Of a stretch of DNA of 64,000 bases, positions 1 through 64,000 are shown one piece after another. The position numbers were made by a program, and so were the translations under genes. Numbering within the stretch: the first letter of the stretch is position 1; each line of letters opens with the position of its first letter. Source of the DNA: Arthrobacter sp. FB24. GTDB taxonomy: Bacteria > Actinomycetota > Actinomycetes > Actinomycetales > Micrococcaceae. The notes under the pieces were generated by a model that ran no database searches, was not told where the DNA came from, and saw nothing but the letters and a program-made list of their open reading frames with translations. The DNA lies in the NCBI RefSeq assembly GCF_000196235.1, contig NC_008541.1, forward strand, positions 1,798,001 through 1,862,000, written 5' to 3'.

Positions 1-946
1 ACGCGGTGGCCTTCACGGGAAGGCCCAGGCCGGCGATCGCCAGCACCGTATTAAGGACGACGGCGGCGCCTGCCATATCGCTCTTCATATCACCCATGCC
101 GAGGGCGGGCTTGATGGATATTCCGCCGGTGTCAAAAGTGATGCCCTTGCCGACGAGTGCTATCTTGGCGGCGGCCTTGGACGGCGCGTACTCCACCTTG
201 ACCAGCCGCGGCTGCCGGGTGGATCCCTTGCCGACACCCATGATCCCGCCGAAGCCCTCCTTCTCGAGGCGCTTCTCGTCCCACACGGTGACCTTGACGG
301 GCAGGCCCTTGGAGAGTTCCTTGGCGGCATCGGCGAAGGACTCGGGGAAAAGGTGGCTGGGCGGCTGGTTCACGAGCGAACGGGTCGCGTTGACGGCCTT
401 CCCGATCAGGGCCGCGCGGTTCAGCAGGGGCTGCAGGTCCTTGTCGGCAGCAAAGTCGGTGAAGATCACCACGTTCTTCACCGGTTCCTTGCGGCCGTTG
501 GCCTCTGAGCGGTGTTCGGTGAACGAGTACGAACCCATGGCGGCGCCCTCCGCGACAGCGGCGACGTCGGCGGGTGACGCCGTCGGAAGCGCCAGCGTCA
601 CCGTAGTGAGTCCTGCAAGTTGGCGGACTGCGGAGCCGGCGGCGCGGCGCAGTGCCTCCTCCGTGAGTTTTCCTCCGGCGCCGGGCTTGCCGACCCCTGC
701 CAGCACCAGGACGGCGGCGCCTGCTTCCGGAAGGCCGGGCAGCCTGTGGACCTGGTCGGCCGCGCCGGTGAGGCCAAGAACCTTCAGGGACTCCGCGATG
801 GCCTCGGCGGACTTGGCCGTCAGCGGGTTGTCCAGCAGCACGGGACCGTCGGGGCCCTGGGCCACACCAATGACCAGGGCGTCCGTGGGCGACTTCTTAA
901 CGTCACGCGCAATGACGCTAAGTTTGATTTCAGTATTCTTGACCAC
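1..946 (-). CDS. pepA: Leucyl aminopeptidase (M17 family), 3' end outside window
   Basis: This is the N-terminal ~315 codons of a cytosolic M17 leucyl aminopeptidase, which removes N-terminal residues from peptides using two metal ions. The start is GTG at 946 (VKNTEIKLSVIARD), with a GAGGAC ribosome site just upstream. The N-terminal M17 domain is followed by the start of the catalytic domain, where the metal-site stretch GKGITFDTGGISIKP is readable near the left edge. The gene runs off base 1, so the remaining catalytic residues cannot be checked. It is divergent from the PAC2 gene. Family assignment is firm; substrate range is not visible. Confidence 0.93.
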   Translation of the reverse strand, partial: MVKNTEIKLSVIARDVKKSPTDALVIGVAQGPDGPVLLDNPLTAKSAEAIAESLKVLGLTGAADQVHRLPGLPEAGAAVLVLAGVGKPGAGGKLTEEALRRAAGSAVRQLAGLTTVTLALPTASPADVAAVAEGAAMGSYSFTEHRSEANGRKEPVKNVVIFTDFAADKDLQPLLNRAALIGKAVNATRSLVNQPPSHLFPESFADAAKELSKGLPVKVTVWDEKRLEKEGFGGIMGVGKGSTRQPRLVKVEYAPSKAAAKIALVGKGITFDTGGISIKPALGMGDMKSDMAGAAVVLNTVLAIAGLGLPVKATA

Positions 947-1264
947 GAGGATCAGTCCTCAATTCTCTGTGATTTTCGGCAGGAATCGCATGTTTGGCGC
1001 CCCGCCATGGGACAGGCCGTTGTCGGCTTGAGACGCAACCCGGTGTCTGCAAGGCCGTGCGTAGGACCAGTTCCGATCGTAGTCTCTCCCTCCCGGCCGC
1101 GCTGAATCTGATGAGACCTGCAGCACATTGCCGGTGCGCGCCGCCGGGGCGGAATGCTTCGGCCGGCCGGTGCGTTGTAGAAAATATCCGGCGGATCTGC
1201 GCGGATCCCCCCACCCATAGTGTTGACGAACCCGCCTCCGCCGCCACTGCGAAAGGAACATGCC

Positions 1265-2203
1265 GTGCTTGAACGGATTTCCGGCTCCCTGCTGGACCCC
1301 GATGCTCTCTACGTGAGCAACGCCGAGCTGTTCGACAACCCGGAACTCCGCGGGCTCAATCTGGTGATGGGATTCACGGGATTCGCGGACGCCGGCCACG
1401 TGGTCAAACAGATTACCGCCGAGCTGCTGGACACTCTCGAGTCGGAGGTCGTGGCCGTGTTTGATGCCGACCAGTTGATCGACTACCGCTCGCGCCGGCC
1501 GCACGTCACGTTCGTGGAGGACCACCTCCAGGACTATCAGGCCCCCACCCTGGCCTTGTACCGGCTGGTGGACGGGCTGGGCAAGCCGTTCCTGTTCCTG
1601 GCCGGTTTCGAGCCCGACCTGCAGTGGGAGCGGTTCGCCCGCGCCGTCGTCCGGATCGTCGAGCACCTTGATGTAAACCTGGTGACCTGGATCCATTCCA
1701 TCCCGATGCCTGTTCCCCACACCCGGCCGGTGGGAGTCACCGTTCACGGCAACCGTCCGGAGCTCATCGAAGGGATATCGGTCTGGAAGCCCACGGTGGA
1801 GGTGCCCGCAGCGGTGGGCCACATCCTTGAGCTGCGCCTCAGCGAAGCCGGCCGCAATATTGCCGGGTACGTCATCCACGTTCCGCATTACCTCGCCGAA
1901 GCCGAATACCCCAACGCAGCGGTGGCCGGGCTTGAGTATCTCGGTGCCGCCACGTCACTGATGCTGCCGACTGACCGCCTGCGGGAGGCCGGCCGCGAAG
2001 TGGGGCGCCAGATTGCCGAGCAGCTCGAGGCCTCCGAAGAAGTCCAGCAGGTGGTTTCACGCCTGGAGACCCGTTACGACGAGAAGGCCGAGGGCACGGT
2101 ACGGCGGTCCTTGCTGGCCGATGAAAACGATGAATTGCCGAATGCTGATGCGCTGGGCGCCGCAGTGGAGGCCTATCTCGCCCGCGAAGAGCCCCGCCAA
2201 TAA
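1265..2203 (+). CDS. PAC2 family protein
   Basis: A 312-residue protein of the PAC2 (proteasome assembly chaperone 2-like) family, common in actinobacteria. I chose GTG 1265 (VLERISGSLLDPDALY) because AAAGGA sits at good distance; an in-frame GTG at 1220 would add a proline-rich run (TNPPPPP) unlike the family. Recognisable parts are the glycine-rich LVMGFTGFADAG segment near residue 35, the DYRSRRPHVTF segment and the IHSIPMPVPHTRP segment. The acidic C-terminus (LADENDELPNADALG) looks solvent exposed. Archaeal and eukaryotic relatives assist proteasome assembly; the bacterial role is not established. Divergence from pepA suggests a link to protein turnover, which is inference only. Confidence 0.88.
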   Translation: MLERISGSLLDPDALYVSNAELFDNPELRGLNLVMGFTGFADAGHVVKQITAELLDTLESEVVAVFDADQLIDYRSRRPHVTFVEDHLQDYQAPTLALYRLVDGLGKPFLFLAGFEPDLQWERFARAVVRIVEHLDVNLVTWIHSIPMPVPHTRPVGVTVHGNRPELIEGISVWKPTVEVPAAVGHILELRLSEAGRNIAGYVIHVPHYLAEAEYPNAAVAGLEYLGAATSLMLPTDRLREAGREVGRQIAEQLEASEEVQQVVSRLETRYDEKAEGTVRRSLLADENDELPNADALGAAVEAYLAREEPRQ

Positions 2204-2226
2204 ATAGGACTTAAGCGGGCACCGGG

Positions 2227-2232
2227 CATAAT
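2227..2232 (+). promoter_or_regulatory. Predicted -10 box of a leaderless MFS gene
   Basis: CATAAT matches TATAAT at five of six positions and is followed by exactly six bases and then the GTG start at 2239. A purine-rich GGAGAC lies directly against the start codon, too close for normal Shine-Dalgarno pairing. No good -35 box is visible. Confidence 0.5.
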
Positions 2233-2238
2233 GGAGAC

Positions 2239-3567
2239 GTGACTGCACCGCGCGCCTGGCTCATCTGGACCGTCGGAGTATTTGCGTATCTGGTTGCGGT
2301 CAGCCAGCGCACCTCATTTGGCGTGGTGGGACTCGAAGCGACAGAGCGGTTCCACGCCACCGCAGCCGAGATCTCGTTCTTTACGGTGCTTCAGCTACTG
2401 GTCTACGCCGGGCTGCAGATCCCGGTGGGGGTCCTCGTTGACCGCCTGGGATCCCGGACCATGATCGCCGGGGGAGCTGTCCTGATGGGCCTTGGACAGC
2501 TTCAGCTGGCTTTTGCGGACAACATTCCCGGCGGAGTGCTTGGCCGGGTGCTGGTGGGCGCCGGGGACGCGATGACGTTCATTTCAGTGATCAGGCTGAT
2601 TCCGCTGTGGTTCGCTCCGGCGAAGGTCCCGCTCATTACGCAGCTGACAGGAATGTCCGGCCAGCTGGGACAGCTCTTCAGCGTTGTGCCGTTTGCCATG
2701 ATCCTCCACTCGGCCGGCTGGACCCCTGCGTTCCTGACCCTTGCCGCGATGTCCGCGCTCGCCGTCGTCCTGGTGCTGGCCGTGCTGAAGGACCAGCCGC
2801 CGGGCCACCCCCGGGCGGAAACCGGCCAGGGACTGAGGGCCACCGGCATCTCGCTGTCCAGCGCCTGGCGGCAGCCCGGCACCAGGCTGGGTCTATGGAG
2901 CCACTTCACGATCCAGTTCAGCGGCACGGTGTTTGCCATGACCTGGGGATACCCCTTCCTGATTTCCGCCCAGGGACTCGATGCAGCCACGGTTTCCGGC
3001 CTGATGTCCATCTACGTTGCCGCGGCCATCGCCGCCGGTCCCCTGATCGGCAGGTTCGTGTCGCGGCATCCCCTCCGCCGCTCCACCATGGTGCTCCTGA
3101 TTGCAGCCACGACGGCGGCTGCCTGGGCCGCCGTGCTGCTCATGCCGGGACGGTCTCCGCTCTGGATGCTCGCCGGACTGGTGGTGGTGCTGGCCATCGG
3201 AGGTCCGGGTTCCATGATCGGGTTCGACTTTGCCCGCACCTTTAATCCGGCCCATCGGATCGGAACAGCCACCGGAATCGTCAACGTGGGCGGATTCATT
3301 GCGGCGCTCGTCGCAATCTACCTCGTCGGACTCGTGCTCGACGTCCTCCACGCCACCGGCTTTTCCCAGGGCGAGCTCTATGGCCTCGGTCCGTTCCGGA
3401 TCGCGCTGAGCGTCCAGTTCGTGCTGATCGGCATCGGAGCCGCGGCCATCCTCGCCACCCGAAGGAAAGTCCGGCGCCAGATGGCCGCCCAGGGTGTCGT
3501 TGTGCCGCCGCTGCTCAAAGCCCTCGCACAGCAGCGCCGGCGTAACCTGGAGCGCCGGGCTGAGTAG
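2239..3567 (+). CDS. MFS transporter
   Basis: A 442-residue major facilitator superfamily permease with about twelve hydrophobic segments. The start is GTG 2239 (MTAPRAWLIWTVGVFAYL). The loop between helices 2 and 3 carries the MFS signature GVLVDRLGSR near residue 60, and the C-terminal tail is basic (RRKVRRQ ... RRRNLERRAE) as expected for the cytoplasmic side. It follows the PAC2 gene by 35 bases but appears to have its own leaderless promoter. The substrate cannot be inferred; the sequence gives no drug-pump or sugar-porter signature that I trust. Confidence 0.88.
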   Translation: MTAPRAWLIWTVGVFAYLVAVSQRTSFGVVGLEATERFHATAAEISFFTVLQLLVYAGLQIPVGVLVDRLGSRTMIAGGAVLMGLGQLQLAFADNIPGGVLGRVLVGAGDAMTFISVIRLIPLWFAPAKVPLITQLTGMSGQLGQLFSVVPFAMILHSAGWTPAFLTLAAMSALAVVLVLAVLKDQPPGHPRAETGQGLRATGISLSSAWRQPGTRLGLWSHFTIQFSGTVFAMTWGYPFLISAQGLDAATVSGLMSIYVAAAIAAGPLIGRFVSRHPLRRSTMVLLIAATTAAAWAAVLLMPGRSPLWMLAGLVVVLAIGGPGSMIGFDFARTFNPAHRIGTATGIVNVGGFIAALVAIYLVGLVLDVLHATGFSQGELYGLGPFRIALSVQFVLIGIGAAAILATRRKVRRQMAAQGVVVPPLLKALAQQRRRNLERRAE

Positions 3568-3632
3568 GAGCTGTTTCCACATAGCTAAAGCCGGGGCTTA
3601 ACCTAAGGCGCCGCCGGTTCCAGTCTGGATGC

Positions 3633-4892
3633 ATGACACCTCCGGAACGACCGACTCCAGAACGACTGACCATCTCAGGCCCAGAGGACATCCTGGGCTT
3701 CATTCCGCACTCCCTTGGGTACTGGCCGGCCAACAGCCTGGTGGCCATGACCATGCAGGGCAAACGCCTGGGCGCCACGCTGCGCGTGGATTTGCCCCGA
3801 TTCGATTCCCGTTCCGGGCTGCGCCGTTTTGCGCGCACTGTCAGGGACTACCTTGAAGCCGACCAAGACGCCGACGGTTCCCTGCTGGTGCTTTTCAGCG
3901 ACGAAGGATGGACTGAGGGCCCGGATGCCGGCCCTGGCGCCGTCTCCGCCGGGGAGCCGGTGGAGGGCACGTTGGCGTGGCTGCTGGTAGAGCTGGAGGT
4001 CGAGCTGGAACTGTCCGGGCGTCCTGTCCGAGACGCCTGGTATGTCGGGGAGGCCTTCTGGCGGAACGCGTATTGCTTTGATCCGTCCTGCTGCCCGTTT
4101 CCCGGGCGTTCGTTGGACGACATCAGGGACAGCCGGCTAAACGCCGAGATGGTCTTCCGGGGGAGCAGCGTGGGAGAGGACCCTTCTGCCGCAGCCGTTT
4201 GCCCGCCCACGGCGGCGCACGCCGATGCGGCAGTGCTGGAATCCGAACAGCGGTGGGCCAAGGAACTTGCGGCACTGCGGGGGAGCCGGTCCCAGTTCGC
4301 GAAGGTCCTGGATGTCTGGGGTTGCGTGCTGGCGGCTGAAGCGGGCTGGCTGCTTCCGGCCGGGCTGGCGGGGTACCTGCGTGCTTCCCTTCGTATTCCC
4401 CACTGGCGTGACGCTGTGCTGGTGATGTGTGCGGCGGGCCGGCAGGCCGCGGACCAGGGCGCTGAGGACTTCGGGATCTTCGAGCCGGACGGCGACCTGC
4501 CGGTGGTGTCGCCGCCCCTGGGAGGACTACCGGCGGCGGTCCCGGCTGAGGGTGCCGCCGGCCCGGTTCCCGGCTACGGGGATGTGCTGCTGGGGATGGC
4601 GCCGGGTTCCCCCCGCTGGGACGGGATGCGGTCGCTGGAGGTCATCCTGCGGCAGCTCGGTGCGGCGGGCGGGGGCGAAGCCTGTGCGGCGACCCTGACA
4701 GGACGGGGCTGGATTGAGTGGTGCCGCGGCAGGGGGTCGTTTGCGCACGCGCTGCTGGACCAGGCCCTCGCGGTGCACCCCGGATACCGGCTGGCTGAAC
4801 TTCTGTCGGAACTCATCAGCCGGGGGACGCTGTGCGGATGGGCCGGGCGTCGTGATGCCGCCTGGCAGAAGTTCGAAACGGATGCGGCCTAG
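3633..4892 (+). CDS. DUF4192 domain-containing protein
   Basis: A 419-residue cytosolic protein recognised as DUF4192, an actinobacterial family of unknown function, from its N-terminal block: ISGPEDILGFIPHSLGYWPANSL followed by VAMTMQGKRLGATLRVDLP (start to about residue 55). No membrane segment is evident. The second half is rich in Ala, Gly and Trp and ends in a helical region around HPGYRLAELLSELI. The ATG at 3633 fits the family start. Upstream, CAGTCT lies six bases before the ATG, a weak version of the leaderless pattern seen elsewhere in this window. It is the last gene before sigA in the same direction. Confidence 0.85.
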   Translation: MTPPERPTPERLTISGPEDILGFIPHSLGYWPANSLVAMTMQGKRLGATLRVDLPRFDSRSGLRRFARTVRDYLEADQDADGSLLVLFSDEGWTEGPDAGPGAVSAGEPVEGTLAWLLVELEVELELSGRPVRDAWYVGEAFWRNAYCFDPSCCPFPGRSLDDIRDSRLNAEMVFRGSSVGEDPSAAAVCPPTAAHADAAVLESEQRWAKELAALRGSRSQFAKVLDVWGCVLAAEAGWLLPAGLAGYLRASLRIPHWRDAVLVMCAAGRQAADQGAEDFGIFEPDGDLPVVSPPLGGLPAAVPAEGAAGPVPGYGDVLLGMAPGSPRWDGMRSLEVILRQLGAAGGGEACAATLTGRGWIEWCRGRGSFAHALLDQALAVHPGYRLAELLSELISRGTLCGWAGRRDAAWQKFETDAA

Positions 4893-5199
4893 GGGTCGGG
4901 CTACCCGGGGCGTGGGGCCCGGCAAGGAGCGGCCGGCCGGCCGAAACATTCGGGCCTGCTGACCGCCGTGAGGCGCCGATTGGGAAAATCATGAGACAAT
5001 GGATGCCGAGACCCGGTTGGGTCCGTGAATCAAGTGCATGTAATGATGACCGGAAACGGGAACATTACGGCCGTACCGGCAGTTCTACTTAATGACTCTG
5101 CTGGCCGCGATCGCACCTGATGTGAATCACGGACTTGACAGGGTCATAGTGGTGTTGCCCGTATGGTGATTCCACAGACCGCCGCTAGAAAGGTTTTCT
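4893..5199 (+). promoter_or_regulatory. Intergenic leader and promoter region of sigA
   Basis: This 307-base stretch has no credible gene. A perfect -35-like TTGACA lies at 5135-5140, followed about 20 bases later by a TATGGT-like sequence near 5162-5167, which is a loose fit for a -10. AGAAAGG just before GTG 5200 is the ribosome site. The earlier half (about 4990-5100) is more AT-rich than its surroundings and may hold a further promoter, but I cannot name one with confidence. Confidence 0.45.
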
Positions 5200-6525
<1,326 letters not shown>

Positions 6526-6585
6526 GCGGCCCTAGCCCCGACTGGCGGCGGCCGGCGTTTGCCCGGCCGCTCCAGGGTCAGTAAC

Positions 6586-6620
6586 AGCGAAAGGCCCCGC
6601 CGATGGCGGGGCCTTTCGCT
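6586..6620. terminator. Bidirectional rho-independent terminator after sigA
   Basis: A perfect 15-base inverted repeat (AGCGAAAGGCCCCGC and its complement) has a 5-base loop, CGATG. The A-rich and T-rich stem bases near the ends let it act in both directions between convergent sigA and the DUF7455 gene. Confidence 0.85.
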
Positions 6621-6652
6621 GACGCGGCAGCGTGTGGAAGACGATGGCAAAC

Positions 6653-6690
6653 AAACAGGGCCCCTCCCAAGCGGAGGAGCCCTGTTTTGT
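6653..6690 (-). terminator. Terminator of the DUF7455 gene
   Basis: AAACAGGG and CCCTGTTT flank GC-rich arms with one mismatch and a short loop. The run of T on one side and A on the other lies just after the stop of the minus-strand gene at 6705, so it most likely ends that transcript. Confidence 0.75.
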
Positions 6691-6704
6691 CATCAGAGAG
6701 TTGC

Positions 6705-6926
6705 TTAGTCCACCGATACCGTGGGCTTCTCGTGGAGCCGGCCGGTCTCGTCGTGCCAGTCGGAACTCAGCGGCTTGAGCGTCGCTTCGACTGCCCGAGC
6801 GTGGTGGCCGCAGAAGAGCAGCTCCCCGCCGGAGGACTCGAGAACAACCCGGACGTACGCCTGTGCTCCGCAACGATCGCACCGGTCCAGTGCGTTGAGC
6901 GTGCGGTCCGCAACTGCTGTTGTCAT
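6705..6926 (-). CDS. DUF7455 small zinc-ribbon-like protein
   Basis: A 73-residue protein with a likely metal site: C16-x2-C19 (DRCDRCGAQAYV) and C39-G-H41-H42 (LLFCGHHA). I recognise the actinobacterial DUF7455 family, typically found beside sigA. Function is unknown; the size and ribbon suggest a nucleic-acid or protein partner, which is inference. An AAGGAGG ribosome site precedes the ATG. An AT-rich stretch, unusual here (TATATAGATATAC on the minus strand, about 6943-6960), probably contains its promoter. It has its own terminator. Confidence 0.85.
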   Translation of the reverse strand: MTTAVADRTLNALDRCDRCGAQAYVRVVLESSGGELLFCGHHARAVEATLKPLSSDWHDETGRLHEKPTVSVD

Positions 6927-7149
6927 TTCGGCCTCCTTAGTAGATCTGTATATCTATATAACCAGCATTCGTAGCAAAACCATGACAAGGATGGATCACT
7001 TTCGCTGTCCGCGTATCACCGTTCCGTAACGGGGTCCGCCGATCGTGCCCCGCTGCTGGAGTGGCTGGCGGACGGGCCCGCGCGGGCCGACTAACCTAGG
7101 AAGAGCGCCAAAAGCATTAGTTGTCCGTCACTGAAGGAGTTCACAACCC

Positions 7150-9258
7150 GTGGCACCAAGTTCTGATTACACCGCCCGGCACCTGTCTGTACTGGAAGGC
7201 CTCGAGGCCGTCCGCAAGCGCCCGGGCATGTACATCGGTTCCACCGACTCCCGAGGCTTGATGCACTGCCTGTGGGAGATCATCGACAACTCCGTCGACG
7301 AGGCACTGGCCGGGTTCGGGCACGACATCAAGATCATCCTGCACGCCGACAACTCGGTGGAGATCCATGATGACGGACGAGGCATCCCCATTGACGTCGA
7401 ACCCAAGACCGGACTGACCGGCGTCGAGGTTGTGTTCACCAAGTTGCACGCCGGCGGAAAATTCGGCGGCGGCTCCTACACGGCGTCCGGCGGCCTGCAC
7501 GGCGTGGGCGCTTCGGTGGTCAATGCGCTCTCCTCCCGGCTGGACGTGGAAGTGGACCGCGGCGGCAAGACGTACAAAATGTCCTTCCGGCGCGGCGAAC
7601 CGGGGCGGTTCAAGGACCCGGGCACGAAGCCCGATCCCGCGGCGGCATTCGAACCGTTCGTCAATGACTCCGTCCTCGACGTCGTGGGTAAAGCCAAGCG
7701 CGGCGTCACCGGCACCCGGATCCGCTACTGGGCCGACCGCCAGATCTTCACCCCGGACGCCAAATTCTCATATGACGAGCTGGCCGCCCGGGCCCGGCAG
7801 ACTTCCTTCCTCATCCCGGGCCTTAAACTGACCGTCCGCGATCAGCGGCGGATTGCGGGCACCCCGGGCGAGCTGGCCGGCCACGAGGAAATCTTCCACC
7901 ACGATGGCGGCATCTCCGAGTTCGTCGACTTCCTCGCAGCGGATCCCGCGGTCACCGACACCTGGCGGCTGCACGGCTCGGGGAAGTTCAAGGAAACCGT
8001 TCCGGTCCTGGACGAGCGCGGCCACAGCCAGCTGGCCGAGGTCGAGCGCGACTGTGAAGTGGACGTGGCCCTTCGCTGGGGAATCGGCTACGACAGCACG
8101 GTCCGCAGCTTCGTCAACATCATCTCCACTCCCAAGGGCGGGACGCACCAGTCGGGCTTCGAGCAGGCGCTGGTGAAGACCTTCCGCAAGGCCGTGGAGA
8201 CAAACGCCCGCAAGCTCAAGGCCGGCAACGACAAGATCGAAAAAGATGACATTTTCGCGGGGCTGACTGCCGTGCTGACAGTGCGCCTGGCTGAGCCGCA
8301 GTTCGAGGGCCAGACCAAGGAGATCCTCGGCACGTCCGCGGTCCGGGCGATTGTTGCCCGGGTGGTGGAGAAGGAAATCAACGCGAAACTGAACTCGGCC
8401 AACCGCAATGACAAGGCGCAGTCCGCCCTTCTCCTGGAAAAAATCGTCAGCGAGATGAAGTCCCGCATTTCGGCGCGGGTGCACAAGGAGACGCAGCGGC
8501 GCAAGAACGCGCTGGAGACGTCATCGATGCCCACGAAGCTCGCCGATTGCCGCACCGATGACGTGGCGCGGTCGGAATTGTTCATTGTCGAGGGCGATTC
8601 CGCGCTGGGTACCGCAAAGCTGGCTCGTTCCTCGGACTTCCAGGCACTGCTGCCGATCCGGGGCAAGATCCTCAACGTCCAGAAGGCCTCGGTGGGGGAC
8701 ATGCTGTCAAACGCCGAGTGCGCGGCGCTGATCCAAGTGGTGGGTGCCGGGTCCGGGCGCAGCTTCGACATCAGTGCCGCACGCTACGGCAAAGTGATCC
8801 TCATGACCGACGCCGATGTGGACGGCGCCCACATCCGCACGCTGCTTCTCACCCTCTTCTTCCGCTACATGCGGCCCATGATCGATGAGGGCAGGGTGTT
8901 CGCCGCCGTGCCGCCGCTGCACCGGGTGGAGGTCATCAATGCCGGGCAGAAGGCCAACGAGATGATCTACACCTACTCCGAGGCCGAACTCCACGTCCTG
9001 CTGGCCAGGCTGGCCAAGGAGGGGAAGCGCTACAAGGAGCCCATCCAGCGCTACAAGGGCCTGGGTGAAATGGACGCCGAACAGCTGGCGGAGACCACCA
9101 TGGACCCGCGCCACCGGACACTGCGCAAGGTGGGGATCGAAAACGCCAAACAGGCGGAGGAAACGTTCGACCTGCTAATGGGCTCCGATGTCGCGCCGCG
9201 CAAGGACTTCATCATCGCCGGTGCTGCGGGCCTGGACCGGGAGCGGATCGACGCCTGA
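7150..9258 (+). CDS. parE: DNA topoisomerase IV subunit B
   Basis: A 702-residue type IIA topoisomerase ATPase subunit. Start GTG 7150 has GAAGGAG upstream. The GHKL ATPase domain shows EIIDNSVDEALAG (about residue 43) with the metal-binding Asn, DDGRGIP (about 75) and GGLHGVGASVVNALS. The TOPRIM domain shows FIVEGDSALG (about 480) and TDADVDGAHI (about 551). The C-terminus carries QRYKGLGEMDAEQL. I call it ParE rather than GyrB because gyrB in actinobacteria sits with dnaA/recF, while this copy is near sigA and 10 kb from a lone GyrA-type gene at 18869. It acts with that subunit to decatenate chromosomes. Confidence 0.93.
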   Translation: MAPSSDYTARHLSVLEGLEAVRKRPGMYIGSTDSRGLMHCLWEIIDNSVDEALAGFGHDIKIILHADNSVEIHDDGRGIPIDVEPKTGLTGVEVVFTKLHAGGKFGGGSYTASGGLHGVGASVVNALSSRLDVEVDRGGKTYKMSFRRGEPGRFKDPGTKPDPAAAFEPFVNDSVLDVVGKAKRGVTGTRIRYWADRQIFTPDAKFSYDELAARARQTSFLIPGLKLTVRDQRRIAGTPGELAGHEEIFHHDGGISEFVDFLAADPAVTDTWRLHGSGKFKETVPVLDERGHSQLAEVERDCEVDVALRWGIGYDSTVRSFVNIISTPKGGTHQSGFEQALVKTFRKAVETNARKLKAGNDKIEKDDIFAGLTAVLTVRLAEPQFEGQTKEILGTSAVRAIVARVVEKEINAKLNSANRNDKAQSALLLEKIVSEMKSRISARVHKETQRRKNALETSSMPTKLADCRTDDVARSELFIVEGDSALGTAKLARSSDFQALLPIRGKILNVQKASVGDMLSNAECAALIQVVGAGSGRSFDISAARYGKVILMTDADVDGAHIRTLLLTLFFRYMRPMIDEGRVFAAVPPLHRVEVINAGQKANEMIYTYSEAELHVLLARLAKEGKRYKEPIQRYKGLGEMDAEQLAETTMDPRHRTLRKVGIENAKQAEETFDLLMGSDVAPRKDFIIAGAAGLDRERIDA

Positions 9259-9282
9259 CGCCGGCGGCGGCCGGCTGTCCTG

Positions 9283-10287
9283 CTAGCCGAGCAGCCCGGG
9301 GACAATCAGCAGGGCTGTGGGCAATGCCAGCAGCAGCAGGCAGCCTGCGAGGACAAGGCCCCGCAGCGGAGCCGGCAGCGGGTCCTGGGGAGACAGCAGC
9401 CGGCTGACCCTGGATGCCGTGGTGCCGGCAGAACCGGCACCGCCGGACGCTCCCTGGATGCCGCCGTCGACTATTCCATCTGCTGCCGACGGAAGTCCGG
9501 CGCCGTTGAACCCCACCCGGCTGGCGGGCACACCGCTTGGTCCGCTGGCAACGATGGCGATCGCCTTGATCAGTGTGGCTTTGCTTTCGGTCTTCAGGGC
9601 GACGTCGTCAGCGAGCATTTCGATCAGGGAGCTCACGGCTTCCTGGGCTAGTCGGGTGGTCGGCAGCCAGGGGAGGGCCTGGCGCCACGCCGCGAAAGCC
9701 CACAGCAGGAGGTGGTGGCGCTGGCTCAGGTGGGCGTTCTCGTGGATCAGGACGGCGCGAAGCTCTGCAGGCTCCAGCGCCGCCATCAGGCCGTCGCTCA
9801 GGACGGTGACGGAGCGGGCGCCGCCGGGGAGGCAGTACGCCACGGGTGAATCGTGGTTGATGACCACGGTTCCCGGACCGTCCGTCGACGGTGACGCCAG
9901 AAGCGCCAGGAGTTCGCGGTGGCGCCTGCGCTGGCGTTCGATCCGGTAGTAGGTCAGCAGCAGGGTAAACACGAGGTGCGCGGTGAGGAGGGCCGCTGCC
10001 GACAGCGCGAAAAGGTGCCAGAACCCCAGTGCCGTCGTGGGCGCATCGAAAAGGACCATGCCGGCCAGACCGCGCAGTCCGGCCAGGAGATTGTCACCGA
10101 TCGGCTCGAGCCCGTAAACCAGCATGGCGCCGATCATTGACAGGCCGCCGGCGAGGCCGATCGCCTGCCAGAGCAGCATGGCGGTGAAAGGTGATCGGGC
10201 CGGCCATTGCGCGCGCGAAAGGAGGATAGGCACCGGCCACGCCAGGACTATCGCCAGGACCGCCAGCAAATATGAGGTCCAGAACAT
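9283..10287 (-). CDS. M56 family membrane metallopeptidase (BlaR1-like)
   Basis: A 334-residue integral membrane zinc protease. The motif HENAH at 182-186 is the HExxH metal site, and EMLADD about 40 residues later gives the third ligand. Hydrophobic helices lie near residues 4-24, 36-60 and 92-113, plus a C-terminal helix (GCLLLLALPTALLIV). It has no penicillin-binding sensor domain, unlike full-length BlaR1 (about 600 residues). It starts seven bases after the blaI stop, so the two are surely co-transcribed. In the family, the protease inactivates the partner BlaI repressor after a signal; the signal here is unknown, but the neighbouring cytochrome bd genes suggest a respiratory or envelope cue. 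Confidence 0.85.
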   Translation of the reverse strand: MFWTSYLLAVLAIVLAWPVPILLSRAQWPARSPFTAMLLWQAIGLAGGLSMIGAMLVYGLEPIGDNLLAGLRGLAGMVLFDAPTTALGFWHLFALSAAALLTAHLVFTLLLTYYRIERQRRRHRELLALLASPSTDGPGTVVINHDSPVAYCLPGGARSVTVLSDGLMAALEPAELRAVLIHENAHLSQRHHLLLWAFAAWRQALPWLPTTRLAQEAVSSLIEMLADDVALKTESKATLIKAIAIVASGPSGVPASRVGFNGAGLPSAADGIVDGGIQGASGGAGSAGTTASRVSRLLSPQDPLPAPLRGLVLAGCLLLLALPTALLIVPGLLG

Positions 10288-10293
10288 GCGCTA

Positions 10294-10680
10294 TTAGATG
10301 TGGCCAAGCAGTTTGCGCAGCGTTTCGGCTTCACTTTCGGTGACGGACCCAATAAAGCGGGCGAGGACAGCTTCGCGGTCCGGCGCCGATCCCAGAACCT
10401 CATGCATGAGTTCGGCGGTGTGGTCCGCCCGGCTGGACACGGCCTGATAGCGGTGGGGACGTGTGCCGCGTTCGCGTTCCACAAGCCCCTTCTTCTCCAG
10501 GCGTGACAGCACAGTCAGGACCGTGGTCACGGCGAGGTCCTTGCCTTCGTGGCCGGCGGTGCCGCCCTGGGCCTGGGTGCTCTGCGCCAGCAGGTCCCTC
10601 AGGGTGTTCGCGGTGGCCGCTTCCTGACCTGCCCAGAGCAGATCCATCACTGCCCGTTCCAGTTCACCAAGACTTGCCAT
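10294..10680 (-). CDS. BlaI/MecI/CopY family transcriptional repressor
   Basis: A 128-residue winged-helix repressor (MASLGELERAVMDLLWAG). The helix-turn-helix region continues through TVLTVLSRLEKKGLVERER, the typical BlaI DNA-recognition block. The C-terminal dimerisation part is SVTESEAETLRKLLGHI. I start at ATG 10680 because GAAGGA is eight bases upstream; an ATG at 10689 lies inside that ribosome site. It is followed directly by the M56 protease. Three matching palindromes lie between it and cydA. It probably represses itself and the cyd operon; that target set is inferred from site positions. Confidence 0.9.
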   Translation of the reverse strand: MASLGELERAVMDLLWAGQEAATANTLRDLLAQSTQAQGGTAGHEGKDLAVTTVLTVLSRLEKKGLVERERGTRPHRYQAVSSRADHTAELMHEVLGSAPDREAVLARFIGSVTESEAETLRKLLGHI

Positions 10681-10783
10681 TCCGTACATCCTTCTTAACG
10701 TTTCGATCCGCGAAGCCGGAGCGGCCTTCGCGGAACGTAGTTCGAATACTTGAGTTCTAAATTTACCTCTTTTTGCAGATTCT

Positions 10784-10800
10784 TTCTACATGAGGTAGAA
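10784..10800. promoter_or_regulatory. Predicted BlaI operator 1
   Basis: TTCTAC-ATGAG-GTAGAA is a perfect 6-base inverted repeat with a 5-base spacer. It lies on the blaI-proximal side of the divergent region, about 104 bases from the blaI start, where it could serve autoregulation. Confidence 0.65.
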
Positions 10801-10851
10801 CAATCGGCGCGCCGCACCCTTGCCACGGCCTGCGGCCGGTGGAACTGTTGG

Positions 10852-10881
10852 TTTACACTGCATGCCAAAGTGTTCTACACT
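10852..10881 (+). promoter_or_regulatory. Predicted cydA promoter
   Basis: A TTTACA -35 box (five of six matches) at 10852-10857, an 18-base spacer and a TACACT -10 box at 10876-10881. Operator 2 covers the -10, so a bound repressor would block polymerase. The TTG start of cydA is 73 bases downstream of the -10. Confidence 0.55.
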
Positions 10882-10889
10882 CTGTAGAA
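10873..10889. promoter_or_regulatory. Predicted BlaI operator 2 (on cydA -10)
   Basis: TTCTACA-CTC-TGTAGAA is a 7-base inverted repeat with a 3-base centre. Its CTACA/TGTAG core is the same as in known BlaI/MecI operators. It overlaps the predicted cydA -10 box. Confidence 0.7.
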
Positions 10890-10893
10890 GTTG

Positions 10894-10916
10894 GTCTTCT
10901 ACGAAGCGTAGAAGAC
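10894..10916. promoter_or_regulatory. Predicted BlaI operator 3 (extended palindrome)
   Basis: This is the longest of the three sites: 10-base arms (GTCTTCTACG and its complement) around AAG. Its centre is 24 bases from the centre of operator 2, between two and two-and-a-half helical turns, downstream of the predicted cydA transcription start. Confidence 0.7.
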
Positions 10917-10954
10917 TTGGACTGATGAAAGCCTAGCCAAAAGTAGGGACTGCC

Positions 10955-12553
10955 TTGGACGCTTTGGAAATCGCACGCTGGCAATTCGGAATCACCACCG
11001 TTTACCACTTCATGATGGTCCCGCTGACCATCGGGCTGGGCCTCGTGGTGGCAGTCATGCAGACGGTCTGGTACCGCACCGGCAAGCCGGAGTACCTGCG
11101 CATGACCAAGTTCTGGGGGAAGCTCTTCCTTATCAACTTCATCATGGGCGTCGCCACCGGCATCGTGCAGGAGTTCCAGTTCGGGATGGCGTGGAGCGAG
11201 TACAGCCGCTTCGTCGGTGACGTGTTCGGGGCGCCGCTGGCGCTCGAGGCACTGCTGGCCTTCTTCGTGGAATCCACTTTCCTGGGGCTGTGGATCTTCG
11301 GCTGGAAGCAGCTCAAGCGTGGAGTCCACCTGGCCTGCCTCTGGATTGCCGTCGTGGGATCCGTGTTCTCCGCGTACTTCATCATCGTGGCAAACAGCTG
11401 GATGCAGCATCCCGTCGGCGTGGAAATGATCAACGGCCGCCCGGTCATGACTGACGCCTGGGCGGTCTTCACCAACAACACCGCCCTCGTCGCGGTACCG
11501 CACACCCTCTTCGGCGCCTTGGCCGTAGCCGGCGGCTTCCTGCTGGGCATTGCCTGGTACCACCTCTGGCGCCGGCGCCACGACGGCATCGACACCGTTG
11601 GCCCGGACGGCAAGGTCATTCCCGGCGAAGCGGACATCCCCGGCCGGGACAAGGCTGACCACAAGGTCTGGCTCCGCTCGCTGCGGATCGGCGCCGTCGT
11701 CGCCATGATTTCATTCGCCGGCACGGCCCTCACCGGCGACCTCCAAGGCAAGCTGATGTTCGAACAGCAGCCCATGAAGATGGCCGCGGCCGAGGCCGCG
11801 TGCCACGACGGCACCGGCTTCTCCGTCCTGAGCGTCGGCAACCTCGGTTCGAAGAACTGTGACGACATCGTCGCCGTCATCGAGGTTCCCGGGATCCTGT
11901 CCTTCCTCGCCAAGGGCGACTTCACCACCGAGGTGAAGGGCGTCAACAGCCTGCTGGACCAGTACAAGGCCGACTACGGAACCCACCTACCGGACAACCC
12001 CATCTACGGCGACCGGGCAGGGCAGGAAATCGAGTACGTTCCGGTCATGGAGGTGACCTACTGGGGCTTCCGGATGATGATCGGTTTCGGCGGCCTGGCT
12101 GCCCTCGCGGCACTTGTGGCCCTCTGGCTGACCCGCAAGGGCACCGTGCCGGCGTCGCGTGGACTGATGCGGCTCGCAGTATTCGGCATCATGGCACCGT
12201 TCGGCGCTAACGCGGCCGGCTGGATCTTTACCGAAATGGGACGCCAGCCGTTCGTGGTGGCGCCCAACCCCGACCCCAGTGGGATCGACCAGGTGTTCAT
12301 GTTCACCGCCGCGGCTGTTTCACCGGGCGTTTCCGCCGGGGAACTGCTCACCTCCCTGGTGGTCCTGACCGCCGTGTATGCCGTGCTGCTGGTGGTGGAA
12401 GTGAAACTCCTCGTGAAGTACATCCGCGGCGGCGTCGTGTCCGCCATGCCCGAACTCGCCCACGCCCCGGCCGACGAAAACGAGGACGCCACACCCGGCC
12501 CCGGCACCGGGAAACCCGGCGGCTCCGACGACGTCCTGGCATTCGCCTACTAA
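10955..12553 (+). CDS. cydA: Cytochrome bd oxidase subunit I
   Basis: A 532-residue membrane subunit carrying the quinol site and hemes of cytochrome bd, the high-oxygen-affinity terminal oxidase. The TTG start at 10955 gives MDALEIARWQFG and is preceded by GTAGGGA. H18 in YHFMMVPLTIGLG fits the conserved N-terminal heme-ligand histidine, and GVATGIVQEFQFGMAWSEY is the family block of helix 3. The periplasmic Q-loop region contains a cysteine pair (AACHDG ... SKNCDD), probably disulphide bonded. The C-terminus is a charged cytoplasmic tail. It is first in the operon cydA-cydB-cydDC and likely repressed by BlaI. Confidence 0.96.
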   Translation: MDALEIARWQFGITTVYHFMMVPLTIGLGLVVAVMQTVWYRTGKPEYLRMTKFWGKLFLINFIMGVATGIVQEFQFGMAWSEYSRFVGDVFGAPLALEALLAFFVESTFLGLWIFGWKQLKRGVHLACLWIAVVGSVFSAYFIIVANSWMQHPVGVEMINGRPVMTDAWAVFTNNTALVAVPHTLFGALAVAGGFLLGIAWYHLWRRRHDGIDTVGPDGKVIPGEADIPGRDKADHKVWLRSLRIGAVVAMISFAGTALTGDLQGKLMFEQQPMKMAAAEAACHDGTGFSVLSVGNLGSKNCDDIVAVIEVPGILSFLAKGDFTTEVKGVNSLLDQYKADYGTHLPDNPIYGDRAGQEIEYVPVMEVTYWGFRMMIGFGGLAALAALVALWLTRKGTVPASRGLMRLAVFGIMAPFGANAAGWIFTEMGRQPFVVAPNPDPSGIDQVFMFTAAAVSPGVSAGELLTSLVVLTAVYAVLLVVEVKLLVKYIRGGVVSAMPELAHAPADENEDATPGPGTGKPGGSDDVLAFAY

Positions 12554-12572
12554 GCGCAGAGGAAATTCGACA

Positions 12573-13622
12573 ATGGAACTGCTGCCCACCATCTGGTTCA
12601 TCGCCATCGCGGTGTTGTGGACGGGATACCTCTTCCTCGAAGGATTCGACCTCGGCGTCGGAATGCTGATGAAGCTCTTCGCCCGCAACAACACCGAACG
12701 CCGTGTCCTGCTCAATACGATCGGACCCGTCTGGGACGGCAACGAGGTCTGGCTGCTGACGGCCGGCGGTGCCACCTTCGCCGCCTTCCCGCTCTGGTAC
12801 GCCTCACTGTTCTCCGCCCTCTACCTTCCCCTGCTGGTGGTCCTCGTGGCCCTCATCTTCCGTGCCGTGGCTTTCGAATACCGCGGCAAGGTGGACACCG
12901 ACCGCTGGCGCGCAGTGTGGGACTGGGCCATTGCGGCCGGATCCCTCGTCGCTGCATTCGGCGTCGGTGCGGCGCTTGCGCTGACCACCACCGGGCTTCC
13001 CATCAATGCGAACGGTGACCGCGAGGGCGGACCGTTCGCCTGGTTCAGCGGTTACGCCGTCCTGGGCGGGCTTGCCGTTGTGTGCTTCTCCCTGCTGCAC
13101 GCGCTGGCGTTCCTGGCACTGAAAACCGACGGTGACGTCAGGCACCGCGCCCGCAACTGGTTTGTCCGGCTCCTGCCCGTCCTCCTGCTCCCGATTGCCG
13201 GCTGGGCCATCAGCGTCCAGCTTCTCAGCGGCGAGGCCTGGACCATTGCGGCGGTTGCCGCTGCGGTTGTGGCCGCAGTGCTGGCCTGGCAATTCGGCCG
13301 GAACGGCCTGGAAGGGAAGGCGTTCCTGTCGCTGGGGGTGTTCCTGCTCCTCGGCAGCGCCTCAATCTTCGGTGCCGCCTTCCCGGTGGTGCTTCCCTCC
13401 ACCATCAACGCGGACTTTGACCTGACCATTTCCAATGCCTCTTCCTCCGACTACACGCTGGGTCTGATGAGCATCGTGGCCTGTGTGGGACTGCCGCTGG
13501 TGTTGGCATACCAGGCTTGGACCTACTGGGTGTTCCGCCGCCGGGTCAGCGCCGCCCACATTCCGGAAGCCCACAGCTTCCTTCCTGCCATCGCCGCCAG
13601 GGCACTGGCCCCCAAAGACTAG
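12573..13622 (+). CDS. cydB: Cytochrome bd oxidase subunit II
   Basis: A 349-residue membrane subunit of the bd oxidase. The N-terminus MELLPTIWFIAIAVLWTGYLFLEGFDLGVGML is a family hallmark (first helix with the GFDLGVG block), followed by NTIGPVWDGNEVWLLTAGGATFAAFP. Eight or so hydrophobic helices are visible. AGAGGAAA precedes ATG 12573, 19 bases after the cydA stop. It forms the heterodimer with CydA in the cytoplasmic membrane. Confidence 0.96.
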   Translation: MELLPTIWFIAIAVLWTGYLFLEGFDLGVGMLMKLFARNNTERRVLLNTIGPVWDGNEVWLLTAGGATFAAFPLWYASLFSALYLPLLVVLVALIFRAVAFEYRGKVDTDRWRAVWDWAIAAGSLVAAFGVGAALALTTTGLPINANGDREGGPFAWFSGYAVLGGLAVVCFSLLHALAFLALKTDGDVRHRARNWFVRLLPVLLLPIAGWAISVQLLSGEAWTIAAVAAAVVAAVLAWQFGRNGLEGKAFLSLGVFLLLGSASIFGAAFPVVLPSTINADFDLTISNASSSDYTLGLMSIVACVGLPLVLAYQAWTYWVFRRRVSAAHIPEAHSFLPAIAARALAPKD

Positions 13623-13628
13623 GACCCC

Positions 13629-16600
13629 ATGAGACCGCAGTTCCCGGCCGGCCCCGCAAACCGTCTCGCGCTCTATTGGCTGGGCCTCCTTGCGGCCCTC
13701 AAGGCATTGTCGCTGGTGCTCATGGCCCAGGCCGTGGCATCCGTCCTTGCCGGACTGGTCGCCCAGAACCCGGCCTGGGCCGAGCAGCTGGGTTGGGGAA
13801 TGGCCGGAGTCGTCCTTCGGTCCCTGACGGTTTGGGCCCAGGGCGTGGCGTCCCGCCGGGCCGCCCTGGGGGTCAAGGAGGAACTGCGGACGGCCCTGCT
13901 GGAACGGGCGTTGAGGAACGGCACCCGTGCGGCGGGCCCCTCCGACGGCGGCCTGGCCATCCTGGCCACGCGGGGCTTGGACGCGCTGGACAGCTACTAC
14001 ACCCAGTTCCTGCCGGCCCTCGTCAACTGCGCCGCCGTCCCGCTCCTGCTTGGCGCCCGGATCCTGCTCGCCGACTGGGTCAGCGCGGTGGTGGTCGTGC
14101 TGACTGTGCCACTGGTTCCGGTCTTCATGGTGCTGATCGGCCGCTACACCGAAGACCGGGTGCGGATCGCGCAATCGGCCCTGGCCAGGTTGTCCGGCCA
14201 CATGCTGGAACTGGCCAAAGGCCTGCCCGTGCTGGTGGGCCTGGGCCGGGCCACCGCCCAGCGGAAGGCACTGGAGGACATTTCCGAGCAGTACCGGTCC
14301 CGCACCATGGAAACCCTTCGGACAGCCTTCCTGTCCGCCCTCGCCCTGGAACTTATCGCCACGATCTCAGTCGCCGTTGTAGCCGTTTTCATCGGTGTTC
14401 GCCTGGTGCACGGGGACATGGCGCTTGAGGCCGGGCTGCTTGCCCTGATCCTGGCGCCGGACTGCTACCTGCCGCTGCGGGAACTGGGCACCGCCCACCA
14501 CGCCAGTGACGACGGCCGTGTTGCCCTGGCCGAGGTCACCGCGGTCATGGACGCACCCGAAGTCCAGCCCCTGCAGCCGCAGGCCGGCATCGGTGCCGAA
14601 GACGGCCTGCTCCCCGGGAAATTGGCGTCCGACGGCGGCGCGGACCTTCCGGCGGTAACCGTCAGCAATCTTGTGGTGGTGTACGGCGGACGGATGGAGC
14701 CCGCCGTCGGGCCGCTCAGCTTTGACGCGCCCGCAGGGCGGATCACCGCCCTCGACGGCGCCAGCGGGGCGGGTAAGAGCACCATCCTGGGCGTCCTGGC
14801 GGGAACCGTGGGCACCGGCGGCGGTGCCGTGGTGGGCGGAAGCATTGCGGGGTTTTCGCCATCGAGGGTGGCGTGGGTGCCGCAGCATCCGGTCATGGTG
14901 GAGAAAAGCGTGCTGGCCGAGGTGCGGCTCTACCTGGGGGATGGTGCCGCCACAGCCTCTTCCGGCAGCAGCACTGCCGCCGCTGCACAACGCTGCCTCG
15001 AAGCAGCCGGAGCCGGCCATCTGGCCGGGAAGCACCCCGCCGAACTCAGCCCGGGGGAGCTGCGCAGGGTTGCCCTGGCGCGCGGCCTGGCCCGGATTGA
15101 GGCCGGCGCGTCGCTGCTGCTGCTGGACGAACCCACCGCCCACCTGGACCGTGAATCCGCCAACGTGGTCAACGAATCCATCCGGAAACTGCGCGGCCGG
15201 GCCACCGTCCTGCTGGTGGCGCACGACCGTCTCACCCGCGAACTGGCGGATCACCTGGTAGCCGTGGGCGCAGGCTCCGCAACGGCCCGGCCGGTTACTG
15301 ACCCCGACAACGCTGCCGGGTTCCGGGAGGTCCCCGCAACAACGGCATCAGCGCCGGCAATGACGGCGCGGGCGGCGGAAGCCGGGGCGAAACAAGCCCC
15401 CGAACGCCGCACGCCAATCGGTACCCCCGCCGCTCCCGCCACCGGAACGCCCGCGGATGACGATAGGGCCGTCCCGGGACAATCCGGTGGCAACACGCCG
15501 GCCCGGATCTTCAGACTCCTGCAGCCGGAGTCCCTCAAATTCGGCTCAGCCGGCATCATGGGAGTCCTGGCAGCCCTCTTCGCCGTAGCCCTGGCGGGAC
15601 TGTCCGGCTGGCTCATCATCCGGGCCAGCGAGCAGCCGCCCATCCTGTACCTCCTCACGGCCATCGTCGGCGTGCGGTTCTTCGGCATCGGCAGGGCGGT
15701 CCTGCGCTACACGGAGCGGCTCCTGCTGCACGATGCCGTCTTCGCCTCGCTCACCAGGCTCCGCGGCCGGCTGTGGGATTCGCTAAGCCGCCGGGCGCTG
15801 TCCCTGCGCCGCCTGTTGCAGGGCGGCAACGTGCTGGGCGCGGTGATCGACGACGTCGACACCGTCCGGGACCTGCTTCCCCGGGTGGTCCTGCCGCCCG
15901 TGACCGCAGTGGCAGTGGGCGCCTCAGCAGTGGCGGCCTCAGCCCTGCTGCTGCCGGCCGCGCTGCCGGCGGCCATCGCTGCAGCTCTGGTGTCCCTTGC
16001 TGCCGCACCGGCGGCGGCCCTCCTGGCGGACAGGATGTCCGCGCAGGCCGAGCAGCGGCTCCGTTCCGGGGTTCTGCGTGACGTTGCCGCAGCGCTGGAT
16101 GCGCGGGCCGAACTGCACGCCAACGGAGTTGCGGGCCCGGTGCTGGCCGCCATCGGCGACGCCGACAAGGATGCAACAGCTGCCTCGCAGCGGTCCGCGT
16201 GGGCGGAAGGACTGGGCCAGGCGCTCACTGTCCTGGCCTGCGGCTCGGCGGCCCTGGCCAGTGCTGTGCTGGCCGGACCCGCGGTCATGGACGGCTCTGT
16301 GGCCCCGGCAACCGCCGCCGTCGTGGTCCTGCTGCAGTTGGCACTGGTGGATCCGTACGCCGCCATCACGACGGCGGTCCGCCAGTATCCGGCGCTCCGC
16401 CAGGTCCTGGACCGGATCAGCGAAGCGGGCGTTCTCGACGCTCCCGCTGCCGCGGACCCAGGCGCCAACGGTCCCCGGCAGGACGCATCCGGGCCGGCTG
16501 CCGGAACCGGCGGGCTGGAGCCGGTCGCATCACGCCCTGGCGGGCTGCCCGGCCTGGAGCTTCAGGCACTGTCCGCAGCGTGGCCTGGCAGCCCGGAGGT

Positions 16601-17222
16601 CTTCACCGGCGTCTCCGCAACGGCGGAACCCGGCCGCTGGCTGGCTGTGACAGGCGCCTCCGGATCCGGAAAATCCACCCTGCTCGCCGTGATGCTGGGG
16701 TTCCTGCCGCCGCATTCCGGCCGGCTGGCAGTCAGCGGACGGGCGGCCTGGTGTCCACAGGAGGCGCACCTCTTCGATTCCACCATCCGCGGCAACCTCA
16801 TGCTGGGCCGCCCGGAGGGCGCGGCCGGCGACGCCGGACAGGACATGGCTGCCGCCCTGGCCGCCGTGGGGCTGGAGCCCCTGCTGCGCCGGCTGGAACA
16901 TGGCGCCGACACCCGGATCGGGCCCGGCGGCGCGTTCCTGAGCGGCGGGGAACGTCAGCGGCTCGCTGTTGCCAGGACGCTCATGACCGGGGCGGATGTG
17001 ATCCTGCTGGACGAACCCACCGCACACCTTGACGCTGAGGCGGGCAGGGAGATGCTGGCTGACCTTCGCAAGGGGCTCACCGGACGGACCGTGGTATTGG
17101 TCACCCACAATCCTGACGACATTGACCCGGCAGACCGCAGGCTGGACCTTGACGCAGTAGCGGACACCGGCGTCGTTCCCCGGCCCAGAGGCCACCGCGG
17201 GACGGTGACGAGCGTGCACTGA
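13629..17222 (+). CDS. cydDC: Fused CydD-CydC thiol reductant ABC exporter
   Basis: A single 1197-residue chain containing both halves of the heterodimeric ABC exporter that sends cysteine/glutathione-type thiols to the periplasm and is needed to assemble bd oxidase. CydD half: membrane domain about 10-300, Walker A GASGAGKST near 377, signature LSPGE near 472 and Walker B LLLLDEPT near 496. A Pro/Ala/Thr-rich linker spans about 545-625. CydC half: membrane domain about 640-900, Walker A GASGSGKST near 1008, signature LSGGERQR near 1103 and Walker B ILLDEPT near 1125. The CydD signature has Pro in place of the first Gly. It begins six bases after cydB. Confidence 0.94.
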   Translation: MRPQFPAGPANRLALYWLGLLAALKALSLVLMAQAVASVLAGLVAQNPAWAEQLGWGMAGVVLRSLTVWAQGVASRRAALGVKEELRTALLERALRNGTRAAGPSDGGLAILATRGLDALDSYYTQFLPALVNCAAVPLLLGARILLADWVSAVVVVLTVPLVPVFMVLIGRYTEDRVRIAQSALARLSGHMLELAKGLPVLVGLGRATAQRKALEDISEQYRSRTMETLRTAFLSALALELIATISVAVVAVFIGVRLVHGDMALEAGLLALILAPDCYLPLRELGTAHHASDDGRVALAEVTAVMDAPEVQPLQPQAGIGAEDGLLPGKLASDGGADLPAVTVSNLVVVYGGRMEPAVGPLSFDAPAGRITALDGASGAGKSTILGVLAGTVGTGGGAVVGGSIAGFSPSRVAWVPQHPVMVEKSVLAEVRLYLGDGAATASSGSSTAAAAQRCLEAAGAGHLAGKHPAELSPGELRRVALARGLARIEAGASLLLLDEPTAHLDRESANVVNESIRKLRGRATVLLVAHDRLTRELADHLVAVGAGSATARPVTDPDNAAGFREVPATTASAPAMTARAAEAGAKQAPERRTPIGTPAAPATGTPADDDRAVPGQSGGNTPARIFRLLQPESLKFGSAGIMGVLAALFAVALAGLSGWLIIRASEQPPILYLLTAIVGVRFFGIGRAVLRYTERLLLHDAVFASLTRLRGRLWDSLSRRALSLRRLLQGGNVLGAVIDDVDTVRDLLPRVVLPPVTAVAVGASAVAASALLLPAALPAAIAAALVSLAAAPAAALLADRMSAQAEQRLRSGVLRDVAAALDARAELHANGVAGPVLAAIGDADKDATAASQRSAWAEGLGQALTVLACGSAALASAVLAGPAVMDGSVAPATAAVVVLLQLALVDPYAAITTAVRQYPALRQVLDRISEAGVLDAPAAADPGANGPRQDASGPAAGTGGLEPVASRPGGLPGLELQALSAAWPGSPEVFTGVSATAEPGRWLAVTGASGSGKSTLLAVMLGFLPPHSGRLAVSGRAAWCPQEAHLFDSTIRGNLMLGRPEGAAGDAGQDMAAALAAVGLEPLLRRLEHGADTRIGPGGAFLSGGERQRLAVARTLMTGADVILLDEPTAHLDAEAGREMLADLRKGLTGRTVVLVTHNPDDIDPADRRLDLDAVADTGVVPRPRGHRGTVTSVH

Positions 17223-17275
17223 CTGGACCATCCCGGCAAAGCGGGACGGTTCTGGCGCGGGCCGGGACCGGCCGC

Positions 17276-17281
17276 TAGCCT
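17276..17281 (+). promoter_or_regulatory. Predicted -10 box, leaderless GNAT gene
   Basis: TAGCCT is followed by exactly six bases and ATG 17288. No Shine-Dalgarno sequence is present, fitting a leaderless transcript separate from the cyd operon. Confidence 0.55.
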
Positions 17282-17287
17282 GTTGCC

Positions 17288-18322
17288 ATGCTGAACGACG
17301 ATGCGCCGATGCCCGGATCCTGGCGGACGTCCCTGGCCGGCGCGGGCATGGAGTGGCGTCCTGCGGCGGAGGGTGACATTGAGGCGTGGGCTGCCCTGAT
17401 CGCCCGGACGGCCGAGGCGGAAAAGCCGGTGTGGTTCGAGCGGGCCGCCGACCTCGAGCAGATCCTGCAATCGAAAAAGAACCATCCCGCCGCCAACACC
17501 CTCCTGGTGCTGGATCTCGGGGCGGTTCCCCGGGCCTATGCCCGCATCACGAAAAACATGGACGGCGACAGAGCGTACGGCTTCGGCTGTGTCGACCCCG
17601 GCTGGCAGCGCCGGGGGATCGGGACGGCCTTGCTGGAATGGCTCAGCGAACGGACCGTCCGGCGCTTCGCCGAGGACAGCCCGGCCGGGGGCGGCGGCGC
17701 CGTCCCGCGGCTGCGGATCCATATGGAGCAGCAGCATGAGCACCAGCAGCAGTTGCTTCGCAAAGCCGGGTTCCGGGTGGTGCGCTATTACAACGAGATG
17801 CACCGGCACTTGGACGGAGTCCCACTTCCCGAGGTGCGGCTCGATGACGGGCTGGCCCTCGTGACCATGCGCCCGGAGCTCAGTGAAGGCGTCCGGCAGG
17901 CCCACAACGCCGCCTTCCGTGACCATTGGGGCAGCGAGCCGAGGGACGAGGAGTCCTGGGGTTTCACGATGAATGATCCGCAGGCCAGGCCCGACCTGAG
18001 CGCAGTGGTCCTGGACCGCGCGTCCGGGATCGTCGCGGGCTACCAGCTGGCCAGCCATGACCCGGACAGCGCGGTGTCCCGCGGATACAGCGAGGGCTAC
18101 ACGGATCTGCTGGGCGTCCGCCGCGAGTACCGCGGACGGGGCATCGCGCAGGCCCTGCTCGCTGACGCGATGCGGCGCTTTGCGGCGGCCGGGATGGACC
18201 GGGCATCCCTGGACGTCGACTCGGAGAATCCCACCGGCGCGCTCGCCCTCTACGAAAAGATGGGTTACGCCGCGGTCAACCGGAGCCTGGCCTGGGACAA
18301 GGAATTTCCCGTTCCCGGCTGA
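17288..18322 (+). CDS. GNAT family N-acetyltransferase with two GNAT domains
   Basis: A 344-residue tandem GNAT protein. Domain 1 (about 20-165) has the acetyl-CoA loop DPGWQRRGIGTALLEW. Domain 2 (about 185-340) has RREYRGRGIAQALLADAMRRF followed by DVDSENPTGALALYEKMGY, the classic C-terminal GNAT block. Both CoA loops keep the Q/R-x-x-G-x-G/A pattern. The architecture resembles mycothiol synthase MshD, but the sequence lacks the MshD features I would expect, so I leave the substrate open. It has its own likely leaderless promoter and ends 18 bases before the convergent DinB gene. Confidence 0.85.
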   Translation: MLNDDAPMPGSWRTSLAGAGMEWRPAAEGDIEAWAALIARTAEAEKPVWFERAADLEQILQSKKNHPAANTLLVLDLGAVPRAYARITKNMDGDRAYGFGCVDPGWQRRGIGTALLEWLSERTVRRFAEDSPAGGGGAVPRLRIHMEQQHEHQQQLLRKAGFRVVRYYNEMHRHLDGVPLPEVRLDDGLALVTMRPELSEGVRQAHNAAFRDHWGSEPRDEESWGFTMNDPQARPDLSAVVLDRASGIVAGYQLASHDPDSAVSRGYSEGYTDLLGVRREYRGRGIAQALLADAMRRFAAAGMDRASLDVDSENPTGALALYEKMGYAAVNRSLAWDKEFPVPG

Positions 18323-18340
18323 CCCGGCGAGCTGCGAAGA

Positions 18341-18859
18341 TCAGGCGTCGACGTCGTGCAGGTGATGGACGACGTCGTGCAGGAAGTACTGCGCGAGGGT
18401 CATTACCGTGAACTCCGAGCCGTTGCTCCGGAAGCCCTTCCGGCCCCATTCGTCCTCATGCACGCCGGCGAATGACTCCGCGATCTGTTCCCCCTCGGCG
18501 GTCAGTTCAGCACTGACGACGGCGGGGTCCGCATTGGCGTAGTCCTGCTCCACCGCAGTTTTGTCCTGGTCCCAGTTCTCGAACCGGGCGTTGTCTTCGG
18601 TGAGCATCAGGTTGAGCCGGTGGTCGAAAAGGCTGAAGACATCCCGGACGTGCGATGCGTACTCCAGCACGGACCACGTGGCGTCATCCGGGCGTTCCGC
18701 CACGTCCGGGCGGCGCAGTGCGGCCCGCCAGCGGGGAAGCATGTTGGAGACGCTCCCGGGAACCGTGGCCGGAGTGACCGTTGAGGCGTCGAAACCGCAT
18801 TCCGGGCAGGCCCGGGTCAGCACCCAGGTCCAGTCCTTTTCGTCAGGGATGATAGGCAT
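18341..18859 (-). CDS. DinB family protein
   Basis: A 172-residue four-helix-bundle protein of the DinB/YfiT-like superfamily, whose members often are metal-dependent thiol transferases or of unknown role. Candidate metal ligands are the His in EYASHVRDVFSLFDHRL (about residues 66-82) and the C-terminal HDVVHHLHDVD. The N-terminus carries RACPECGFDAS, a CxxC that could add a metal or redox site. The ATG at 18859 is preceded by TAGACT six bases upstream, so it is likely leaderless. It lies nine bases after the parC stop. Confidence 0.85.
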   Translation of the reverse strand: MPIIPDEKDWTWVLTRACPECGFDASTVTPATVPGSVSNMLPRWRAALRRPDVAERPDDATWSVLEYASHVRDVFSLFDHRLNLMLTEDNARFENWDQDKTAVEQDYANADPAVVSAELTAEGEQIAESFAGVHEDEWGRKGFRSNGSEFTVMTLAQYFLHDVVHHLHDVDA

Positions 18860-18865
18860 GCCAGT

Positions 18866-18871
18866 AGTCTA
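18866..18871 (-). promoter_or_regulatory. Predicted -10 box of dinB-like gene inside the parC stop
   Basis: TAGACT on the minus strand sits six bases before ATG 18859. Its first three bases are the TAG stop codon of parC (18869-18871), so one short sequence would serve as both stop codon and promoter element. Confidence 0.5.
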
Positions 18872-21367
18872 GGCCCAGGTCATGCTGGGCCCAATGGCGT
18901 CCACTGCCTGCGACAGCGGGATGCCGGAGCCATCCCGGCGGCCATGTTCCTGCGGAAGCGACCGCGCCACTCCAGCCAGCGAGGACGCCTTGGCCGGACC
19001 GTGTCCTGCCCAGGCGATAAGGAGGGTGTCTTCGCCCTTCAGGAACCGGTGCGCACGAACTCCCGCAGTGGCCCGGCCCTTGGGCGGGTACTCCGCGAAC
19101 GCCGTCACCTTTCCGGCACCCGGAGCCGTGCCCGGCAGGGCGCCTTCGGTCCCGGACACCGTCACCACGACGGCGTCCTCGTCACCCGGGGCGACGGTGC
19201 CGAAGAACAGCACCTGGTCCCCGGCGCCCAGCTTGATTCCCGCCATGCCGCCCGCGGTGCGGCCCTGCGGACGGACATTTGCCGCGCTGAAGCGCAGCAG
19301 CTGGGCCTGTCGGGTCAGGAACACGAGGTCGACGTCGTCCGCCCCGGCGGGTTCTACGCCCACCACCGTGTCCTTGTCCTTGAGGGCAATGACTTCCCAG
19401 TCCTCGCGGTTGAGGGGATAGTCGGGCTGCACGCGTTTGACGATGCCCTGCGCCGTACCGATCGCCAGCACGGTGTCCAGCGGAGCGAACGCAACCAGCG
19501 TTTCGCCCTTCAGCAGCGTGATGAAGTCTTTGGCCGGGACGCCGCCGGCCAGGTTGGGAAGCCCCGACATCGGCGGGAGCACGGGCATGTCCATGACCTG
19601 GAGGCGCAGCATCCGGCCCAGTGACGTGACGGCGGCGATCTCGCCGCGCGCGGAGGTTTTCACCACCGACCGGAAGACGTCGTGTTTTGACCGCGGACCG
19701 GACTCGGTGAGCGGCTCCTGGTTGGAGGTCCGGGCGATCTGTCCGCTGGCGGTCAGGATGGCCCAGCAGGGGTCATCGGCTATTTCCAGTGCGAGGGGGG
19801 CAGCCTTCCCCTTGCCGCCGCGTGCAGCAGCCAGCGCGGCGACGGTGGGGGAGACCGCCTCGGACTCGAGGAGGACCGTCCGGCGGGGCGTGCCGTACTT
19901 CTCGGCGATTTCGCCAAGCTCGTCGGACACCAGTTCGCGCAGGCGCTGGTCCGAACCCAGGATGGCCTCCAGCTCCGCGATTTCACGCTTCAGCTGGTCC
20001 TGCTCTTTTTCGAGCTCGATCCGGGAGTACTTGGTCAGCTGCCGGAGCCGGAGTTCCAGGATGTAGTTCGCCTGGATTTCGGTGAGATCGTAGATGGACA
20101 TGAGGCGTTCGCGGGCGGCGGAGACCTCGTCGGAGGACCGGATGATCTGGATGACCTCATCGATGTCAACGATGGCGATCAGGAGGCCCTCCACCAGGTG
20201 GAGGCGGTCCTTCTTCTTCTCCAGCCGGAAGGCCGTGCGCCGCCGCACCACGTTGATGCGGTGGTCGACATAGACGGAGAGGAGCTGCACCAGTCCCAGC
20301 GTCTGCGGCTGGCCGTCCACCAGGGTGACGTTGTTGATGCCGAAGGAATCTTCCATGGGCGAGTACCGGTAGAGCTGCTGGAGCACGGCGTTCGGATTGA
20401 AGCCGTTCTTCAGCTCGATGACCAGCCGCAGGCCGTGCTTGCGGTCCGTGAGGTCCACGATGTCGCTGATGCCGGTCAGCTTCTTGCCGTTGACGGCGTC
20501 CTTGATCTTCTCGATCACCTTCTCCGGGCCCACCATGTAGGGAAGCTCGGTGACCACCAGTCCGGTGCGGCGGGCGGACAGCTGTTCAACCTCCACCTTG
20601 GCGCGTGTCTTGAACGAGCCACGGCCCGTGGCGTACGCGTCGCGGATGCCGTCCAGTCCCACGATCCGTCCGCCGGTGGGCAGGTCCGGTCCGGGGACGA
20701 ACCGCATGAGGTCCTCGAGGGTGGCCTCCGGGTTCGCAATCAGGTGCCTTGCAGCGGAGATGACCTCCACGAGGTTGTGCGGGGCCATGTTCGTGGCCAT
20801 GCCGACGGCGATACCGGTGGCGCCGTTGACCAGCAGGTTGGGGAAAGCCGCGGGGAGGACATCCGGCTGGGTCAGCTGGTTGTCGTAGTTGGGGACAAAG
20901 TCCACCACGTCTTCGTCGAGGTGATCGGTGAGGCTGAGCGCTGCCGCCGCCAGGCGGGCCTCGGTGTACCGCGGGGCCGCCGGGCCGTCGTCGAGCGAGC
21001 CGAAGTTGCCGTGGCCGTCTATCAAAGGCAGCCGCAGCGAAAAGTCCTGCGCCATGCGGACCATGGCGTCGTAGATCGCCGTATCGCCGTGCGGGTGCAG
21101 CTTGCCCATGACTTCGCCCACCACGCGGGCGCTTTTCACGTGGCCACGGTCCGGACGCAGGCCCATCTCGCTCATCATGTAGAGAATGCGCCGCTGCACC
21201 GGCTTCAGGCCGTCGCGGGCGTCCGGGAGGGCCCGCGAATAGATGACCGAATAGGCGTACTCGAGGAACGAGCCTTCCATTTCCGACGTGACGTCGATGT
21301 CAACGATGTTCTCGGTGTAGTCCTGGACGGCGTCCCCTGCCGGGGCGGAACTTTGGCGGCGGGCCAT
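18869..21367 (-). CDS. parC: DNA topoisomerase IV subunit A
   Basis: An 832-residue type IIA topoisomerase breakage-reunion subunit. The N-terminal winged-helix region has [18 protein letters not shown] and [17 protein letters not shown]; the catalytic tyrosine is Y134 in APRYTEARL. Coiled-coil and gate helices follow (about 360-490). The C-terminal DNA-wrapping beta-propeller has blades such as [13 protein letters not shown] and [10 protein letters not shown]. It pairs with ParE at 7150. I prefer ParC to GyrA because of the location and because I see no clear GyrA-box (QRRGGKG). Divergent from the GNAT/acyl-CoA synthetase gene with a 53-base gap. Confidence 0.92.
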
Positions 21368-21408
21368 GGGGCTGGTGGATCCTTAACGGTTTACTGGCGA
21401 ATTTTAGC

Positions 21409-21414
21409 TAGGCT
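21409..21414 (+). promoter_or_regulatory. Predicted -10 box, leaderless GNAT/synthetase gene
   Basis: TAGGCT is followed by six bases and ATG 21421. A TTAACG at 21383-21388 is a poor -35 candidate with a 20-base spacer. Confidence 0.55.
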
Positions 21415-21420
21415 AAGCCT

Positions 21421-24126
21421 ATGGTGGATCAGCCCGGGGACGGCGTATATCCGGAATATTGGGAAGCCGATGTCGTTCTGCGGGACGGCGGGACGGCTCA
21501 TCTGCGCCCGATCCACCCCTCAGATGCCGACGCCGTGCAGGCTTTCCACACCGGCCAGTCGCAGAAGTCCATCTACATGCGGTTCTTCGCCTTCAAGGCG
21601 AGGCTCTCCAGCAAAGAGCTGAAGCGCTTCACGGAGGTGGACTATAAGGACCGGGTGGCGCTGGTGATCACCATTGGCGGCGAAATCCTGGGCATCGGCC
21701 GCTACGACCGGCTGGCCGATCCCGAAGAAGCCGAGGTTGCCTTCAATATAGCCGACGCCCACCAGGGCCGCGGCATCGGCTCCATCCTGCTGGAACACCT
21801 GGCCGCCGCCGCCCGCGAAAACGGAATCCGCAAATTCAGCGCCGAAGTGCTGCCGGAAAACCGCAAAATGCTGATGGTCTTCTCCGACGCCGGCTACGAC
21901 GTCAAGAGGCATTTCGACGACGGCGTCGTGAGCCTCGAATTCAACATCGACCCCACCGAAAAGTCCCGGGCCGTGATGGAGGCACGTGAGCACCGCGCTG
22001 AGGCGCGAAGCATCCAGGAACTCCTGGCACCGTCGTCGGTCGCCGTGATCGGTGCCAGCCGCAAGTGGGGGACCGTCGGCTACCAACTGCTCGAACACAT
22101 CATCGAAGGCGGCTTCACCGGGCCCGTGTACGCCATCAACCCCGAGGCGCTGGAACTTGCGGGCATGCTGTCCTTCGCGAGGCTCTCGGACGTGCCGGAC
22201 CCCGTCGGGCTGGCCATCATCGCCGTCCCGTATGGAGAAGTCCCCAAGGTCGTGGCGGACTGCGCGGCCGCCGGAGTCAAGGGCGTGGTGGTGGCGACAG
22301 CCGGATACGCAGACGACGGCGAACGCGGGCTGGCCCGGCAACGCGAGCTGGTCCGCCAGGCCAGGTCCAACGGAATGCGCGTGATCGGTCCGGCGTCCCT
22401 GGGTATCGTCAACACCAACCCGGCCGTGTCCCTGAACGCGTCCATGGCTCCCAGCCTGCCGCGCCGGGGCGGCCTTGGCCTGTTCAGCCAGTCCGCCGCC
22501 ATCGGAGTGGCGTTGTATGCGGCCTCCAGCCGGCGCCGGCTGGGCCTCTCCACCTTCCTTTCGGCCGGTAACCGGGCGGACGTCTCCGGCAACGACATGA
22601 TGCAGTTCTGGGAGGACGACGCCGACACTGCCGCGGTGGGGCTCTACCTCGAATCCATCGGCAATCCGCGCAAATTTTCCCGTCTCGCCCGGCGCCTGGC
22701 CCGCACCAAACCCGTCATTGTTGCGAAATCGGATGCCATGGGCCTCCAGCTGCCCCCCGGGCATGCGGTGCGGACCACGCAGGCGCCCGCAGGCGCACTG
22801 GACGCGATGATGCGCCAGTCCGGGGTGATCCGGGTGGAAACAATCGAGCAGCTCATGGACGTCGCACAGATCGTCGCCGGCCAGCCGCTGCCCGCAGGGG
22901 CGGACATCGCCGTTTTCAGCAACTCCCGGGCGCTCGGCAAAGTGGTGGCGGACAGTGCCGCCGCCAACGGCCTCGGCGTTGAACGGATCGTCACCGACGT
23001 GGATCTCGACGCCGGCATGTCACTGGCGCTGCCGGCCCTCCGCGAGAGCCTGGCCGGGACGCTTGCCTCCGACTCCATCCACGCCGTCGTGGTGGCGCTG
23101 CTGCCGGCGCGCGGCCTGACCGTGGAAAAGATTGCCGGAGTCCTGGCGGAATGCTCCGCGACGGCCGGAAAACCGGTGGTCGCCGCCTTCACCGGGATCC
23201 TGGACCCGTCCGTCTACGTCGAGGGCATGGTGGGGGCCGAATCCGGGCAGGCTGAATCCGCAGGCGGATCAGTGCCGTGCTACTCCAACCCCGGGGCCGC
23301 CGTCGCAGCGCTCGCCGCCGTGGTCAAGTACGCCGACTGGGTGGACCGCGACCAGGGCCTGTTCGTGGAGCCGGAGGGCTGCGACCCGGAGAGTGTCAGG
23401 ACGGAGCTGGAGGACATGCTGCATGACGTCCCCGGCGAACAGTTGGTGCGGCTTGACCCGGCCACGGCATCAACGCTGCTGGCCCATTACGGCATCCATG
23501 TTGTTCCCTCCGAAGGCTTTGAGACGCCGGACCAGGCTGTAGCGGCCGCGGAGCGGCTGGGCTGGCCCGTGGTGCTCAAGACCACGGACCCCGCACTTCG
23601 CCACCGGCTGGATCTGGGCGGCGTGCGGCTGGACATTCAGGACGCCGATTCGTTGCGGCGGAACATCGTTGAAATGCACCGCGCGCTGGCGCCGTACGGT
23701 TCACCGTCCATGGAAGTCCAGACGATGGCGCCGGTAGGGCAGGCCTGCACGTTCCGGGCGATCGAGGATCCGCTGCTGGGCCCGGTGGTTTCCTTCGGGC
23801 TGGCCGGTGATGCCGTGAACCTCCTGGAAGACTGGGCCCACCGGGTACCGCCGCTGTCCGGCGCCGATGTCCACGACTTCATCCGCGCGCCGCGCGCCGC
23901 CCGGAAACTGTTCGGCTACCAGGGCCTGCCCGCCGTGGATGTGGCGGCACTGGAGGACATCGCGGCGCGGTTGACCCGCCTCAAGGACAACCATCCCGAA
24001 ATAGCGCTGATTGAGTTCAATCCCGTGCTGGCCGGCCAGCGGGGTGCATCGATCCTGGCGGCCGATGTCCGGATCGCGAACGCTGCCCAGCGGACCGACA
24101 GCGCCCGGCGTGCGATGCGCAGCTAG
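21421..24126 (+). CDS. Bifunctional GNAT acetyltransferase / NDP-forming acyl-CoA synthetase-like protein (Pat-like)
   Basis: A 901-residue fusion. Residues about 15-170 are a GNAT domain (DAHQGRGIGSILLEHLAAAA then LPENRKMLMVFSDAGY). About 200-345 is a Rossmann CoA-binding domain (SSVAVIGASRKWGTVGY). About 350-640 is succinyl-CoA-ligase-like, and about 680-895 is ATP-grasp (RLGWPVVLKTTDPALRHRLDLGG). In enteric Pat the GNAT domain is C-terminal; here it is N-terminal, the usual actinobacterial layout. Pat proteins acetylate lysines, for instance of acetyl-CoA synthetase, and their synthetase half has lost activity. Here a His (PGHAVRTT, about 446) lies close to the catalytic-His position, so activity is unresolved. 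Confidence 0.88.
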   Translation: MVDQPGDGVYPEYWEADVVLRDGGTAHLRPIHPSDADAVQAFHTGQSQKSIYMRFFAFKARLSSKELKRFTEVDYKDRVALVITIGGEILGIGRYDRLADPEEAEVAFNIADAHQGRGIGSILLEHLAAAARENGIRKFSAEVLPENRKMLMVFSDAGYDVKRHFDDGVVSLEFNIDPTEKSRAVMEAREHRAEARSIQELLAPSSVAVIGASRKWGTVGYQLLEHIIEGGFTGPVYAINPEALELAGMLSFARLSDVPDPVGLAIIAVPYGEVPKVVADCAAAGVKGVVVATAGYADDGERGLARQRELVRQARSNGMRVIGPASLGIVNTNPAVSLNASMAPSLPRRGGLGLFSQSAAIGVALYAASSRRRLGLSTFLSAGNRADVSGNDMMQFWEDDADTAAVGLYLESIGNPRKFSRLARRLARTKPVIVAKSDAMGLQLPPGHAVRTTQAPAGALDAMMRQSGVIRVETIEQLMDVAQIVAGQPLPAGADIAVFSNSRALGKVVADSAAANGLGVERIVTDVDLDAGMSLALPALRESLAGTLASDSIHAVVVALLPARGLTVEKIAGVLAECSATAGKPVVAAFTGILDPSVYVEGMVGAESGQAESAGGSVPCYSNPGAAVAALAAVVKYADWVDRDQGLFVEPEGCDPESVRTELEDMLHDVPGEQLVRLDPATASTLLAHYGIHVVPSEGFETPDQAVAAAERLGWPVVLKTTDPALRHRLDLGGVRLDIQDADSLRRNIVEMHRALAPYGSPSMEVQTMAPVGQACTFRAIEDPLLGPVVSFGLAGDAVNLLEDWAHRVPPLSGADVHDFIRAPRAARKLFGYQGLPAVDVAALEDIAARLTRLKDNHPEIALIEFNPVLAGQRGASILAADVRIANAAQRTDSARRAMRS

Positions 24127-24167
24127 CACAGTTAGCAAGTGCCCAGCCGATCTGTGAAAATGGGGTA

Positions 24168-24908
24168 ATGAGTCCCCAGCCTCCCACGTCGAAGCCGCAA
24201 GCACCCCGAACCGGTCACCAGGCCCCCCACAGCCCTAACGCGCATGACCACGGTGCCCAGGGCCAGAGCCTTGAAGGGGCCCTCCAGCAGGCAGGCTTCT
24301 ACCCCCGGCTGGTCGCCGATGTTGTTGACGACGCACTGGACGGCCGCGACTGCATGGCGCATCTTGTGCACCTTGAGACCCACTTCGACCGGGCCGAAGT
24401 GCGCCGGCACATCACCGTGCTGGTGCTGACAGACGACATGCTGGTCATCGCCCACGTTGACGACCAGCAGCTGGACGAGGCCGGAGAACAGATCGTTGCG
24501 CAGATCTCCACCGAGTCGGTGCCCGTGGCGCAGATCCGCTCCGTGGTGCTGAGCTACATGTATGCCCAGCCGCAGAACTACAAGCCTTCCGACCCCGTCC
24601 GGGAACTCACTCTCTCCATCGCCTGGTCCGGGGGCCAGCGGCTGGACATGGGGCCCGCCAGCTGCGGTGATCCGCAGTGCGAAGCGGATCACGGCTACAG
24701 CGGCACCATCGCACAGGAAGACATTGTGTTGCGCATCAGCGCCGAAGCTGACGGTCTTCAGGCTGTCCAGGATGCCAAACTGTTCGCCCGGGCGCTTCGC
24801 GCCGTGAACACCGGTTCGCCGGCGCCCGTGCCGCACAGCCCCGTTCCCGCTCCGCGCCCCCGTACCGGTGTCTTCGGTAACCGCCTCAGCCGCGGGCACC
24901 AGCGCTGA
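24168..24908 (+). CDS. DUF5998 family protein
   Basis: A 246-residue cytosolic protein that I recognise as actinobacterial DUF5998 from LEGALQQAGFYPRLVADVVDDAL and VHLETHFDRAEVRRHITVLVLTDDMLV. The central part ends in a CGDPQCEADHGYSG segment whose two Cys and His could bind metal. The N-terminal 35 residues are Pro/His-rich and probably disordered. Function unknown. It is translationally coupled to the next gene (TGAGATG), forming an operon with a phosphatase and thymidine kinase. GAAAAT six bases before ATG 24168 is a weak leaderless -10 candidate. Confidence 0.82.
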   Translation: MSPQPPTSKPQAPRTGHQAPHSPNAHDHGAQGQSLEGALQQAGFYPRLVADVVDDALDGRDCMAHLVHLETHFDRAEVRRHITVLVLTDDMLVIAHVDDQQLDEAGEQIVAQISTESVPVAQIRSVVLSYMYAQPQNYKPSDPVRELTLSIAWSGGQRLDMGPASCGDPQCEADHGYSGTIAQEDIVLRISAEADGLQAVQDAKLFARALRAVNTGSPAPVPHSPVPAPRPRTGVFGNRLSRGHQR

Positions 24909-24909
24909 G

Positions 24910-26148
24910 ATGACGTCCGGGAACAACTCCGAACCGTCAGCCGTAGCCATCGTTGAAGGCACCTCCGTACCGTCGCTGATGCCCCCGGCGCCTGCCTTCG
25001 GCCAGCGCTCCATCGCCGAGGTCCTCACCAGCGCGGCAGCCAGCCTCGGGATCGAGGGTTTCGAGAACCGGTTGAAACTGCCTGCAGCCAAGCGGGTGTG
25101 CGTGGTCCTGGCCGATGGCCTGGGCCGGAGCCTGCTCAAGCAGAAGTCGGCGCACACCCCGTTCCTCCGGTCCGTGATGCAGCAGGGCCAAGGCTCCGTT
25201 CCGGTGGCGCTGGACTCCGCTTTTCCCTCCACCACGGCGTCCTCGCTCGCCAGTTTCGGGACGGGGCTCCCGGCCGGCCAGCACGGAATGGTGGGCTATG
25301 ACGTCCTCGATCCCGGGCAGGACAAAGTGGTCAACATGCTGGGCAACTGGGATGCGGGCGTGGACCCCCGCGAATGGCAGCCGTTTCCCACGGTGTTCGA
25401 GCGCGCGGCCGCCCACACCGATGTGACCACCATCAGCCTTCCGCAGTTCGGCGCGTCGCCCATGACGCAGGCCGCGCTGCGGGGAGGCCGCTTCATCGCC
25501 GCCGCCACCCCGCACGCACGGACTGCCGCGGCGGCGGACGCCATGCTTGCCGCCGACAGCTCACTGATGTACTTCTACGTCAACGACCTGGACAAAGCCG
25601 GGCACCGTTACGGGTGCCAGTCGGCCCAGTGGGAACACCAGCTTGAAGAACTCGACGCCACCGTGAAGCGGCTGAACGCAACCCTTCCGCCGGGAACCAC
25701 GGTCCTGCTGACGGCGGATCACGGCATGCTCGACGTCCCTGAATCACAGCGCCTCGACTATTCGTCCGAGCCGGCCCTCATCGCCGGAGTCCGGCACACA
25801 GCGGGGGAGCCGCGCATGGTCCACCTGTACCTAGAGCCGGACGCCGGTGAACAGGACCGGGCCAGGCTGATCGAATCGTGGCGGGATCGGTTCGGCGACA
25901 GGATCTGGGCGTTCACCCGGGACGAGGCCGTCGCCGCCGGGCTGTTCGGCGATGTCAGGCCGGAGGTCAGCGCGCGCATCGGAGACGTTATGATCGCCGC
26001 CCGGGATGCCCTTGCGTTCTACGACACCCGCCGCGTGCGTGCTGCCGCGTTGGACGTTGTTGGGCAGCACGGGTCGCTGACCAAAGCGGAGCGAGAGGTT
26101 CCGCTTCTTTGTTTCCAGGCCCAAGGCAGAAAGGGAGCGCGTGGCTGA
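24910..26148 (+). CDS. Alkaline phosphatase superfamily protein (nucleotide pyrophosphatase/phosphodiesterase type)
   Basis: A ~412-residue enzyme of the type I phosphodiesterase/nucleotide pyrophosphatase group. Metal and catalytic motifs are VCVVLADGLGRSLL (first Asp), SAFPSTTASSLASFGTG (likely Thr nucleophile), YVNDLDKAGHRYG and LTADHGMLDV. No signal peptide is evident, so it is probably cytosolic. I chose ATG 24910 because it follows the upstream stop by one base (coupling); a GTG at 24868 inside the preceding gene would add 14 residues. The stop overlaps the start of thymidine kinase by eight bases. The substrate is unknown; a phosphodiester or pyrophosphate is likely. Confidence 0.82.
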   Translation: MTSGNNSEPSAVAIVEGTSVPSLMPPAPAFGQRSIAEVLTSAAASLGIEGFENRLKLPAAKRVCVVLADGLGRSLLKQKSAHTPFLRSVMQQGQGSVPVALDSAFPSTTASSLASFGTGLPAGQHGMVGYDVLDPGQDKVVNMLGNWDAGVDPREWQPFPTVFERAAAHTDVTTISLPQFGASPMTQAALRGGRFIAAATPHARTAAAADAMLAADSSLMYFYVNDLDKAGHRYGCQSAQWEHQLEELDATVKRLNATLPPGTTVLLTADHGMLDVPESQRLDYSSEPALIAGVRHTAGEPRMVHLYLEPDAGEQDRARLIESWRDRFGDRIWAFTRDEAVAAGLFGDVRPEVSARIGDVMIAARDALAFYDTRRVRAAALDVVGQHGSLTKAEREVPLLCFQAQGRKGARG

Positions 26149-26860
26149 ACTTGTCTTCTTCTCCGGCACCATGGACTGCGGAAAATCCACCCTGGCCCTG
26201 CAGATGGATCACAACCACCGGGCCCGCGGACGCGGCGGTGTCCGGTTCAGCCGCAACGACCGGGCAGGCGGGGCAAGGATCTCCAGCCGGCTCGGACTGG
26301 AGACGGACTGCGTGGAGGTCCTGGACACCACGGATTTCTGGGACGAGGTCATTGAGCGCCGCACCCGCGGCCTCCGGGTGGACTACCTCATCTGTGACGA
26401 AGCCCAGTTCTACTCCCCGCTGCAGGTGGAACAGCTGGCCCGGATTGTGGACGAGATCGACGTCGATGTGTTTGCGTTCGGAATCAGCGCGGACTTCCGC
26501 ACCCGGCTCTTTCCGGGATCGCAGCGGCTTATTGAGCTCGCGGACCGTGTCCAGGTCCTGCAGGTGGAAGCCTTGTGCTGGTGCGGACGCCGCGCCACCC
26601 ATAACGCCCGCACCGTTGACGGCGTCATGGTGACCGAAGGGGCGCAAGTGGTGGTGGGCGACGTCGACATGGCCGGAGACCCGGCCTCCGCCTCAGCGGA
26701 TCACGCCCCCGTAGTCGGCTACGAGACGTTGTGCCGGCGGCATTTCATGCGGCGGGTCACGGCCCACGGAGCCAATGTCATGGCCCAGCAGGACCAGTTG
26801 CTGCCGTTCGAGGTGGACGCCTGCCTGTGGCACGGCTCCGGGGAAACCCGGCACAGCTGA
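26141..26860 (+). CDS. tdk: Thymidine kinase (type II)
   Basis: A 239-residue thymidine salvage kinase (thymidine + ATP to dTMP). P-loop FFSGTMDCGKSTLAL at about 6-20; Walker B-like YLICDEAQFYSP with the catalytic Glu near 87; Zn ribbon from CWCGRRATHNAR (about 147) and LCRRHF (about 197). The GTG start at 26141 overlaps the phosphatase gene and follows GGGAGCGC. The tail after the ribbon (QQDQLLPFEVDACLW) is longer than in E. coli Tdk. Operon membership suggests nucleotide turnover as the shared theme. Confidence 0.93.
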   Translation: MAELVFFSGTMDCGKSTLALQMDHNHRARGRGGVRFSRNDRAGGARISSRLGLETDCVEVLDTTDFWDEVIERRTRGLRVDYLICDEAQFYSPLQVEQLARIVDEIDVDVFAFGISADFRTRLFPGSQRLIELADRVQVLQVEALCWCGRRATHNARTVDGVMVTEGAQVVVGDVDMAGDPASASADHAPVVGYETLCRRHFMRRVTAHGANVMAQQDQLLPFEVDACLWHGSGETRHS

Positions 26861-26951
26861 CCAAGCACGGCAGTGCCTCGGAAGCAAGAAGCATCTCCTG
26901 GCTGATATGGGTGGATCCCTGACGCCGGCCCCACAGTTGCGAAGACGGCCT

Positions 26952-27470
26952 TCACCGGGCAGGTTTTTTGAGTTGGTCAGTGATCTCATCCGTCCAGGCG
27001 TCCACAGCCGCCCAGTCCCGCAAATCCCCGAATCGGCCGCCCGTGAGCCGGAACACCAGCCGGAGCAGTGCCGGCATCTGGGCGGCCTCGTAGACGCCGG
27101 AGAAGAGTCTGTGGCCCCGAAGCGGAATGTCCCGTGAGAGAACTCCGGCCAGACGTGCCTGTTGTAGCGCCGCACCCCGCTTGCGGAACGGTTTCGGCAG
27201 GGCATCCGCCATCCCCACGCTGAAGGCCCACACGGGTCGTTTGGCCAGCTCGGGCGCATGGCGTGCGAGGAAGGATGCAGCAGGGGGGAGCCACGCCTGG
27301 TTGTGGATGGCGCTTCCGACGACGACAGCCTTGTAGCCGGCGACAGACTCGACTTCCTCCACGGACCGGCACTCAACCTCGCCGAGTCCCGCCGCCATTC
27401 GGGTCGCCACCCGTTGAGCGATCTCCCGGGTGGAACCCATCGCGCTCGCGTAAGCGATGAGAACGGTCAC
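26952..27470 (-). CDS. Flavodoxin domain protein (HemG-like)
   Basis: A 172-residue flavodoxin-fold protein. The FMN phosphate loop is YASAMGSTREIAQ at the N-terminus, followed by YKAVVVGSAIHNQAWLPPA, a pattern typical of the menaquinone-dependent protoporphyrinogen oxidase (HemG/flavodoxin_5) group. I start at GTG 27470 because AGGAGG is seven bases upstream; a more upstream start at 27533 would add residues with no homology. No heme genes are adjacent, so a protoporphyrinogen role is unproven. It converges with thymidine kinase. Confidence 0.82.
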   Translation of the reverse strand: MTVLIAYASAMGSTREIAQRVATRMAAGLGEVECRSVEEVESVAGYKAVVVGSAIHNQAWLPPAASFLARHAPELAKRPVWAFSVGMADALPKPFRKRGAALQQARLAGVLSRDIPLRGHRLFSGVYEAAQMPALLRLVFRLTGGRFGDLRDWAAVDAWTDEITDQLKKPAR

Positions 27471-27568
27471 GATGAGGCCTCCTGCCCTCCGTTCTCCAGT
27501 CTCATGGAAACTCGGCTGGCGGGAAGGTGCCATAAGGCCCTATGCGGGCTCAGGCAGGGCGGAACGGC

Positions 27569-29047
27569 TTAGTCGCCGCGTGCGCCGAAAACTATTTCAT
27601 CCCAGCTGGGCACGCTGGAGCGTTTGGGCTTTGAAGGCTGCCGTTCCGGCTGATCGGCTTCCCGGTCGTTCCGGGCGGCGTCGTTCCTGGCAGTGTCACT
27701 CCGGGCAGCGTCATTCCTGGCGGCGGCCGGTGCATCCTCCCGGGGGCGGCGGGGGCTCCCGCCTCCCAGCAGTTCATCCAGGCCCACGTTCGGCGCGGAT
27801 TCGCGGTTCCAGCCGGACTGTCGGGCGGGCGCCGTTTCCCTCACGGGAGCGGATTCTGCGCCGGGGGCTTCATCGCGCTGCGGGCCGCCGGGTGCTTCCG
27901 GCATGCTGCCGGACTCTTCGGCGGTTTGTTCGTCCTGGCCCGTCACCGGGCGCAGCGGTGAGGCCACGATGGTGATTTCACGGGTTTCCGTGCTGACGCC
28001 GTCGTGGAGTTTCAGCCGTTCATCGTCGTCGCCGGTGTGCCGGGGAGCCAGGCTCAGGCGGGACAGCATGGAGGCTCGCATCTCACGCTTGCGGGTGAAA
28101 GAATCTCCCTGGGCGGCAGGTGCAGCGGCTTCTTCGCCGTTTTCCGCCCCGGCCGCACTCTCGTCTGCCTCGGGTTCGCCGGCTACTTCGGACGGACGCG
28201 GATGGGCCGCCGGAACACCGTTGGTGAGGAGCATAGCCAAGGCGTCGTCGCCGTCTTCGTCTACGCCCAGCCGTTGGCCGCGGCGTGACCGCAGCATGTC
28301 GAGCAGGCCGTCCGGGTCCTTTCCGGGCTGGCCGGACGCCGTCCGCGCGGCCGCTGCCTCTGCGTCCGTCTCAAAGTCGAACGGGCGATCGGAAACCGCT
28401 GACAGGCGGCGGGCAGGTACCGGTCCGTCGAGCGGTTCCAGCTCGCTGAGCTGCTGCGCCCAGCGGTTGGCGTTTTGCAGCGACTTGCGCGCAGGACTGA
28501 ACGTCCACATGGCCGGCGGTTCCTCGCCGATGCTGGTGTGTCGGCCGGGATTGGTCTCGAAGCGGGCAACCACTGTCCACGTACCGTCCGGGCGCCGCCA
28601 GGAGTCCCATTCGACGGTGGAGGACTCGATGCCGTGGGCGTTGAGCCGGTGAGCCACCATGTCACCGAGCGTGGCGGGGTTGTCCCCGAAGGCGGAGCGG
28701 TAGACGTCGTGGCCCGGTGCCGGCGAGGCCACTTCGATTTTTCTGGCCTGCTGTGCCACGTAGTCGCGTTCAGCCAGCACAGGGCCCTCATAACGCTGGA
28801 CCTTGGCCAGGGGAATGCCTGAGAGTTCTGATACCTCGGCGGCCGTTGCACCGCCTCTGATGCGCGCCTGGATGTCCCGCGGGGACATGGCGACGGGCGC
28901 CACCGAAGCGGCAACTTTCGCCGGAGAGCGGCTGGCCGCGAGCCGGAGAGCTTCGTCGATCGGCAGCTGGAACATCTCGCCGCCGGTGCCGCTCAACAGG
29001 AGATGCTCTCCGTCGTCGTGGACGCCTACAAGCCGTAGATCCTGCAT
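27569..29047 (-). CDS. sepH: Septation protein SepH (DUF3071)
   Basis: A 492-residue actinobacterial cell-division protein. From knowledge of Streptomyces, SepH binds FtsZ and promotes ring assembly. Start ATG 29047 (MQDLRLVGVHDDGEHLLL) has GGAGGA upstream. The DUF3071 domain (about 1-165) includes a helix-turn-helix-like segment, ARIRGGATAAEVSELSGIPLAKVQRYEG. A long acidic, Ala/Pro-rich region follows, and the chain ends in the conserved short block SVPSWDEIVFGARGD. The disordered part carries a four-unit RNDAA-type repeat. It is divergent from the DUF4193 gene. Confidence 0.9.
   Translation of the reverse strand: MQDLRLVGVHDDGEHLLLSGTGGEMFQLPIDEALRLAASRSPAKVAASVAPVAMSPRDIQARIRGGATAAEVSELSGIPLAKVQRYEGPVLAERDYVAQQARKIEVASPAPGHDVYRSAFGDNPATLGDMVAHRLNAHGIESSTVEWDSWRRPDGTWTVVARFETNPGRHTSIGEEPPAMWTFSPARKSLQNANRWAQQLSELEPLDGPVPARRLSAVSDRPFDFETDAEAAAARTASGQPGKDPDGLLDMLRSRRGQRLGVDEDGDDALAMLLTNGVPAAHPRPSEVAGEPEADESAAGAENGEEAAAPAAQGDSFTRKREMRASMLSRLSLAPRHTGDDDERLKLHDGVSTETREITIVASPLRPVTGQDEQTAEESGSMPEAPGGPQRDEAPGAESAPVRETAPARQSGWNRESAPNVGLDELLGGGSPRRPREDAPAAARNDAARSDTARNDAARNDREADQPERQPSKPKRSSVPSWDEIVFGARGD
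27665..27724 (-). repeat. Four 15-base tandem repeats in sepH
   Basis: Four imperfect 15-base units encode RNDAA/RSDTA/RNDAA/RND-like pentapeptides in the disordered part of SepH, near the C-terminus. Length variation between strains is expected at such repeats. Confidence 0.75.
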
Positions 29048-29404
29048 ACAAATCCTCCACCCTGGCATTACTGACATTCGAAACTCTGCCACCCGGCAGT
29101 AGCTTTTCCGGGGAGGGGAGAGGGCGCGCCGCGATATTCCGCGACTTTCCGGGGTTTCCTGTGCCCCTGGCCTGCCTGCGTTCCGTCCTGATCAGGCGTT
29201 CGCCGGGAATCCACCGAGGAAGCTCTCGCTTTCAAGGACCGCCTGGGGAAAAATGGGCGCCTGAGCCGGGCACAAAACCAGGCCACCCGGCGTTTACATC
29301 GGTGAACCGGACCGCGGACCACCCAGCGGGAGCCAACGCTCCCGAAGCGCAGTACCCCCGAACCGGCGAACCCACCGAACAAAGCGGAGTGTGAACAGAA
29401 ACTA
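29048..29404. other. Divergent intergenic region sepH / DUF4193
   Basis: These 357 bases have no gene that I can support. They must hold two divergent promoters. GGAGGA at about 29053-29058 is the sepH ribosome site. On the right the DUF4193 start lacks a well-spaced Shine-Dalgarno. I see no convincing -35/-10 pair, palindrome or terminator. Confidence 0.5.
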
Positions 29405-29704
29405 ATGGCGACAGATTACGATGCGCCGCGGAAGTCAGAAGAGGAACTGAACGAGGATTCCATCGAGGAACTGAAGACCAGGCGCGCGGACAAACCGACG
29501 GCGGTAGTGGATGAAGACGAATCCGACCTGGCCGAAGGCTACGAACTGCCGGGTGCGGACCTGTCCGGCGAGGAACTCCTGGTACGCGTCCTGCCGGCCC
29601 AGGCGGATGAATTCACCTGCTCGTCATGCTTCCTGGTCCGTCACCGCTCACAGATCGCCCGGGAAAAGGACGGCCTGCTGTTCTGTAAGGATTGCGAGGG
29701 CTGA
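29405..29704 (+). CDS. DUF4193 family protein
   Basis: A 99-residue acidic protein (MATDYDAPRKSEEELNEDSIEELKTRR) of actinobacterial family DUF4193. The C-terminal part has a zinc-ribbon-like pair of CxxC motifs, FTCSSCFLVRH and LFCKDCEG, about 30 residues apart. Function unknown. Its position next to sepH, DUF3093 and dut is a conserved actinobacterial arrangement. Confidence 0.9.
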   Translation: MATDYDAPRKSEEELNEDSIEELKTRRADKPTAVVDEDESDLAEGYELPGADLSGEELLVRVLPAQADEFTCSSCFLVRHRSQIAREKDGLLFCKDCEG

Positions 29705-29719
29705 CAGCCGGGGTTGTCC

Positions 29720-30208
29720 TCAAGCCTTGGTCAGTGCGGCCGCCAGTTGCGCCGGGCGCCGTGTGGAAGCCAGCCAGTAGGGAGTCGGATCGGAAGGGTC
29801 GGTGATCTCGATCCTCACCACCGGGTCCACCCAGCCGCGGATGCATAGGTATGCCAGTCCGTTCAGGCGCGGGCCGCGCTCAGCCGTCGCGTCCTTCCCG
29901 CTAAACGGGGTCACACTGCCTACATAGCGACGCTCGATAGTGGCCCGTCCCACCTGCAGCGTGTCCGCCGTCACCGTGATGGAGGGCGTGGACAGGACCA
30001 GCAGCACCGTGATGATGGCGAACAGCACCAGCGCCGCCGTGATGCCGGCCGTCATGCTGATCGGGGCGAAAACAAGGATGCCGGCGCCGGACAGCCCGGC
30101 CGCCACCAGCCAGATCCACGGACTGGGGCGGAGCTTCTCGCTGTATACAACGGTTGTTCCGCGGGGTGTGCTGTTGGGGGCAGGCACAGCTGCACTAGAT
30201 TCCGGCAT
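29720..30208 (-). CDS. DUF3093 membrane protein
   Basis: A 162-residue protein with two adjacent hydrophobic helices (about 32-50 and 54-72, WIWLVAAGLSGAGILVF and ITAALVLFAIITVLLVL) and a C-terminal soluble part containing YLCIRGWVDPVVRIEITDPSDPTPYWLASTRRP, diagnostic of DUF3093. Small PH-like domains of this kind sit on the cytoplasmic side of the membrane; the exact role is unknown. It ends 16 bases from the DUF4193 stop (convergent) and is divergent from dut. Confidence 0.88.
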   Translation of the reverse strand: MPESSAAVPAPNSTPRGTTVVYSEKLRPSPWIWLVAAGLSGAGILVFAPISMTAGITAALVLFAIITVLLVLSTPSITVTADTLQVGRATIERRYVGSVTPFSGKDATAERGPRLNGLAYLCIRGWVDPVVRIEITDPSDPTPYWLASTRRPAQLAAALTKA

Positions 30209-30308
30209 AGGCCCAGCTTTCCACTTTTCCCGGGGTATTTCACCTTGGCCGGGCGCCCGACGGCGCCAGCCGCGGCTAGGCCCCGACGCGCCGCTGGCGT
30301 TAGAGTGA

Positions 30309-30863
30309 ATGACTGTGACTGAAGAAACTGCAGCCGTGAGTACTTTGCCGTCGGACTCCCCGGAGGGCAGCGCCGCCGCCTACGGATCGCCCACGCTGTC
30401 CGTACAGCTGAAAATGCTCGACGCCGGCCTCGAAGCCCCGTCCTACGCCCATCCCGGCGACGCCGGAGCCGACTTGCGGGCCCGAGAGGATGTGGTCCTC
30501 GAACCGGGTGAACGCCGGCTGGTGCCCACCGGAGTCTCGATCGCCCTGCCGAACGGTTTCGTCGCACTTATCCACCCGCGTTCCGGGCTCGCCACCAAGC
30601 ACGGACTGACAGTGGTCAACGCCCCCGGAACGGTCGATGCCGGATACCGCGGAGAGATCGCCGTGACGCTGCTGAACACGGACCGGGAGAAGTCCATTGA
30701 GCTTCGTCGCGGCGATAGAATTGCACAGATGGTCATTCAGCGCGTGGAGTACGCACAGTTTGTGGCCGTTGCGGAATTGAGCGACTCGGTCCGCGGTGAC
30801 GGCGGCTTCGGTTCCACCGGCGGATTCGGTGTGGCCGGCGGCGTCGCTACACCTCAGGCCTAG
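30309..30863 (+). CDS. dut: dUTP diphosphatase
   Basis: A 184-residue trimeric dUTPase (dUTP to dUMP + PPi), keeping uracil out of DNA and feeding dTMP synthesis. All five motifs are readable: HPGDAGADLRA, IHPRSGLATKHG, NAPGTVDAGYRGEI, RRGDRIAQMVIQ and the C-terminal arm GDGGFGSTGGFG. The N-terminal ~30 residues are a variable extension. TAGAGT lies two bases before ATG 30309 and eight before an in-frame GTG 30315, so the true start may be GTG 30315 on a leaderless mRNA. Confidence 0.96.
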   Translation: MTVTEETAAVSTLPSDSPEGSAAAYGSPTLSVQLKMLDAGLEAPSYAHPGDAGADLRAREDVVLEPGERRLVPTGVSIALPNGFVALIHPRSGLATKHGLTVVNAPGTVDAGYRGEIAVTLLNTDREKSIELRRGDRIAQMVIQRVEYAQFVAVAELSDSVRGDGGFGSTGGFGVAGGVATPQA

Positions 30864-30958
30864 CCGCCGCGAGCCGCCCCGCTGTGCCGGTGCTGCATGG
30901 CTTACCGCGCGGCCCAGGTGGTACGGCGGGACAAGATCACAACTAAGGAGACAACCCG

Positions 30959-31663
30959 ATGGTTTTTGGGCGTGGCAAGAAGGCCAAGAAGGACCAGGCA
31001 GCAGAGCCCGGGGAAAGCCTGGAAACTGCAGACTCCGCTGAGGAGAACACCGGCCGGAAAGCCACGGGGCCTTTTGACGTCTCGGAAATCGACGGCACCG
31101 ACGGCTACGTGGACCTCGGCGCCCTGCTGATTGCACCGCGGGAAGGCCTCCAGCTGCGGCTCGAGATTGAGGAAGCCACGCAGCGGGTCGTCGCCGTCAC
31201 TATGGACCTTGACGGTTCGAGCCTCCAGCTCCAGGCCTTCGCTGCCCCGCGCACCGAGGGACTCTGGGACGAGATCCGTGAACAGATCGGGCAGTCCGTG
31301 GGAAGCCAGGGCGGTCAGGTCGAAGAGATCCCCGGTGTTTTCGGCACCGAACTCGTGGCTAAGCTTCCGGCAGGAACCGCCGACGGCGCGGGCGGCTACC
31401 GCGTAGCCCGCTTCATCGGCGTCGACGGTCCCCGCTGGTTCCTCCGCGGCGTATTGGGCGGCGAAGCTGCCTTGGACCGCGACGCCGCCGCGAACCTTGA
31501 ATCCCTGTTCCGGCAGATCGTCGTGGTCCGGGGCGAGAGCCCGATGCCCCCGCGCGACCTGCTCCAACTCCGCCTGCCGAAGGATTCCGCTCCTGCACCG
31601 CAGCAGGGCGCACCGGAATTCGAGCAGCCCGAGCGCGGACCGGAGATCACCCAGATTGGCTGA
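30959..31663 (+). CDS. DUF3710 domain-containing protein
   Basis: A 234-residue protein that starts MVFGRGKKAKKDQ and is recognised as DUF3710 from the region YVDLGALLIAPREGLQLRLEIEE through VEEIPGVFGTELVAKLPAG and RFIGVDGPRWFLRGVLGG. Soluble with a basic then acidic N-terminus; function unknown. AAGGAGA precedes ATG 30959. The stop overlaps the next gene by eight bases; dut, DUF3710, the OB-fold gene and DUF3159 run as one likely operon, as in other actinobacteria. Confidence 0.9.
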   Translation: MVFGRGKKAKKDQAAEPGESLETADSAEENTGRKATGPFDVSEIDGTDGYVDLGALLIAPREGLQLRLEIEEATQRVVAVTMDLDGSSLQLQAFAAPRTEGLWDEIREQIGQSVGSQGGQVEEIPGVFGTELVAKLPAGTADGAGGYRVARFIGVDGPRWFLRGVLGGEAALDRDAAANLESLFRQIVVVRGESPMPPRDLLQLRLPKDSAPAPQQGAPEFEQPERGPEITQIG

Positions 31664-32048
31664 TCCGGCCGGCGAATATCCCCGGCCCGAACTTTCCATT
31701 AGTGGATTGCCGGACCGTGGACGGGTGCTGTGCCGCGGCTTCATAGAGTCCGTCACGTACGTTCCGGCCGCCCAGATTGCCACGTTCACCGCGATCGTCA
31801 CGGACCATGACCTCCCGCGCACCAAGGGCGGACTTGCCCCGGTTGCCGCGGAACCGCCGTCGGCCCGTAAGCCCGGCGGATCGGGCCGGCGCGACCGGCT
31901 GCGGGTCGTGTGGCTGGGCCGGCGGCGGGTACCCGGTGTCGACCCGGGCTGCGAACTCCGGCTCGAAGGCATGCTCACAGTGCGCGACGGCCTCCCCACG
32001 ATGTTCAATCCCCGCTACGAAATACTGTCCCGCCAGGAGAACGAATGA
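31656..32048 (+). CDS. OB-fold nucleic-acid-binding-like protein
   Basis: A 130-residue protein (LADPAGEYPRPELSISGLP). The central part RVLCRGFIESVTYVPAAQIATFTAIVTDHD and the later LRVVWLGRRRVPGVDPGCELRLEG look like the strands of an OB fold, as in the gene found at this position in other actinobacteria. The start is TTG 31656, overlapping the DUF3710 stop; GGAG lies about ten bases upstream. The Pro/Arg-rich insert (about 55-75) is probably a loop. It ends in an ATGA overlap with the next gene. The nucleic-acid role is from the family, not shown. Confidence 0.8.
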   Translation: MADPAGEYPRPELSISGLPDRGRVLCRGFIESVTYVPAAQIATFTAIVTDHDLPRTKGGLAPVAAEPPSARKPGGSGRRDRLRVVWLGRRRVPGVDPGCELRLEGMLTVRDGLPTMFNPRYEILSRQENE

Positions 32049-32827
32049 CGACGTCCGAGAACCCGGACCCCGCTGCGGGCCCGGGCAAGCCGCGGCCCAC
32101 CCCGGAACCGCCTTCCGTGGCCGACCTTGCAGAAGGCTACGCCGTGAAGGCCGGCCTGCACCGGTCCAAGGACGGCAGCATCGACGTAGTCAAGAGCGCA
32201 GGCGGCGTCCAGGGCATCGCGGAGAGCATCGTCCCGGGACTCGTCTTCCTCGTGGCGTTCACCATCACCCGCGAGCTCACCCTGTCCTTGATAAGTGCGC
32301 TCGCTGCGGCGGCCGCATTCACTGTTGCCCGCCTCGTCCAACGGCGGCCGCTGACACAGGCGCTGGCCGGGATCGCCGGCGTCGGAATTTCCGCCTGGCT
32401 CGCGAACACCACCGGTAAGGCACAGGACTTTTACGTTCCGGGGTTCTTCACCAATGCGGCCTACATTGCCGGAATGGTGGTGTCCATCGCGCTCCGCTGG
32501 CCCGTCGCAGGCCTGCTGTTCGGTTTTATCCGGAACGAGGGCCTGGACTGGCGCAAGGACCCGGCCCGCGTCAGGGCCTACCGCCTGGGCACGTGGGTGA
32601 TCGTGGGTGTCCTGGCCCTGCGGCTGCTGGTCCAGGTGCCGCTGTACCTCCTCGGCGAACAGGGACTGGCCGGCCTCGCCACCACCAGGCTCATCATGGG
32701 TGCCCCGCTGTACATCCTGGGGATCTGGGTGGCATGGCTCATCACCAGGCCGGCAGTTCCGGTGGAGCCCAAGGCGCCGGCGGACCCGGGCGCACGTCCG
32801 CAGCCCGGACCTCCGCCGCTGCCTTAG
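32045..32827 (+). CDS. DUF3159 membrane protein
   Basis: A 260-residue protein of actinobacterial DUF3159. After a Pro-rich N-terminus come about five or six membrane helices (ESIVPGLVFLVAFTI, ALAAAAAFTVARLV, AAYIAGMVVSIAL, GTWVIVGVLALRLLV, APLYILGIWVAWLI). The FIRNEGLDWRKDP segment between helices is characteristic. ATG 32045 has AGGAGA upstream and overlaps the OB-fold gene stop. Function unknown. It ends nine bases from the convergent TrkA gene. Confidence 0.9.
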   Translation: MTTSENPDPAAGPGKPRPTPEPPSVADLAEGYAVKAGLHRSKDGSIDVVKSAGGVQGIAESIVPGLVFLVAFTITRELTLSLISALAAAAAFTVARLVQRRPLTQALAGIAGVGISAWLANTTGKAQDFYVPGFFTNAAYIAGMVVSIALRWPVAGLLFGFIRNEGLDWRKDPARVRAYRLGTWVIVGVLALRLLVQVPLYLLGEQGLAGLATTRLIMGAPLYILGIWVAWLITRPAVPVEPKAPADPGARPQPGPPPLP

Positions 32828-32836
32828 CCGTCGGAT

Positions 32837-33598
32837 CTAGCCGTCAAAACCGTCGTCCTCGGGGGCCTGCTGCTCCTGCTCGCGGACGGGCTGGCCGTCC
32901 TCCTGCCCTTCCAGAAGGTCCGCTTCCCGGTCCAGCTGCCGTTCGGGGGACAGTAGCGCCCTGAGGCCGTCTTCGGCAGCGATGGTGGTGACGAAGAAGA
33001 GTTCGTCACCGCCGTCGAGCACGTCATCCCGGCTGGGCGTGATGGGGGCCTGGTCGCGGAGGATCGCCACCAGCGTGGAATCCTCGGGCCAGTCAATGTC
33101 TCCCACGGTGACTCCGATGACGTGGGAGTCATGGGGCACGGTGAACTCGACGAGGGACGAAACCCCGGTCTGCAGGGTCAGCAGCCGGACGAGGTCACCG
33201 ATTTCCACCGCTTCCTCAACGAGGGCGGTCATGAGCTGCGGTGTGTTGACCGCGACGTCGACGCCCCAGGAGTCGTTGAACATCCAGTCGTTCTTGGGGT
33301 TGTTGACGCGTCCCACCGTGCGTCCGACGCCGAACTCGGTCTTTGCGAGCAGGGACACCACCAGGTTGACCTTGTCGTCTCCCGTGGCCGAAACCACGAC
33401 GTCGGCGTCATCGAGCTTGGCGTCCTGGAGCGTGCTCAGTTCGCAGGCATCGCCCACCAGCCAATGCGCGCCGCGCAGCCCGCTGCGGCCGATCACCTCC
33501 GGCTTCAGGTCGATCAGCAGGATTTCGTGTTTGTGGGAAAGAAGCTCACGGGCGATCGAGGAACCGACGCTCCCTGCCCCGACGATGACGACTTTCAC
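32837..33598 (-). CDS. TrkA/RCK-type potassium uptake regulator (second of pair)
   Basis: A 253-residue cytosolic RCK protein. RCK_N begins at MKVVIVGAGSVGSSIARELLSHKHEILLIDLK (NAD-type Rossmann GxGxxG); RCK_C follows from about residue 140 (EFTVPHDSHVIGVTVGDIDWPEDSTLVAIL). The C-terminus is Gln/Glu-rich. It begins one base after the other TrkA gene ends, so the two are co-transcribed. In M. tuberculosis the equivalents are called CeoB/CeoC. They gate a potassium permease by ligand binding; the adjacent KimA-like permease is the obvious partner. Confidence 0.88.
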   Translation of the reverse strand: MKVVIVGAGSVGSSIARELLSHKHEILLIDLKPEVIGRSGLRGAHWLVGDACELSTLQDAKLDDADVVVSATGDDKVNLVVSLLAKTEFGVGRTVGRVNNPKNDWMFNDSWGVDVAVNTPQLMTALVEEAVEIGDLVRLLTLQTGVSSLVEFTVPHDSHVIGVTVGDIDWPEDSTLVAILRDQAPITPSRDDVLDGGDELFFVTTIAAEDGLRALLSPERQLDREADLLEGQEDGQPVREQEQQAPEDDGFDG

Positions 33599-34270
33599 TT
33601 ACTGCTCCTTGGGTGGTTCTTTGGCAAGAATGTGGCCTACCTCGGCGCTGCGGTCCACCCGCAGCATGGCATGGACAGTGTCGCCCTCCTGGTAGGACGT
33701 GCCGGGGCCGGGCAGCATCCCCTCGCCGAACCTGGTCAGGTAGGCGATCCGGATGCCGGCGACCTTCTCGATTTCGGCCACTGAGTGCCCGATCCAGGAC
33801 GGATCGAGGTCGATTTCGGCGAGGACCAGCCGCCCGGAAGGCTCACGGAAGTCTCCGGCGAGGTGCTGCTCGGGGAGGATCCGGCGCAGCACCTGGTCGG
33901 CACTCCAGCGCACTGCCGCCACCGTCGGTATGCCCAGGCGCTGGTAGATCTCGGCGCGGCCGGGGTCGTAGATCCGGGCTACGACGTGGGGGACATGGAA
34001 CGTTTCGCGGGCAACCCGCGTGGCCAGGATGTTCGAGTTGTCTCCGCTGGACACTGCTGCGAAGGCGTAGGCCTCGCTGACGCCGGCCTGTTTCAGGGTT
34101 TCCCGGTCGAACCCGACTCCGGTGACCTTCCGGCCGGAAAAACCGGTGCGGAGCCTGCGAAAGGCACGGTCGTCCTGGTCGATGATGGCCACCGAATGGC
34201 CCGCATCCTCGAGGGTGTGCGCCAGCGTTGCTCCCACGCGGCCACAACCCATGATCACGAAGTGCGCCAC
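33599..34270 (-). CDS. TrkA/RCK-type potassium uptake regulator (first of pair)
   Basis: A 223-residue RCK protein: MAHFVIMGCGRVGATLAHTLEDAGHSVAIIDQDDRAFRRL is the Rossmann N-terminus and the RCK_C part covers about 135-215 (RLVLAEIDLDPSWIGHSVAEI). GTG 34270 has GAGGAGG five bases upstream. It is divergent from the permease gene at 34436 with a 165-base shared promoter region, and it is followed directly by its partner. Confidence 0.88.
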   Translation of the reverse strand: MAHFVIMGCGRVGATLAHTLEDAGHSVAIIDQDDRAFRRLRTGFSGRKVTGVGFDRETLKQAGVSEAYAFAAVSSGDNSNILATRVARETFHVPHVVARIYDPGRAEIYQRLGIPTVAAVRWSADQVLRRILPEQHLAGDFREPSGRLVLAEIDLDPSWIGHSVAEIEKVAGIRIAYLTRFGEGMLPGPGTSYQEGDTVHAMLRVDRSAEVGHILAKEPPKEQ

Positions 34271-34400
34271 CGTGCCTCCTCAGTCTTTTTCCTGTTGCTC
34301 CGTAAGACTCTACCGGCCGTCCGGGCTGCCCGTTCCGGTGTCCGGCAGATCCCGCGTGCGGCCCCGCGGGCAACCGCGGAGCCAACAGCCGGATGCTGTC

Positions 34401-34429
34401 ATGACATCGCGTCCGAATCAGACTAGCTT
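34401..34429 (+). promoter_or_regulatory. Predicted leaderless promoter of the KimA-like permease
   Basis: ATGACA (-35, five of six) at 34401-34406, a 17-base spacer and TAGCTT (-10) at 34424-34429, then six bases and GTG 34436. This is the best complete example in the window of the leaderless layout. Confidence 0.6.
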
Positions 34430-34435
34430 TGTGGA

Positions 34436-36412
34436 GTGCTGACAATATTGAATGCCGTGAAACGGGTTCTCGTGGGACGGCCATTCCGCAATGACCGGCT
34501 GGCCCATACCTTGCTGCCAAAGCGGATCGCGCTTCCGGTCTTCGCCTCCGACGCCCTGTCCTCGGTGGCCTATGCGCCCGACGAGATCCTCCTGACCCTG
34601 GCCCTGGCGGGTGTGAGCGCCGTGGCGTTTTCACCCTGGGTGGGGCTGGCCGTCATGGTAGTGCTGTTGACCGTCGTCGCGTCCTACCGGCAGAACGTCC
34701 ACGCTTACCCCTCCGGCGGCGGCGACTACGAGATCGCCAACGAAAACCTGGGCAAGTACGCGGGACTGACAGTCGCGTCCGCATTGTTGGTGGACTATGT
34801 ACTCACGGTTGCCGTCTCCATGTCATCCGCTGCAACCTACCTCACCACCGCGGTCCCGGCGCTGCACGGCCAGCAGGCATTGATTGCCACCGTGGGCGTC
34901 ATCATTTTGGCGTTGGTGAACCTGCGCGGCATCAAGGAAGCGGGAAGCGTCTTCGCTGTCCCCACGTACATTTTCATGGCCTCCATTCTCGGGATGACTG
35001 CCGTCGGCGTCTTCCAGGCCCTCACCGGCCAGTTGGGAAAGGCGCCGTCTGCCGACTTCACGATTGTTCCGGCCGCCGGATTCGACGAAGGGCTGGTGGG
35101 ACTGGCCGGGGCGTTCCTGTTGCTGCGGGCGTTCTCCTCGGGCGCAGCCGCCCTGACCGGGGTGGAAGCCATCAGCAACGGCGTCCCCAATTTCCAGAAA
35201 CCGAAGAGCAAGAACGCCGCGACCACCCTGCTTCTGCTCGGCGTCATCGCCGCCTCCATGCTGGCCGGCATCATCTACCTGGCGAACGCCACGAAGGTGC
35301 ACATCGTTCTGGACCCCGCCACGGAATTCCTGCTCAACGGGCAGCCGCTCCCGGAAAACTACATCCAAAGCCCGGCCATCAGCCAGATAGCCCAGACCAT
35401 CTTCGGACCCGGCTCAGTGCTGTTCTACATCGTCGTTGCAGCAACCGGCGTGATCCTGGTCTTTGCCTCCAACACGGCGTTCAACGGCTTTCCGGTACTG
35501 GGCTCGATCCTGGCCCAGGACGGCTACCTGCCGCGCCAGCTGCGCACCCGCGGGGACCGGCTGGCGTTCAGCAACGGCGTCCTGGCCCTCGCCGCAGGCG
35601 CCCTCGTGCTCATCCTGTCGTTCAACGCCGACGTCACCAAGCTCATCCAGCTGTACATCGTCGGCGTCTTCATCTCGTTCACGATGAGCCAGCTCGGCAT
35701 GATCCGGCACTGGGGCCGGGAGCTGAAGCTCGCCAGGGACCCCGCCGTCAAGCTGCGCATGCTCAAGTCCCGCATCATCAATACGATCGGCTTCGGCATG
35801 ACGGCGCTGGTCCTGGTGATCGTGCTGATCACCAAGTTCGAACAGGGGGCCTGGATCGCCCTGCTGGCGATGTTCGTGCTCTTCCTCATCATGTGGAGCA
35901 TCCGCGCGCACTACGACAACGTGGCCAAGGAACTGGCCGTGGATGAGGATTCCTCGCCCCGCGCCCTGCCGTCACGGGTCCACGCCGTGCTGCTGGTTTC
36001 CCACGTCCGCAAACCCGTTCTGCGGGCACTCGCCTACGCCCGGGCGTCGCGGCCCTCCCGGCTTGATGCCATCACGGTGGACATCAACTCCGAAGAGACC
36101 GCGCACACCCTGGCCGACTGGGAGAAACTGGAAATTCCGGTGCCGCTGACGGTGCTCGCCAGCCCGTACCGCGAAACGGTGACCCCCATCATGGAATACG
36201 TGAAGAACATGCGGCGGGATTCGCCCCGGGACCTGATCGTGGTCTACATCCCCGAGTACGTGGTGGGCAAATGGTGGGAACAGCTGGTCCATAACCAGAC
36301 CGCCCTGCGGATCAAAACCCGCCTCCATTTCGAGCCGGGAGTCATGGTGGCCAGCGTGCCGTGGCAACTGAAATCGTCCGAAGAAGCCAAGAAATTGCAG
36401 GATATCCAATGA
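34436..36412 (+). CDS. APC-superfamily permease, KimA-like potassium importer
   Basis: A 658-residue permease with about twelve helices (to residue ~500) and a cytosolic C-terminal domain. The N-terminus VKRVLVGRPFRNDRL then FASDALSSVAYAPDEIL resembles KimA (KUP family) of Bacillus. D39 and Y46 in that motif, and D120-Y121 in LLVDYVLTVAVSM, correspond by position to KimA potassium-binding residues as I recall them. Neighbouring RCK genes on the opposite strand support potassium transport. Start GTG 34436 is probably leaderless. General databases would call it 'APC family permease'; the potassium role is inference. The stop overlaps the methyltransferase start (ATGA). Confidence 0.85.
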   Translation: MLTILNAVKRVLVGRPFRNDRLAHTLLPKRIALPVFASDALSSVAYAPDEILLTLALAGVSAVAFSPWVGLAVMVVLLTVVASYRQNVHAYPSGGGDYEIANENLGKYAGLTVASALLVDYVLTVAVSMSSAATYLTTAVPALHGQQALIATVGVIILALVNLRGIKEAGSVFAVPTYIFMASILGMTAVGVFQALTGQLGKAPSADFTIVPAAGFDEGLVGLAGAFLLLRAFSSGAAALTGVEAISNGVPNFQKPKSKNAATTLLLLGVIAASMLAGIIYLANATKVHIVLDPATEFLLNGQPLPENYIQSPAISQIAQTIFGPGSVLFYIVVAATGVILVFASNTAFNGFPVLGSILAQDGYLPRQLRTRGDRLAFSNGVLALAAGALVLILSFNADVTKLIQLYIVGVFISFTMSQLGMIRHWGRELKLARDPAVKLRMLKSRIINTIGFGMTALVLVIVLITKFEQGAWIALLAMFVLFLIMWSIRAHYDNVAKELAVDEDSSPRALPSRVHAVLLVSHVRKPVLRALAYARASRPSRLDAITVDINSEETAHTLADWEKLEIPVPLTVLASPYRETVTPIMEYVKNMRRDSPRDLIVVYIPEYVVGKWWEQLVHNQTALRIKTRLHFEPGVMVASVPWQLKSSEEAKKLQDIQ

Positions 36413-37770
36413 ACCCCGAGACCCAGACCCGCACGCATACCGAACTTGTGGTGGATATCGGGCCCATCGCCCACGGCGGGCACTGCGTTGCCCGCCACGA
36501 GGGCCGTGTGGTGTTTGTCCGCCACGCCATCCCGGGCGAGAAGGTCCGGATCCGTCTGACGGATGCCGGCGAGGACTCCAAATTTTGGCGAGCGGATGTT
36601 GTGGAAGTGCTCGAAGCATCGCCCGACCGTATGCCCCATTTCTGGCATGTGGCGGATTCGCTTCGGGCATGGTCGCACGGGCACCCTCCGGTGGGCGGAG
36701 CCGAGCTGGGCCACGTGTCCCTTGGACGTCAGCGCAGCCTCAAGGCTGACGTCCTGGCCGAACAGCTGAAGCGGCTCGCCGGCGTCGAACGCGTCACGGA
36801 GGTGGAAGCTGTCGGCGCGGCCGCCGCCGCAGGCGACCACAGCCCCGGTGCGCCCGGGCTGGGCTGGCGCACGCGGGCCAGCTTTGCCGTGACACCCGCC
36901 GGGAAGCTGGGCATGCACGCGCACAGGTCCGACCAGGTCATTGCCATCCGCGAGATGCCATTGACCGTGTCCGCCATCAACGACCTCAGGCTTTGGGACA
37001 TCGACCTCGCGGGCGTCGAACGCGTTGAAGTGGCCGCGCCAGCCAACGGCTCGCGCCCGCTGGTCCTGCTGGCACCGGCCGAAGGAACCCGCGCGAAGCG
37101 CCTTAGCGGGATCCTCGCGCAGCTTCCCGACGAGGTCTCGGTGGCGAGCTTCGATCCGGCCAAGGGCGAGTCGCTGCAGCTGCGCGGCCGCACCTGGGTG
37201 CAGGAGTCGGCCGCCGGGCACGAGTTCCGGGTCACGGGGGAGGGCTTCTGGCAGATCCACCGGGATGCTCCGGAAACACTAGTCGGGGCGCTTAAGGGAT
37301 TCCTGCACGACGGCGGGTACCTGGAGCCGGGCGCGGTGGTTGCGGACCTGTATGCCGGGGCGGGGCTGTTCACCGCAGCGCTTGCGGACGCCGTTGGCGT
37401 GACCGGCTCCGTGCTGTCCGTTGAGGGTGCCCCCGGCACCAGCCGGGACGCGCGGAAGAACCTGCACGGGGCACCGCAGGTGGAAATTGTGCAGGGACGC
37501 GTGGAACGGGTCCTGCGCCAGAAGCCACGTAACTTCGATGCCCTGGTGCTCGACCCGCCCCGCGCCGGCGCGGGCAAGGCAGTGGTCAGCCAGCTGATGG
37601 CGGCCGGTCCCCGGGCCATCGCCTACGTGTCCTGCGATCCGGCGTCGTTCGCCCGGGACCTGGGGTACTTCCGGCAGGGAGGCTGGCAGCTCGCGGGGCT
37701 GCGGGCATTCGACCTGTACCCGCACACCCACCACATGGAGACAGTGGCGTTGCTGACGCCCCCGGCTTGA
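36409..37770 (+). CDS. TrmA/RlmD-like class I SAM-dependent RNA uracil-C5 methyltransferase
   Basis: A 453-residue enzyme methylating C5 of a uridine in RNA. N-terminal TRAM-like RNA-binding domain (about 8-65, VVDIGPIAHGGHCVARHEGRVVFVRHAIPGE). SAM motif DLYAGAGLFTAAL near 318; LDPPRAGAG near 380; catalytic C409 in YVSCDPASFARDL. I see no [4Fe-4S] cysteine cluster of the RlmD type. ATG 36409 overlaps the permease stop by four bases; an upstream ATG at 36361 would fall inside that gene. Target (tRNA U54 or 23S rRNA) cannot be told. Confidence 0.88.
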   Translation: MNPETQTRTHTELVVDIGPIAHGGHCVARHEGRVVFVRHAIPGEKVRIRLTDAGEDSKFWRADVVEVLEASPDRMPHFWHVADSLRAWSHGHPPVGGAELGHVSLGRQRSLKADVLAEQLKRLAGVERVTEVEAVGAAAAAGDHSPGAPGLGWRTRASFAVTPAGKLGMHAHRSDQVIAIREMPLTVSAINDLRLWDIDLAGVERVEVAAPANGSRPLVLLAPAEGTRAKRLSGILAQLPDEVSVASFDPAKGESLQLRGRTWVQESAAGHEFRVTGEGFWQIHRDAPETLVGALKGFLHDGGYLEPGAVVADLYAGAGLFTAALADAVGVTGSVLSVEGAPGTSRDARKNLHGAPQVEIVQGRVERVLRQKPRNFDALVLDPPRAGAGKAVVSQLMAAGPRAIAYVSCDPASFARDLGYFRQGGWQLAGLRAFDLYPHTHHMETVALLTPPA

Positions 37771-37854
37771 TGTGACTAGGATGGGCGTAGTAGTCCCACG
37801 TCGCGCGCCGAATTCTCGGCTGACCCCATGCTCTTTTGTATGACCTTGTACTAA

Positions 37855-37868
37855 TTAGGATGACCTAA
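37855..37868. promoter_or_regulatory. Palindrome upstream of aconitase
   Basis: TTAGG-ATGA-CCTAA is a perfect 5-base inverted repeat, 56 bases before the acnA start. It resembles part of the DtxR/IdeR iron box (TTAGG...CCTAA) but is shorter. A direct repeat ATGACCT also occurs around it (37840-37846 and 37860-37866). Confidence 0.4.
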
Positions 37869-37924
37869 CTAGCAAGCGGTCTACCGCGCGACAAAGATGA
37901 AACTGTTGCGAGAGGAGTCCTGCG

Positions 37925-40735
37925 ATGAGCATTGTGGACAGCTTCGGTTCAAAAGGCAAACTTAATGTAGCCGGTACCGAATACGAAATTTTCCGGTTGA
38001 ACTCCGTTGAAGGTGCAGAAAACCTTCCGTTCAGCCTCAAGGTATTGCTTGAAAACCTGTTGAGGACCGAGGACGGCGCCAACATTACGGCCGATCACGT
38101 CCGAGCACTGGCCGGCTGGGATCCCAACGCCGAGCCCGACACTGAAATCCAGTTCACGCCGGCGCGCGTGATCATGCAGGACTTCACTGGCGTGCCCTGC
38201 GTAGTGGACCTCGCCACCATGCGTGAGGCCGTCAAGGAACTCGGCGGCGACCCCAAGCGGGTCAACCCGCTGGCACCCGCCGAAATGGTGATCGACCACT
38301 CGGTGCAGATCGACGCATTCGGCAACTCCGGCGCACTGGAGCGCAACATGGAGATCGAATACCAGCGGAACGGGGAGCGTTACCAGTTCCTCCGCTGGGG
38401 CCAGACCGCGTTCGACGACTTCAAGGTCGTCCCGCCGGGAACCGGTATCGTCCACCAGGTCAACATCGAGTACCTGGCCCGCACCGTGATGACCCGCGAA
38501 GTTGACGGCGTCGTCCGGGCCTACCCGGACACCTGCGTCGGCACCGACTCGCACACCACCATGGTCAACGGCCTGGGCGTGCTGGGCTGGGGCGTCGGCG
38601 GCATTGAAGCCGAGGCGGCAATGCTGGGCCAGCCCGTGTCCATGCTGATCCCGCGCGTCGTAGGCTTCAAGCTGACCGGATCCATCCCGGCCGGCGCCAC
38701 CGCAACCGACGTCGTCCTCACCATCACCGAGCAGTTGCGCAAGCACGGTGTTGTGGGCAAGTTCGTGGAATTCTACGGCGAAGGTGTGGCCGCAGTGCCG
38801 CTGGCCAACCGCGCCACCATCGGCAACATGAGCCCGGAGTTTGGCTCCACGGCCGCCATGTTCCCGATCGACGACGTCACCCTTGACTACCTGCGCCTCA
38901 CCGGCCGCTCGGAAGAGAACGTGGCCCTCGTGGAGTCCTACGCGAAGGAACAGGGCCTGTGGCACGATCCTTCCAAGGAGATCAAGTTCTCCGAGTACCT
39001 CGAGCTGGATCTGTCGACCGTTGTTCCGTCGATCTCCGGCCCGAAGCGCCCGCAGGACCGCATCGAGCTCACGGATGCCAAGGAGCAGTTCCGCAAGGAC
39101 ATCCACAACTACGTGAGCATCGAAGACGGCAGCGTGGACGAGTCCCTGGAAGAGTCTTTCCCGGCCTCCGATCCGCCCTCGTTCACCCACGCTGATTCCC
39201 ACACCACGGAAACGGCAAGGGTTGAGTCCGCCGCCAACGGCGCCCACGGACGTCCGTCCACCCCGGTGCACGTTGTCACCGCGGACGGCCGCGAGTTCGA
39301 ACTGGACCACGGCGCGGTTTCCATCGCCTCGATCACGTCCTGCACCAACACGTCCAACCCCTCCGTGATGCTCGCCGCAGCACTGCTGGCACGCAACGCC
39401 GTGGACAAGGGCCTGGCAGCTAAGCCGTGGGTCAAGACCTCCGTTGCCCCCGGCTCCAAGGTGGTCACCGACTACTACGAGAAGTCCGGCCTCACTCCGT
39501 ACCTGGAGAAGCTCGGCTTCTACATCGTGGGCTACGGCTGCGCCACCTGCATCGGCAACTCGGGCCCGCTGGACGCCGAAATCTCCGAGGCTATCCAGGC
39601 CAACGACCTTTCCGTCACCGCCGTGCTGTCCGGCAACCGCAACTTCGAAGGCCGGATCAACCCGGACGTGAAGATGAACTACCTGGCCTCCCCGCCGCTG
39701 GTCATCGCCTACGCCCTGGCCGGAACCATGGACTTCGACTTCGACACGGATGCGCTCGGACAGGACGAAGCAGGCAACGACGTCTTCCTGAAGGACATCT
39801 GGCCGAACCCGGTTGAAGTCCAGCAGGTCATCGACTCGTCGATCGACAAGGAAATGTTTGCCCGCGGCTACGAGGGCGTCTTCGACGGCGATGACCGCTG
39901 GAAGGCCCTCTCCACCCCGGCCGGCGACACCTTCGCCTGGGACGAGAAGTCCACGTATGTCCGGAAGCCCCCTTACTTCGAAGGCATGAAGGCCAAGCCT
40001 GAGCCCGTCACGGACATCACCGGTGCCCGCGTGCTGCTCAAGCTCGGCGATTCCGTCACCACCGACCACATCTCCCCGGCCGGTTCCTTCAAGTCGGACA
40101 CCCCTGCAGGCCAGTACCTGCTGGCAAACGGCGTGGAGCGCAAGGACTTCAACTCCTACGGTTCGCGCCGTGGCAACCACGAAGTCATGATCCGCGGCAC
40201 CTTCGCGAACATCCGCATCAAGAACCAGCTGCTCGACGGCGTCGAGGGTGGCTTCACCCGCGACTTCACCCAGGCGGACGGTCCCCAGGCGTACGTTTAC
40301 GACGCTGCCCAGAACTACCAGGCAGCCGGCACCCCGCTGGTGGTCCTGGCTGGCAAGGAATACGGCTCCGGCTCGTCCCGTGACTGGGCAGCGAAGGGAA
40401 CCGCGCTCCTGGGCGTCAAGGCTGTGGTGGCTGAAAGCTACGAGCGCATCCACCGCTCCAACCTGATCGGCATGGGGGTCCTTCCGCTGCAGTACCCGGC
40501 CGGCGAATCTGCCGCAACCCTGGGCCTGACGGGCACGGAAACCTTCGCAGTTGAGGGCGTCACCGCCCTCAACGAAGGCACCACTCCGAAGACCCTCAAG
40601 GTCACGGCCACGGCTGAAGACGGCTCCGCCAAGTCCTTCGATGCGGTCCTCCGCATCGATACCCCGGGCGAAGCGGACTACTACCGCAACGGCGGCATCC
40701 TGCAGTACGTGCTGCGCCAGATCTCCGGCAACTAG
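37925..40735 (+). CDS. acnA: Aconitate hydratase
   Basis: A 936-residue monomeric aconitase (citrate to isocitrate) of the TCA cycle. The [4Fe-4S] ligands are C473 ([13 protein letters not shown]), C539 and C542 ([14 protein letters not shown]). The N-terminal part holds HSVQIDAFG and [21 protein letters not shown]; the swivel domain holds [16 protein letters not shown]. The insert at about 395-455 ([14 protein letters not shown]) is typical of actinobacterial AcnA. GAGAGGAG precedes ATG 37925. A strong terminator follows. Regulation by iron or redox is suggested by the upstream palindrome but unproven. Confidence 0.96.
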
Positions 40736-40762
40736 CGGCGAAGGTCACAACCGGCACCGCCT

Positions 40763-40798
40763 AAAGCCCCGGCCTGTCACTGACAGGCCGGGGCTTTT
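40763..40798 (+). terminator. Rho-independent terminator after acnA
   Basis: A perfect 15-base stem (AAAGCCCCGGCCTGT and its complement) with loop CACTG, followed by a short T run (stem end included). It isolates acnA from dxs. Confidence 0.92.
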
Positions 40799-40884
40799 AC
40801 GTTGCGGCCGGCCGGTCCCTGCGTCCGGCCCGCTTTCGAGGCGTTAGAGTTAAAAGGCATGTCTACCACCCGAAGGAGGCCCCG

Positions 40885-42858
40885 TTGGGAATTTTGGACA
40901 CCATCCGGAATCCGCAGGACCTGAGCAAGTTGACCGAAGAACAGCTGTCCCAGCTGGCTGCGGAGGTCAGGAGTTTCCTGATCGGCAACGTGTCACAGAC
41001 GGGTGGCCACCTCGGACCGAACCTCGGCGTTGTGGAACTGACCATGGCCGTGCACCGTATTTTTGATTCCCCCCGCGACAGCATTGTCTTTGACACCGGG
41101 CACCAGTCCTATGTCCACAAGCTCCTCACCGGACGCCAGGACTTCAGCACCCTCCGGCAGGAAGGCGGCATGTCCGGCTATCCGGACCGTGGAGAGTCCG
41201 AGCACGACATCGTGGAAAGCTCTCATGCCTCCTCATCGCTGTCCTGGGCCGACGGCATCTCGCGCGCCCGGCAGTTGACCGGCGACGGCGACCGTTATGT
41301 CATTGCCGTGGTGGGCGACGGGGCGCTGACCGGCGGTATGGCCTGGGAAGCGATCAACAACATCGCTGCGGACAAACGCCGCCGCGTGGTCATTGTCGTG
41401 AACGACAACGGCCGGTCCTATGCCCCCACTGTGGGCGGCTTCGCCGACTATCTCGCATCGCTGCGCCCGACCATCGATTCATTCCGTGCGGCCCCGGCCT
41501 ACGAGGGCACCCTTGACTGGTGGAAGCGGAAGCTCCAAAACGGCGGACCAGTGGGCCAGTTTACGTACCGCAGCCTGCATGCCATGAAGAAGGGCATCAA
41601 GGACTGGTGGGCGCCGCAGGGCATGTTCGAGGACCTCGGCATGAAATACATTGGCCCTGTGGACGGGCACAACCTCCAGGCCATGGAGCACGCGCTCTCC
41701 ACCGCGAAGAATTACGCCGGCCCGGTTATCGTGCACGCCATGACGGAAAAGGGCCACGGCTACGCGCCGGCGCGCGCCCACGAAGCTGACCAGTTCCATG
41801 CCGTGGGCATCATTGATCCCGAAACCGGCGTGCCCACCGAGGCGGGCGGCGCCCAATCGTGGACGTCCGTTTTCGCCGATGAAATCGCAGCCATTGCCGA
41901 TGAGCGCAAGGACATCGTGGGCATCACCGGTGCCATGCTCATTCCCGTGGGCCTGCACAAGTTTGCCGCACGGCACCCGGAACGCGTCTTCGACGTCGGC
42001 ATTGCCGAACAGCACGCGCTCACCTCGGCCGCGGGCATGGCTTTCGGCGGGCTCCACCCCGTGGTCGCCGTCTATGCGACGTTCCTGAACCGTGCCTTCG
42101 ACCAGCTGCTCATGGACGTGGCGCTGCACAAGGCCGGCGTCACCATCGTCCTGGACCGCGCCGGCGTCACCGGTCCTGATGGCGCCAGCCACCACGGCAT
42201 GTGGGACATGGCCATGGTGCAGATTGTGCCCGGCCTCCACCTGGCTGCCCCCCGGGACGCAACCCGGCTCCGCGAGGAGCTCCGCGAGGCTGTGGCCATC
42301 GAGGACGCGCCCACCGTAGTCCGGTATTCCAAGGGCAACGTGGGCGCCGAAGTGGAAGCCCTGGAGCGCCTCAGCGACGGCGTGGATGTGCTGGCCCGCC
42401 GCCCTGCCGGCTCCAGCGAAAACGACGTGCTGATCGTGAGCGTCGGCGCCATGTCCGAACTCGCCCTGGACGTTTCCAACCGCCTTGGAGCCCAAGGCAT
42501 CAGCTCCACCGTAGTGGACCCCCGCTGGCTGTTGCCGGTCCGGAAATCCATTATTGCGCTGGCTGCCCGCCACCGGTTGGTCATCTGCATCGAAGACGGC
42601 GTGCGGGCCGGCGGAGTGGGGTCCCGCATCCGCCAGGAAATGCGCGCCGCCGGGGTGGACACCGCCCTTAACGAAGTGGGGCTGCCCGTGGAGTTCCTGG
42701 ACCACGGCACCCGTGCGCAGGTTCTGGAACGTGTCGGACTGACCGCCCGCCAGATCACGCACGACGTCGTTGCGCAGGTTCTGGGGACGAAGGTGCCTTT
42801 CGCCCGTCCCCTGCCCGGCCAGGAACACCCGACTACGGGCAGCCTGCCGAAACTGTGA
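40885..42858 (+). CDS. dxs: 1-deoxy-D-xylulose-5-phosphate synthase
   Basis: A 657-residue thiamine-diphosphate enzyme (pyruvate + glyceraldehyde-3-phosphate to DXP), the entry to the MEP isoprenoid pathway and a thiamin/pyridoxine precursor. TTG start at 40885 ([13 protein letters not shown]) with GAAGGAGG upstream. The TPP-binding motif is [17 protein letters not shown] near residue 144; the transketolase pyrimidine domain has [17 protein letters not shown] and the C-terminal domain [13 protein letters not shown] -10-like TAGAGT lies at 40845-40850. The stop overlaps the DUF402 start (GTGA). Confidence 0.96.
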
Positions 42859-43415
42859 TTTTGCACGAGGCCACACCCCCGGAGAGCCTCAAACCGGGAG
42901 ACCTGGTGGTGGCGCGGAACCGTAAATGGGACGGCGGCGCCCACTGGGTGGTACCCGGGAACTACCTCGGCGAGGACGTCCACGGCTGGTGGATCTTCCA
43001 GCCCAAGGGGTCCTTCATTTCACGGCCCGGGGCAGCCTTCCATGCCAGGTCCGATGCCGTCCTCCTCGTTCCCCGGACGGGCGACTACGTGGCCACGTTC
43101 TACGACGACACCTACCCGGGGGACTTCCGGGTGTACGTGGACCTCGCCGTGGGCCACGGCTGGAACGGCATCCGGCCCGGCACCATGGAATTCCACGTCA
43201 TTGACATGGACCTGGACGTGATCCGGTCCGTGACCCGCGGTGTGTACATCGACGACGAGGACGAATTCGCGGAACACCAGGTGAGCATGAAGTACCCCCG
43301 GGACCTCGTGGACCGCATGCTCGCGGAGACAGAACAGCTTTACCAGGCCGTTAAGGCGCAGCAGGCACCGTTCGACGGCACAGACGCCGAGTGGTTCAGG
43401 AGAGGACGGGCATGA
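42855..43415 (+). CDS. DUF402 domain-containing protein
   Basis: A 186-residue protein. The DUF402 core is the aromatic, Asp-rich block at about 80-150: [38 protein letters not shown] and [12 protein letters not shown]. Members are often nucleoside phosphatases/hydrolases acting on NTP/NDP; the acidic cluster would bind a divalent metal. GTG 42855 overlaps the dxs stop, so it is co-translated with dxs. Substrate not inferable. Confidence 0.85.
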
Positions 43416-43972
43416 GCGGAATTATCAGGGTCTACAAACGCGACGACGAAGGGGTCCTGCTGTTCCGGGAGGCCTGGTTCGATGAGGACTACAGCCAGTT
43501 CGTGATGAATCACGGCGTGGTGGGGCACCAGAGCAAGACGGACGAAACGGATGTTGCCGACGCTGCGGCCGCAGAGGGCCTCATGGACGCTTTCGCGGTG
43601 CAGTGCGCCGAGGACGGCTATGCCGAGCTTGCCGACGAAGACCAGTTCTGGGTGGTGGCGCAGTACGCCTTGAAGACCAAGGACGGCACGGACCGTGACC
43701 GCTACCTGGAAGAAAAAGCCAAGGACGCCCTCATCAGCCACCTCGCCTGGCGCGGCCTCGGCACCGTGGAACGAAGTGAATTCAGCGACGCCAAACTCAA
43801 TATCTTCTGCCTGTGCCCGGACGTCAACAAAGCTGTCAACGCGATCAAGGTCTGCATCCGCGGCGAGGACCTGGACTTCACGAAACTCAGCATCGCGGCG
43901 GCACCGTTCGGAGATCCGGCAGCGTTTAAGCTCAAGCACTCGCCGAAACCGGCTTCGGGCTTTACTCTCTAA
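43412..43972 (+). CDS. Conserved hypothetical protein, dxs operon
   Basis: A 186-residue soluble protein I do not recognise. It starts [30 protein letters not shown] with ATG 43412 overlapping the DUF402 stop (ATGA) and AGGAGAGGA upstream. No membrane segment or signal peptide is evident. Features seen: acidic composition, a KTDETDVADAAAAEGLMDAFAVQCAEDGY helix, and CLCP in NIFCLCPDVNKAV. It has typical high-GC codon usage, so it is native. Any function is unknown. Confidence 0.75.
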   Translation: MSGIIRVYKRDDEGVLLFREAWFDEDYSQFVMNHGVVGHQSKTDETDVADAAAAEGLMDAFAVQCAEDGYAELADEDQFWVVAQYALKTKDGTDRDRYLEEKAKDALISHLAWRGLGTVERSEFSDAKLNIFCLCPDVNKAVNAIKVCIRGEDLDFTKLSIAAAPFGDPAAFKLKHSPKPASGFTL

Positions 43973-44006
43973 GAGGGGGCAACCGACTCACTGGGAGGCA
44001 TCCGTT

Positions 44007-44225
44007 ATGGCGCCAAAATCCGTTCAACCAGGCCACACCCCGATTCCCCGCGGAATCGGCGCGCCTGCCCGCCGGGCCATGGCCCATGCCGGACTGGAAA
44101 CGCTGGAACAGGTGGTCCAGTTCGGTCAACGGGAATTGTTGAAATTGCACGGAATGGGCGTCAAGACCATGGCCCAGCTTGAGGACGCCATGGACGAGCA
44201 CGGACTCGAATTCCCTGTTGCCTGA
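44007..44225 (+). CDS. Small helix-hairpin-helix-like DNA-binding protein
   Basis: A 72-residue protein. The C-terminal half (HAGLETLEQVVQFGQRELLKLHGMGVKTMAQLEDAM) resembles the helix-hairpin-helix fold of the RNA polymerase alpha C-terminal domain, so DNA binding is plausible. GGGAGG lies eight bases before ATG 44007. It is the last gene of the run starting at dxs. Similar short proteins are annotated as DNA-binding in Arthrobacter; function unproven. Confidence 0.72.
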   Translation: MAPKSVQPGHTPIPRGIGAPARRAMAHAGLETLEQVVQFGQRELLKLHGMGVKTMAQLEDAMDEHGLEFPVA

Positions 44226-44299
44226 CCAGTCCTCCTGACCCTGGCGCTGCCTTTGACTGCCCGGGCAAGAGGGCGTCCGGACCTTCGTCGCGGCCGTTA

Positions 44300-44305
44300 T
44301 AGGCT
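44300..44305 (+). promoter_or_regulatory. Predicted -10 box, leaderless aldo/keto reductase gene
   Basis: TAGGCT, preceded by TTA, is followed by exactly six bases and ATG 44312; no Shine-Dalgarno is seen. It probably drives the reductase, nucleoside hydrolase and perhaps the ECF genes. Confidence 0.58.
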
Positions 44306-44311
44306 GATTTC

Positions 44312-45289
44312 ATGACTGAATACCGACGCCTTGGAAATTCCGGTTTGACCGTCTCTGTGGTGGGACTCGGCTGCAACAACCTGGGCCGGGCCAATACCGT
44401 GACGGAGTCGCAGGAGGGGACAGACGCCGTCGTTCATGCCGCCCTGGACGCGGGCATTACGCTCTTTGACGTCGCGGACACCTACGGCAGGGAGCCCGGC
44501 GTCAGTGAAACCATGCTCGGCAAGGCCCTGGCCGGCCGGCGCGGGGACGCAATTGTCGCCACGAAATTCGGCATGGACATGCGCGGAGCCAACGGCAAGG
44601 ACTTCGGTGCCCGCGGGTCGCGCCGCTACATCGTCCAGGCAGCCGAAGCGTCACTGCGCCGGCTGGGCACCGACTGGATCGACCTCTACCAGTTCCATAC
44701 CCCTGATCCGCTGACCCCCATCGACGAGACCCTTGCCGCCCTCGACGACCTGGTGACCAGCGGGAAGGTCCGCTACATCGGCCACTCCAACCGGGCCGGC
44801 TGGCAGATCGCCGAGGCAGAATTTGTGGCCCGCGCCCGTGGAGGCGTCCGGTTCATCTCCACCCAGAACCACTACAACCTGCTGGACCGCCGCGCTGAAC
44901 TCGAAGTCACGCCTGCCGCCGAAGCTTACGGCCTGGGAGTGCTGCCGTACTTCCCCCTGGCCAACGGGCTGCTGACCGGAAAATACGCGCCGGGCAAGGC
45001 TCCGGAAGGCTCCCGCCTCAGCCACACGCGCACCAACCTGGTCAATGACGCCGACTGGGAGCAGCTGGACAAGTTCAGCAAGTTTGCCGCCAAGCGGAAC
45101 CTCAGTGAGATCCAGGTGGCGTTCTCCTGGCTGGCGGCCCAGCCGTCGGTCAGCAGCGTCATCGCGGGCGCCACCAGGCCGGAACAGATCCGTGAAAATG
45201 CTGCGGCTGTGGCCTGGGTGCCCGACGCGGACGAACGCGCCGAGCTGGATGAGATCTTCCCCCGCACGCCCAAGGTGGCACTTTTCTGA
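44312..45289 (+). CDS. Aldo/keto reductase
   Basis: A 325-residue NADPH-dependent oxidoreductase with an (alpha/beta)8 barrel. Catalytic Asp/Tyr lie in LFDVADTYGREPGVSE (about 47-62), Lys in IVATKFGMDM (about 86), His in DLYQFHTPDPLTP (about 130). The C-terminus has AFSWLAAQPSVSSVIAGATRPEQI, the cofactor-binding loop. Similar to the YajO/Tas-like clade. The stop TGA overlaps the next start (TGATG), so it is translated together with the nucleoside hydrolase. Substrate unknown. Confidence 0.92.
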   Translation: MTEYRRLGNSGLTVSVVGLGCNNLGRANTVTESQEGTDAVVHAALDAGITLFDVADTYGREPGVSETMLGKALAGRRGDAIVATKFGMDMRGANGKDFGARGSRRYIVQAAEASLRRLGTDWIDLYQFHTPDPLTPIDETLAALDDLVTSGKVRYIGHSNRAGWQIAEAEFVARARGGVRFISTQNHYNLLDRRAELEVTPAAEAYGLGVLPYFPLANGLLTGKYAPGKAPEGSRLSHTRTNLVNDADWEQLDKFSKFAAKRNLSEIQVAFSWLAAQPSVSSVIAGATRPEQIRENAAAVAWVPDADERAELDEIFPRTPKVALF

Positions 45290-46311
45290 TGCATTCGGTC
45301 CTGATGGACGTGGACACCGGGATCGACGATGCCCTGGCCCTGGTCTACCTCCTGTCCCGCCCCGACGTCCGGCTGCAGGCCATCACCTGCACCGCCGGAA
45401 ACGTGGGCGCACGCCAGGTGGCACTGAACAACCTTGCCCTGCTCGAGTTGTGCGGCACATCAGGAGTCGAAGTGGCGATCGGGGCCGAAGTGCCGCTCGA
45501 GATCCCGCTGGTCACCACGGAGGAAACCCACGGACCGCAGGGAATCGGCTACGCCGAGCTGCCGGTGCCCGCGCAACAAATCTCGGAGCGGCACGCCGTG
45601 GACGTCTGGGTGGACGAGGTGCGCAAGCACCCGGGCGAGATCACGGGCCTTATCACCGGCCCGCTGACCAACTTCGCCCTCGCCCTCCGCCGGGAACCGG
45701 AACTGCCGCAGTTGCTCAAGGGGCTGGTGATCATGGGCGGTTGCTTCTACTACCAGGGCAACACCACCCCGACGGCAGAGTGGAACGTCTCGGTCGATCC
45801 GCATGCCGCGAAGGAAGTCTTTGCCGCCTACCGGGGCCTCCCGGAGGACAAGCTGCCGGTGGTGTGTGCCCTGGAGACCACCGAACTGGTCGAGATGCGG
45901 CCCGAACACCTGCAGCGACTGGCCGAAGCCGCCGGCACTGGTCCGGAACTCGTCCTTCCGGACCAGCCGGAGGGGCTCCGCAGCAGCTCCGGCAACCCCC
46001 TGGTGGCGTGCCTGTCCGATGCCATCCGCTTCTACATGGAGTTCCACCGGCTCTACGACCAGGGCTTCGTGGCCCACGTGCACGACGCCTTCGCTGCCTG
46101 TGTGGCCGTGGGCCGGACGGAATACACCGCCCGGCTGGCAACGGTTGACGTCGAGACCGGATCCGCGCTGCTGATGGGCACCACCGTCGCCGATTACCGC
46201 GGACTGTGGGGGCTGCCGCCGAACGCCCGGATTGTGACGTCGAACAATCCGAAGCAGTGCTTTGATGAGCTCATCAATTCAGTGGGCGCACTGGCCAGGC
46301 GGCTGGCCTAA
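45289..46311 (+). CDS. Nucleoside hydrolase (IunH family)
   Basis: A 340-residue inosine/uridine-preferring nucleoside hydrolase splitting ribonucleosides to base and ribose. The Asp-rich calcium motif is MDVDTGIDDALALVYLL at the N-terminus, and LVIMGGCFYYQGN and EWNVSVDPHAAKEVF are further family blocks. ATG 45289 overlaps the reductase stop. Followed by the ECF transporter genes, which suggests coupling of uptake and nucleoside breakdown. Confidence 0.92.
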   Translation: MHSVLMDVDTGIDDALALVYLLSRPDVRLQAITCTAGNVGARQVALNNLALLELCGTSGVEVAIGAEVPLEIPLVTTEETHGPQGIGYAELPVPAQQISERHAVDVWVDEVRKHPGEITGLITGPLTNFALALRREPELPQLLKGLVIMGGCFYYQGNTTPTAEWNVSVDPHAAKEVFAAYRGLPEDKLPVVCALETTELVEMRPEHLQRLAEAAGTGPELVLPDQPEGLRSSSGNPLVACLSDAIRFYMEFHRLYDQGFVAHVHDAFAACVAVGRTEYTARLATVDVETGSALLMGTTVADYRGLWGLPPNARIVTSNNPKQCFDELINSVGALARRLA

Positions 46312-46404
46312 GATGGTAGCTGCGTCGAGGTGACATAGGCGCACGATTGCCGATCCCGGTACGGGTGTACCCGCGGAACGCAACCCACAGCCTAAGGAAC
46401 AGCC

Positions 46405-47226
46405 ATGTCACAGCAATCCCGGACCCTCCACGCCCCTGGACAGGCGGCGCCCCGCAGCCGCCGCCTGCTCGAAGCGCTCGGCGCGGCATCCATCGCAGCC
46501 ACCTTCATCTTCCTTGTCCTGACGCAGCCCGCGGACATCACCAACGGGCTGGCGAGCGGTTCCGCCCTGGTGGCCCTGGGCGGTTTCCTGCTGGGAGCCC
46601 TCCTCCTGATCGTGGGCGTGCTGCCCACCCTTCCCACCTCCACGCTGGTGCTGATCCCCGTGGCGCTCGTCCTCAACATCGCCCTTGGCCAGATCATGGG
46701 ATCCACTGGACTGCCGTTCTACTTCGACGCGATCGGCACGGTCCTCATCGCCGTCCTGGCGGGTCCGGCGGCGGGCGCTGCAACAGGCGCCCTCAGCAGC
46801 GTTGTCTGGTCCTTCATCAATCCCACGGTGCTGCCCTTCGCCGCCGGCGCGGCGCTCATCGGTTTCCTGGCGGGCCTCGCCGCGCGCTACGGCCTGTTCC
46901 GACGCTTCTACCTGGCCCCGGCGGCAGGCTTCGTGACGGGCATCCTGGCCGGCGTCGTCTCCGCACCTATTGCGGCTTTTGTTTTCGGCGGCACCTCCGG
47001 CATTGGTACCGGCGCCATTGTCAGCGCCTTCCGGGCCATGGGCGATTCGCTCCTGTCCGCCATTACCAAGCAGGCACTGATTTCGGACCCCATGGACAAG
47101 GCCATTGTCTTCGCAGTAGTTGCGCTGCTGGTGTACGCCCTGCCGCGCCGGACCGCGCTGCAGTTCGCTTTTGTGCGGCGCTTCAACGTGCTGGGCGGCA
47201 AGAAGCAGGGAACTCCGGACGCCTGA
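46405..47226 (+). CDS. ECF transporter S component (substrate-binding membrane protein)
   Basis: A 273-residue membrane protein with about six helices (LGAASIAATFIFLVL, VALGGFLLGALLLIVGVL, TLVLIPVALVLNIAL, AIGTVLIAVLAGPAAGAATG and others). The GLPFYFDAIGTVLIAVLAGP segment is typical of ECF substrate-specific subunits. AAGGAA precedes ATG 46405. A 93-base leader after the hydrolase holds no riboswitch that I recognise. It forms a transporter with the T and A subunits that follow; substrate unknown, possibly a nucleoside or base given the neighbours. Confidence 0.82.
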   Translation: MSQQSRTLHAPGQAAPRSRRLLEALGAASIAATFIFLVLTQPADITNGLASGSALVALGGFLLGALLLIVGVLPTLPTSTLVLIPVALVLNIALGQIMGSTGLPFYFDAIGTVLIAVLAGPAAGAATGALSSVVWSFINPTVLPFAAGAALIGFLAGLAARYGLFRRFYLAPAAGFVTGILAGVVSAPIAAFVFGGTSGIGTGAIVSAFRAMGDSLLSAITKQALISDPMDKAIVFAVVALLVYALPRRTALQFAFVRRFNVLGGKKQGTPDA

Positions 47227-47230
47227 TTCC

Positions 47231-48085
47231 GTGCCTGCCCCGTCGAGTAAACCCGCAGTGCCGAACGCCCCGTCAGCACTCCACCCCCTGACCGCATTGG
47301 CAGCGGCCGTATCGGCCGCGGCCATCACGACGGCGGTGTCCAGTTGGGCGGTTTCCCTTGCCGTGGCCCTTGGCAGCGCCTTGCTGGCGGCGCGGGCCGG
47401 GGTTGCAGGGCGGATGGCGCCCGCCGCCGCAGTGATCCTGGCGCCCTTTTGGCTGTCGCTGCTGATCATGCACGGGCTGTTCTTCCCGGAAGGTAAGACA
47501 GTGCTGGCTGAGAGGGGCGTCGCACGGGTTACTGCTGAGGGTCTAGGTTTCGCGCTGGACATGGGTATGCGGACGGCCGCCTACGTCATGGTATTCCTGC
47601 TCTTTTCGTTCACGGTGCGGGTGCCGGACCTGGTGGCGGTGATGTCAGCGCGCCGTGTGCCTGCGCAGCTCGGCTTCGTCCTGGCGTCCACCCTGACGCT
47701 GGCGCCGGCCATCACCGGCAGGCTGGCGCGGATCCGGCAGGCCCAGGAGTCCCGGGGACTGGTCCTCGGCGGCGGCCCCTTGCCGCGGCTGGCGGCGGCA
47801 CGGCTGCAGATGGTGCCGCTGGTCCTGTCGCTCATCCAGGATGCCGGGGAGCGGGCGCAGGCGCTTGATTCGCGGGGCTTCAACGGCGGCAGGGCGCGCA
47901 CCAGCTACCGGGAGGTGCCGGATACTGCCGGCCAGCGTGGATTCCGGGCCGTGGCCCTGCTGCTGGCCCTGATCCTGGTGGTGCTGCGGATCTCCGGCCA
48001 TTGGCCGGATGTCCAGGCGATCGACATCGGGTGGTTCGCCGTCAAGTGGTTGGCAGTCAAGCCGTTCGGGGGAGTCCCCGGATGA
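47231..48085 (+). CDS. ECF transporter T component (EcfT/CbiQ family)
   Basis: A 284-residue transmembrane subunit. Hydrophobic helices sit at about 25-45, 50-65, 65-85 and 105-130, and the coupling motifs are RIRQAQESRGL and DAGERAQALDSRGFNGG (A-R-G type) that contact the ATPases. GTG 47231 is chosen because it starts five bases after the S gene stop. The stop overlaps the ATPase start (ATGA). Confidence 0.85.
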   Translation: MPAPSSKPAVPNAPSALHPLTALAAAVSAAAITTAVSSWAVSLAVALGSALLAARAGVAGRMAPAAAVILAPFWLSLLIMHGLFFPEGKTVLAERGVARVTAEGLGFALDMGMRTAAYVMVFLLFSFTVRVPDLVAVMSARRVPAQLGFVLASTLTLAPAITGRLARIRQAQESRGLVLGGGPLPRLAAARLQMVPLVLSLIQDAGERAQALDSRGFNGGRARTSYREVPDTAGQRGFRAVALLLALILVVLRISGHWPDVQAIDIGWFAVKWLAVKPFGGVPG

Positions 48086-49656
48086 CGGCAGCTGCGCTGT
48101 TGGAAGCCAGAATTGAGGCATTCAGCTACCACGGTGAGGACCGGCCCGTTCTCCACGACTTCGCGGTGGCCGCGGGGCCCGGCACGCTCACCGCCGTGTT
48201 GGGCGGGTCCGGAAGCGGGAAGTCGACGCTTGGCAGGCTGTTGGCCGGCTGGCTGTCCGGCGGGAACGCAGGCCGCTTCACGGGCAGCCTGCACCTGCCG
48301 GCAGCGTCCCGCGGGGCGGCGGGGGACAGCGGGCCCCTCTACTTCCACGGCGGCGCGGACGATCCCCGTATCAATCCCGCGCTTTGGTCGGAGCAGGTGG
48401 GCTTCGTTCCACAGGATGCCGCGGCCCTGCTGTCCACCGTGGCGTCCACGGTTGCCGAGGAACTGGCGTTTGGCCTGGAAAACCGGGGGATGGACAGGCA
48501 GCTCATGCGCGCTGAAGTGGCACGTGCCGCCGACGCAGCGGGCCTGACGGCCATGCTGGGACGCGATCCCGCCACCCTCTCCGGCGGCGAACTGCGGCGG
48601 CTGGCTGTAGCCTGTTCCGCCATTACACGCCCCGGTGTGCTGGTCCTCGATGAACCGTTCGGCTCACTGGACAACGCCGGTGCGGCGTCGGTCCGCGCGC
48701 TGGTCCGCGGCCTCCTGGACTCCGGCACCGCCGTCATCGTCCTGAGCCAGGCCGCAGATGAGCTTGCCTTCTCAGCGGGGCACTGGCTCGTGCTCGACGG
48801 CGGCACCGTCACCGCCCGGGGCACGCCCGGCGAGCTGGCAGGCGGCCCCGCGCTGCTGCGATCCGGCGTCGTCGTTCCCGCGCTGGCGGGCTTCCGTTCC
48901 GGCCCGCGCCTCCCGGCCGCTGGTCCGCTCCCGGCCGCGGCAAGCTGCCGTCCCGGTGGGGCAGACGCCCCTGCTGCTGTCCTGGACCTGGAGAGTGTCA
49001 CGTTCGGCTATCCGGCCGAACGCCGGGCACGCCGAGGAACCCGGGAAACGCTGCAGGGTGTGCTGGGCGGGTTAAGCCTCGCTGTAACGGCAGGTGAGAT
49101 CGTGGCGGTGACGGGCCCGAACGGTGCCGGCAAGTCCACCCTGCTCCGGCATTTCAACGGACTGCTTCGACCGGACCTGGGCTCCGTCCGGATCCAGGGC
49201 AAGGACATCGCCGGCATTCCCACGGGAAGGGTCGCAGACCTGGTGGGCCTGCTGTTCCAGCATCCGCGGGACCAGCTCTTCGAGCGGACCGTCCTGCGCG
49301 AAGTGCTTTTTGGCCTGGACCGCACGTTCGGGGCGGCGGCGGACACGAAGGCACGGGCTGCCCTGGCGGCAGTCGGGCTCGATGATCAGCTTCATATCCA
49401 TCCGTATGAGCTGCCGTCCTCCCGCCAGCGGCTCCTGGCCCTCGCCACGGTGCTCGCCCGGGAGCCGCGGCTCCTGGCACTGGACGAACCGACCGTGGGG
49501 CTGGACCGGCACGGCCTCGAACGCCTCGATGAAGCCGTGTGCGCCGCGGCGAAGCGGGGCGCCGCCGTCGTAATGGTCACGCACGAGCTCGACTATGCCC
49601 GTGCCACGGCCCACCGCATCCTGGACCTCAGGAATGGCACGCTGCGGGAACTGTGA
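48082..49656 (+). CDS. ECF transporter ATPase, fused A1-A2
   Basis: A 524-residue chain of two ABC ATPase halves. Half 1: Walker A GGSGSGKST near 42, signature TLSGGELRR near 167, Walker B VLVLDEPFG near 186, and LSQAADE where the switch His should be (Q223). Half 2: Walker A GPNGAGKST near 345, signature replaced by ELPSSRQRL near 445, Walker B LLALDEPTVGLD near 467, and normal switch VTHEL. In a head-to-tail dimer the half-1 site would pair with the half-2 signature, so both defects fall on one nucleotide site. Overlaps the T gene by four bases. Confidence 0.9.
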   Translation: MTAAALLEARIEAFSYHGEDRPVLHDFAVAAGPGTLTAVLGGSGSGKSTLGRLLAGWLSGGNAGRFTGSLHLPAASRGAAGDSGPLYFHGGADDPRINPALWSEQVGFVPQDAAALLSTVASTVAEELAFGLENRGMDRQLMRAEVARAADAAGLTAMLGRDPATLSGGELRRLAVACSAITRPGVLVLDEPFGSLDNAGAASVRALVRGLLDSGTAVIVLSQAADELAFSAGHWLVLDGGTVTARGTPGELAGGPALLRSGVVVPALAGFRSGPRLPAAGPLPAAASCRPGGADAPAAVLDLESVTFGYPAERRARRGTRETLQGVLGGLSLAVTAGEIVAVTGPNGAGKSTLLRHFNGLLRPDLGSVRIQGKDIAGIPTGRVADLVGLLFQHPRDQLFERTVLREVLFGLDRTFGAAADTKARAALAAVGLDDQLHIHPYELPSSRQRLLALATVLAREPRLLALDEPTVGLDRHGLERLDEAVCAAAKRGAAVVMVTHELDYARATAHRILDLRNGTLREL

Positions 49657-49674
49657 CCGCCGCTAAACACAGCA

Positions 49675-49713
49675 GCGCCGCCGCCCGCACCGGAGTGGTG
49701 CGGGCGGCGGCGC
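49675..49713. terminator. Convergent GC-rich hairpin terminator
   Basis: A perfect 17-base inverted repeat (GCGCCGCCGCCCGCACC and its complement) with a 5-base loop GGAGT lies between the convergent ECF ATPase and fadB genes. There is no T run, so termination may rely on the hairpin alone. Confidence 0.7.
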
Positions 49714-49735
49714 CGGCTGACAGCGGAGCCTGTCG

Positions 49736-51907
49736 CTAGGCCGCGGCCGCCGCGGAGGCGACACCCGGAGCCAGGAACCGCTTGCCGTTGACGCGCTCGG
49801 AGGCTCCCACCCGGTCCAGGTACGGGGTGATGCCGCCGAGGAACATCGGCCACCCTGCCCCGAGGATCATGCAGAGGTCGATGTCTTCCGGTCCGGCCAC
49901 CACGCCCTCTTCCAGCATGAGTCCGATTTCCTCGGCCAGCGCATCCTGCGTCCGGCGCAGGACTTCCTCACCCGTCGAGGGGGACGTGCCGAAGGACAGC
50001 AGCGCCAGGGTTTCCGCCGGAATGAACGGCTTGCCGTCCGGTCCCCTGTCCGGCGCCCATATGGATGTCACGCCGTTGTCGATCAGCTTCTGCAGGTTCT
50101 GGGAAACGGTGAAGCGGTGTCCAAACGCGGCGTGCAGGGATTCCTGGACGTGCTGCGCCACCGGCAGGCCCACCATCGCGCCAAGCGTGAACGGAGTCAT
50201 GGGCAGCCCCATCGGGCGCAGCGCATTGTCCGCCACCTCGGCCGGAGTCCCCTCGTCGAACGCGGCGGTCACTTCGCCCATCAGGCGCAGCAGTATGCGG
50301 TTGACTACGAACGCCGCTGCATCCTTGACCAGCACTGCGGTCTTCTTCAGGCCCTTGGCGAGCTCAAACGCGGTGGCCAGCACGGCGTCGTCGGTCTTGG
50401 GGGCGCGGACTATCTCCAGCAGCGGCATCACGGCCACCGGGTTGAAGAAGTGGAATCCCACCAGGCGTTCCGGGTGGGCCAGGTCCGCAGCCATCGCGGT
50501 GACGGACAACGAGGACGTGTTGGTGGCGAGGATGCACTCGGGGGAGACAATCGCTTCCACCTCCGCGAACACCTGCTTCTTGACGTTCAGTTCCTCGAAC
50601 ACGGCCTCGATGACGAAGTCCGCATCGGCAAATGCATCCTTGGAAACCGATCCGGTGACCAGCGCCTTGGTGCGGTTGGCGGCGTCGGCACTGATCCGCT
50701 TCTTAGCCAGCATTTTGTCCACTTCAGCGTGGACATAGCCCACGCCTTTGTCCACGCGGGCCTGGTCGATGTCAGTCATCACGACGGGGACCTTGAGCTG
50801 CCGGGCGAAGAGCAGGGCAAGCTGGCTGGCCATCAGGCCTGCGCCCACCACGCCTACCTTGGTCACAGGCCGGGCCAGTTTGCGGTCAGGTGCACCCGCC
50901 GGACGCTTGGAGCGCTTCTGCACGAGGTCCAGGAAGGCGTAGACCGTGGAGCGGAACTCGTCAGTCTGCATGAGGCCGGCCAGGGTCTCGCACTCGAGCT
51001 CCGCCGAGTCAGACTGGCTCATGGTCCTGTTGGCCTCCATGATGTCCAGCACCTTTGCCGGCGCCGGCGACGCGTTGGACGTCTTGGACTCCACGAACCC
51101 GCGTCCGGCGGCAACGGCCGCCGCCCAGCGTTCGGCAACGGCCGGGTCGGACGGCTCGACGGCGTTGGGCCGTTCCGGGGCTGCCTCACCCGAGATGACG
51201 CCTGCGGCCCAGGCCAGGGACTGTTCCACGAAGTCCGCAGGTTCGAAGATGGCGTCGGCAATTCCCAGGCTGAAGGCCTGCGGACCGGTGAGCGTCCGGT
51301 TGTTGCTGAGCGGATTCTCGATCATCACCTTGACGGCGTTTTCGGGTCCGATCAGCCGCGGCAGGATGTATACGCCTCCCCAGCCGGGCACCAGGCCGAG
51401 GAAGGCTTCGGGAAGTGCCAGTGCGCCGGCGCCTGTGGACACCGTGCGGTAGGTGGACTGCAGGGCGATCTCCAGCCCGCCGCCCAGGGCCACACCGTTG
51501 ATGAAGGCGAAGCTGGGCACTCCCAGGTTGGCCAGTGTGGCATAGACGTCATGGCCCAGCTGGGCCATCCAGAGGCCGTGGTCACGGTTGTTGAGGGACT
51601 TGACGGCGGACAGGTCCGCGCCGGCCACCAGGTAATAAGGCTTCCCGGTGACGCCGACGCCCACGATCTCGCCGCGGGCGGCACGGTCCTTGAGGCCCTC
51701 GAGGACCGTCCCCAGCTCCACGAGGGTGTTCGGGCCCAGCGTGGTGGGCTTGGAGTGGTCCAGTCCGTTGTCCAGGGTGATCAGCGCGAAGGTTCCCGGG
51801 CTGGGCCTGCCGCCGGATGCCGGCAGCTGGATGTCCTGCACATACGAATGCGTGACCGTCTCGTCGGGGAAAAGATCGGCAAGCTTACGGAAATCTGCGG
51901 CGCTCAT
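49736..51907 (-). CDS. fadB: Multifunctional fatty-acid oxidation enzyme (enoyl-CoA hydratase / 3-hydroxyacyl-CoA dehydrogenase)
   Basis: A 723-residue beta-oxidation enzyme. The crotonase half (about 1-300) has the oxyanion-hole stretch PYYLVAGADLSAVKSL and NGVALGGGLEIALQ, then FLGLVPGWGGVYILPRLIG. The NAD-binding dehydrogenase half (about 350-720) has VGVVGAGLMASQLALLF and the HFFNPVAVMPLLEIV motif. It converts enoyl-CoA to 3-ketoacyl-CoA. It overlaps the thiolase gene by four bases and follows it in the operon. Also called FadJ in some genomes. Confidence 0.95.
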   Translation of the reverse strand: MSAADFRKLADLFPDETVTHSYVQDIQLPASGGRPSPGTFALITLDNGLDHSKPTTLGPNTLVELGTVLEGLKDRAARGEIVGVGVTGKPYYLVAGADLSAVKSLNNRDHGLWMAQLGHDVYATLANLGVPSFAFINGVALGGGLEIALQSTYRTVSTGAGALALPEAFLGLVPGWGGVYILPRLIGPENAVKVMIENPLSNNRTLTGPQAFSLGIADAIFEPADFVEQSLAWAAGVISGEAAPERPNAVEPSDPAVAERWAAAVAAGRGFVESKTSNASPAPAKVLDIMEANRTMSQSDSAELECETLAGLMQTDEFRSTVYAFLDLVQKRSKRPAGAPDRKLARPVTKVGVVGAGLMASQLALLFARQLKVPVVMTDIDQARVDKGVGYVHAEVDKMLAKKRISADAANRTKALVTGSVSKDAFADADFVIEAVFEELNVKKQVFAEVEAIVSPECILATNTSSLSVTAMAADLAHPERLVGFHFFNPVAVMPLLEIVRAPKTDDAVLATAFELAKGLKKTAVLVKDAAAFVVNRILLRLMGEVTAAFDEGTPAEVADNALRPMGLPMTPFTLGAMVGLPVAQHVQESLHAAFGHRFTVSQNLQKLIDNGVTSIWAPDRGPDGKPFIPAETLALLSFGTSPSTGEEVLRRTQDALAEEIGLMLEEGVVAGPEDIDLCMILGAGWPMFLGGITPYLDRVGASERVNGKRFLAPGVASAAAAA

Positions 51908-53235
51908 GCTGCGGCTCCTTCAGTCTCGGTGGTGGAAGATTCTGCGGCGGCATCGTCCGCTGGTGAAGGGACGCCGCTGTTGTCTGTGTATTCCGAGTGA
52001 CGCGGGTTTTCCCAGATGACGGTGGCGCCCATGCCCAGGCCGATGCACATGGTGGTCATGCCGTAGCGGACCGAGGGGTCCTCTTCGAACTGGCGCGCCA
52101 GCTGGTTCATCAGGCGTACTCCGGACGAAGCCAGGGGATGCCCGACGGCGATCGCGCCGCCATAGCGGTTGACGCGGGGATCGTCGTCGGAAATACCGAA
52201 ATGGTCCAGGAAGCTCAGCACCTGGACGGCGAACGCCTCGTTGATCTCGAACAGCCCGATGTCCGCGATGCCGAGGCCTGCGTTCTTCAGTGCCTTCTCG
52301 GTGGCAGGGACCGGACCGATCCCCATGACTTCGGGTTCCACCCCGGCGAAGGCATAGCTGACCAGGCGCATCTTCACCGGCAGTCCAAGCTCGGCGGCGG
52401 CATCCGCCGAGGCCAGCAGCGCCGCCGTCGCGCCGTCGTTCAACCCGGCGGCGTTGCCGGCAGTTACCCGGCCGTGGGGGCGGAAGGGCGTGCGCAGCGA
52501 GGCGAGGTCCTCGAGCGAAGTTCCCGGCCGGGGCGGCTCATCAACAGTGTTGACCGTCCAGCCCTGTCCCGGCTTCATCGTGGCCACCGGCACCAGGTCC
52601 GGCTGGATCTGGCCTTTTCCGTAGGCAGCTGCCAGCTTGTCCTGGGACGCCACCGCGTAGGCATCCGTGCGGTCCTTGGTGATGGCCGGAAAACGGTCGT
52701 GCAGGTTTTCCGCGGTATTTCCCATGTTCAGCGCGGCGGGATCCACCAGGCGCTCGGACATAAAGCGCGGATTGGGATCGGCCCCCTCGCCCATCGGGTG
52801 GTTGCCCATGTGCTCCACCCCGCCGGCGATGACGACGTCGTAGGCGCCGAAGGCAATGCCGCTGGCAGTGGTGGTCACTGCGGTCATTGCACCGGCGCAC
52901 ATGCGGTCCACGGCGAATCCCGGCACGGTGCGGGGGAGTCCGGCCAGCAGGGCCGCCGTGCGGCCGATGGTAAGCCCCTGGTCGCCGGTTTGCGTAGTGG
53001 CGGCGACGGCCACCTCATCGACGCGGTCCGCGGGGAGTGAGGGGTTGCGGCGCATCAGTTCGCGGATGCACTTGACCACAAGGTCATCAGCACGGGTCCC
53101 GGCGTAGATGCCCTTCTCGCCCGCGCGCCCGAACGGGGTGCGGACTCCGTCCACAAAGACGACATCGCGGACGGCGCGGGGGATTCTGCTGCTACTTGCT
53201 CCGCTGCTGTCTTTTCCGCTGTGGGCTTGGCTCAC
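51904..53235 (-). CDS. fadA: Acetyl-CoA acyltransferase (thiolase)
   Basis: A 443-residue thiolase splitting 3-ketoacyl-CoA. Catalytic nucleophile C113 in DRMCAGAMTAV, His in VGHPLASSG (about 366), second Cys in TMCIGLGMG (about 405). The N-terminal ~20 residues are Ser/Gly-rich and possibly not needed. GTG 53235 has GAGGAG upstream. It is the first gene of a fadA-fadB operon; a palindromic operator lies upstream at 53312-53327. Confidence 0.95.
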   Translation of the reverse strand: MSQAHSGKDSSGASSSRIPRAVRDVVFVDGVRTPFGRAGEKGIYAGTRADDLVVKCIRELMRRNPSLPADRVDEVAVAATTQTGDQGLTIGRTAALLAGLPRTVPGFAVDRMCAGAMTAVTTTASGIAFGAYDVVIAGGVEHMGNHPMGEGADPNPRFMSERLVDPAALNMGNTAENLHDRFPAITKDRTDAYAVASQDKLAAAYGKGQIQPDLVPVATMKPGQGWTVNTVDEPPRPGTSLEDLASLRTPFRPHGRVTAGNAAGLNDGATAALLASADAAAELGLPVKMRLVSYAFAGVEPEVMGIGPVPATEKALKNAGLGIADIGLFEINEAFAVQVLSFLDHFGISDDDPRVNRYGGAIAVGHPLASSGVRLMNQLARQFEEDPSVRYGMTTMCIGLGMGATVIWENPRHSEYTDNSGVPSPADDAAAESSTTETEGAAA

Positions 53236-53311
53236 GTGATACTCCTCATCGAGACATGGGTGCCGGACGCACGCCTATGGCAGCGGCGGTCCGGGCGGCA
53301 TTGATCTCAAT

Positions 53312-53327
53312 GTTACTCGTGAGTAAC
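53312..53327. promoter_or_regulatory. Palindromic operator upstream of fadA
   Basis: GTTACTC-GT-GAGTAAC, a 7-base inverted repeat with a 2-base centre, lies 77 bases upstream of the thiolase start. This is the form of a TetR-family operator and probably controls fadAB in response to acyl-CoA. The regulator is not encoded in the window. Confidence 0.55.
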
Positions 53328-53398
53328 TTAGCTGGCAAGGACCCCGGCGGACTGTTTGCCCGGGGGCCGCCGGCACCAGGCGGGGAGGTCCGGGAAGC

Positions 53399-54748
53399 CT
53401 AGCTTCCGGTGCCGGGAGCGGCCTTGGGTTCCTTGGGTTCCTTGGGTTCCTTAGGCGGCAGGGGCTGCGGATTGAGGAACGCGGCAGTAATCAGGGGAGC
53501 CGTCAGTTCGATCTGCCACGGCCGGGCACCGAGTTCACCGAGCTCCTCGGCGATCCCTTCTTCGCTGAGCTCGGCGGGCGGACGCCAGGCCACCCGACGC
53601 AGGAAATCGGGCGTGAGCAGGTTTTCGACAGGCAGGTTCAGTTCGTCGGCCTTGTCCTGCAGGAGGGGCCGGGCAGTAGCCAGGCGTTCGGCCGCAGCCG
53701 GGTCCCTGTCCGCCCAGACCCGCGGCGGCGGCGGCGCGTTGGTCGGCAGGTGCAGCGGCGGCAGCTCCTCCATTGTCCTGGCCGTTGCGATGCACCGCAG
53801 CCAGCGCGGAGCCTCGCGCTGTGCGGCCCGGCCGTGGAACCCCTTGGTGCCCAGCAGCTGCGGCACGGTGGAGGGCATGGCCTTCGCGGCCGCCACAAGG
53901 GCTGAATCTGGGATGAGCCGGCCCGGGGCAACGTCGCGCTTGCGGGCCAGGGAATCCCGTTCCAGCCACAGTTCGCGGACCGCAGCCAGCTGGCGGCGGT
54001 CCCTGATCTGGTGCAGTCCGGAGGTCTTGCGCCAGGGGTCCACGCGGGGAGGGGCGAGGCCGGCCGCGAGGATGGCGGCGAACTCCTGCTCGGCGTATTC
54101 CAGCTTCCCGTCGCCCTGGAGCAGCTCGATGAGTTCTTCGCGCAGCTCCGTGAGGACTTCTACGTCCAGGGCCGCGTACCGCAGCCATGGTTCAGGGAGC
54201 GGGCGGGTGGACCAGTCGGCGGCGGAATGTTCCTTCGCGAGGCCGAACCCGAGCAGTTGCTCGATGACTGCTGCCAGGCCCACCCTCGGCAGCCCCGCGA
54301 GCCGCGCTGCGAGCTCGGTATCGAACAGTTTGTCCGGCCACATGCCCAGTTCCGACAGGCACGGAAGGTCCTGGCTCGCTGCGTGCAGGATCCACTCGAC
54401 GCCTTCCAGCGCGTCGTTGATGATCTGCAGGTCACCGAAGGGTTCAGGATCGATGAGCCACGTGCCCGAGCCCTCGCGGCGGATCTGGACCAGGAAGGCC
54501 CGTTGCCCGTAACGGAAGCCCGACGCCCGTTCCGCGTCCACCCCGGCCGGGCCCGTCCCGGCGGCTATCGCGGCGGCGCAGCGTTCCAGCCCCGCGGGAG
54601 TTTCAATGACTAGCGGTACTCCGTCGCGGGGGGAGTCGAGGTCGATGACCTCGGGGACCAGGCTGTCAAAGCCTTCCACCGTGATGTGGGGAGTAATGTC
54701 AGCAGCCGGGACGCCGGCTGTGGTGTGTTCCGGATTTTGAGGGGTCAT
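53399..54748 (-). CDS. rnd: Ribonuclease D (3'-5' exonuclease with HRDC domain)
   Basis: A 449-residue DEDD-type exoribonuclease involved in RNA 3' trimming. DEDD motifs: GVDAERASGFRYGQRAF (DxE), ILHAASQDLPCLSELGM and LRYAALDVEVLTELREEL. HRDC domain at about 245-320 (RDRRQLAAVRELWLERDSLARKRDVAPGRLI). The C-terminus is Pro-rich and ends in a KEPKEPKEPK repeat. GAAGG precedes ATG 54748. In actinobacteria this gene is commonly followed or preceded by DUF3000, as here. Confidence 0.92.
   Translation of the reverse strand: MTPQNPEHTTAGVPAADITPHITVEGFDSLVPEVIDLDSPRDGVPLVIETPAGLERCAAAIAAGTGPAGVDAERASGFRYGQRAFLVQIRREGSGTWLIDPEPFGDLQIINDALEGVEWILHAASQDLPCLSELGMWPDKLFDTELAARLAGLPRVGLAAVIEQLLGFGLAKEHSAADWSTRPLPEPWLRYAALDVEVLTELREELIELLQGDGKLEYAEQEFAAILAAGLAPPRVDPWRKTSGLHQIRDRRQLAAVRELWLERDSLARKRDVAPGRLIPDSALVAAAKAMPSTVPQLLGTKGFHGRAAQREAPRWLRCIATARTMEELPPLHLPTNAPPPPRVWADRDPAAAERLATARPLLQDKADELNLPVENLLTPDFLRRVAWRPPAELSEEGIAEELGELGARPWQIELTAPLITAAFLNPQPLPPKEPKEPKEPKAAPGTGS
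53422..53452 (-). repeat. 9-base tandem repeat in rnd (KEP repeat)
   Basis: Three full copies of a 9-base unit (CCTTGGGTT on the plus strand) and part of a fourth encode the tripeptide KEP in the last residues of RNase D. Such short perfect repeats change length easily by slippage. Confidence 0.8.
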
Positions 54749-54805
54749 GATGCCTTCAGTTTACCGACATCGCGCTGGAGGGCGCCCCGCCGTAGCCAGC
54801 CATGG

Positions 54806-55456
54806 TCAGTTGCGCCGCCTGCGGGGCAGGGCGGTGACACCCTCCGGCAGCGGAGGGAGTCCGGCGAACGTGCAGACCATGTCCGACCACGCCTCCAGGT
54901 GCGACCGGATATCCGGCCCCTCGGGGGTCCACGACGCCCGCAGTTCGATGTCGATGGAACCCGGCCGGTCGGCGAGGGTGCCGAAGCTTTCGGACAGGAT
55001 CCTGGTGGCTGTTCCGCCCGCCGCACGGTAGGGGGCCCCGTGGTTTTCCAGCGCCTCGACCAGCCAGGTCCAGGCCACCGAGCCGAGCATTTCGTCGTTG
55101 CCCATCTCAGCCTCCAGCTGGGCGCGGATGTAGGTGACGATCCGGAACTCCCCGTCCCAAACAGTCGAGCCGTCTGGATCGTAGAGCAGGATGAACCTGC
55201 CGGTGGCGAGTTCCTCAGCATCGTCGTCATTGCTTCCCGTAGCGCGGACCAGGGCGGCGGAAACCGGCCCGTGCACGGCGGCGGGGGCCGGCCCCGGGAC
55301 CGGACCGATGACCTCTGCTCCGAGGGCCACTGCAAAGGGCGCCAGCCGCGAGGGCGCGGGGATCTCGTCCAGATGCAGCTCACTGCGGCACCGTGCTTTT
55401 CGAAGGGATCCCAAAGCGGCAAGGAACTCCGCGGGAACCTGGGCGAGTTCGTTCAC
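54806..55456 (-). CDS. DUF3000 domain-containing protein
   Basis: A 216-residue soluble protein recognised as DUF3000 by LAALGSLRKARCRSELHLDEIPAPSRLAP at the N-terminus and GRFILLYDPDGSTVWDGEFRIVTYIRA in the middle. Function unknown; constant neighbour of RNase D in actinobacteria. The GTG start at 55456 lies six bases after TAACCT, so it is likely leaderless. Confidence 0.88.
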   Translation of the reverse strand: MNELAQVPAEFLAALGSLRKARCRSELHLDEIPAPSRLAPFAVALGAEVIGPVPGPAPAAVHGPVSAALVRATGSNDDDAEELATGRFILLYDPDGSTVWDGEFRIVTYIRAQLEAEMGNDEMLGSVAWTWLVEALENHGAPYRAAGGTATRILSESFGTLADRPGSIDIELRASWTPEGPDIRSHLEAWSDMVCTFAGLPPLPEGVTALPRRRRN

Positions 55457-55462
55457 ATTCGC

Positions 55463-55468
55463 AGGTTA
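55463..55468 (-). promoter_or_regulatory. Predicted -10 box, leaderless DUF3000 gene
   Basis: TAACCT on the minus strand, six bases before the GTG start at 55456. No Shine-Dalgarno is visible. Confidence 0.52.
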
Positions 55469-55518
55469 CGCAAAATGTGGCGCCGATCCCGGCAGGCTCG
55501 CCGCCCCGGCCGCCTCGG

Positions 55519-56619
55519 TCAACCGGCCGCCAGCTCCCGCTTGATGGCGGCGACGAACGAATCGACGTCCTCTTCGCTCGTGTCGAACGAGCACATCCAG
55601 CGGACTTCCCGGGCGGCTTCGTTCCAATCGTAGAAGCGGAAGGATTCCCGCAGCCGGTCCGCAACGCCTTCCGGCAGGATGGCGAACACTCCGTTGGATT
55701 CCGTCTTCTGGGTGGGTTCCACGCCGTCGATCCCGTCGACTGCGGCACGCAGCCGGGCAGCCATCGCGTTGGCGTGCCTGGCCGAGCGCAGCCACAGGTC
55801 GCCCTCAAGCAGGGCGATGAACTGGGCGGACATGAACCTCATTTTGGAAGCCAGCTGCATGTTCATCTTGCGGAGGTAGACCAACCCCTGTGCGGCGCCG
55901 GGGTTCAGCGCCACCACCACCTCGCCGAACAGCAGCCCGTTCTTGGTGCCGCCGAAGGAGAGGATGTCGACTCCGGCGTCGCGGGTGAACGTCCGCAGCG
56001 GCACGTCGAGGTGGGCTGCGGCGTTGGCCAGCCGGGCACCGTCCATGTGGAGCTTCATGCCCTTCGCATGGACGTGGTCGGCTATGGCGCGCACCTCCTC
56101 GGGCGTGTAGCAGGTGCCCAGTTCGGTGGTCTGGGTGATGGACACGGCCAGGGGCTGGGCCCGGTGCTCGTCGCCCCAGCCCCAGGCCTCCCTGTCGATC
56201 AGCTCAGGGGTGAGCTTGCCGTCGGTGGTGGGGACCTGGAGCAGCTTGATGCCGCCGATCCGCTCGGGGGCGCCGTTTTCATCCATGTTGATGTGCGCCG
56301 TCGAAGCGCAGATGACGGCGCCCCAGCGGGGGAGCAGGGACTGGAGCGAGAGGACGTTGGCCCCCGTTCCGTTGAAGACGGGGAAGCACTCGATGCCCGC
56401 GCCGAAGTGCTCCTCCAGGAGGACCTGCAGCCGTGCCGTGTAGTCGTCTTCGCCGTAGGAGACCTGGTGGCCCTCGTTGGCGGCTGCCAGTGCCGCCAGG
56501 ACTTCCGGGTGGACGCCCGAATAGTTGTCGGAGGCGAAACCCCGCACGGCAGGGTCATGGAGCCGGCCCGCGGTGGCGGCAGGGGCAGTTTCAACTGTGG
56601 TTGTCATCGCTTTGGTCAC
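55519..56619 (-). CDS. Low-specificity L-threonine aldolase family (PLP)
   Basis: A 366-residue fold-type I PLP enzyme splitting threonine/allo-threonine to glycine and acetaldehyde. The Schiff-base lysine is K226 in SFGGTKNGLLFG; the N-terminal RGFASDNYSGVHPEVLAAL and MHMDGARLANAA-like block (KLHMDGARLANAAAH) are family marks. The GTG start at 56619 is supported by TAGACT six bases upstream; an in-frame ATG lies four codons on. Beta-eliminating lyase relatives exist, but the sequence fits threonine aldolase best. Confidence 0.88.
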   Translation of the reverse strand: MTKAMTTTVETAPAATAGRLHDPAVRGFASDNYSGVHPEVLAALAAANEGHQVSYGEDDYTARLQVLLEEHFGAGIECFPVFNGTGANVLSLQSLLPRWGAVICASTAHINMDENGAPERIGGIKLLQVPTTDGKLTPELIDREAWGWGDEHRAQPLAVSITQTTELGTCYTPEEVRAIADHVHAKGMKLHMDGARLANAAAHLDVPLRTFTRDAGVDILSFGGTKNGLLFGEVVVALNPGAAQGLVYLRKMNMQLASKMRFMSAQFIALLEGDLWLRSARHANAMAARLRAAVDGIDGVEPTQKTESNGVFAILPEGVADRLRESFRFYDWNEAAREVRWMCSFDTSEEDVDSFVAAIKRELAAG

Positions 56620-56625
56620 GCTTTC

Positions 56626-56631
56626 AGTCTA
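56626..56631 (-). promoter_or_regulatory. Predicted -10 box, leaderless threonine aldolase gene
   Basis: TAGACT on the minus strand with six bases to the GTG start at 56619; this argues for GTG rather than the ATG twelve bases downstream. Confidence 0.55.
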
Positions 56632-56644
56632 GGGATGTGCGCCG

Positions 56645-57349
56645 CTATCGGCTAAGGACCAGCCGCCGGCCGTTCAGTTCCGCTGCGGGAGCGGTGAAAA
56701 GTCCGACGGCGGCAGCGGCCAGGTCGGTAACATCGGTAAAGCCGGGGAAGTTGCGGGACGGGGACCGTTCGCGCATCGCATCATCCACGAGTCCCTTCAC
56801 CACGAAGATGACCGCGGCGCTGTGCGTCCCCCCGCTGAAGCCCTGGGCAACCGCTAGGGTCCATGCTTCGGCGGCAGCCTTTGCCGCAACGTAGCTTGCG
56901 CCCGCCGCCGTCGGGGTTCCAGCAGCAGCGGAGGTCACCATGGCGAAACGGCCGGTTTCCGAGGCCGCGAGGTCGTCGTAGAACACCCGCGTAACGTTCC
57001 GCAGTGTGGTGACGGCTGACCGCTCCAGGAAATCCCAGTCCTCGTCGCTTTGGTCCGTGATGCCCTTGGCGCCCCGCCAGCCGCCCACCAGGTGGATGAC
57101 GCCGTCCACCCTTCCGGCAGTGCCGGAGATGGTGGCGTGCAGCGCCCGGACGTCGGGCAGGCTGGCGAGGTCGCAGGCCAGGGGAGTGACGCCGTCGCCC
57201 GCTTCCGCGGCGGCAGCCTCGATCCGGGGACCGTCCGAACCGACCAAAAAGACAGTATGGCCGGCTTCGCGCAGCGCTCGTGCGGTGGCGATCCCGGCCG
57301 GACCGCTGCCGCCGGTGACCACCACGTTCAGGGGGTGTCCGCCACTCAT
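56645..57349 (-). CDS. SDR family NAD(P)-dependent oxidoreductase
   Basis: A 234-residue short-chain dehydrogenase-like protein. Rossmann motif VVTGGSGPAGIATARAL (about 10-26); catalytic Ser region MVTSAAAGTPTAAGASYVAAKAAAEAW containing Y and K of YxxxK. The C-terminus is short. It overlaps the DUF6421 gene by four bases, so they are co-transcribed. Substrate unknown. Confidence 0.88.
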   Translation of the reverse strand: MSGGHPLNVVVTGGSGPAGIATARALREAGHTVFLVGSDGPRIEAAAAEAGDGVTPLACDLASLPDVRALHATISGTAGRVDGVIHLVGGWRGAKGITDQSDEDWDFLERSAVTTLRNVTRVFYDDLAASETGRFAMVTSAAAGTPTAAGASYVAAKAAAEAWTLAVAQGFSGGTHSAAVIFVVKGLVDDAMRERSPSRNFPGFTDVTDLAAAAVGLFTAPAAELNGRRLVLSR

Positions 57350-58755
57350 CCGGCGTTCAGGGCCCGCGTGTCGCCGGCGGCGCCGCTGCCGGTGTCTGAC
57401 GATCCGGTGATGCCGGCAGTGGACTCGATGACAGGACGCATCTTCTTCTCAAGTGCTTCGTAGAACATGGACAGGGGGAATTCGTCGTCGAGCACCTGGT
57501 CGGTGAGGCCGCGCGGCGGTCCGGCCAGCGGCAGCGCGCCCGGGCCCTTGGCCCAGACTGACGCCGGGTTCGGGGTGACGGTCCCGGAGATCAGTTCGTA
57601 CGCGGCCAGCCAGTGGGCCATTTTCGGCCGGTCGATGGAGCGCCAGTACAGCTCCTCGATCCTGGCGCCGAGCTCCACCACGACGTCGGCGACCTCGGCC
57701 CAGTCAATGCTTAGCTTGCTGTCGGTCCAGTGCAGGACGCGGTGCTGGTGCATCCAGGCGAAGAGCAACTGGCCGCCGAGGCCGTCGTAATTACGGACCC
57801 GGCTGCCGGTGATGGCGAAGCGGAAGATCCGGTCGAAGATGACGGCATATTGAACAAGCTTGGCGTGCCGGCGCGCTTCGGGGTCAGCCTCTTCGTCCTT
57901 TTCGATCTTCACGGATTCGCGGAAGGCCGTCAGGTCACAGCGGAGTTCCTCCAGTGAGTACAGGAAGTACGGCATGCGCTGTTTGATCATGAACGGATCG
58001 AAGGGAAGGTCGCCGCGCATGTGGGTGCGGTCATGGATCAGGTCCCACATCACGAACGTTTCCTGGGTGAGTTCCTGGTTCTCCAGGAATTCTGCCGCCT
58101 CTGCCGGGAGCTCCAGCCGGGTGATGTCGGCCGCGGCTGCGAGGACGCGGCGGAAACGGGCTGCTTCCCGGTCCGCGAAGATGGCACCCCAGGTGAACGT
58201 CGGGGTTTCCCGGACGGCGACTGTTTCCGGGAACAGCACCGCGGAGTTGGTGTCGTAGCCGGGCGTGAAGTCAAGGAACCGGATCGGGACGAAGAGCTTG
58301 TTGGAGTACTCGCCGTCCTCGAGGCCGGCAATGAACTCCGGCCAGATGACCTCGATCAGGACCGCCTCCACGAGGCGGCTGCTGCTGCCGTTCTGGGTGT
58401 ACATCGGGAAGACCACCAGGTGCTGCAACCCGTTGATGCGGTGCTGCTGCGGCTGGAAGGCCAGCAGTGAGTCCAGGAAATCCGGCACGCCGAAGCCGCC
58501 GGCGGCCCACCGGCCGAAGTCGCTGACCAGCAGTTCGAGGTACCGGGCGTCGTGCGGAAACGCCGGGGCCAGTGCTTCCACAGCCGTGCAGAGGGTGCTG
58601 ACGTGCGCGGCAGCCGCTTCATGGTTGGCGGTATCCGGGACGGACCCGTCCTGGACCTGGAGCGCCTGGAGCGCCGTGGCAGCGGCCTTCAGACGCAGCC
58701 ACTCCGGGTGGTTTTCGGTGAGCCGGGCAGGGGCGGTGAGAGCGGTCGTAGTCAT
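57346..58755 (-). CDS. DUF6421 family protein
   Basis: A 469-residue soluble protein that I place in DUF6421, an actinobacterial family of unknown function. Typical stretches are HLVVFPMYTQNGSSSRLVEAVLIEVIWP, FVPIRFLDFTPGYDTNSAVLFPETVAV and VMWDLIHDRTHMRGDLPFDPFM, with several His/Asp/Glu that might bind a metal. AGAAAGG lies upstream of the ATG. It is the first gene of a pair with an SDR, suggesting an uncharacterised small-molecule pathway (inference). Confidence 0.8.
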   Translation of the reverse strand: MTTTALTAPARLTENHPEWLRLKAAATALQALQVQDGSVPDTANHEAAAAHVSTLCTAVEALAPAFPHDARYLELLVSDFGRWAAGGFGVPDFLDSLLAFQPQQHRINGLQHLVVFPMYTQNGSSSRLVEAVLIEVIWPEFIAGLEDGEYSNKLFVPIRFLDFTPGYDTNSAVLFPETVAVRETPTFTWGAIFADREAARFRRVLAAAADITRLELPAEAAEFLENQELTQETFVMWDLIHDRTHMRGDLPFDPFMIKQRMPYFLYSLEELRCDLTAFRESVKIEKDEEADPEARRHAKLVQYAVIFDRIFRFAITGSRVRNYDGLGGQLLFAWMHQHRVLHWTDSKLSIDWAEVADVVVELGARIEELYWRSIDRPKMAHWLAAYELISGTVTPNPASVWAKGPGALPLAGPPRGLTDQVLDDEFPLSMFYEALEKKMRPVIESTAGITGSSDTGSGAAGDTRALNAG

Positions 58756-58911
58756 CGCGGCGATCGCCTTTCTGGTTGCTTGGAGCTTCTACGGCGAGCG
58801 TAGCAAGCAAACAGATCTCCTAATGCAAAATCAGCCTGAGCATAAGAAAGACTTGTGCAACTGGATCAGCAGCCCTGCCCCAGCCCTAGCGGGCGCAGGG
58901 CTGCCGCTCAT

Positions 58912-59397
58912 CTACCTGGCGTCGTCCGCCTTAACCAGCGTCAGGGAGACGGAGTTGATGCAGAAGCGCTGGTCAGTGGGCGTGCCGTAGCCTTCGCCCT
59001 CGAAAACGTGGCCCAGGTGCGAATCGCAGCTCGCGCAGCGGACCTCCACGCGGTCCATGCCCATGGTGCGGTCATGGATGTAGCGGACGGTGCCGTCCGC
59101 CAGCGGTGCCCAGAACGAGGGCCAACCGCAATGCGAATCGAACTTTTCATTGCTGGTGAACAGTTCCGTACCGCAGGCGCGGCATTTGTAGACACCGGCG
59201 GTGTGGGTGTCCCAGTACTCGCCGGTGTAGGGCCGCTCGGTGCCAGCCTGACGGAGCACCCGGTACTCCTCCGGCGTCAGCTCCTGCCGCCATTCCTCGT
59301 CGGTCTTTTCAACCCGCGGACTGGCATGTTCCGCAGCGGCGGCCTCCGGCTGGACCTGGACGGGCGATACTTTCGGCTTGTTGCTAAAGATGCTCAT
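58912..59397 (-). CDS. msrB: Peptide-methionine (R)-S-oxide reductase
   Basis: A 161-residue repair enzyme reducing methionine R-sulfoxide in proteins. The structural zinc cysteines are in YKCRACGTELF and RCASCDSHLGHVF; the catalytic Cys is in RFCINSVSLTL at the C-terminus. N-terminal 35 residues are a variable extension. It follows the unknown gene at 59412 by 14 bases, so the pair is probably an operon. Confidence 0.95.
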   Translation of the reverse strand: MSIFSNKPKVSPVQVQPEAAAAEHASPRVEKTDEEWRQELTPEEYRVLRQAGTERPYTGEYWDTHTAGVYKCRACGTELFTSNEKFDSHCGWPSFWAPLADGTVRYIHDRTMGMDRVEVRCASCDSHLGHVFEGEGYGTPTDQRFCINSVSLTLVKADDAR

Positions 59398-59411
59398 GGA
59401 TTCAACAACGC

Positions 59412-59903
59412 TCAGGAGTCCCCGATAAATCCCGAGCCGGCGTACAGGTGCAGCACCGGCAGCCCCAGCTGGTCCTGGGCCTTGTTGGCCCAGTCGGTGT
59501 GGAGCGTGTCGGCAATGGCGTGCGGGCGCGTGATGACGACGGCCTGGCCGGCACCGACTTCCTTGACCTTGGCCACCAGTCCCTGCACGGCACCGCCGTC
59601 CACCACCTCGCCGGTGATTCCGCCGCCGATTCCTGCCAGTGCGTTGAGCGATACCGCAAGGGTTTCCGCGGCGGCAGCGCGCTCGGTTGCAGGATCCGGG
59701 GCGTGGGAGGTCAGTTCGCGGAAGGCCTTCGCGACGTCCAGGAGGGACAGGTTTTCGAGGAAGTCCACCAGGAGGTGCCGTTCCGTGTTGGCCGGGACCA
59801 GCACGACGAGGGGCGCGTCACCCCCGTCCACCAGGCGTTCGATGTTTACGCGGTCGTCCGCACCCAGCGGCTCTTCTGTCAGAATGACGATTGGATCGCT
59901 CAT
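59412..59903 (-). CDS. Conserved hypothetical protein upstream of msrB
   Basis: A 163-residue soluble protein, not recognised. N-terminus MSDPIVILTEEPLGADDRVNIERLV, then APLVVLVPANTERHLLVDFLENLSLLDVAKAF, a glycine-rich loop (LAGIGGGITGEVVDGGAVQGL) and a C-terminal DQLGLPVLHLYAGSGFIGDS. The alternating hydrophobic strands and helices look like a small alpha/beta fold (USP- or Rossmann-like), which is a guess. ATG 59903 follows TAGGCT by six bases, so it is likely leaderless. Confidence 0.75.
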   Translation of the reverse strand: MSDPIVILTEEPLGADDRVNIERLVDGGDAPLVVLVPANTERHLLVDFLENLSLLDVAKAFRELTSHAPDPATERAAAAETLAVSLNALAGIGGGITGEVVDGGAVQGLVAKVKEVGAGQAVVITRPHAIADTLHTDWANKAQDQLGLPVLHLYAGSGFIGDS

Positions 59904-59909
59904 GCCCCC

Positions 59910-59915
59910 AGCCTA
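59910..59915 (-). promoter_or_regulatory. Predicted -10 box, leaderless start of msrB pair
   Basis: TAGGCT on the minus strand, six bases before ATG 59903, with only a G/C run between. Confidence 0.57.
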
Positions 59916-59992
59916 GTCCCGGCCCGGGGGTTCCCGCACGCTGTCCCTTCGCTGATGGCGTGCCCGAATATGTCCCGAGGGCCGCCAGCAGT

Positions 59993-59998
59993 AAGAAT
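59993..59998 (+). promoter_or_regulatory. Possible -10 box of the alpha/beta hydrolase gene
   Basis: AAGAAT (within TAAGAAT) lies six bases before ATG 60005. It matches TATAAT at four positions; it is the weakest of the listed leaderless examples. Confidence 0.4.
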
Positions 59999-60004
59999 GG
60001 ATCC

Positions 60005-61336
60005 ATGGCATCCATCCCGGGGCTGCGCCCGGCCACCCCAGCGAATCCGCCCCCTGCCCTGGACAGGGTCCGAACCGCCGCCGGCGACGGCATGTCTTCC
60101 AGCGCGAAGTGGGCCGTGGGCGGAGTCATCGCGGGAGGTGCGGCTGCGGGTCTGCTGGGCGCCGGATCCTCGGCCCTTGCCCTCTATTTCGCCCGCCGCG
60201 TCATAACGCCGGTGCGGGTCCGGGACGAGAACCAGGAGGTGCTGGCCGTCATCCGTGCCGGGGACGGCCTCCAGGTCATCCTTGCCGCCACCGACGACGC
60301 CACCGTGGAAGGCGTGTACGGCTTCTTCTTCGACGGCGGCCGCGGGCACGCCCGGATCGGCAGGATCGTTTCCTACTCACCTGCGGAACGCACCGTGCTG
60401 CGCGAGGTCGAGGCCGTCTATGCCGGCGATCTCACCACGGCCCGCCGTGGCTACTGGAGCGGCGCCGCCTATCCGGATGCCGCGTCCATCGGGCTGTCGG
60501 CCGAGGACGTGGAAGTCGACGTCGAGGGAGGGACTGCGCCCGCCTGGCTGGTGCGCGCGGCGGCACCGTCGGACGTCTGGGCCATCATGGTCCACGGCCG
60601 CGGCGCCAGCCGGCAGGAGTGCCTGCGCGCCCTGCGCCCGGCCCGGGAGCTCGGCCTGACCAGCCTGGTGATCTCCTACCGCAACGACGGGCTGGCGCCC
60701 TCGGCCCCCGACGGGCGGTACGGCCTCGGTTCCACCGAATGGCGCGACGTCGAGGCAGCCATCAGTTTTGCCATAGCCAACGGCGCCAGGGAAGTGGTGC
60801 TGTTCGGCTGGTCCATGGGCGGGGCGATCTGCCTGCAGACGGCGGACCTTTCACGGCACCACAACCTGATCCGGGCCATGGTGCTTGACGCTCCGGTGGT
60901 GGACTGGGTGAACGTGCTGGCGCACCATGCGCAGCTGAACCGGATCCCCTCTGCCGTGGGACGCTACGGACAGCTGATGATGGGCCACCCGCTGGGCAGG
61001 CGCCTGACCGGGCTGGCGGCACCGGTGGACCTGAAATCGATGGACTGGGTCTCCCGCGCCGTGGAACTCAGAACGCCCACGCTGATCCTGCACAGCGTCG
61101 ACGACGAATATGTACCCTACGGACCCTCTGCCAGCATCGCAGAGAAGAACCCCGAGATGGTCACCTTCGAGACGTTCCAGACAGCCCGGCACACCAAGGA
61201 ATGGAATGTCGATCCGGAGCGCTGGGAAGGCTTGGTCACCGCCTGGCTCCGCCGGCAGCTGGCGCCGCGCGCCAATCCCGGCGCCCGCACCCGGGGCCCC
61301 GACCCCGCCCGGCCCGACGTTAACGGTCCGGAGTAG
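60005..61336 (+). CDS. Membrane-anchored alpha/beta hydrolase
   Basis: A 443-residue protein with an N-terminal membrane anchor (about 37-61, VGGVIAGGAAAGLLGAGSSALALYF) and an alpha/beta hydrolase domain from about 185. The oxyanion block is IMVHGRGASRQECLRALRPA; the nucleophile elbow is FGWSMGGAICLQ; the acid is in LILHSVDDEYVPYG and the His in ARHTKEWN. I start at ATG 60005 because of the -10 spacing; an earlier ATG/GTG would add a Pro-rich stretch. Its 3' end overlaps the convergent YbaK gene by 17 bases. Substrate unknown. Confidence 0.85.
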   Translation: MASIPGLRPATPANPPPALDRVRTAAGDGMSSSAKWAVGGVIAGGAAAGLLGAGSSALALYFARRVITPVRVRDENQEVLAVIRAGDGLQVILAATDDATVEGVYGFFFDGGRGHARIGRIVSYSPAERTVLREVEAVYAGDLTTARRGYWSGAAYPDAASIGLSAEDVEVDVEGGTAPAWLVRAAAPSDVWAIMVHGRGASRQECLRALRPARELGLTSLVISYRNDGLAPSAPDGRYGLGSTEWRDVEAAISFAIANGAREVVLFGWSMGGAICLQTADLSRHHNLIRAMVLDAPVVDWVNVLAHHAQLNRIPSAVGRYGQLMMGHPLGRRLTGLAAPVDLKSMDWVSRAVELRTPTLILHSVDDEYVPYGPSASIAEKNPEMVTFETFQTARHTKEWNVDPERWEGLVTAWLRRQLAPRANPGARTRGPDPARPDVNGPE

Positions 61337-61832
61337 CTTTCGGCCCGGTTCCGATGCGGGCGGTAATGGCGCCGGTCAGCTTCACCAGGTGGTCCGGGTG
61401 CAGTTCGATGTCCAGGCCGCGCCGGCCGCCGGACACCAGGATGCTCTCCTGCCCCAGGGCGCTGTCATCCAGGACAGTGGGGGAGGGCTGGCGCTGCCCC
61501 AGCGGTGATATTCCGCCCAGGACGTACCCGGTCCTCCGCTGGGCGGTGGCCGGATCCGCCATGGCGGCCTTCTTGCCGCCCAGGGCAGCGGCAATTGCCT
61601 TCAGGTCGAGGTTTCCGTGCACGGGAACTATCCCCACCGCGAGCCGGCCGTCCACGTCCACCATCAGCGTCTTGAAGACCCTGGCGGGATCCACGCCCAA
61701 AACTTCGGCGGCTTCCATGCCATAGCTGGCAGCCGAGGGGTCGTGGCTGTACGGATGCAGCACGAAGGGAACGCCGGCCGCAGCGAGTGCTGCTGTGGCC
61801 GGCGTTCCCTGGGAAACCTGCTTGCGCGCCAC
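61320..61832 (-). CDS. ybaK: YbaK/EbsC-type Cys-tRNA(Pro) deacylase
   Basis: A 170-residue editing-domain protein that hydrolyses mischarged aminoacyl-tRNA (Cys-tRNAPro in the best studied case). Recognised by ARVFKTLMVDVDGRLAVGIVPVHGNLDLKAIAAALGGKKAAMADPATAQR, including the conserved Lys in FKTL, and by TGYVLGGISPLGQRQPSPTVLD. GTG 61832 is 13 bases after the SufE stop. The tail overlaps the alpha/beta hydrolase gene on the other strand. Confidence 0.9.
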   Translation of the reverse strand: MARKQVSQGTPATAALAAAGVPFVLHPYSHDPSAASYGMEAAEVLGVDPARVFKTLMVDVDGRLAVGIVPVHGNLDLKAIAAALGGKKAAMADPATAQRRTGYVLGGISPLGQRQPSPTVLDDSALGQESILVSGGRRGLDIELHPDHLVKLTGAITARIGTGPKATPDR

Positions 61833-61845
61833 GCCGTGCCCGGGC

Positions 61846-62307
61846 CTAGGCCGTCGGAGCGGCGGTCGCAGCGACCTTGCGCTTGATGCGTCCCAGCATG
61901 GCCGTCATTCCCCGCATGCGCAGGGGAGTGATGGCACGGGTGAGCCCCAGGAGCTCCGGCATGTCGTCCGGAACTGCGAGGATCTCCGGTGCCGTGAGGC
62001 CGTCGAGCCCCTCGTGCAGGACACCTGCAAACCCACGGGTCGTGGGTGCCTCCGGCGGCGCCTTGAAGTACAGCCGCACGCTGTCCGGCGAACCGGCGTC
62101 GTTCTTTTCCGTCTCAATGGTCAGGAACAGCGGCGACTGGCACTCCACTACCTGTTCCAGCAGTTCCGGATGGTCCTTCAACCGGTCCGGCAATTCGGGA
62201 AGCCCTTGCGAGAACTCCAGCAGCAGTTGCAGCCGCTCGGGTTCGGTCAGGGCCTGGAAGTCGTCAACTATTTCCGCAAGGGTGGCGGGAAGGGCGTGGG
62301 TATTCAT
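61846..62307 (-). CDS. SufE family Fe-S cluster sulfur acceptor protein
   Basis: A 153-residue SufE-like protein. The persulfide-accepting Cys is C56 in EQVVECQSPLFL; LPDRLKDHPELLEQVVEC and TRGFAGVLHEGLDGL are family blocks. The C-terminus is extended and basic (RIKRKVAATAAPTA). I use ATG 62307; a TTG one codon upstream is possible. It lies ten bases after the rhodanese gene. SufE normally takes sulfur from SufS, but no SufS is near; the adjacent sulfurtransferase may be the donor. Confidence 0.88.
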   Translation of the reverse strand: MNTHALPATLAEIVDDFQALTEPERLQLLLEFSQGLPELPDRLKDHPELLEQVVECQSPLFLTIETEKNDAGSPDSVRLYFKAPPEAPTTRGFAGVLHEGLDGLTAPEILAVPDDMPELLGLTRAITPLRMRGMTAMLGRIKRKVAATAAPTA

Positions 62308-62317
62308 CAAGCCCAGT

Positions 62318-63229
62318 TTACGCCGGTACCGTTCCGCGCTCGGTTCCCCTGGCGATGGGCACCCGTACAGCGTTGCCCCACTCGGTCCAGGAACCGTCGT
62401 AGTTGCGGACGGTGTCGAAGCCCAGCAGGTATTTCAGGGCGAACCACGTGTGGCTGGAGCGCTCGCCGATGCGGCAGTACGCCACCACGTCGTCGCCCTC
62501 CGTGAGTCCTGCCTCGCCGAGGTAGAGTGCCTCGAGTTCAGCGCGGTTGCGGTACGTGCCGTCCTCGGCCGCCGCGCGCGCCCAGGGGATGGAGACCGCG
62601 GTGGGGATGTGGCCGCCGCGCAGGGCGCCTTCCTCCGGGTAGGCCGGCATGTGGGTGCGCTGGCCGGTGTATTCCTCGGTGGAGCGGACGTCGATCAGCG
62701 GCTTGCCGAAGTGGGCCAGCACATCCTCCTTGAAAGCTCGGATGGGGGCGTCATTGCGCTCGACCTCAGGGTATTCGGCCGGTGCGGGGACAGTGGCATC
62801 CGTGGTGAGTGCACGGCCCTCGGCGATCCACTTGTCGCGGCCGCCGTCGAGGAGCCTGACGTCCTCGTGGCCGAAGAGCGTGAAGACCCACAGTGCGTAG
62901 GCAGCCCACCAGTTGGACTTGTCGCCGTAGATCACCACGGTGCTGTCCCGGGAAATGCCCTTGGCCGAGGCCAGTGCGGCAAACGCCTTGCCGTCGACGT
63001 AGTCGCGGGTGACCTCGTCGTTCAGGTCGGTGTGCCAGTCGATCTTGACGGCCCCCGGGATGTGGCCGGTTTCGTAGAGCAGGACGTCTTCATCAGACTC
63101 CACCACCACGAGTTTGCCGTCGGCCAGGGCTCCGCCGTCGAGCGCTGCCGCCAGCCACTCGGTGGACACGAGGCGCTCCGGGTGCGCGTACGCTGCGAAC
63201 TTTTCGTTCTCTTCAACTGGGTAGGACAT
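62318..63229 (-). CDS. sseA: Thiosulfate sulfurtransferase (rhodanese, two domains)
   Basis: A 303-residue tandem rhodanese. The N-terminal domain is inactive-like ([28 protein letters not shown]). The C-terminal catalytic domain has the active-site loop [11 protein letters not shown] with C252. It moves sulfane sulfur from thiosulfate or a related donor. GAAAGG lies before ATG 63229. It leads an operon with SufE and YbaK. A 217-base divergent region separates it from zapE. Confidence 0.92.
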
Positions 63230-63446
63230 GTGGATGGCCTTTCACTGAAATGGTCATGGGGCCCGCTGCCGGGAGGCGTCGCTGCGGCCGGGCCAGTTCC
63301 AACACTAACCACGCCCCGCCGCTAATGGGCCACTGCGTTCACAGAGGGAAATATGGCCTTGGTCACGTGGGCTCGCCGCGTTATGAGGCCGGTGCTGCAT
63401 TGCCGGTATCCTTTCTGGGGACACGAGACCAGCAGAACGGACCACC

Positions 63447-64000
63447 TTGGTACAGATCGAACAGCTCTCCGCGCGGACACCGTCGGTTTCCGTGGATGAA
63501 CTCCTCAAGGGTTTCTATCCCTCCCCGCGGTTCGGAGAGGTTTCCTTTGCCAGCTACCGGCCCGATCTTTCGCAGCCGAGCCAGGCCGCTGCGGTGACGG
63601 CCCTGGAATCCTTCGCAACCGGCGTCGGCGCCAATGGAAACTCCGGACTTTTCAAAAAACTGTTTGCAAAGAAGGACACCTCCCGCGCCGGCATCTACCT
63701 GGACGGTGGCTTCGGCGTGGGCAAGACGCACCTGCTGGCGTCGCTCTGGCATGCATCACCCGGGCCGAAGGCTTTTGGCACCTTCGTTGAATACACCAAT
63801 CTGGTTGGCGCACTCTCGTTCCGTAAGACTGTTGAAGCGCTGAGCAATTACAAGCTCGTGTGCATCGACGAATTCGAACTCGACGATCCGGGCGACACGG
63901 TCCTGATGTCACGGCTCATGCGGGAACTGGCTGACGCCGGGGTCAAGCTCGCCGCCACGTCCAACACCCTGCCCGGTTCCCTTGGGGACGGGAGGTTCGC
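63447..64000 (+). CDS. zapE: ZapE/AFG1 family cell-division ATPase, 3' end outside window
   Basis: The first ~184 codons of an AFG1-like P-loop ATPase; in E. coli ZapE helps Z-ring constriction under stress. TTG start at 63447 (LVQIEQLSARTPSVSVDELLKGFYPSPRF); no nearer start keeps the N-terminus. Walker A GGFGVGKTHLLASLW begins near residue 93; Walker B KLVCIDEFELDDPGD near 137; then LMRELADAGVKLAATSNTLP, the sensor region. TATCCT at 63407-63412 may be its -10 box. The frame is open to base 64000. Confidence 0.88.
   Translation, partial: MVQIEQLSARTPSVSVDELLKGFYPSPRFGEVSFASYRPDLSQPSQAAAVTALESFATGVGANGNSGLFKKLFAKKDTSRAGIYLDGGFGVGKTHLLASLWHASPGPKAFGTFVEYTNLVGALSFRKTVEALSNYKLVCIDEFELDDPGDTVLMSRLMRELADAGVKLAATSNTLPGSLGDGRF

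Follow-up and report, generated by a model that had tools for sequence, protein, structure and literature searches.

Repressors of the BlaI type are usually regarded as regulators of antibiotic resistance. In Mycobacterium tuberculosis, the BlaI-BlaR pair (Rv1846c-Rv1845c) consists of a BlaI homologue and a BlaR that lacks the sensor, and the extract available of PMC5473688, which cites Sala et al. (2009), reports that BlaI binds the cytochrome bd and ATP synthase promoters. Control of cyd by BlaI is therefore already known, and is not new here. Extracts of other papers describe a gel shift at the Rv1303 promoter with M. tuberculosis BlaI (PMC12565901), and give the atp genes as predicted BlaI targets and SenX3/RegX3 as the regulator for M. 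tuberculosis cydB (PMC7924339). The extracts of PMC11561320, PMC5148154, PMC8765290, PMC10581053 and PMC7761784 contain nothing on BlaI together with cyd. In the literature on BlaI and these genes, represented mostly by titles and abstracts and including few subscription journals, no description was found of a wider regulon or of a conserved blaI-M56-cyd module. Another close system is BlaR1-BlaI of Staphylococcus aureus, in which BlaR1 carries HEXXH and ExxxD motifs (PMC9834060, in extract).

The window, meaning the whole 64,000-nucleotide stretch of Arthrobacter sp. FB24 DNA that was analysed, differs from the M. tuberculosis system in that blaI and an M56 gene are divergent from cydABDC, with three predicted operators between them whose half-site is TTCTAC. 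Genes for haem, for Fe-S clusters, for the maturation of cytochrome c and for flavohaemoglobin are also among the predicted targets in this genome. We consider it likely that the three palindromes are operators of the adjacent BlaI repressor, which is predicted to repress cydABDC, blaI-M56 and dispersed respiratory, haem and Fe-S genes until a sensor-less BlaR1-like protease inactivates it.

The gene for the BlaI-family winged-helix repressor (131 amino acids) is at 10294-10689 on the minus strand, with a possible alternative start at the ATG at 10680. The protein matches PF03965 at 74.2 bits (cut-off 22.6, E 1.4e-20), and its single match among PDB sequences is 2g9w (E 8e-16, entry chain name 'conserved hypothetical protein'), which we take to be M. 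tuberculosis BlaI. The CopY/TcrY copper repressors share the superfamily, but their profile TIGR02698 gives a weak match of 27.9 bits, far off the cut-off of 121.95, and the protein is therefore not placed among them. Among the best 80 of 542 relatives, the named ones closest by BlaI are Arthrobacter sp. Leaf337 and SPG23, whose proteins show 100% identity (130 residues compared in the former, 131 in the latter). The metallopeptidase gene (9283-10287) lies on the minus strand together with blaI, divergent from three plus-strand genes: cydA, encoding cytochrome bd oxidase subunit I (10955-12553, TTG start; PF01654, E 3e-152), cydB, encoding subunit II (12573-13622; TIGR00203, 288.8 bits, cut-off 117.3), and cydDC, encoding fused CydD and CydC of the thiol exporter in one open reading frame (13629-17222; TIGR02857, 744.7 bits, and TIGR02868, 697.5 bits). 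These profile matches agree with the genes named in an earlier reading of this DNA, made from the sequence only. The CydD-CydC fusion is a single protein of 1197 amino acids. By eye, the blaI-M56-cyd block is flanked by topoisomerase IV subunit-like genes at 7150-9258 and 18869-21367.

A pattern scan of the window found three perfect copies of TTCTAC-N5-GTAGAA between blaI/M56 and cydABDC, and with up to two mismatches allowed found no further site; shuffled windows gave a mean of 0.34. The sequence-only reading had claimed three perfect palindromes in the divergent region and none noticed elsewhere. All three are exact, and the second part is correct for the window with up to two mismatches but not for the genome, where there are eight further perfect sites. 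Operator 1 (TTCTACATGAGGTAGAA, 10784-10800; mean column identity 0.91) precedes the start of blaI by about 95 bases. Operator 2 (TTCTACACTCTGTAGAA, 10873-10889; 0.94) covers the predicted cydA -10 box, and operator 3 (TTCTACGAAGCGTAGAA, 10897-10913; 0.85) is the core of a palindrome with 10-base arms (10894-10903 and 10907-10916). The starts of operators 2 and 3 are 24 bases apart; both the arms and this spacing can be read in the sequence as had been claimed.

A consensus scan of 10650-10990 gave a sole promoter, TTTACA-N18-TACACT on the plus strand at 10852-10881, with 9/12 matches (shuffles, mean 0.2). It has TTTACA at 10852, an 18-base spacer and a predicted -10 box, TACACT, at 10876-10881, so that the claimed overlap of operator 2 with the predicted cydA -10 box is confirmed. 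The window was aligned with 77 named relatives, drawn from the best 80 of 542 with L374, L377 and L440 left out. The three operators are 85-94% identical to the window, and the columns at 10805-10845 only 58%; the -10 columns are 97% identical and the -35 columns only 62%. The expectation that the palindromes recur upstream of cydA in Arthrobacter relatives was borne out, since 77 of 78 loci in this lineage have three perfect intergenic sites and the remaining one has two (the loci are from the same best 80 of 542; L374 and L377 have no cydA in the region examined).

The membrane protein encoded beside blaI has 334 amino acids. It scores 39.9 bits against Pfam M48 (cut-off 20.3) and 22.0 bits against Pfam M56, below the cut-off of 31 that a BlaR1/MecR1 receptor would be expected to pass. 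It does have the BlaR1/MecR1 combination of HEXXH and ExxxD on a transmembrane scaffold: the gluzincin motifs H182-E-N-A-H186 and E223-M-L-A-D227 are invariant among 21 sequences, the window's included. The predicted fold superposes on BlaR1 between residues 3 and 292, in a prediction from the 21-sequence run; an earlier five-sequence run, with a mean pLDDT of 55.7, was discarded. A C-terminal extracellular penicillin-binding sensor is absent by Pfam scan, and the protein ends after its last predicted helix (306-333). Pfam scan and predicted fold thus agree with the earlier claim that the penicillin-sensor domain is missing, and the protein looks like BlaR1 minus its penicillin sensor. A PDB sequence search gave nothing useful. 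An intramembrane histidine pair, H91 and H104, was considered as a haem or quinone site and dropped, being conserved in fewer than 90% of 40 M56 sequences. The likeness to S. aureus is therefore that of a PF03965 repressor beside a membrane gluzincin, while the sensor is lacking, the Pfam M56 score is below cut-off, and the predicted targets are respiratory and not resistance genes.

The 5.07 Mb genome has 11 perfect sites, compared to 0.04 expected from base composition, and 7 sites with one mismatch, compared to 1.9 expected. The 11 include one sequence that is repeated three times, once on each of three smaller contigs. There is one full-length BlaI-family match in the genome; a second, partial PF03965 match covers 52 positions at 23.3 bits (cut-off 22.6), at C4:588770-588916 (L022) inside a 296-codon frame. 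Away from cydA, perfect sites are found beside flavohaemoglobin with an Rrf2/NsrR-like gene, beside HemQ with ferrochelatase, beside YceI, and beside a 125-residue membrane protein (L013:2961-3338, C4:4624960-4625337) that has no family in Pfam or NCBIfam. On each of the three smaller contigs a perfect site adjoins ResB, with a TlpA-like frame (by eye) on the opposite side. These copies are at C1:97297, C2:40601 and C3:36382 (L007-L009), on contigs of 159, 115 and 96 kb, and their near flanks are identical. The perfect site at C1:75121 adjoins a degraded TlpA-like frame, again by eye. The sites with one mismatch are at a QcrC-like cytochrome c gene (qcrC), a Cg1360-family ATP-synthase-associated gene that reaches 39.9 bits against a cut-off of 40 (referred to here as the ATP-synthase leader gene), SufR-like/SufB, with an ABC ATPase gene diverging from it, sucC (213 bases off), a DUF255 thioredoxin-like gene that follows a small membrane frame, and a 116-residue membrane protein; the seventh falls within a 508-codon frame.

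Similar neighbours recur in related genomes. From 12 of these, a choice of sixty regions with a perfect site was searched for the target proteins of the window genome, and where a site had no such match, its neighbours were scanned for families wherever a gene could be called. This choice leaves out the cyd sites of eight genomes and a small number of other sites, the one at hemQ in G025 among them, and L253 and L258, perfect sites of G012, were not counted toward any target. In 11 of the 12 genomes, from five genera, the operator has the 125-residue membrane protein beside it, and HemQ adjoins perfect sites in 10/12. Flavohaemoglobin-Rrf2 also recurs, as does YceI with TlpA and ResB close by. 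SufR/SufB is beside perfect sites in two genomes, and so is blaI-M56 itself where the region was included. G012 has no cydA match, yet has 15 perfect sites, some of them beside aa3-assembly, succinate dehydrogenase and haem genes: neighbours there include SURF1, isocitrate lyase and a protein of the UbiA family that by eye resembles CtaB, and a succinate dehydrogenase membrane subunit is 259 bases from a site. G008 has a site with HemA divergent from HemE, and G142 one at VKOR. COX2 lies behind an Fe-S biogenesis gene near a site in G012 and G008, and a CtaG-CopD protein near a site in G012 and G142. An FMN-binding, pyridoxamine-oxidase-like protein (PF12900) is directly beside a perfect site in G012, G009 and G038, the positions of this flavin protein being L271:3020-3463, L291:3028-3462 and L256:2487-2975. 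G142 has two cydAB copies (L304, L306), and at each of them there is a pair of perfect operators with a spacing of 25 bases. At L265, neither site neighbour matches a Pfam family. CopC near L260 was not counted as a target, being 730 bases from the site.

Footprints were compared in 32 genomes, one per genus and two for the window's genus, counting sites that fall between -500 and +50 relative to the start of the match and taking at most 30 loci per gene (qcrC, hemQ, the ATP-synthase leader gene and sufR each being short of one or two matching genomes). Where BlaI is present, all 26 cydA loci have a perfect site. The corresponding numbers at hemQ are 16/27 perfect and 20/27 with up to one mismatch; at the ATP-synthase leader gene 1/28 and 19/28; at sufR 2/27 and 16/27; and at qcrC 1/28 and 4/28. 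Loci without a close BlaI have a site in 1/2 cases for cydA (G011), 0/2 for qcrC, 0/3 for hemQ, 0/2 for the ATP-synthase leader gene and 0/3 for sufR. On the BlaI-bearing loci, not one of 59 permuted palindromes matched perfectly at these five genes; when a single mismatch was tolerated, none of them hit more than one locus, at qcrC. In several other genera, qcrC has an ATCTAC variant about 850 bases upstream, where from position ctaE may lie. The operator is thus conserved at cydA; its conservation is less complete at hemQ, at sufR and at the ATP-synthase leader gene. The earlier proposal of direct BlaI control of cytochrome bd is partly supported, by sites that track BlaI and sit on the predicted cydA promoter, but was too narrow, since further respiratory, haem and Fe-S genes have the operator beside them.

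By analogy with BlaR1-BlaI, BlaI dimers would occupy operators 2 and 3, where they would cover the predicted cydA -10 box and the early transcript, and also operator 1, upstream of blaI, so that transcription would be repressed both ways. The protease would then be activated by a membrane signal, and the M56 protein would cleave or otherwise remove BlaI and so lead to derepression, as in Staphylococcus BlaR1-BlaI; with BlaI lost, the respiratory genes would be expected to rise together. As expected of the BlaI/MecI family, comparative genomics indicates palindromic operators beside blaI itself as well as at the predicted targets. The signal would most likely be a disturbed respiratory membrane or a disturbed supply of haem or Fe-S cofactors, sensed by the transmembrane part of the protease. 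This is favoured because there is no extracellular ligand domain and because the predicted targets serve to build the respiratory chain.

The same operators and repressor could respond to a failure of haem, copper or Fe-S supply or to nitric-oxide damage, and not to low oxygen or respiratory inhibition, the signals that the earlier reading had put forward. This version, compatible with the explanation that we prefer, is a real possibility to which we give somewhat less than an even chance. It fits with HemQ, ferrochelatase, suf, flavohaemoglobin and ResB as site neighbours, with HemA/HemE, SURF1, the UbiA-family (CtaB-like) protein and CtaG-CopD in relatives, and with a transposon screen of M. 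tuberculosis, in which the extract of PMC7058343 has blaR (rv1845c) scored as essential on haem or haemoglobin iron. The ATP-synthase leader gene, sucC and a relative's succinate dehydrogenase would, however, also fit a general energy signal.

Ownership of the palindromes by BlaI was addressed by a survey of 149 genomes from 31 genera of the family, with counts unweighted over related genomes. Close BlaI is present in 126 of them, and 122 of these 126 have at least two perfect sites (mean 5.5). None of the 19 genomes without a BlaI match has two perfect sites, and two of them have one; the four genomes with only a distant BlaI have one site each. In total there are 694 sites, compared to 63 for the reversed pattern. 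The four exceptions, with at most one perfect site despite a close BlaI (G043, G060, G087 and G100), all have blaI-M56-cydA and a single adjoining site, which has one mismatch in G087 and is perfect in the other three. In the one-per-genus set, the BlaI-less representatives of their two genera, G005 and G014, also lack a cydA match. An apparent exception is G011, which has a site at cydA although its BlaI is distant; this diverged BlaI is encoded elsewhere in the genome, next to an M56-like gene. That the palindromes track the presence of BlaI across genomes thus appears well supported.

Outside the family, the comparison covered 50 cydA loci that belong to other families in the order and in the class, with adjacency taken as within 1.5 kb and judged by similarity to the window's proteins; distant CydA paralogues (L358-L361) and matches without a retrieved locus are not among the 50. 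Nine loci have blaI-M56 adjacent and eight of the nine have a perfect operator (TTCTAC type at three loci, TACKAC-N5-GTMGTA type at five), compared to an operator at 4/41 loci without adjacent blaI-M56. Permuted half-site pairs (179) matched at most 2/50 loci (mean 0.02). When whole loci were scanned for TACKAC with up to one mismatch, every match was just upstream of cydA. L358, outside the count, has an adjoining BlaI and a perfect site. There is a suggestive covariation between recognition helix and half-site, the helix AYTTVMTVLDRL being found at all five TACKAC loci, although L358 and L442/L443 do not fit.

These comparisons bear on the suggestion that the palindromes belong to another dimeric regulator (SufR-like, Rrf2/NsrR-like or unrecognised) and that blaI is beside cyd for other reasons. 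Rrf2-family and SufR-like genes do adjoin sites in the window genome. SufR-like matches, however, occur in all 32 genomes of the one-per-genus set, while none of the three BlaI-free sufR loci has a site; the sites vanish with BlaI and not with SufR, which counts against SufR as their owner. In addition, a divergent blaI is the usual neighbour of cydA, within 1.5 kb at 25/28 family loci, and the blaI-M56-cyd arrangement is kept in other families with an altered half-site. We therefore regard a different owner as improbable.

It is slightly less probable still that the system responds to beta-lactams, with the respiratory targets as a side branch. The M. tuberculosis homologue also represses blaC (PMC8265638 and PMC5473688, in extract), but no beta-lactamase was found among the genes identified beside the 18 sites with up to one mismatch in the window genome, and the protease has no sensor domain. 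A role of the palindromes as RNA hairpins or terminators, which inverted repeats in a leader region might suggest, was rejected on promoter overlap and terminator scan and is very improbable, because operator 2 overlaps the predicted -10 box and is therefore mostly upstream of the transcript, the sole terminator-like match of the region (10806-10818, minus strand) is outside the three sites, and the 127 distinct sites chosen as perfect have 17 bases with fixed letters and spacing but variable flanks.

BlaI with its operators thus remains the reading that we prefer, and the conserved core of the BlaI system here appears to be energy metabolism. On a broader view, to which we give an even chance, BlaI and a sensor-less M56 protein would be an old actinobacterial master switch of respiration. 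A single repressor that a membrane protease removes would jointly set cytochrome bd, bc1-aa3, succinate dehydrogenase and ATP synthase as well as the assembly of haem, cytochrome c and Fe-S clusters, and the beta-lactamase role that gave the mycobacterial protein its name would be a later side branch. The analysis offers a reason for the presence of mycobacterial BlaI at the cytochrome bd and ATP synthase promoters. On this view, actinobacterial BlaR proteins that lack the sensor would be likely to read the state of the respiratory membrane, and the BlaR signal becomes testable in harmless soil bacteria.
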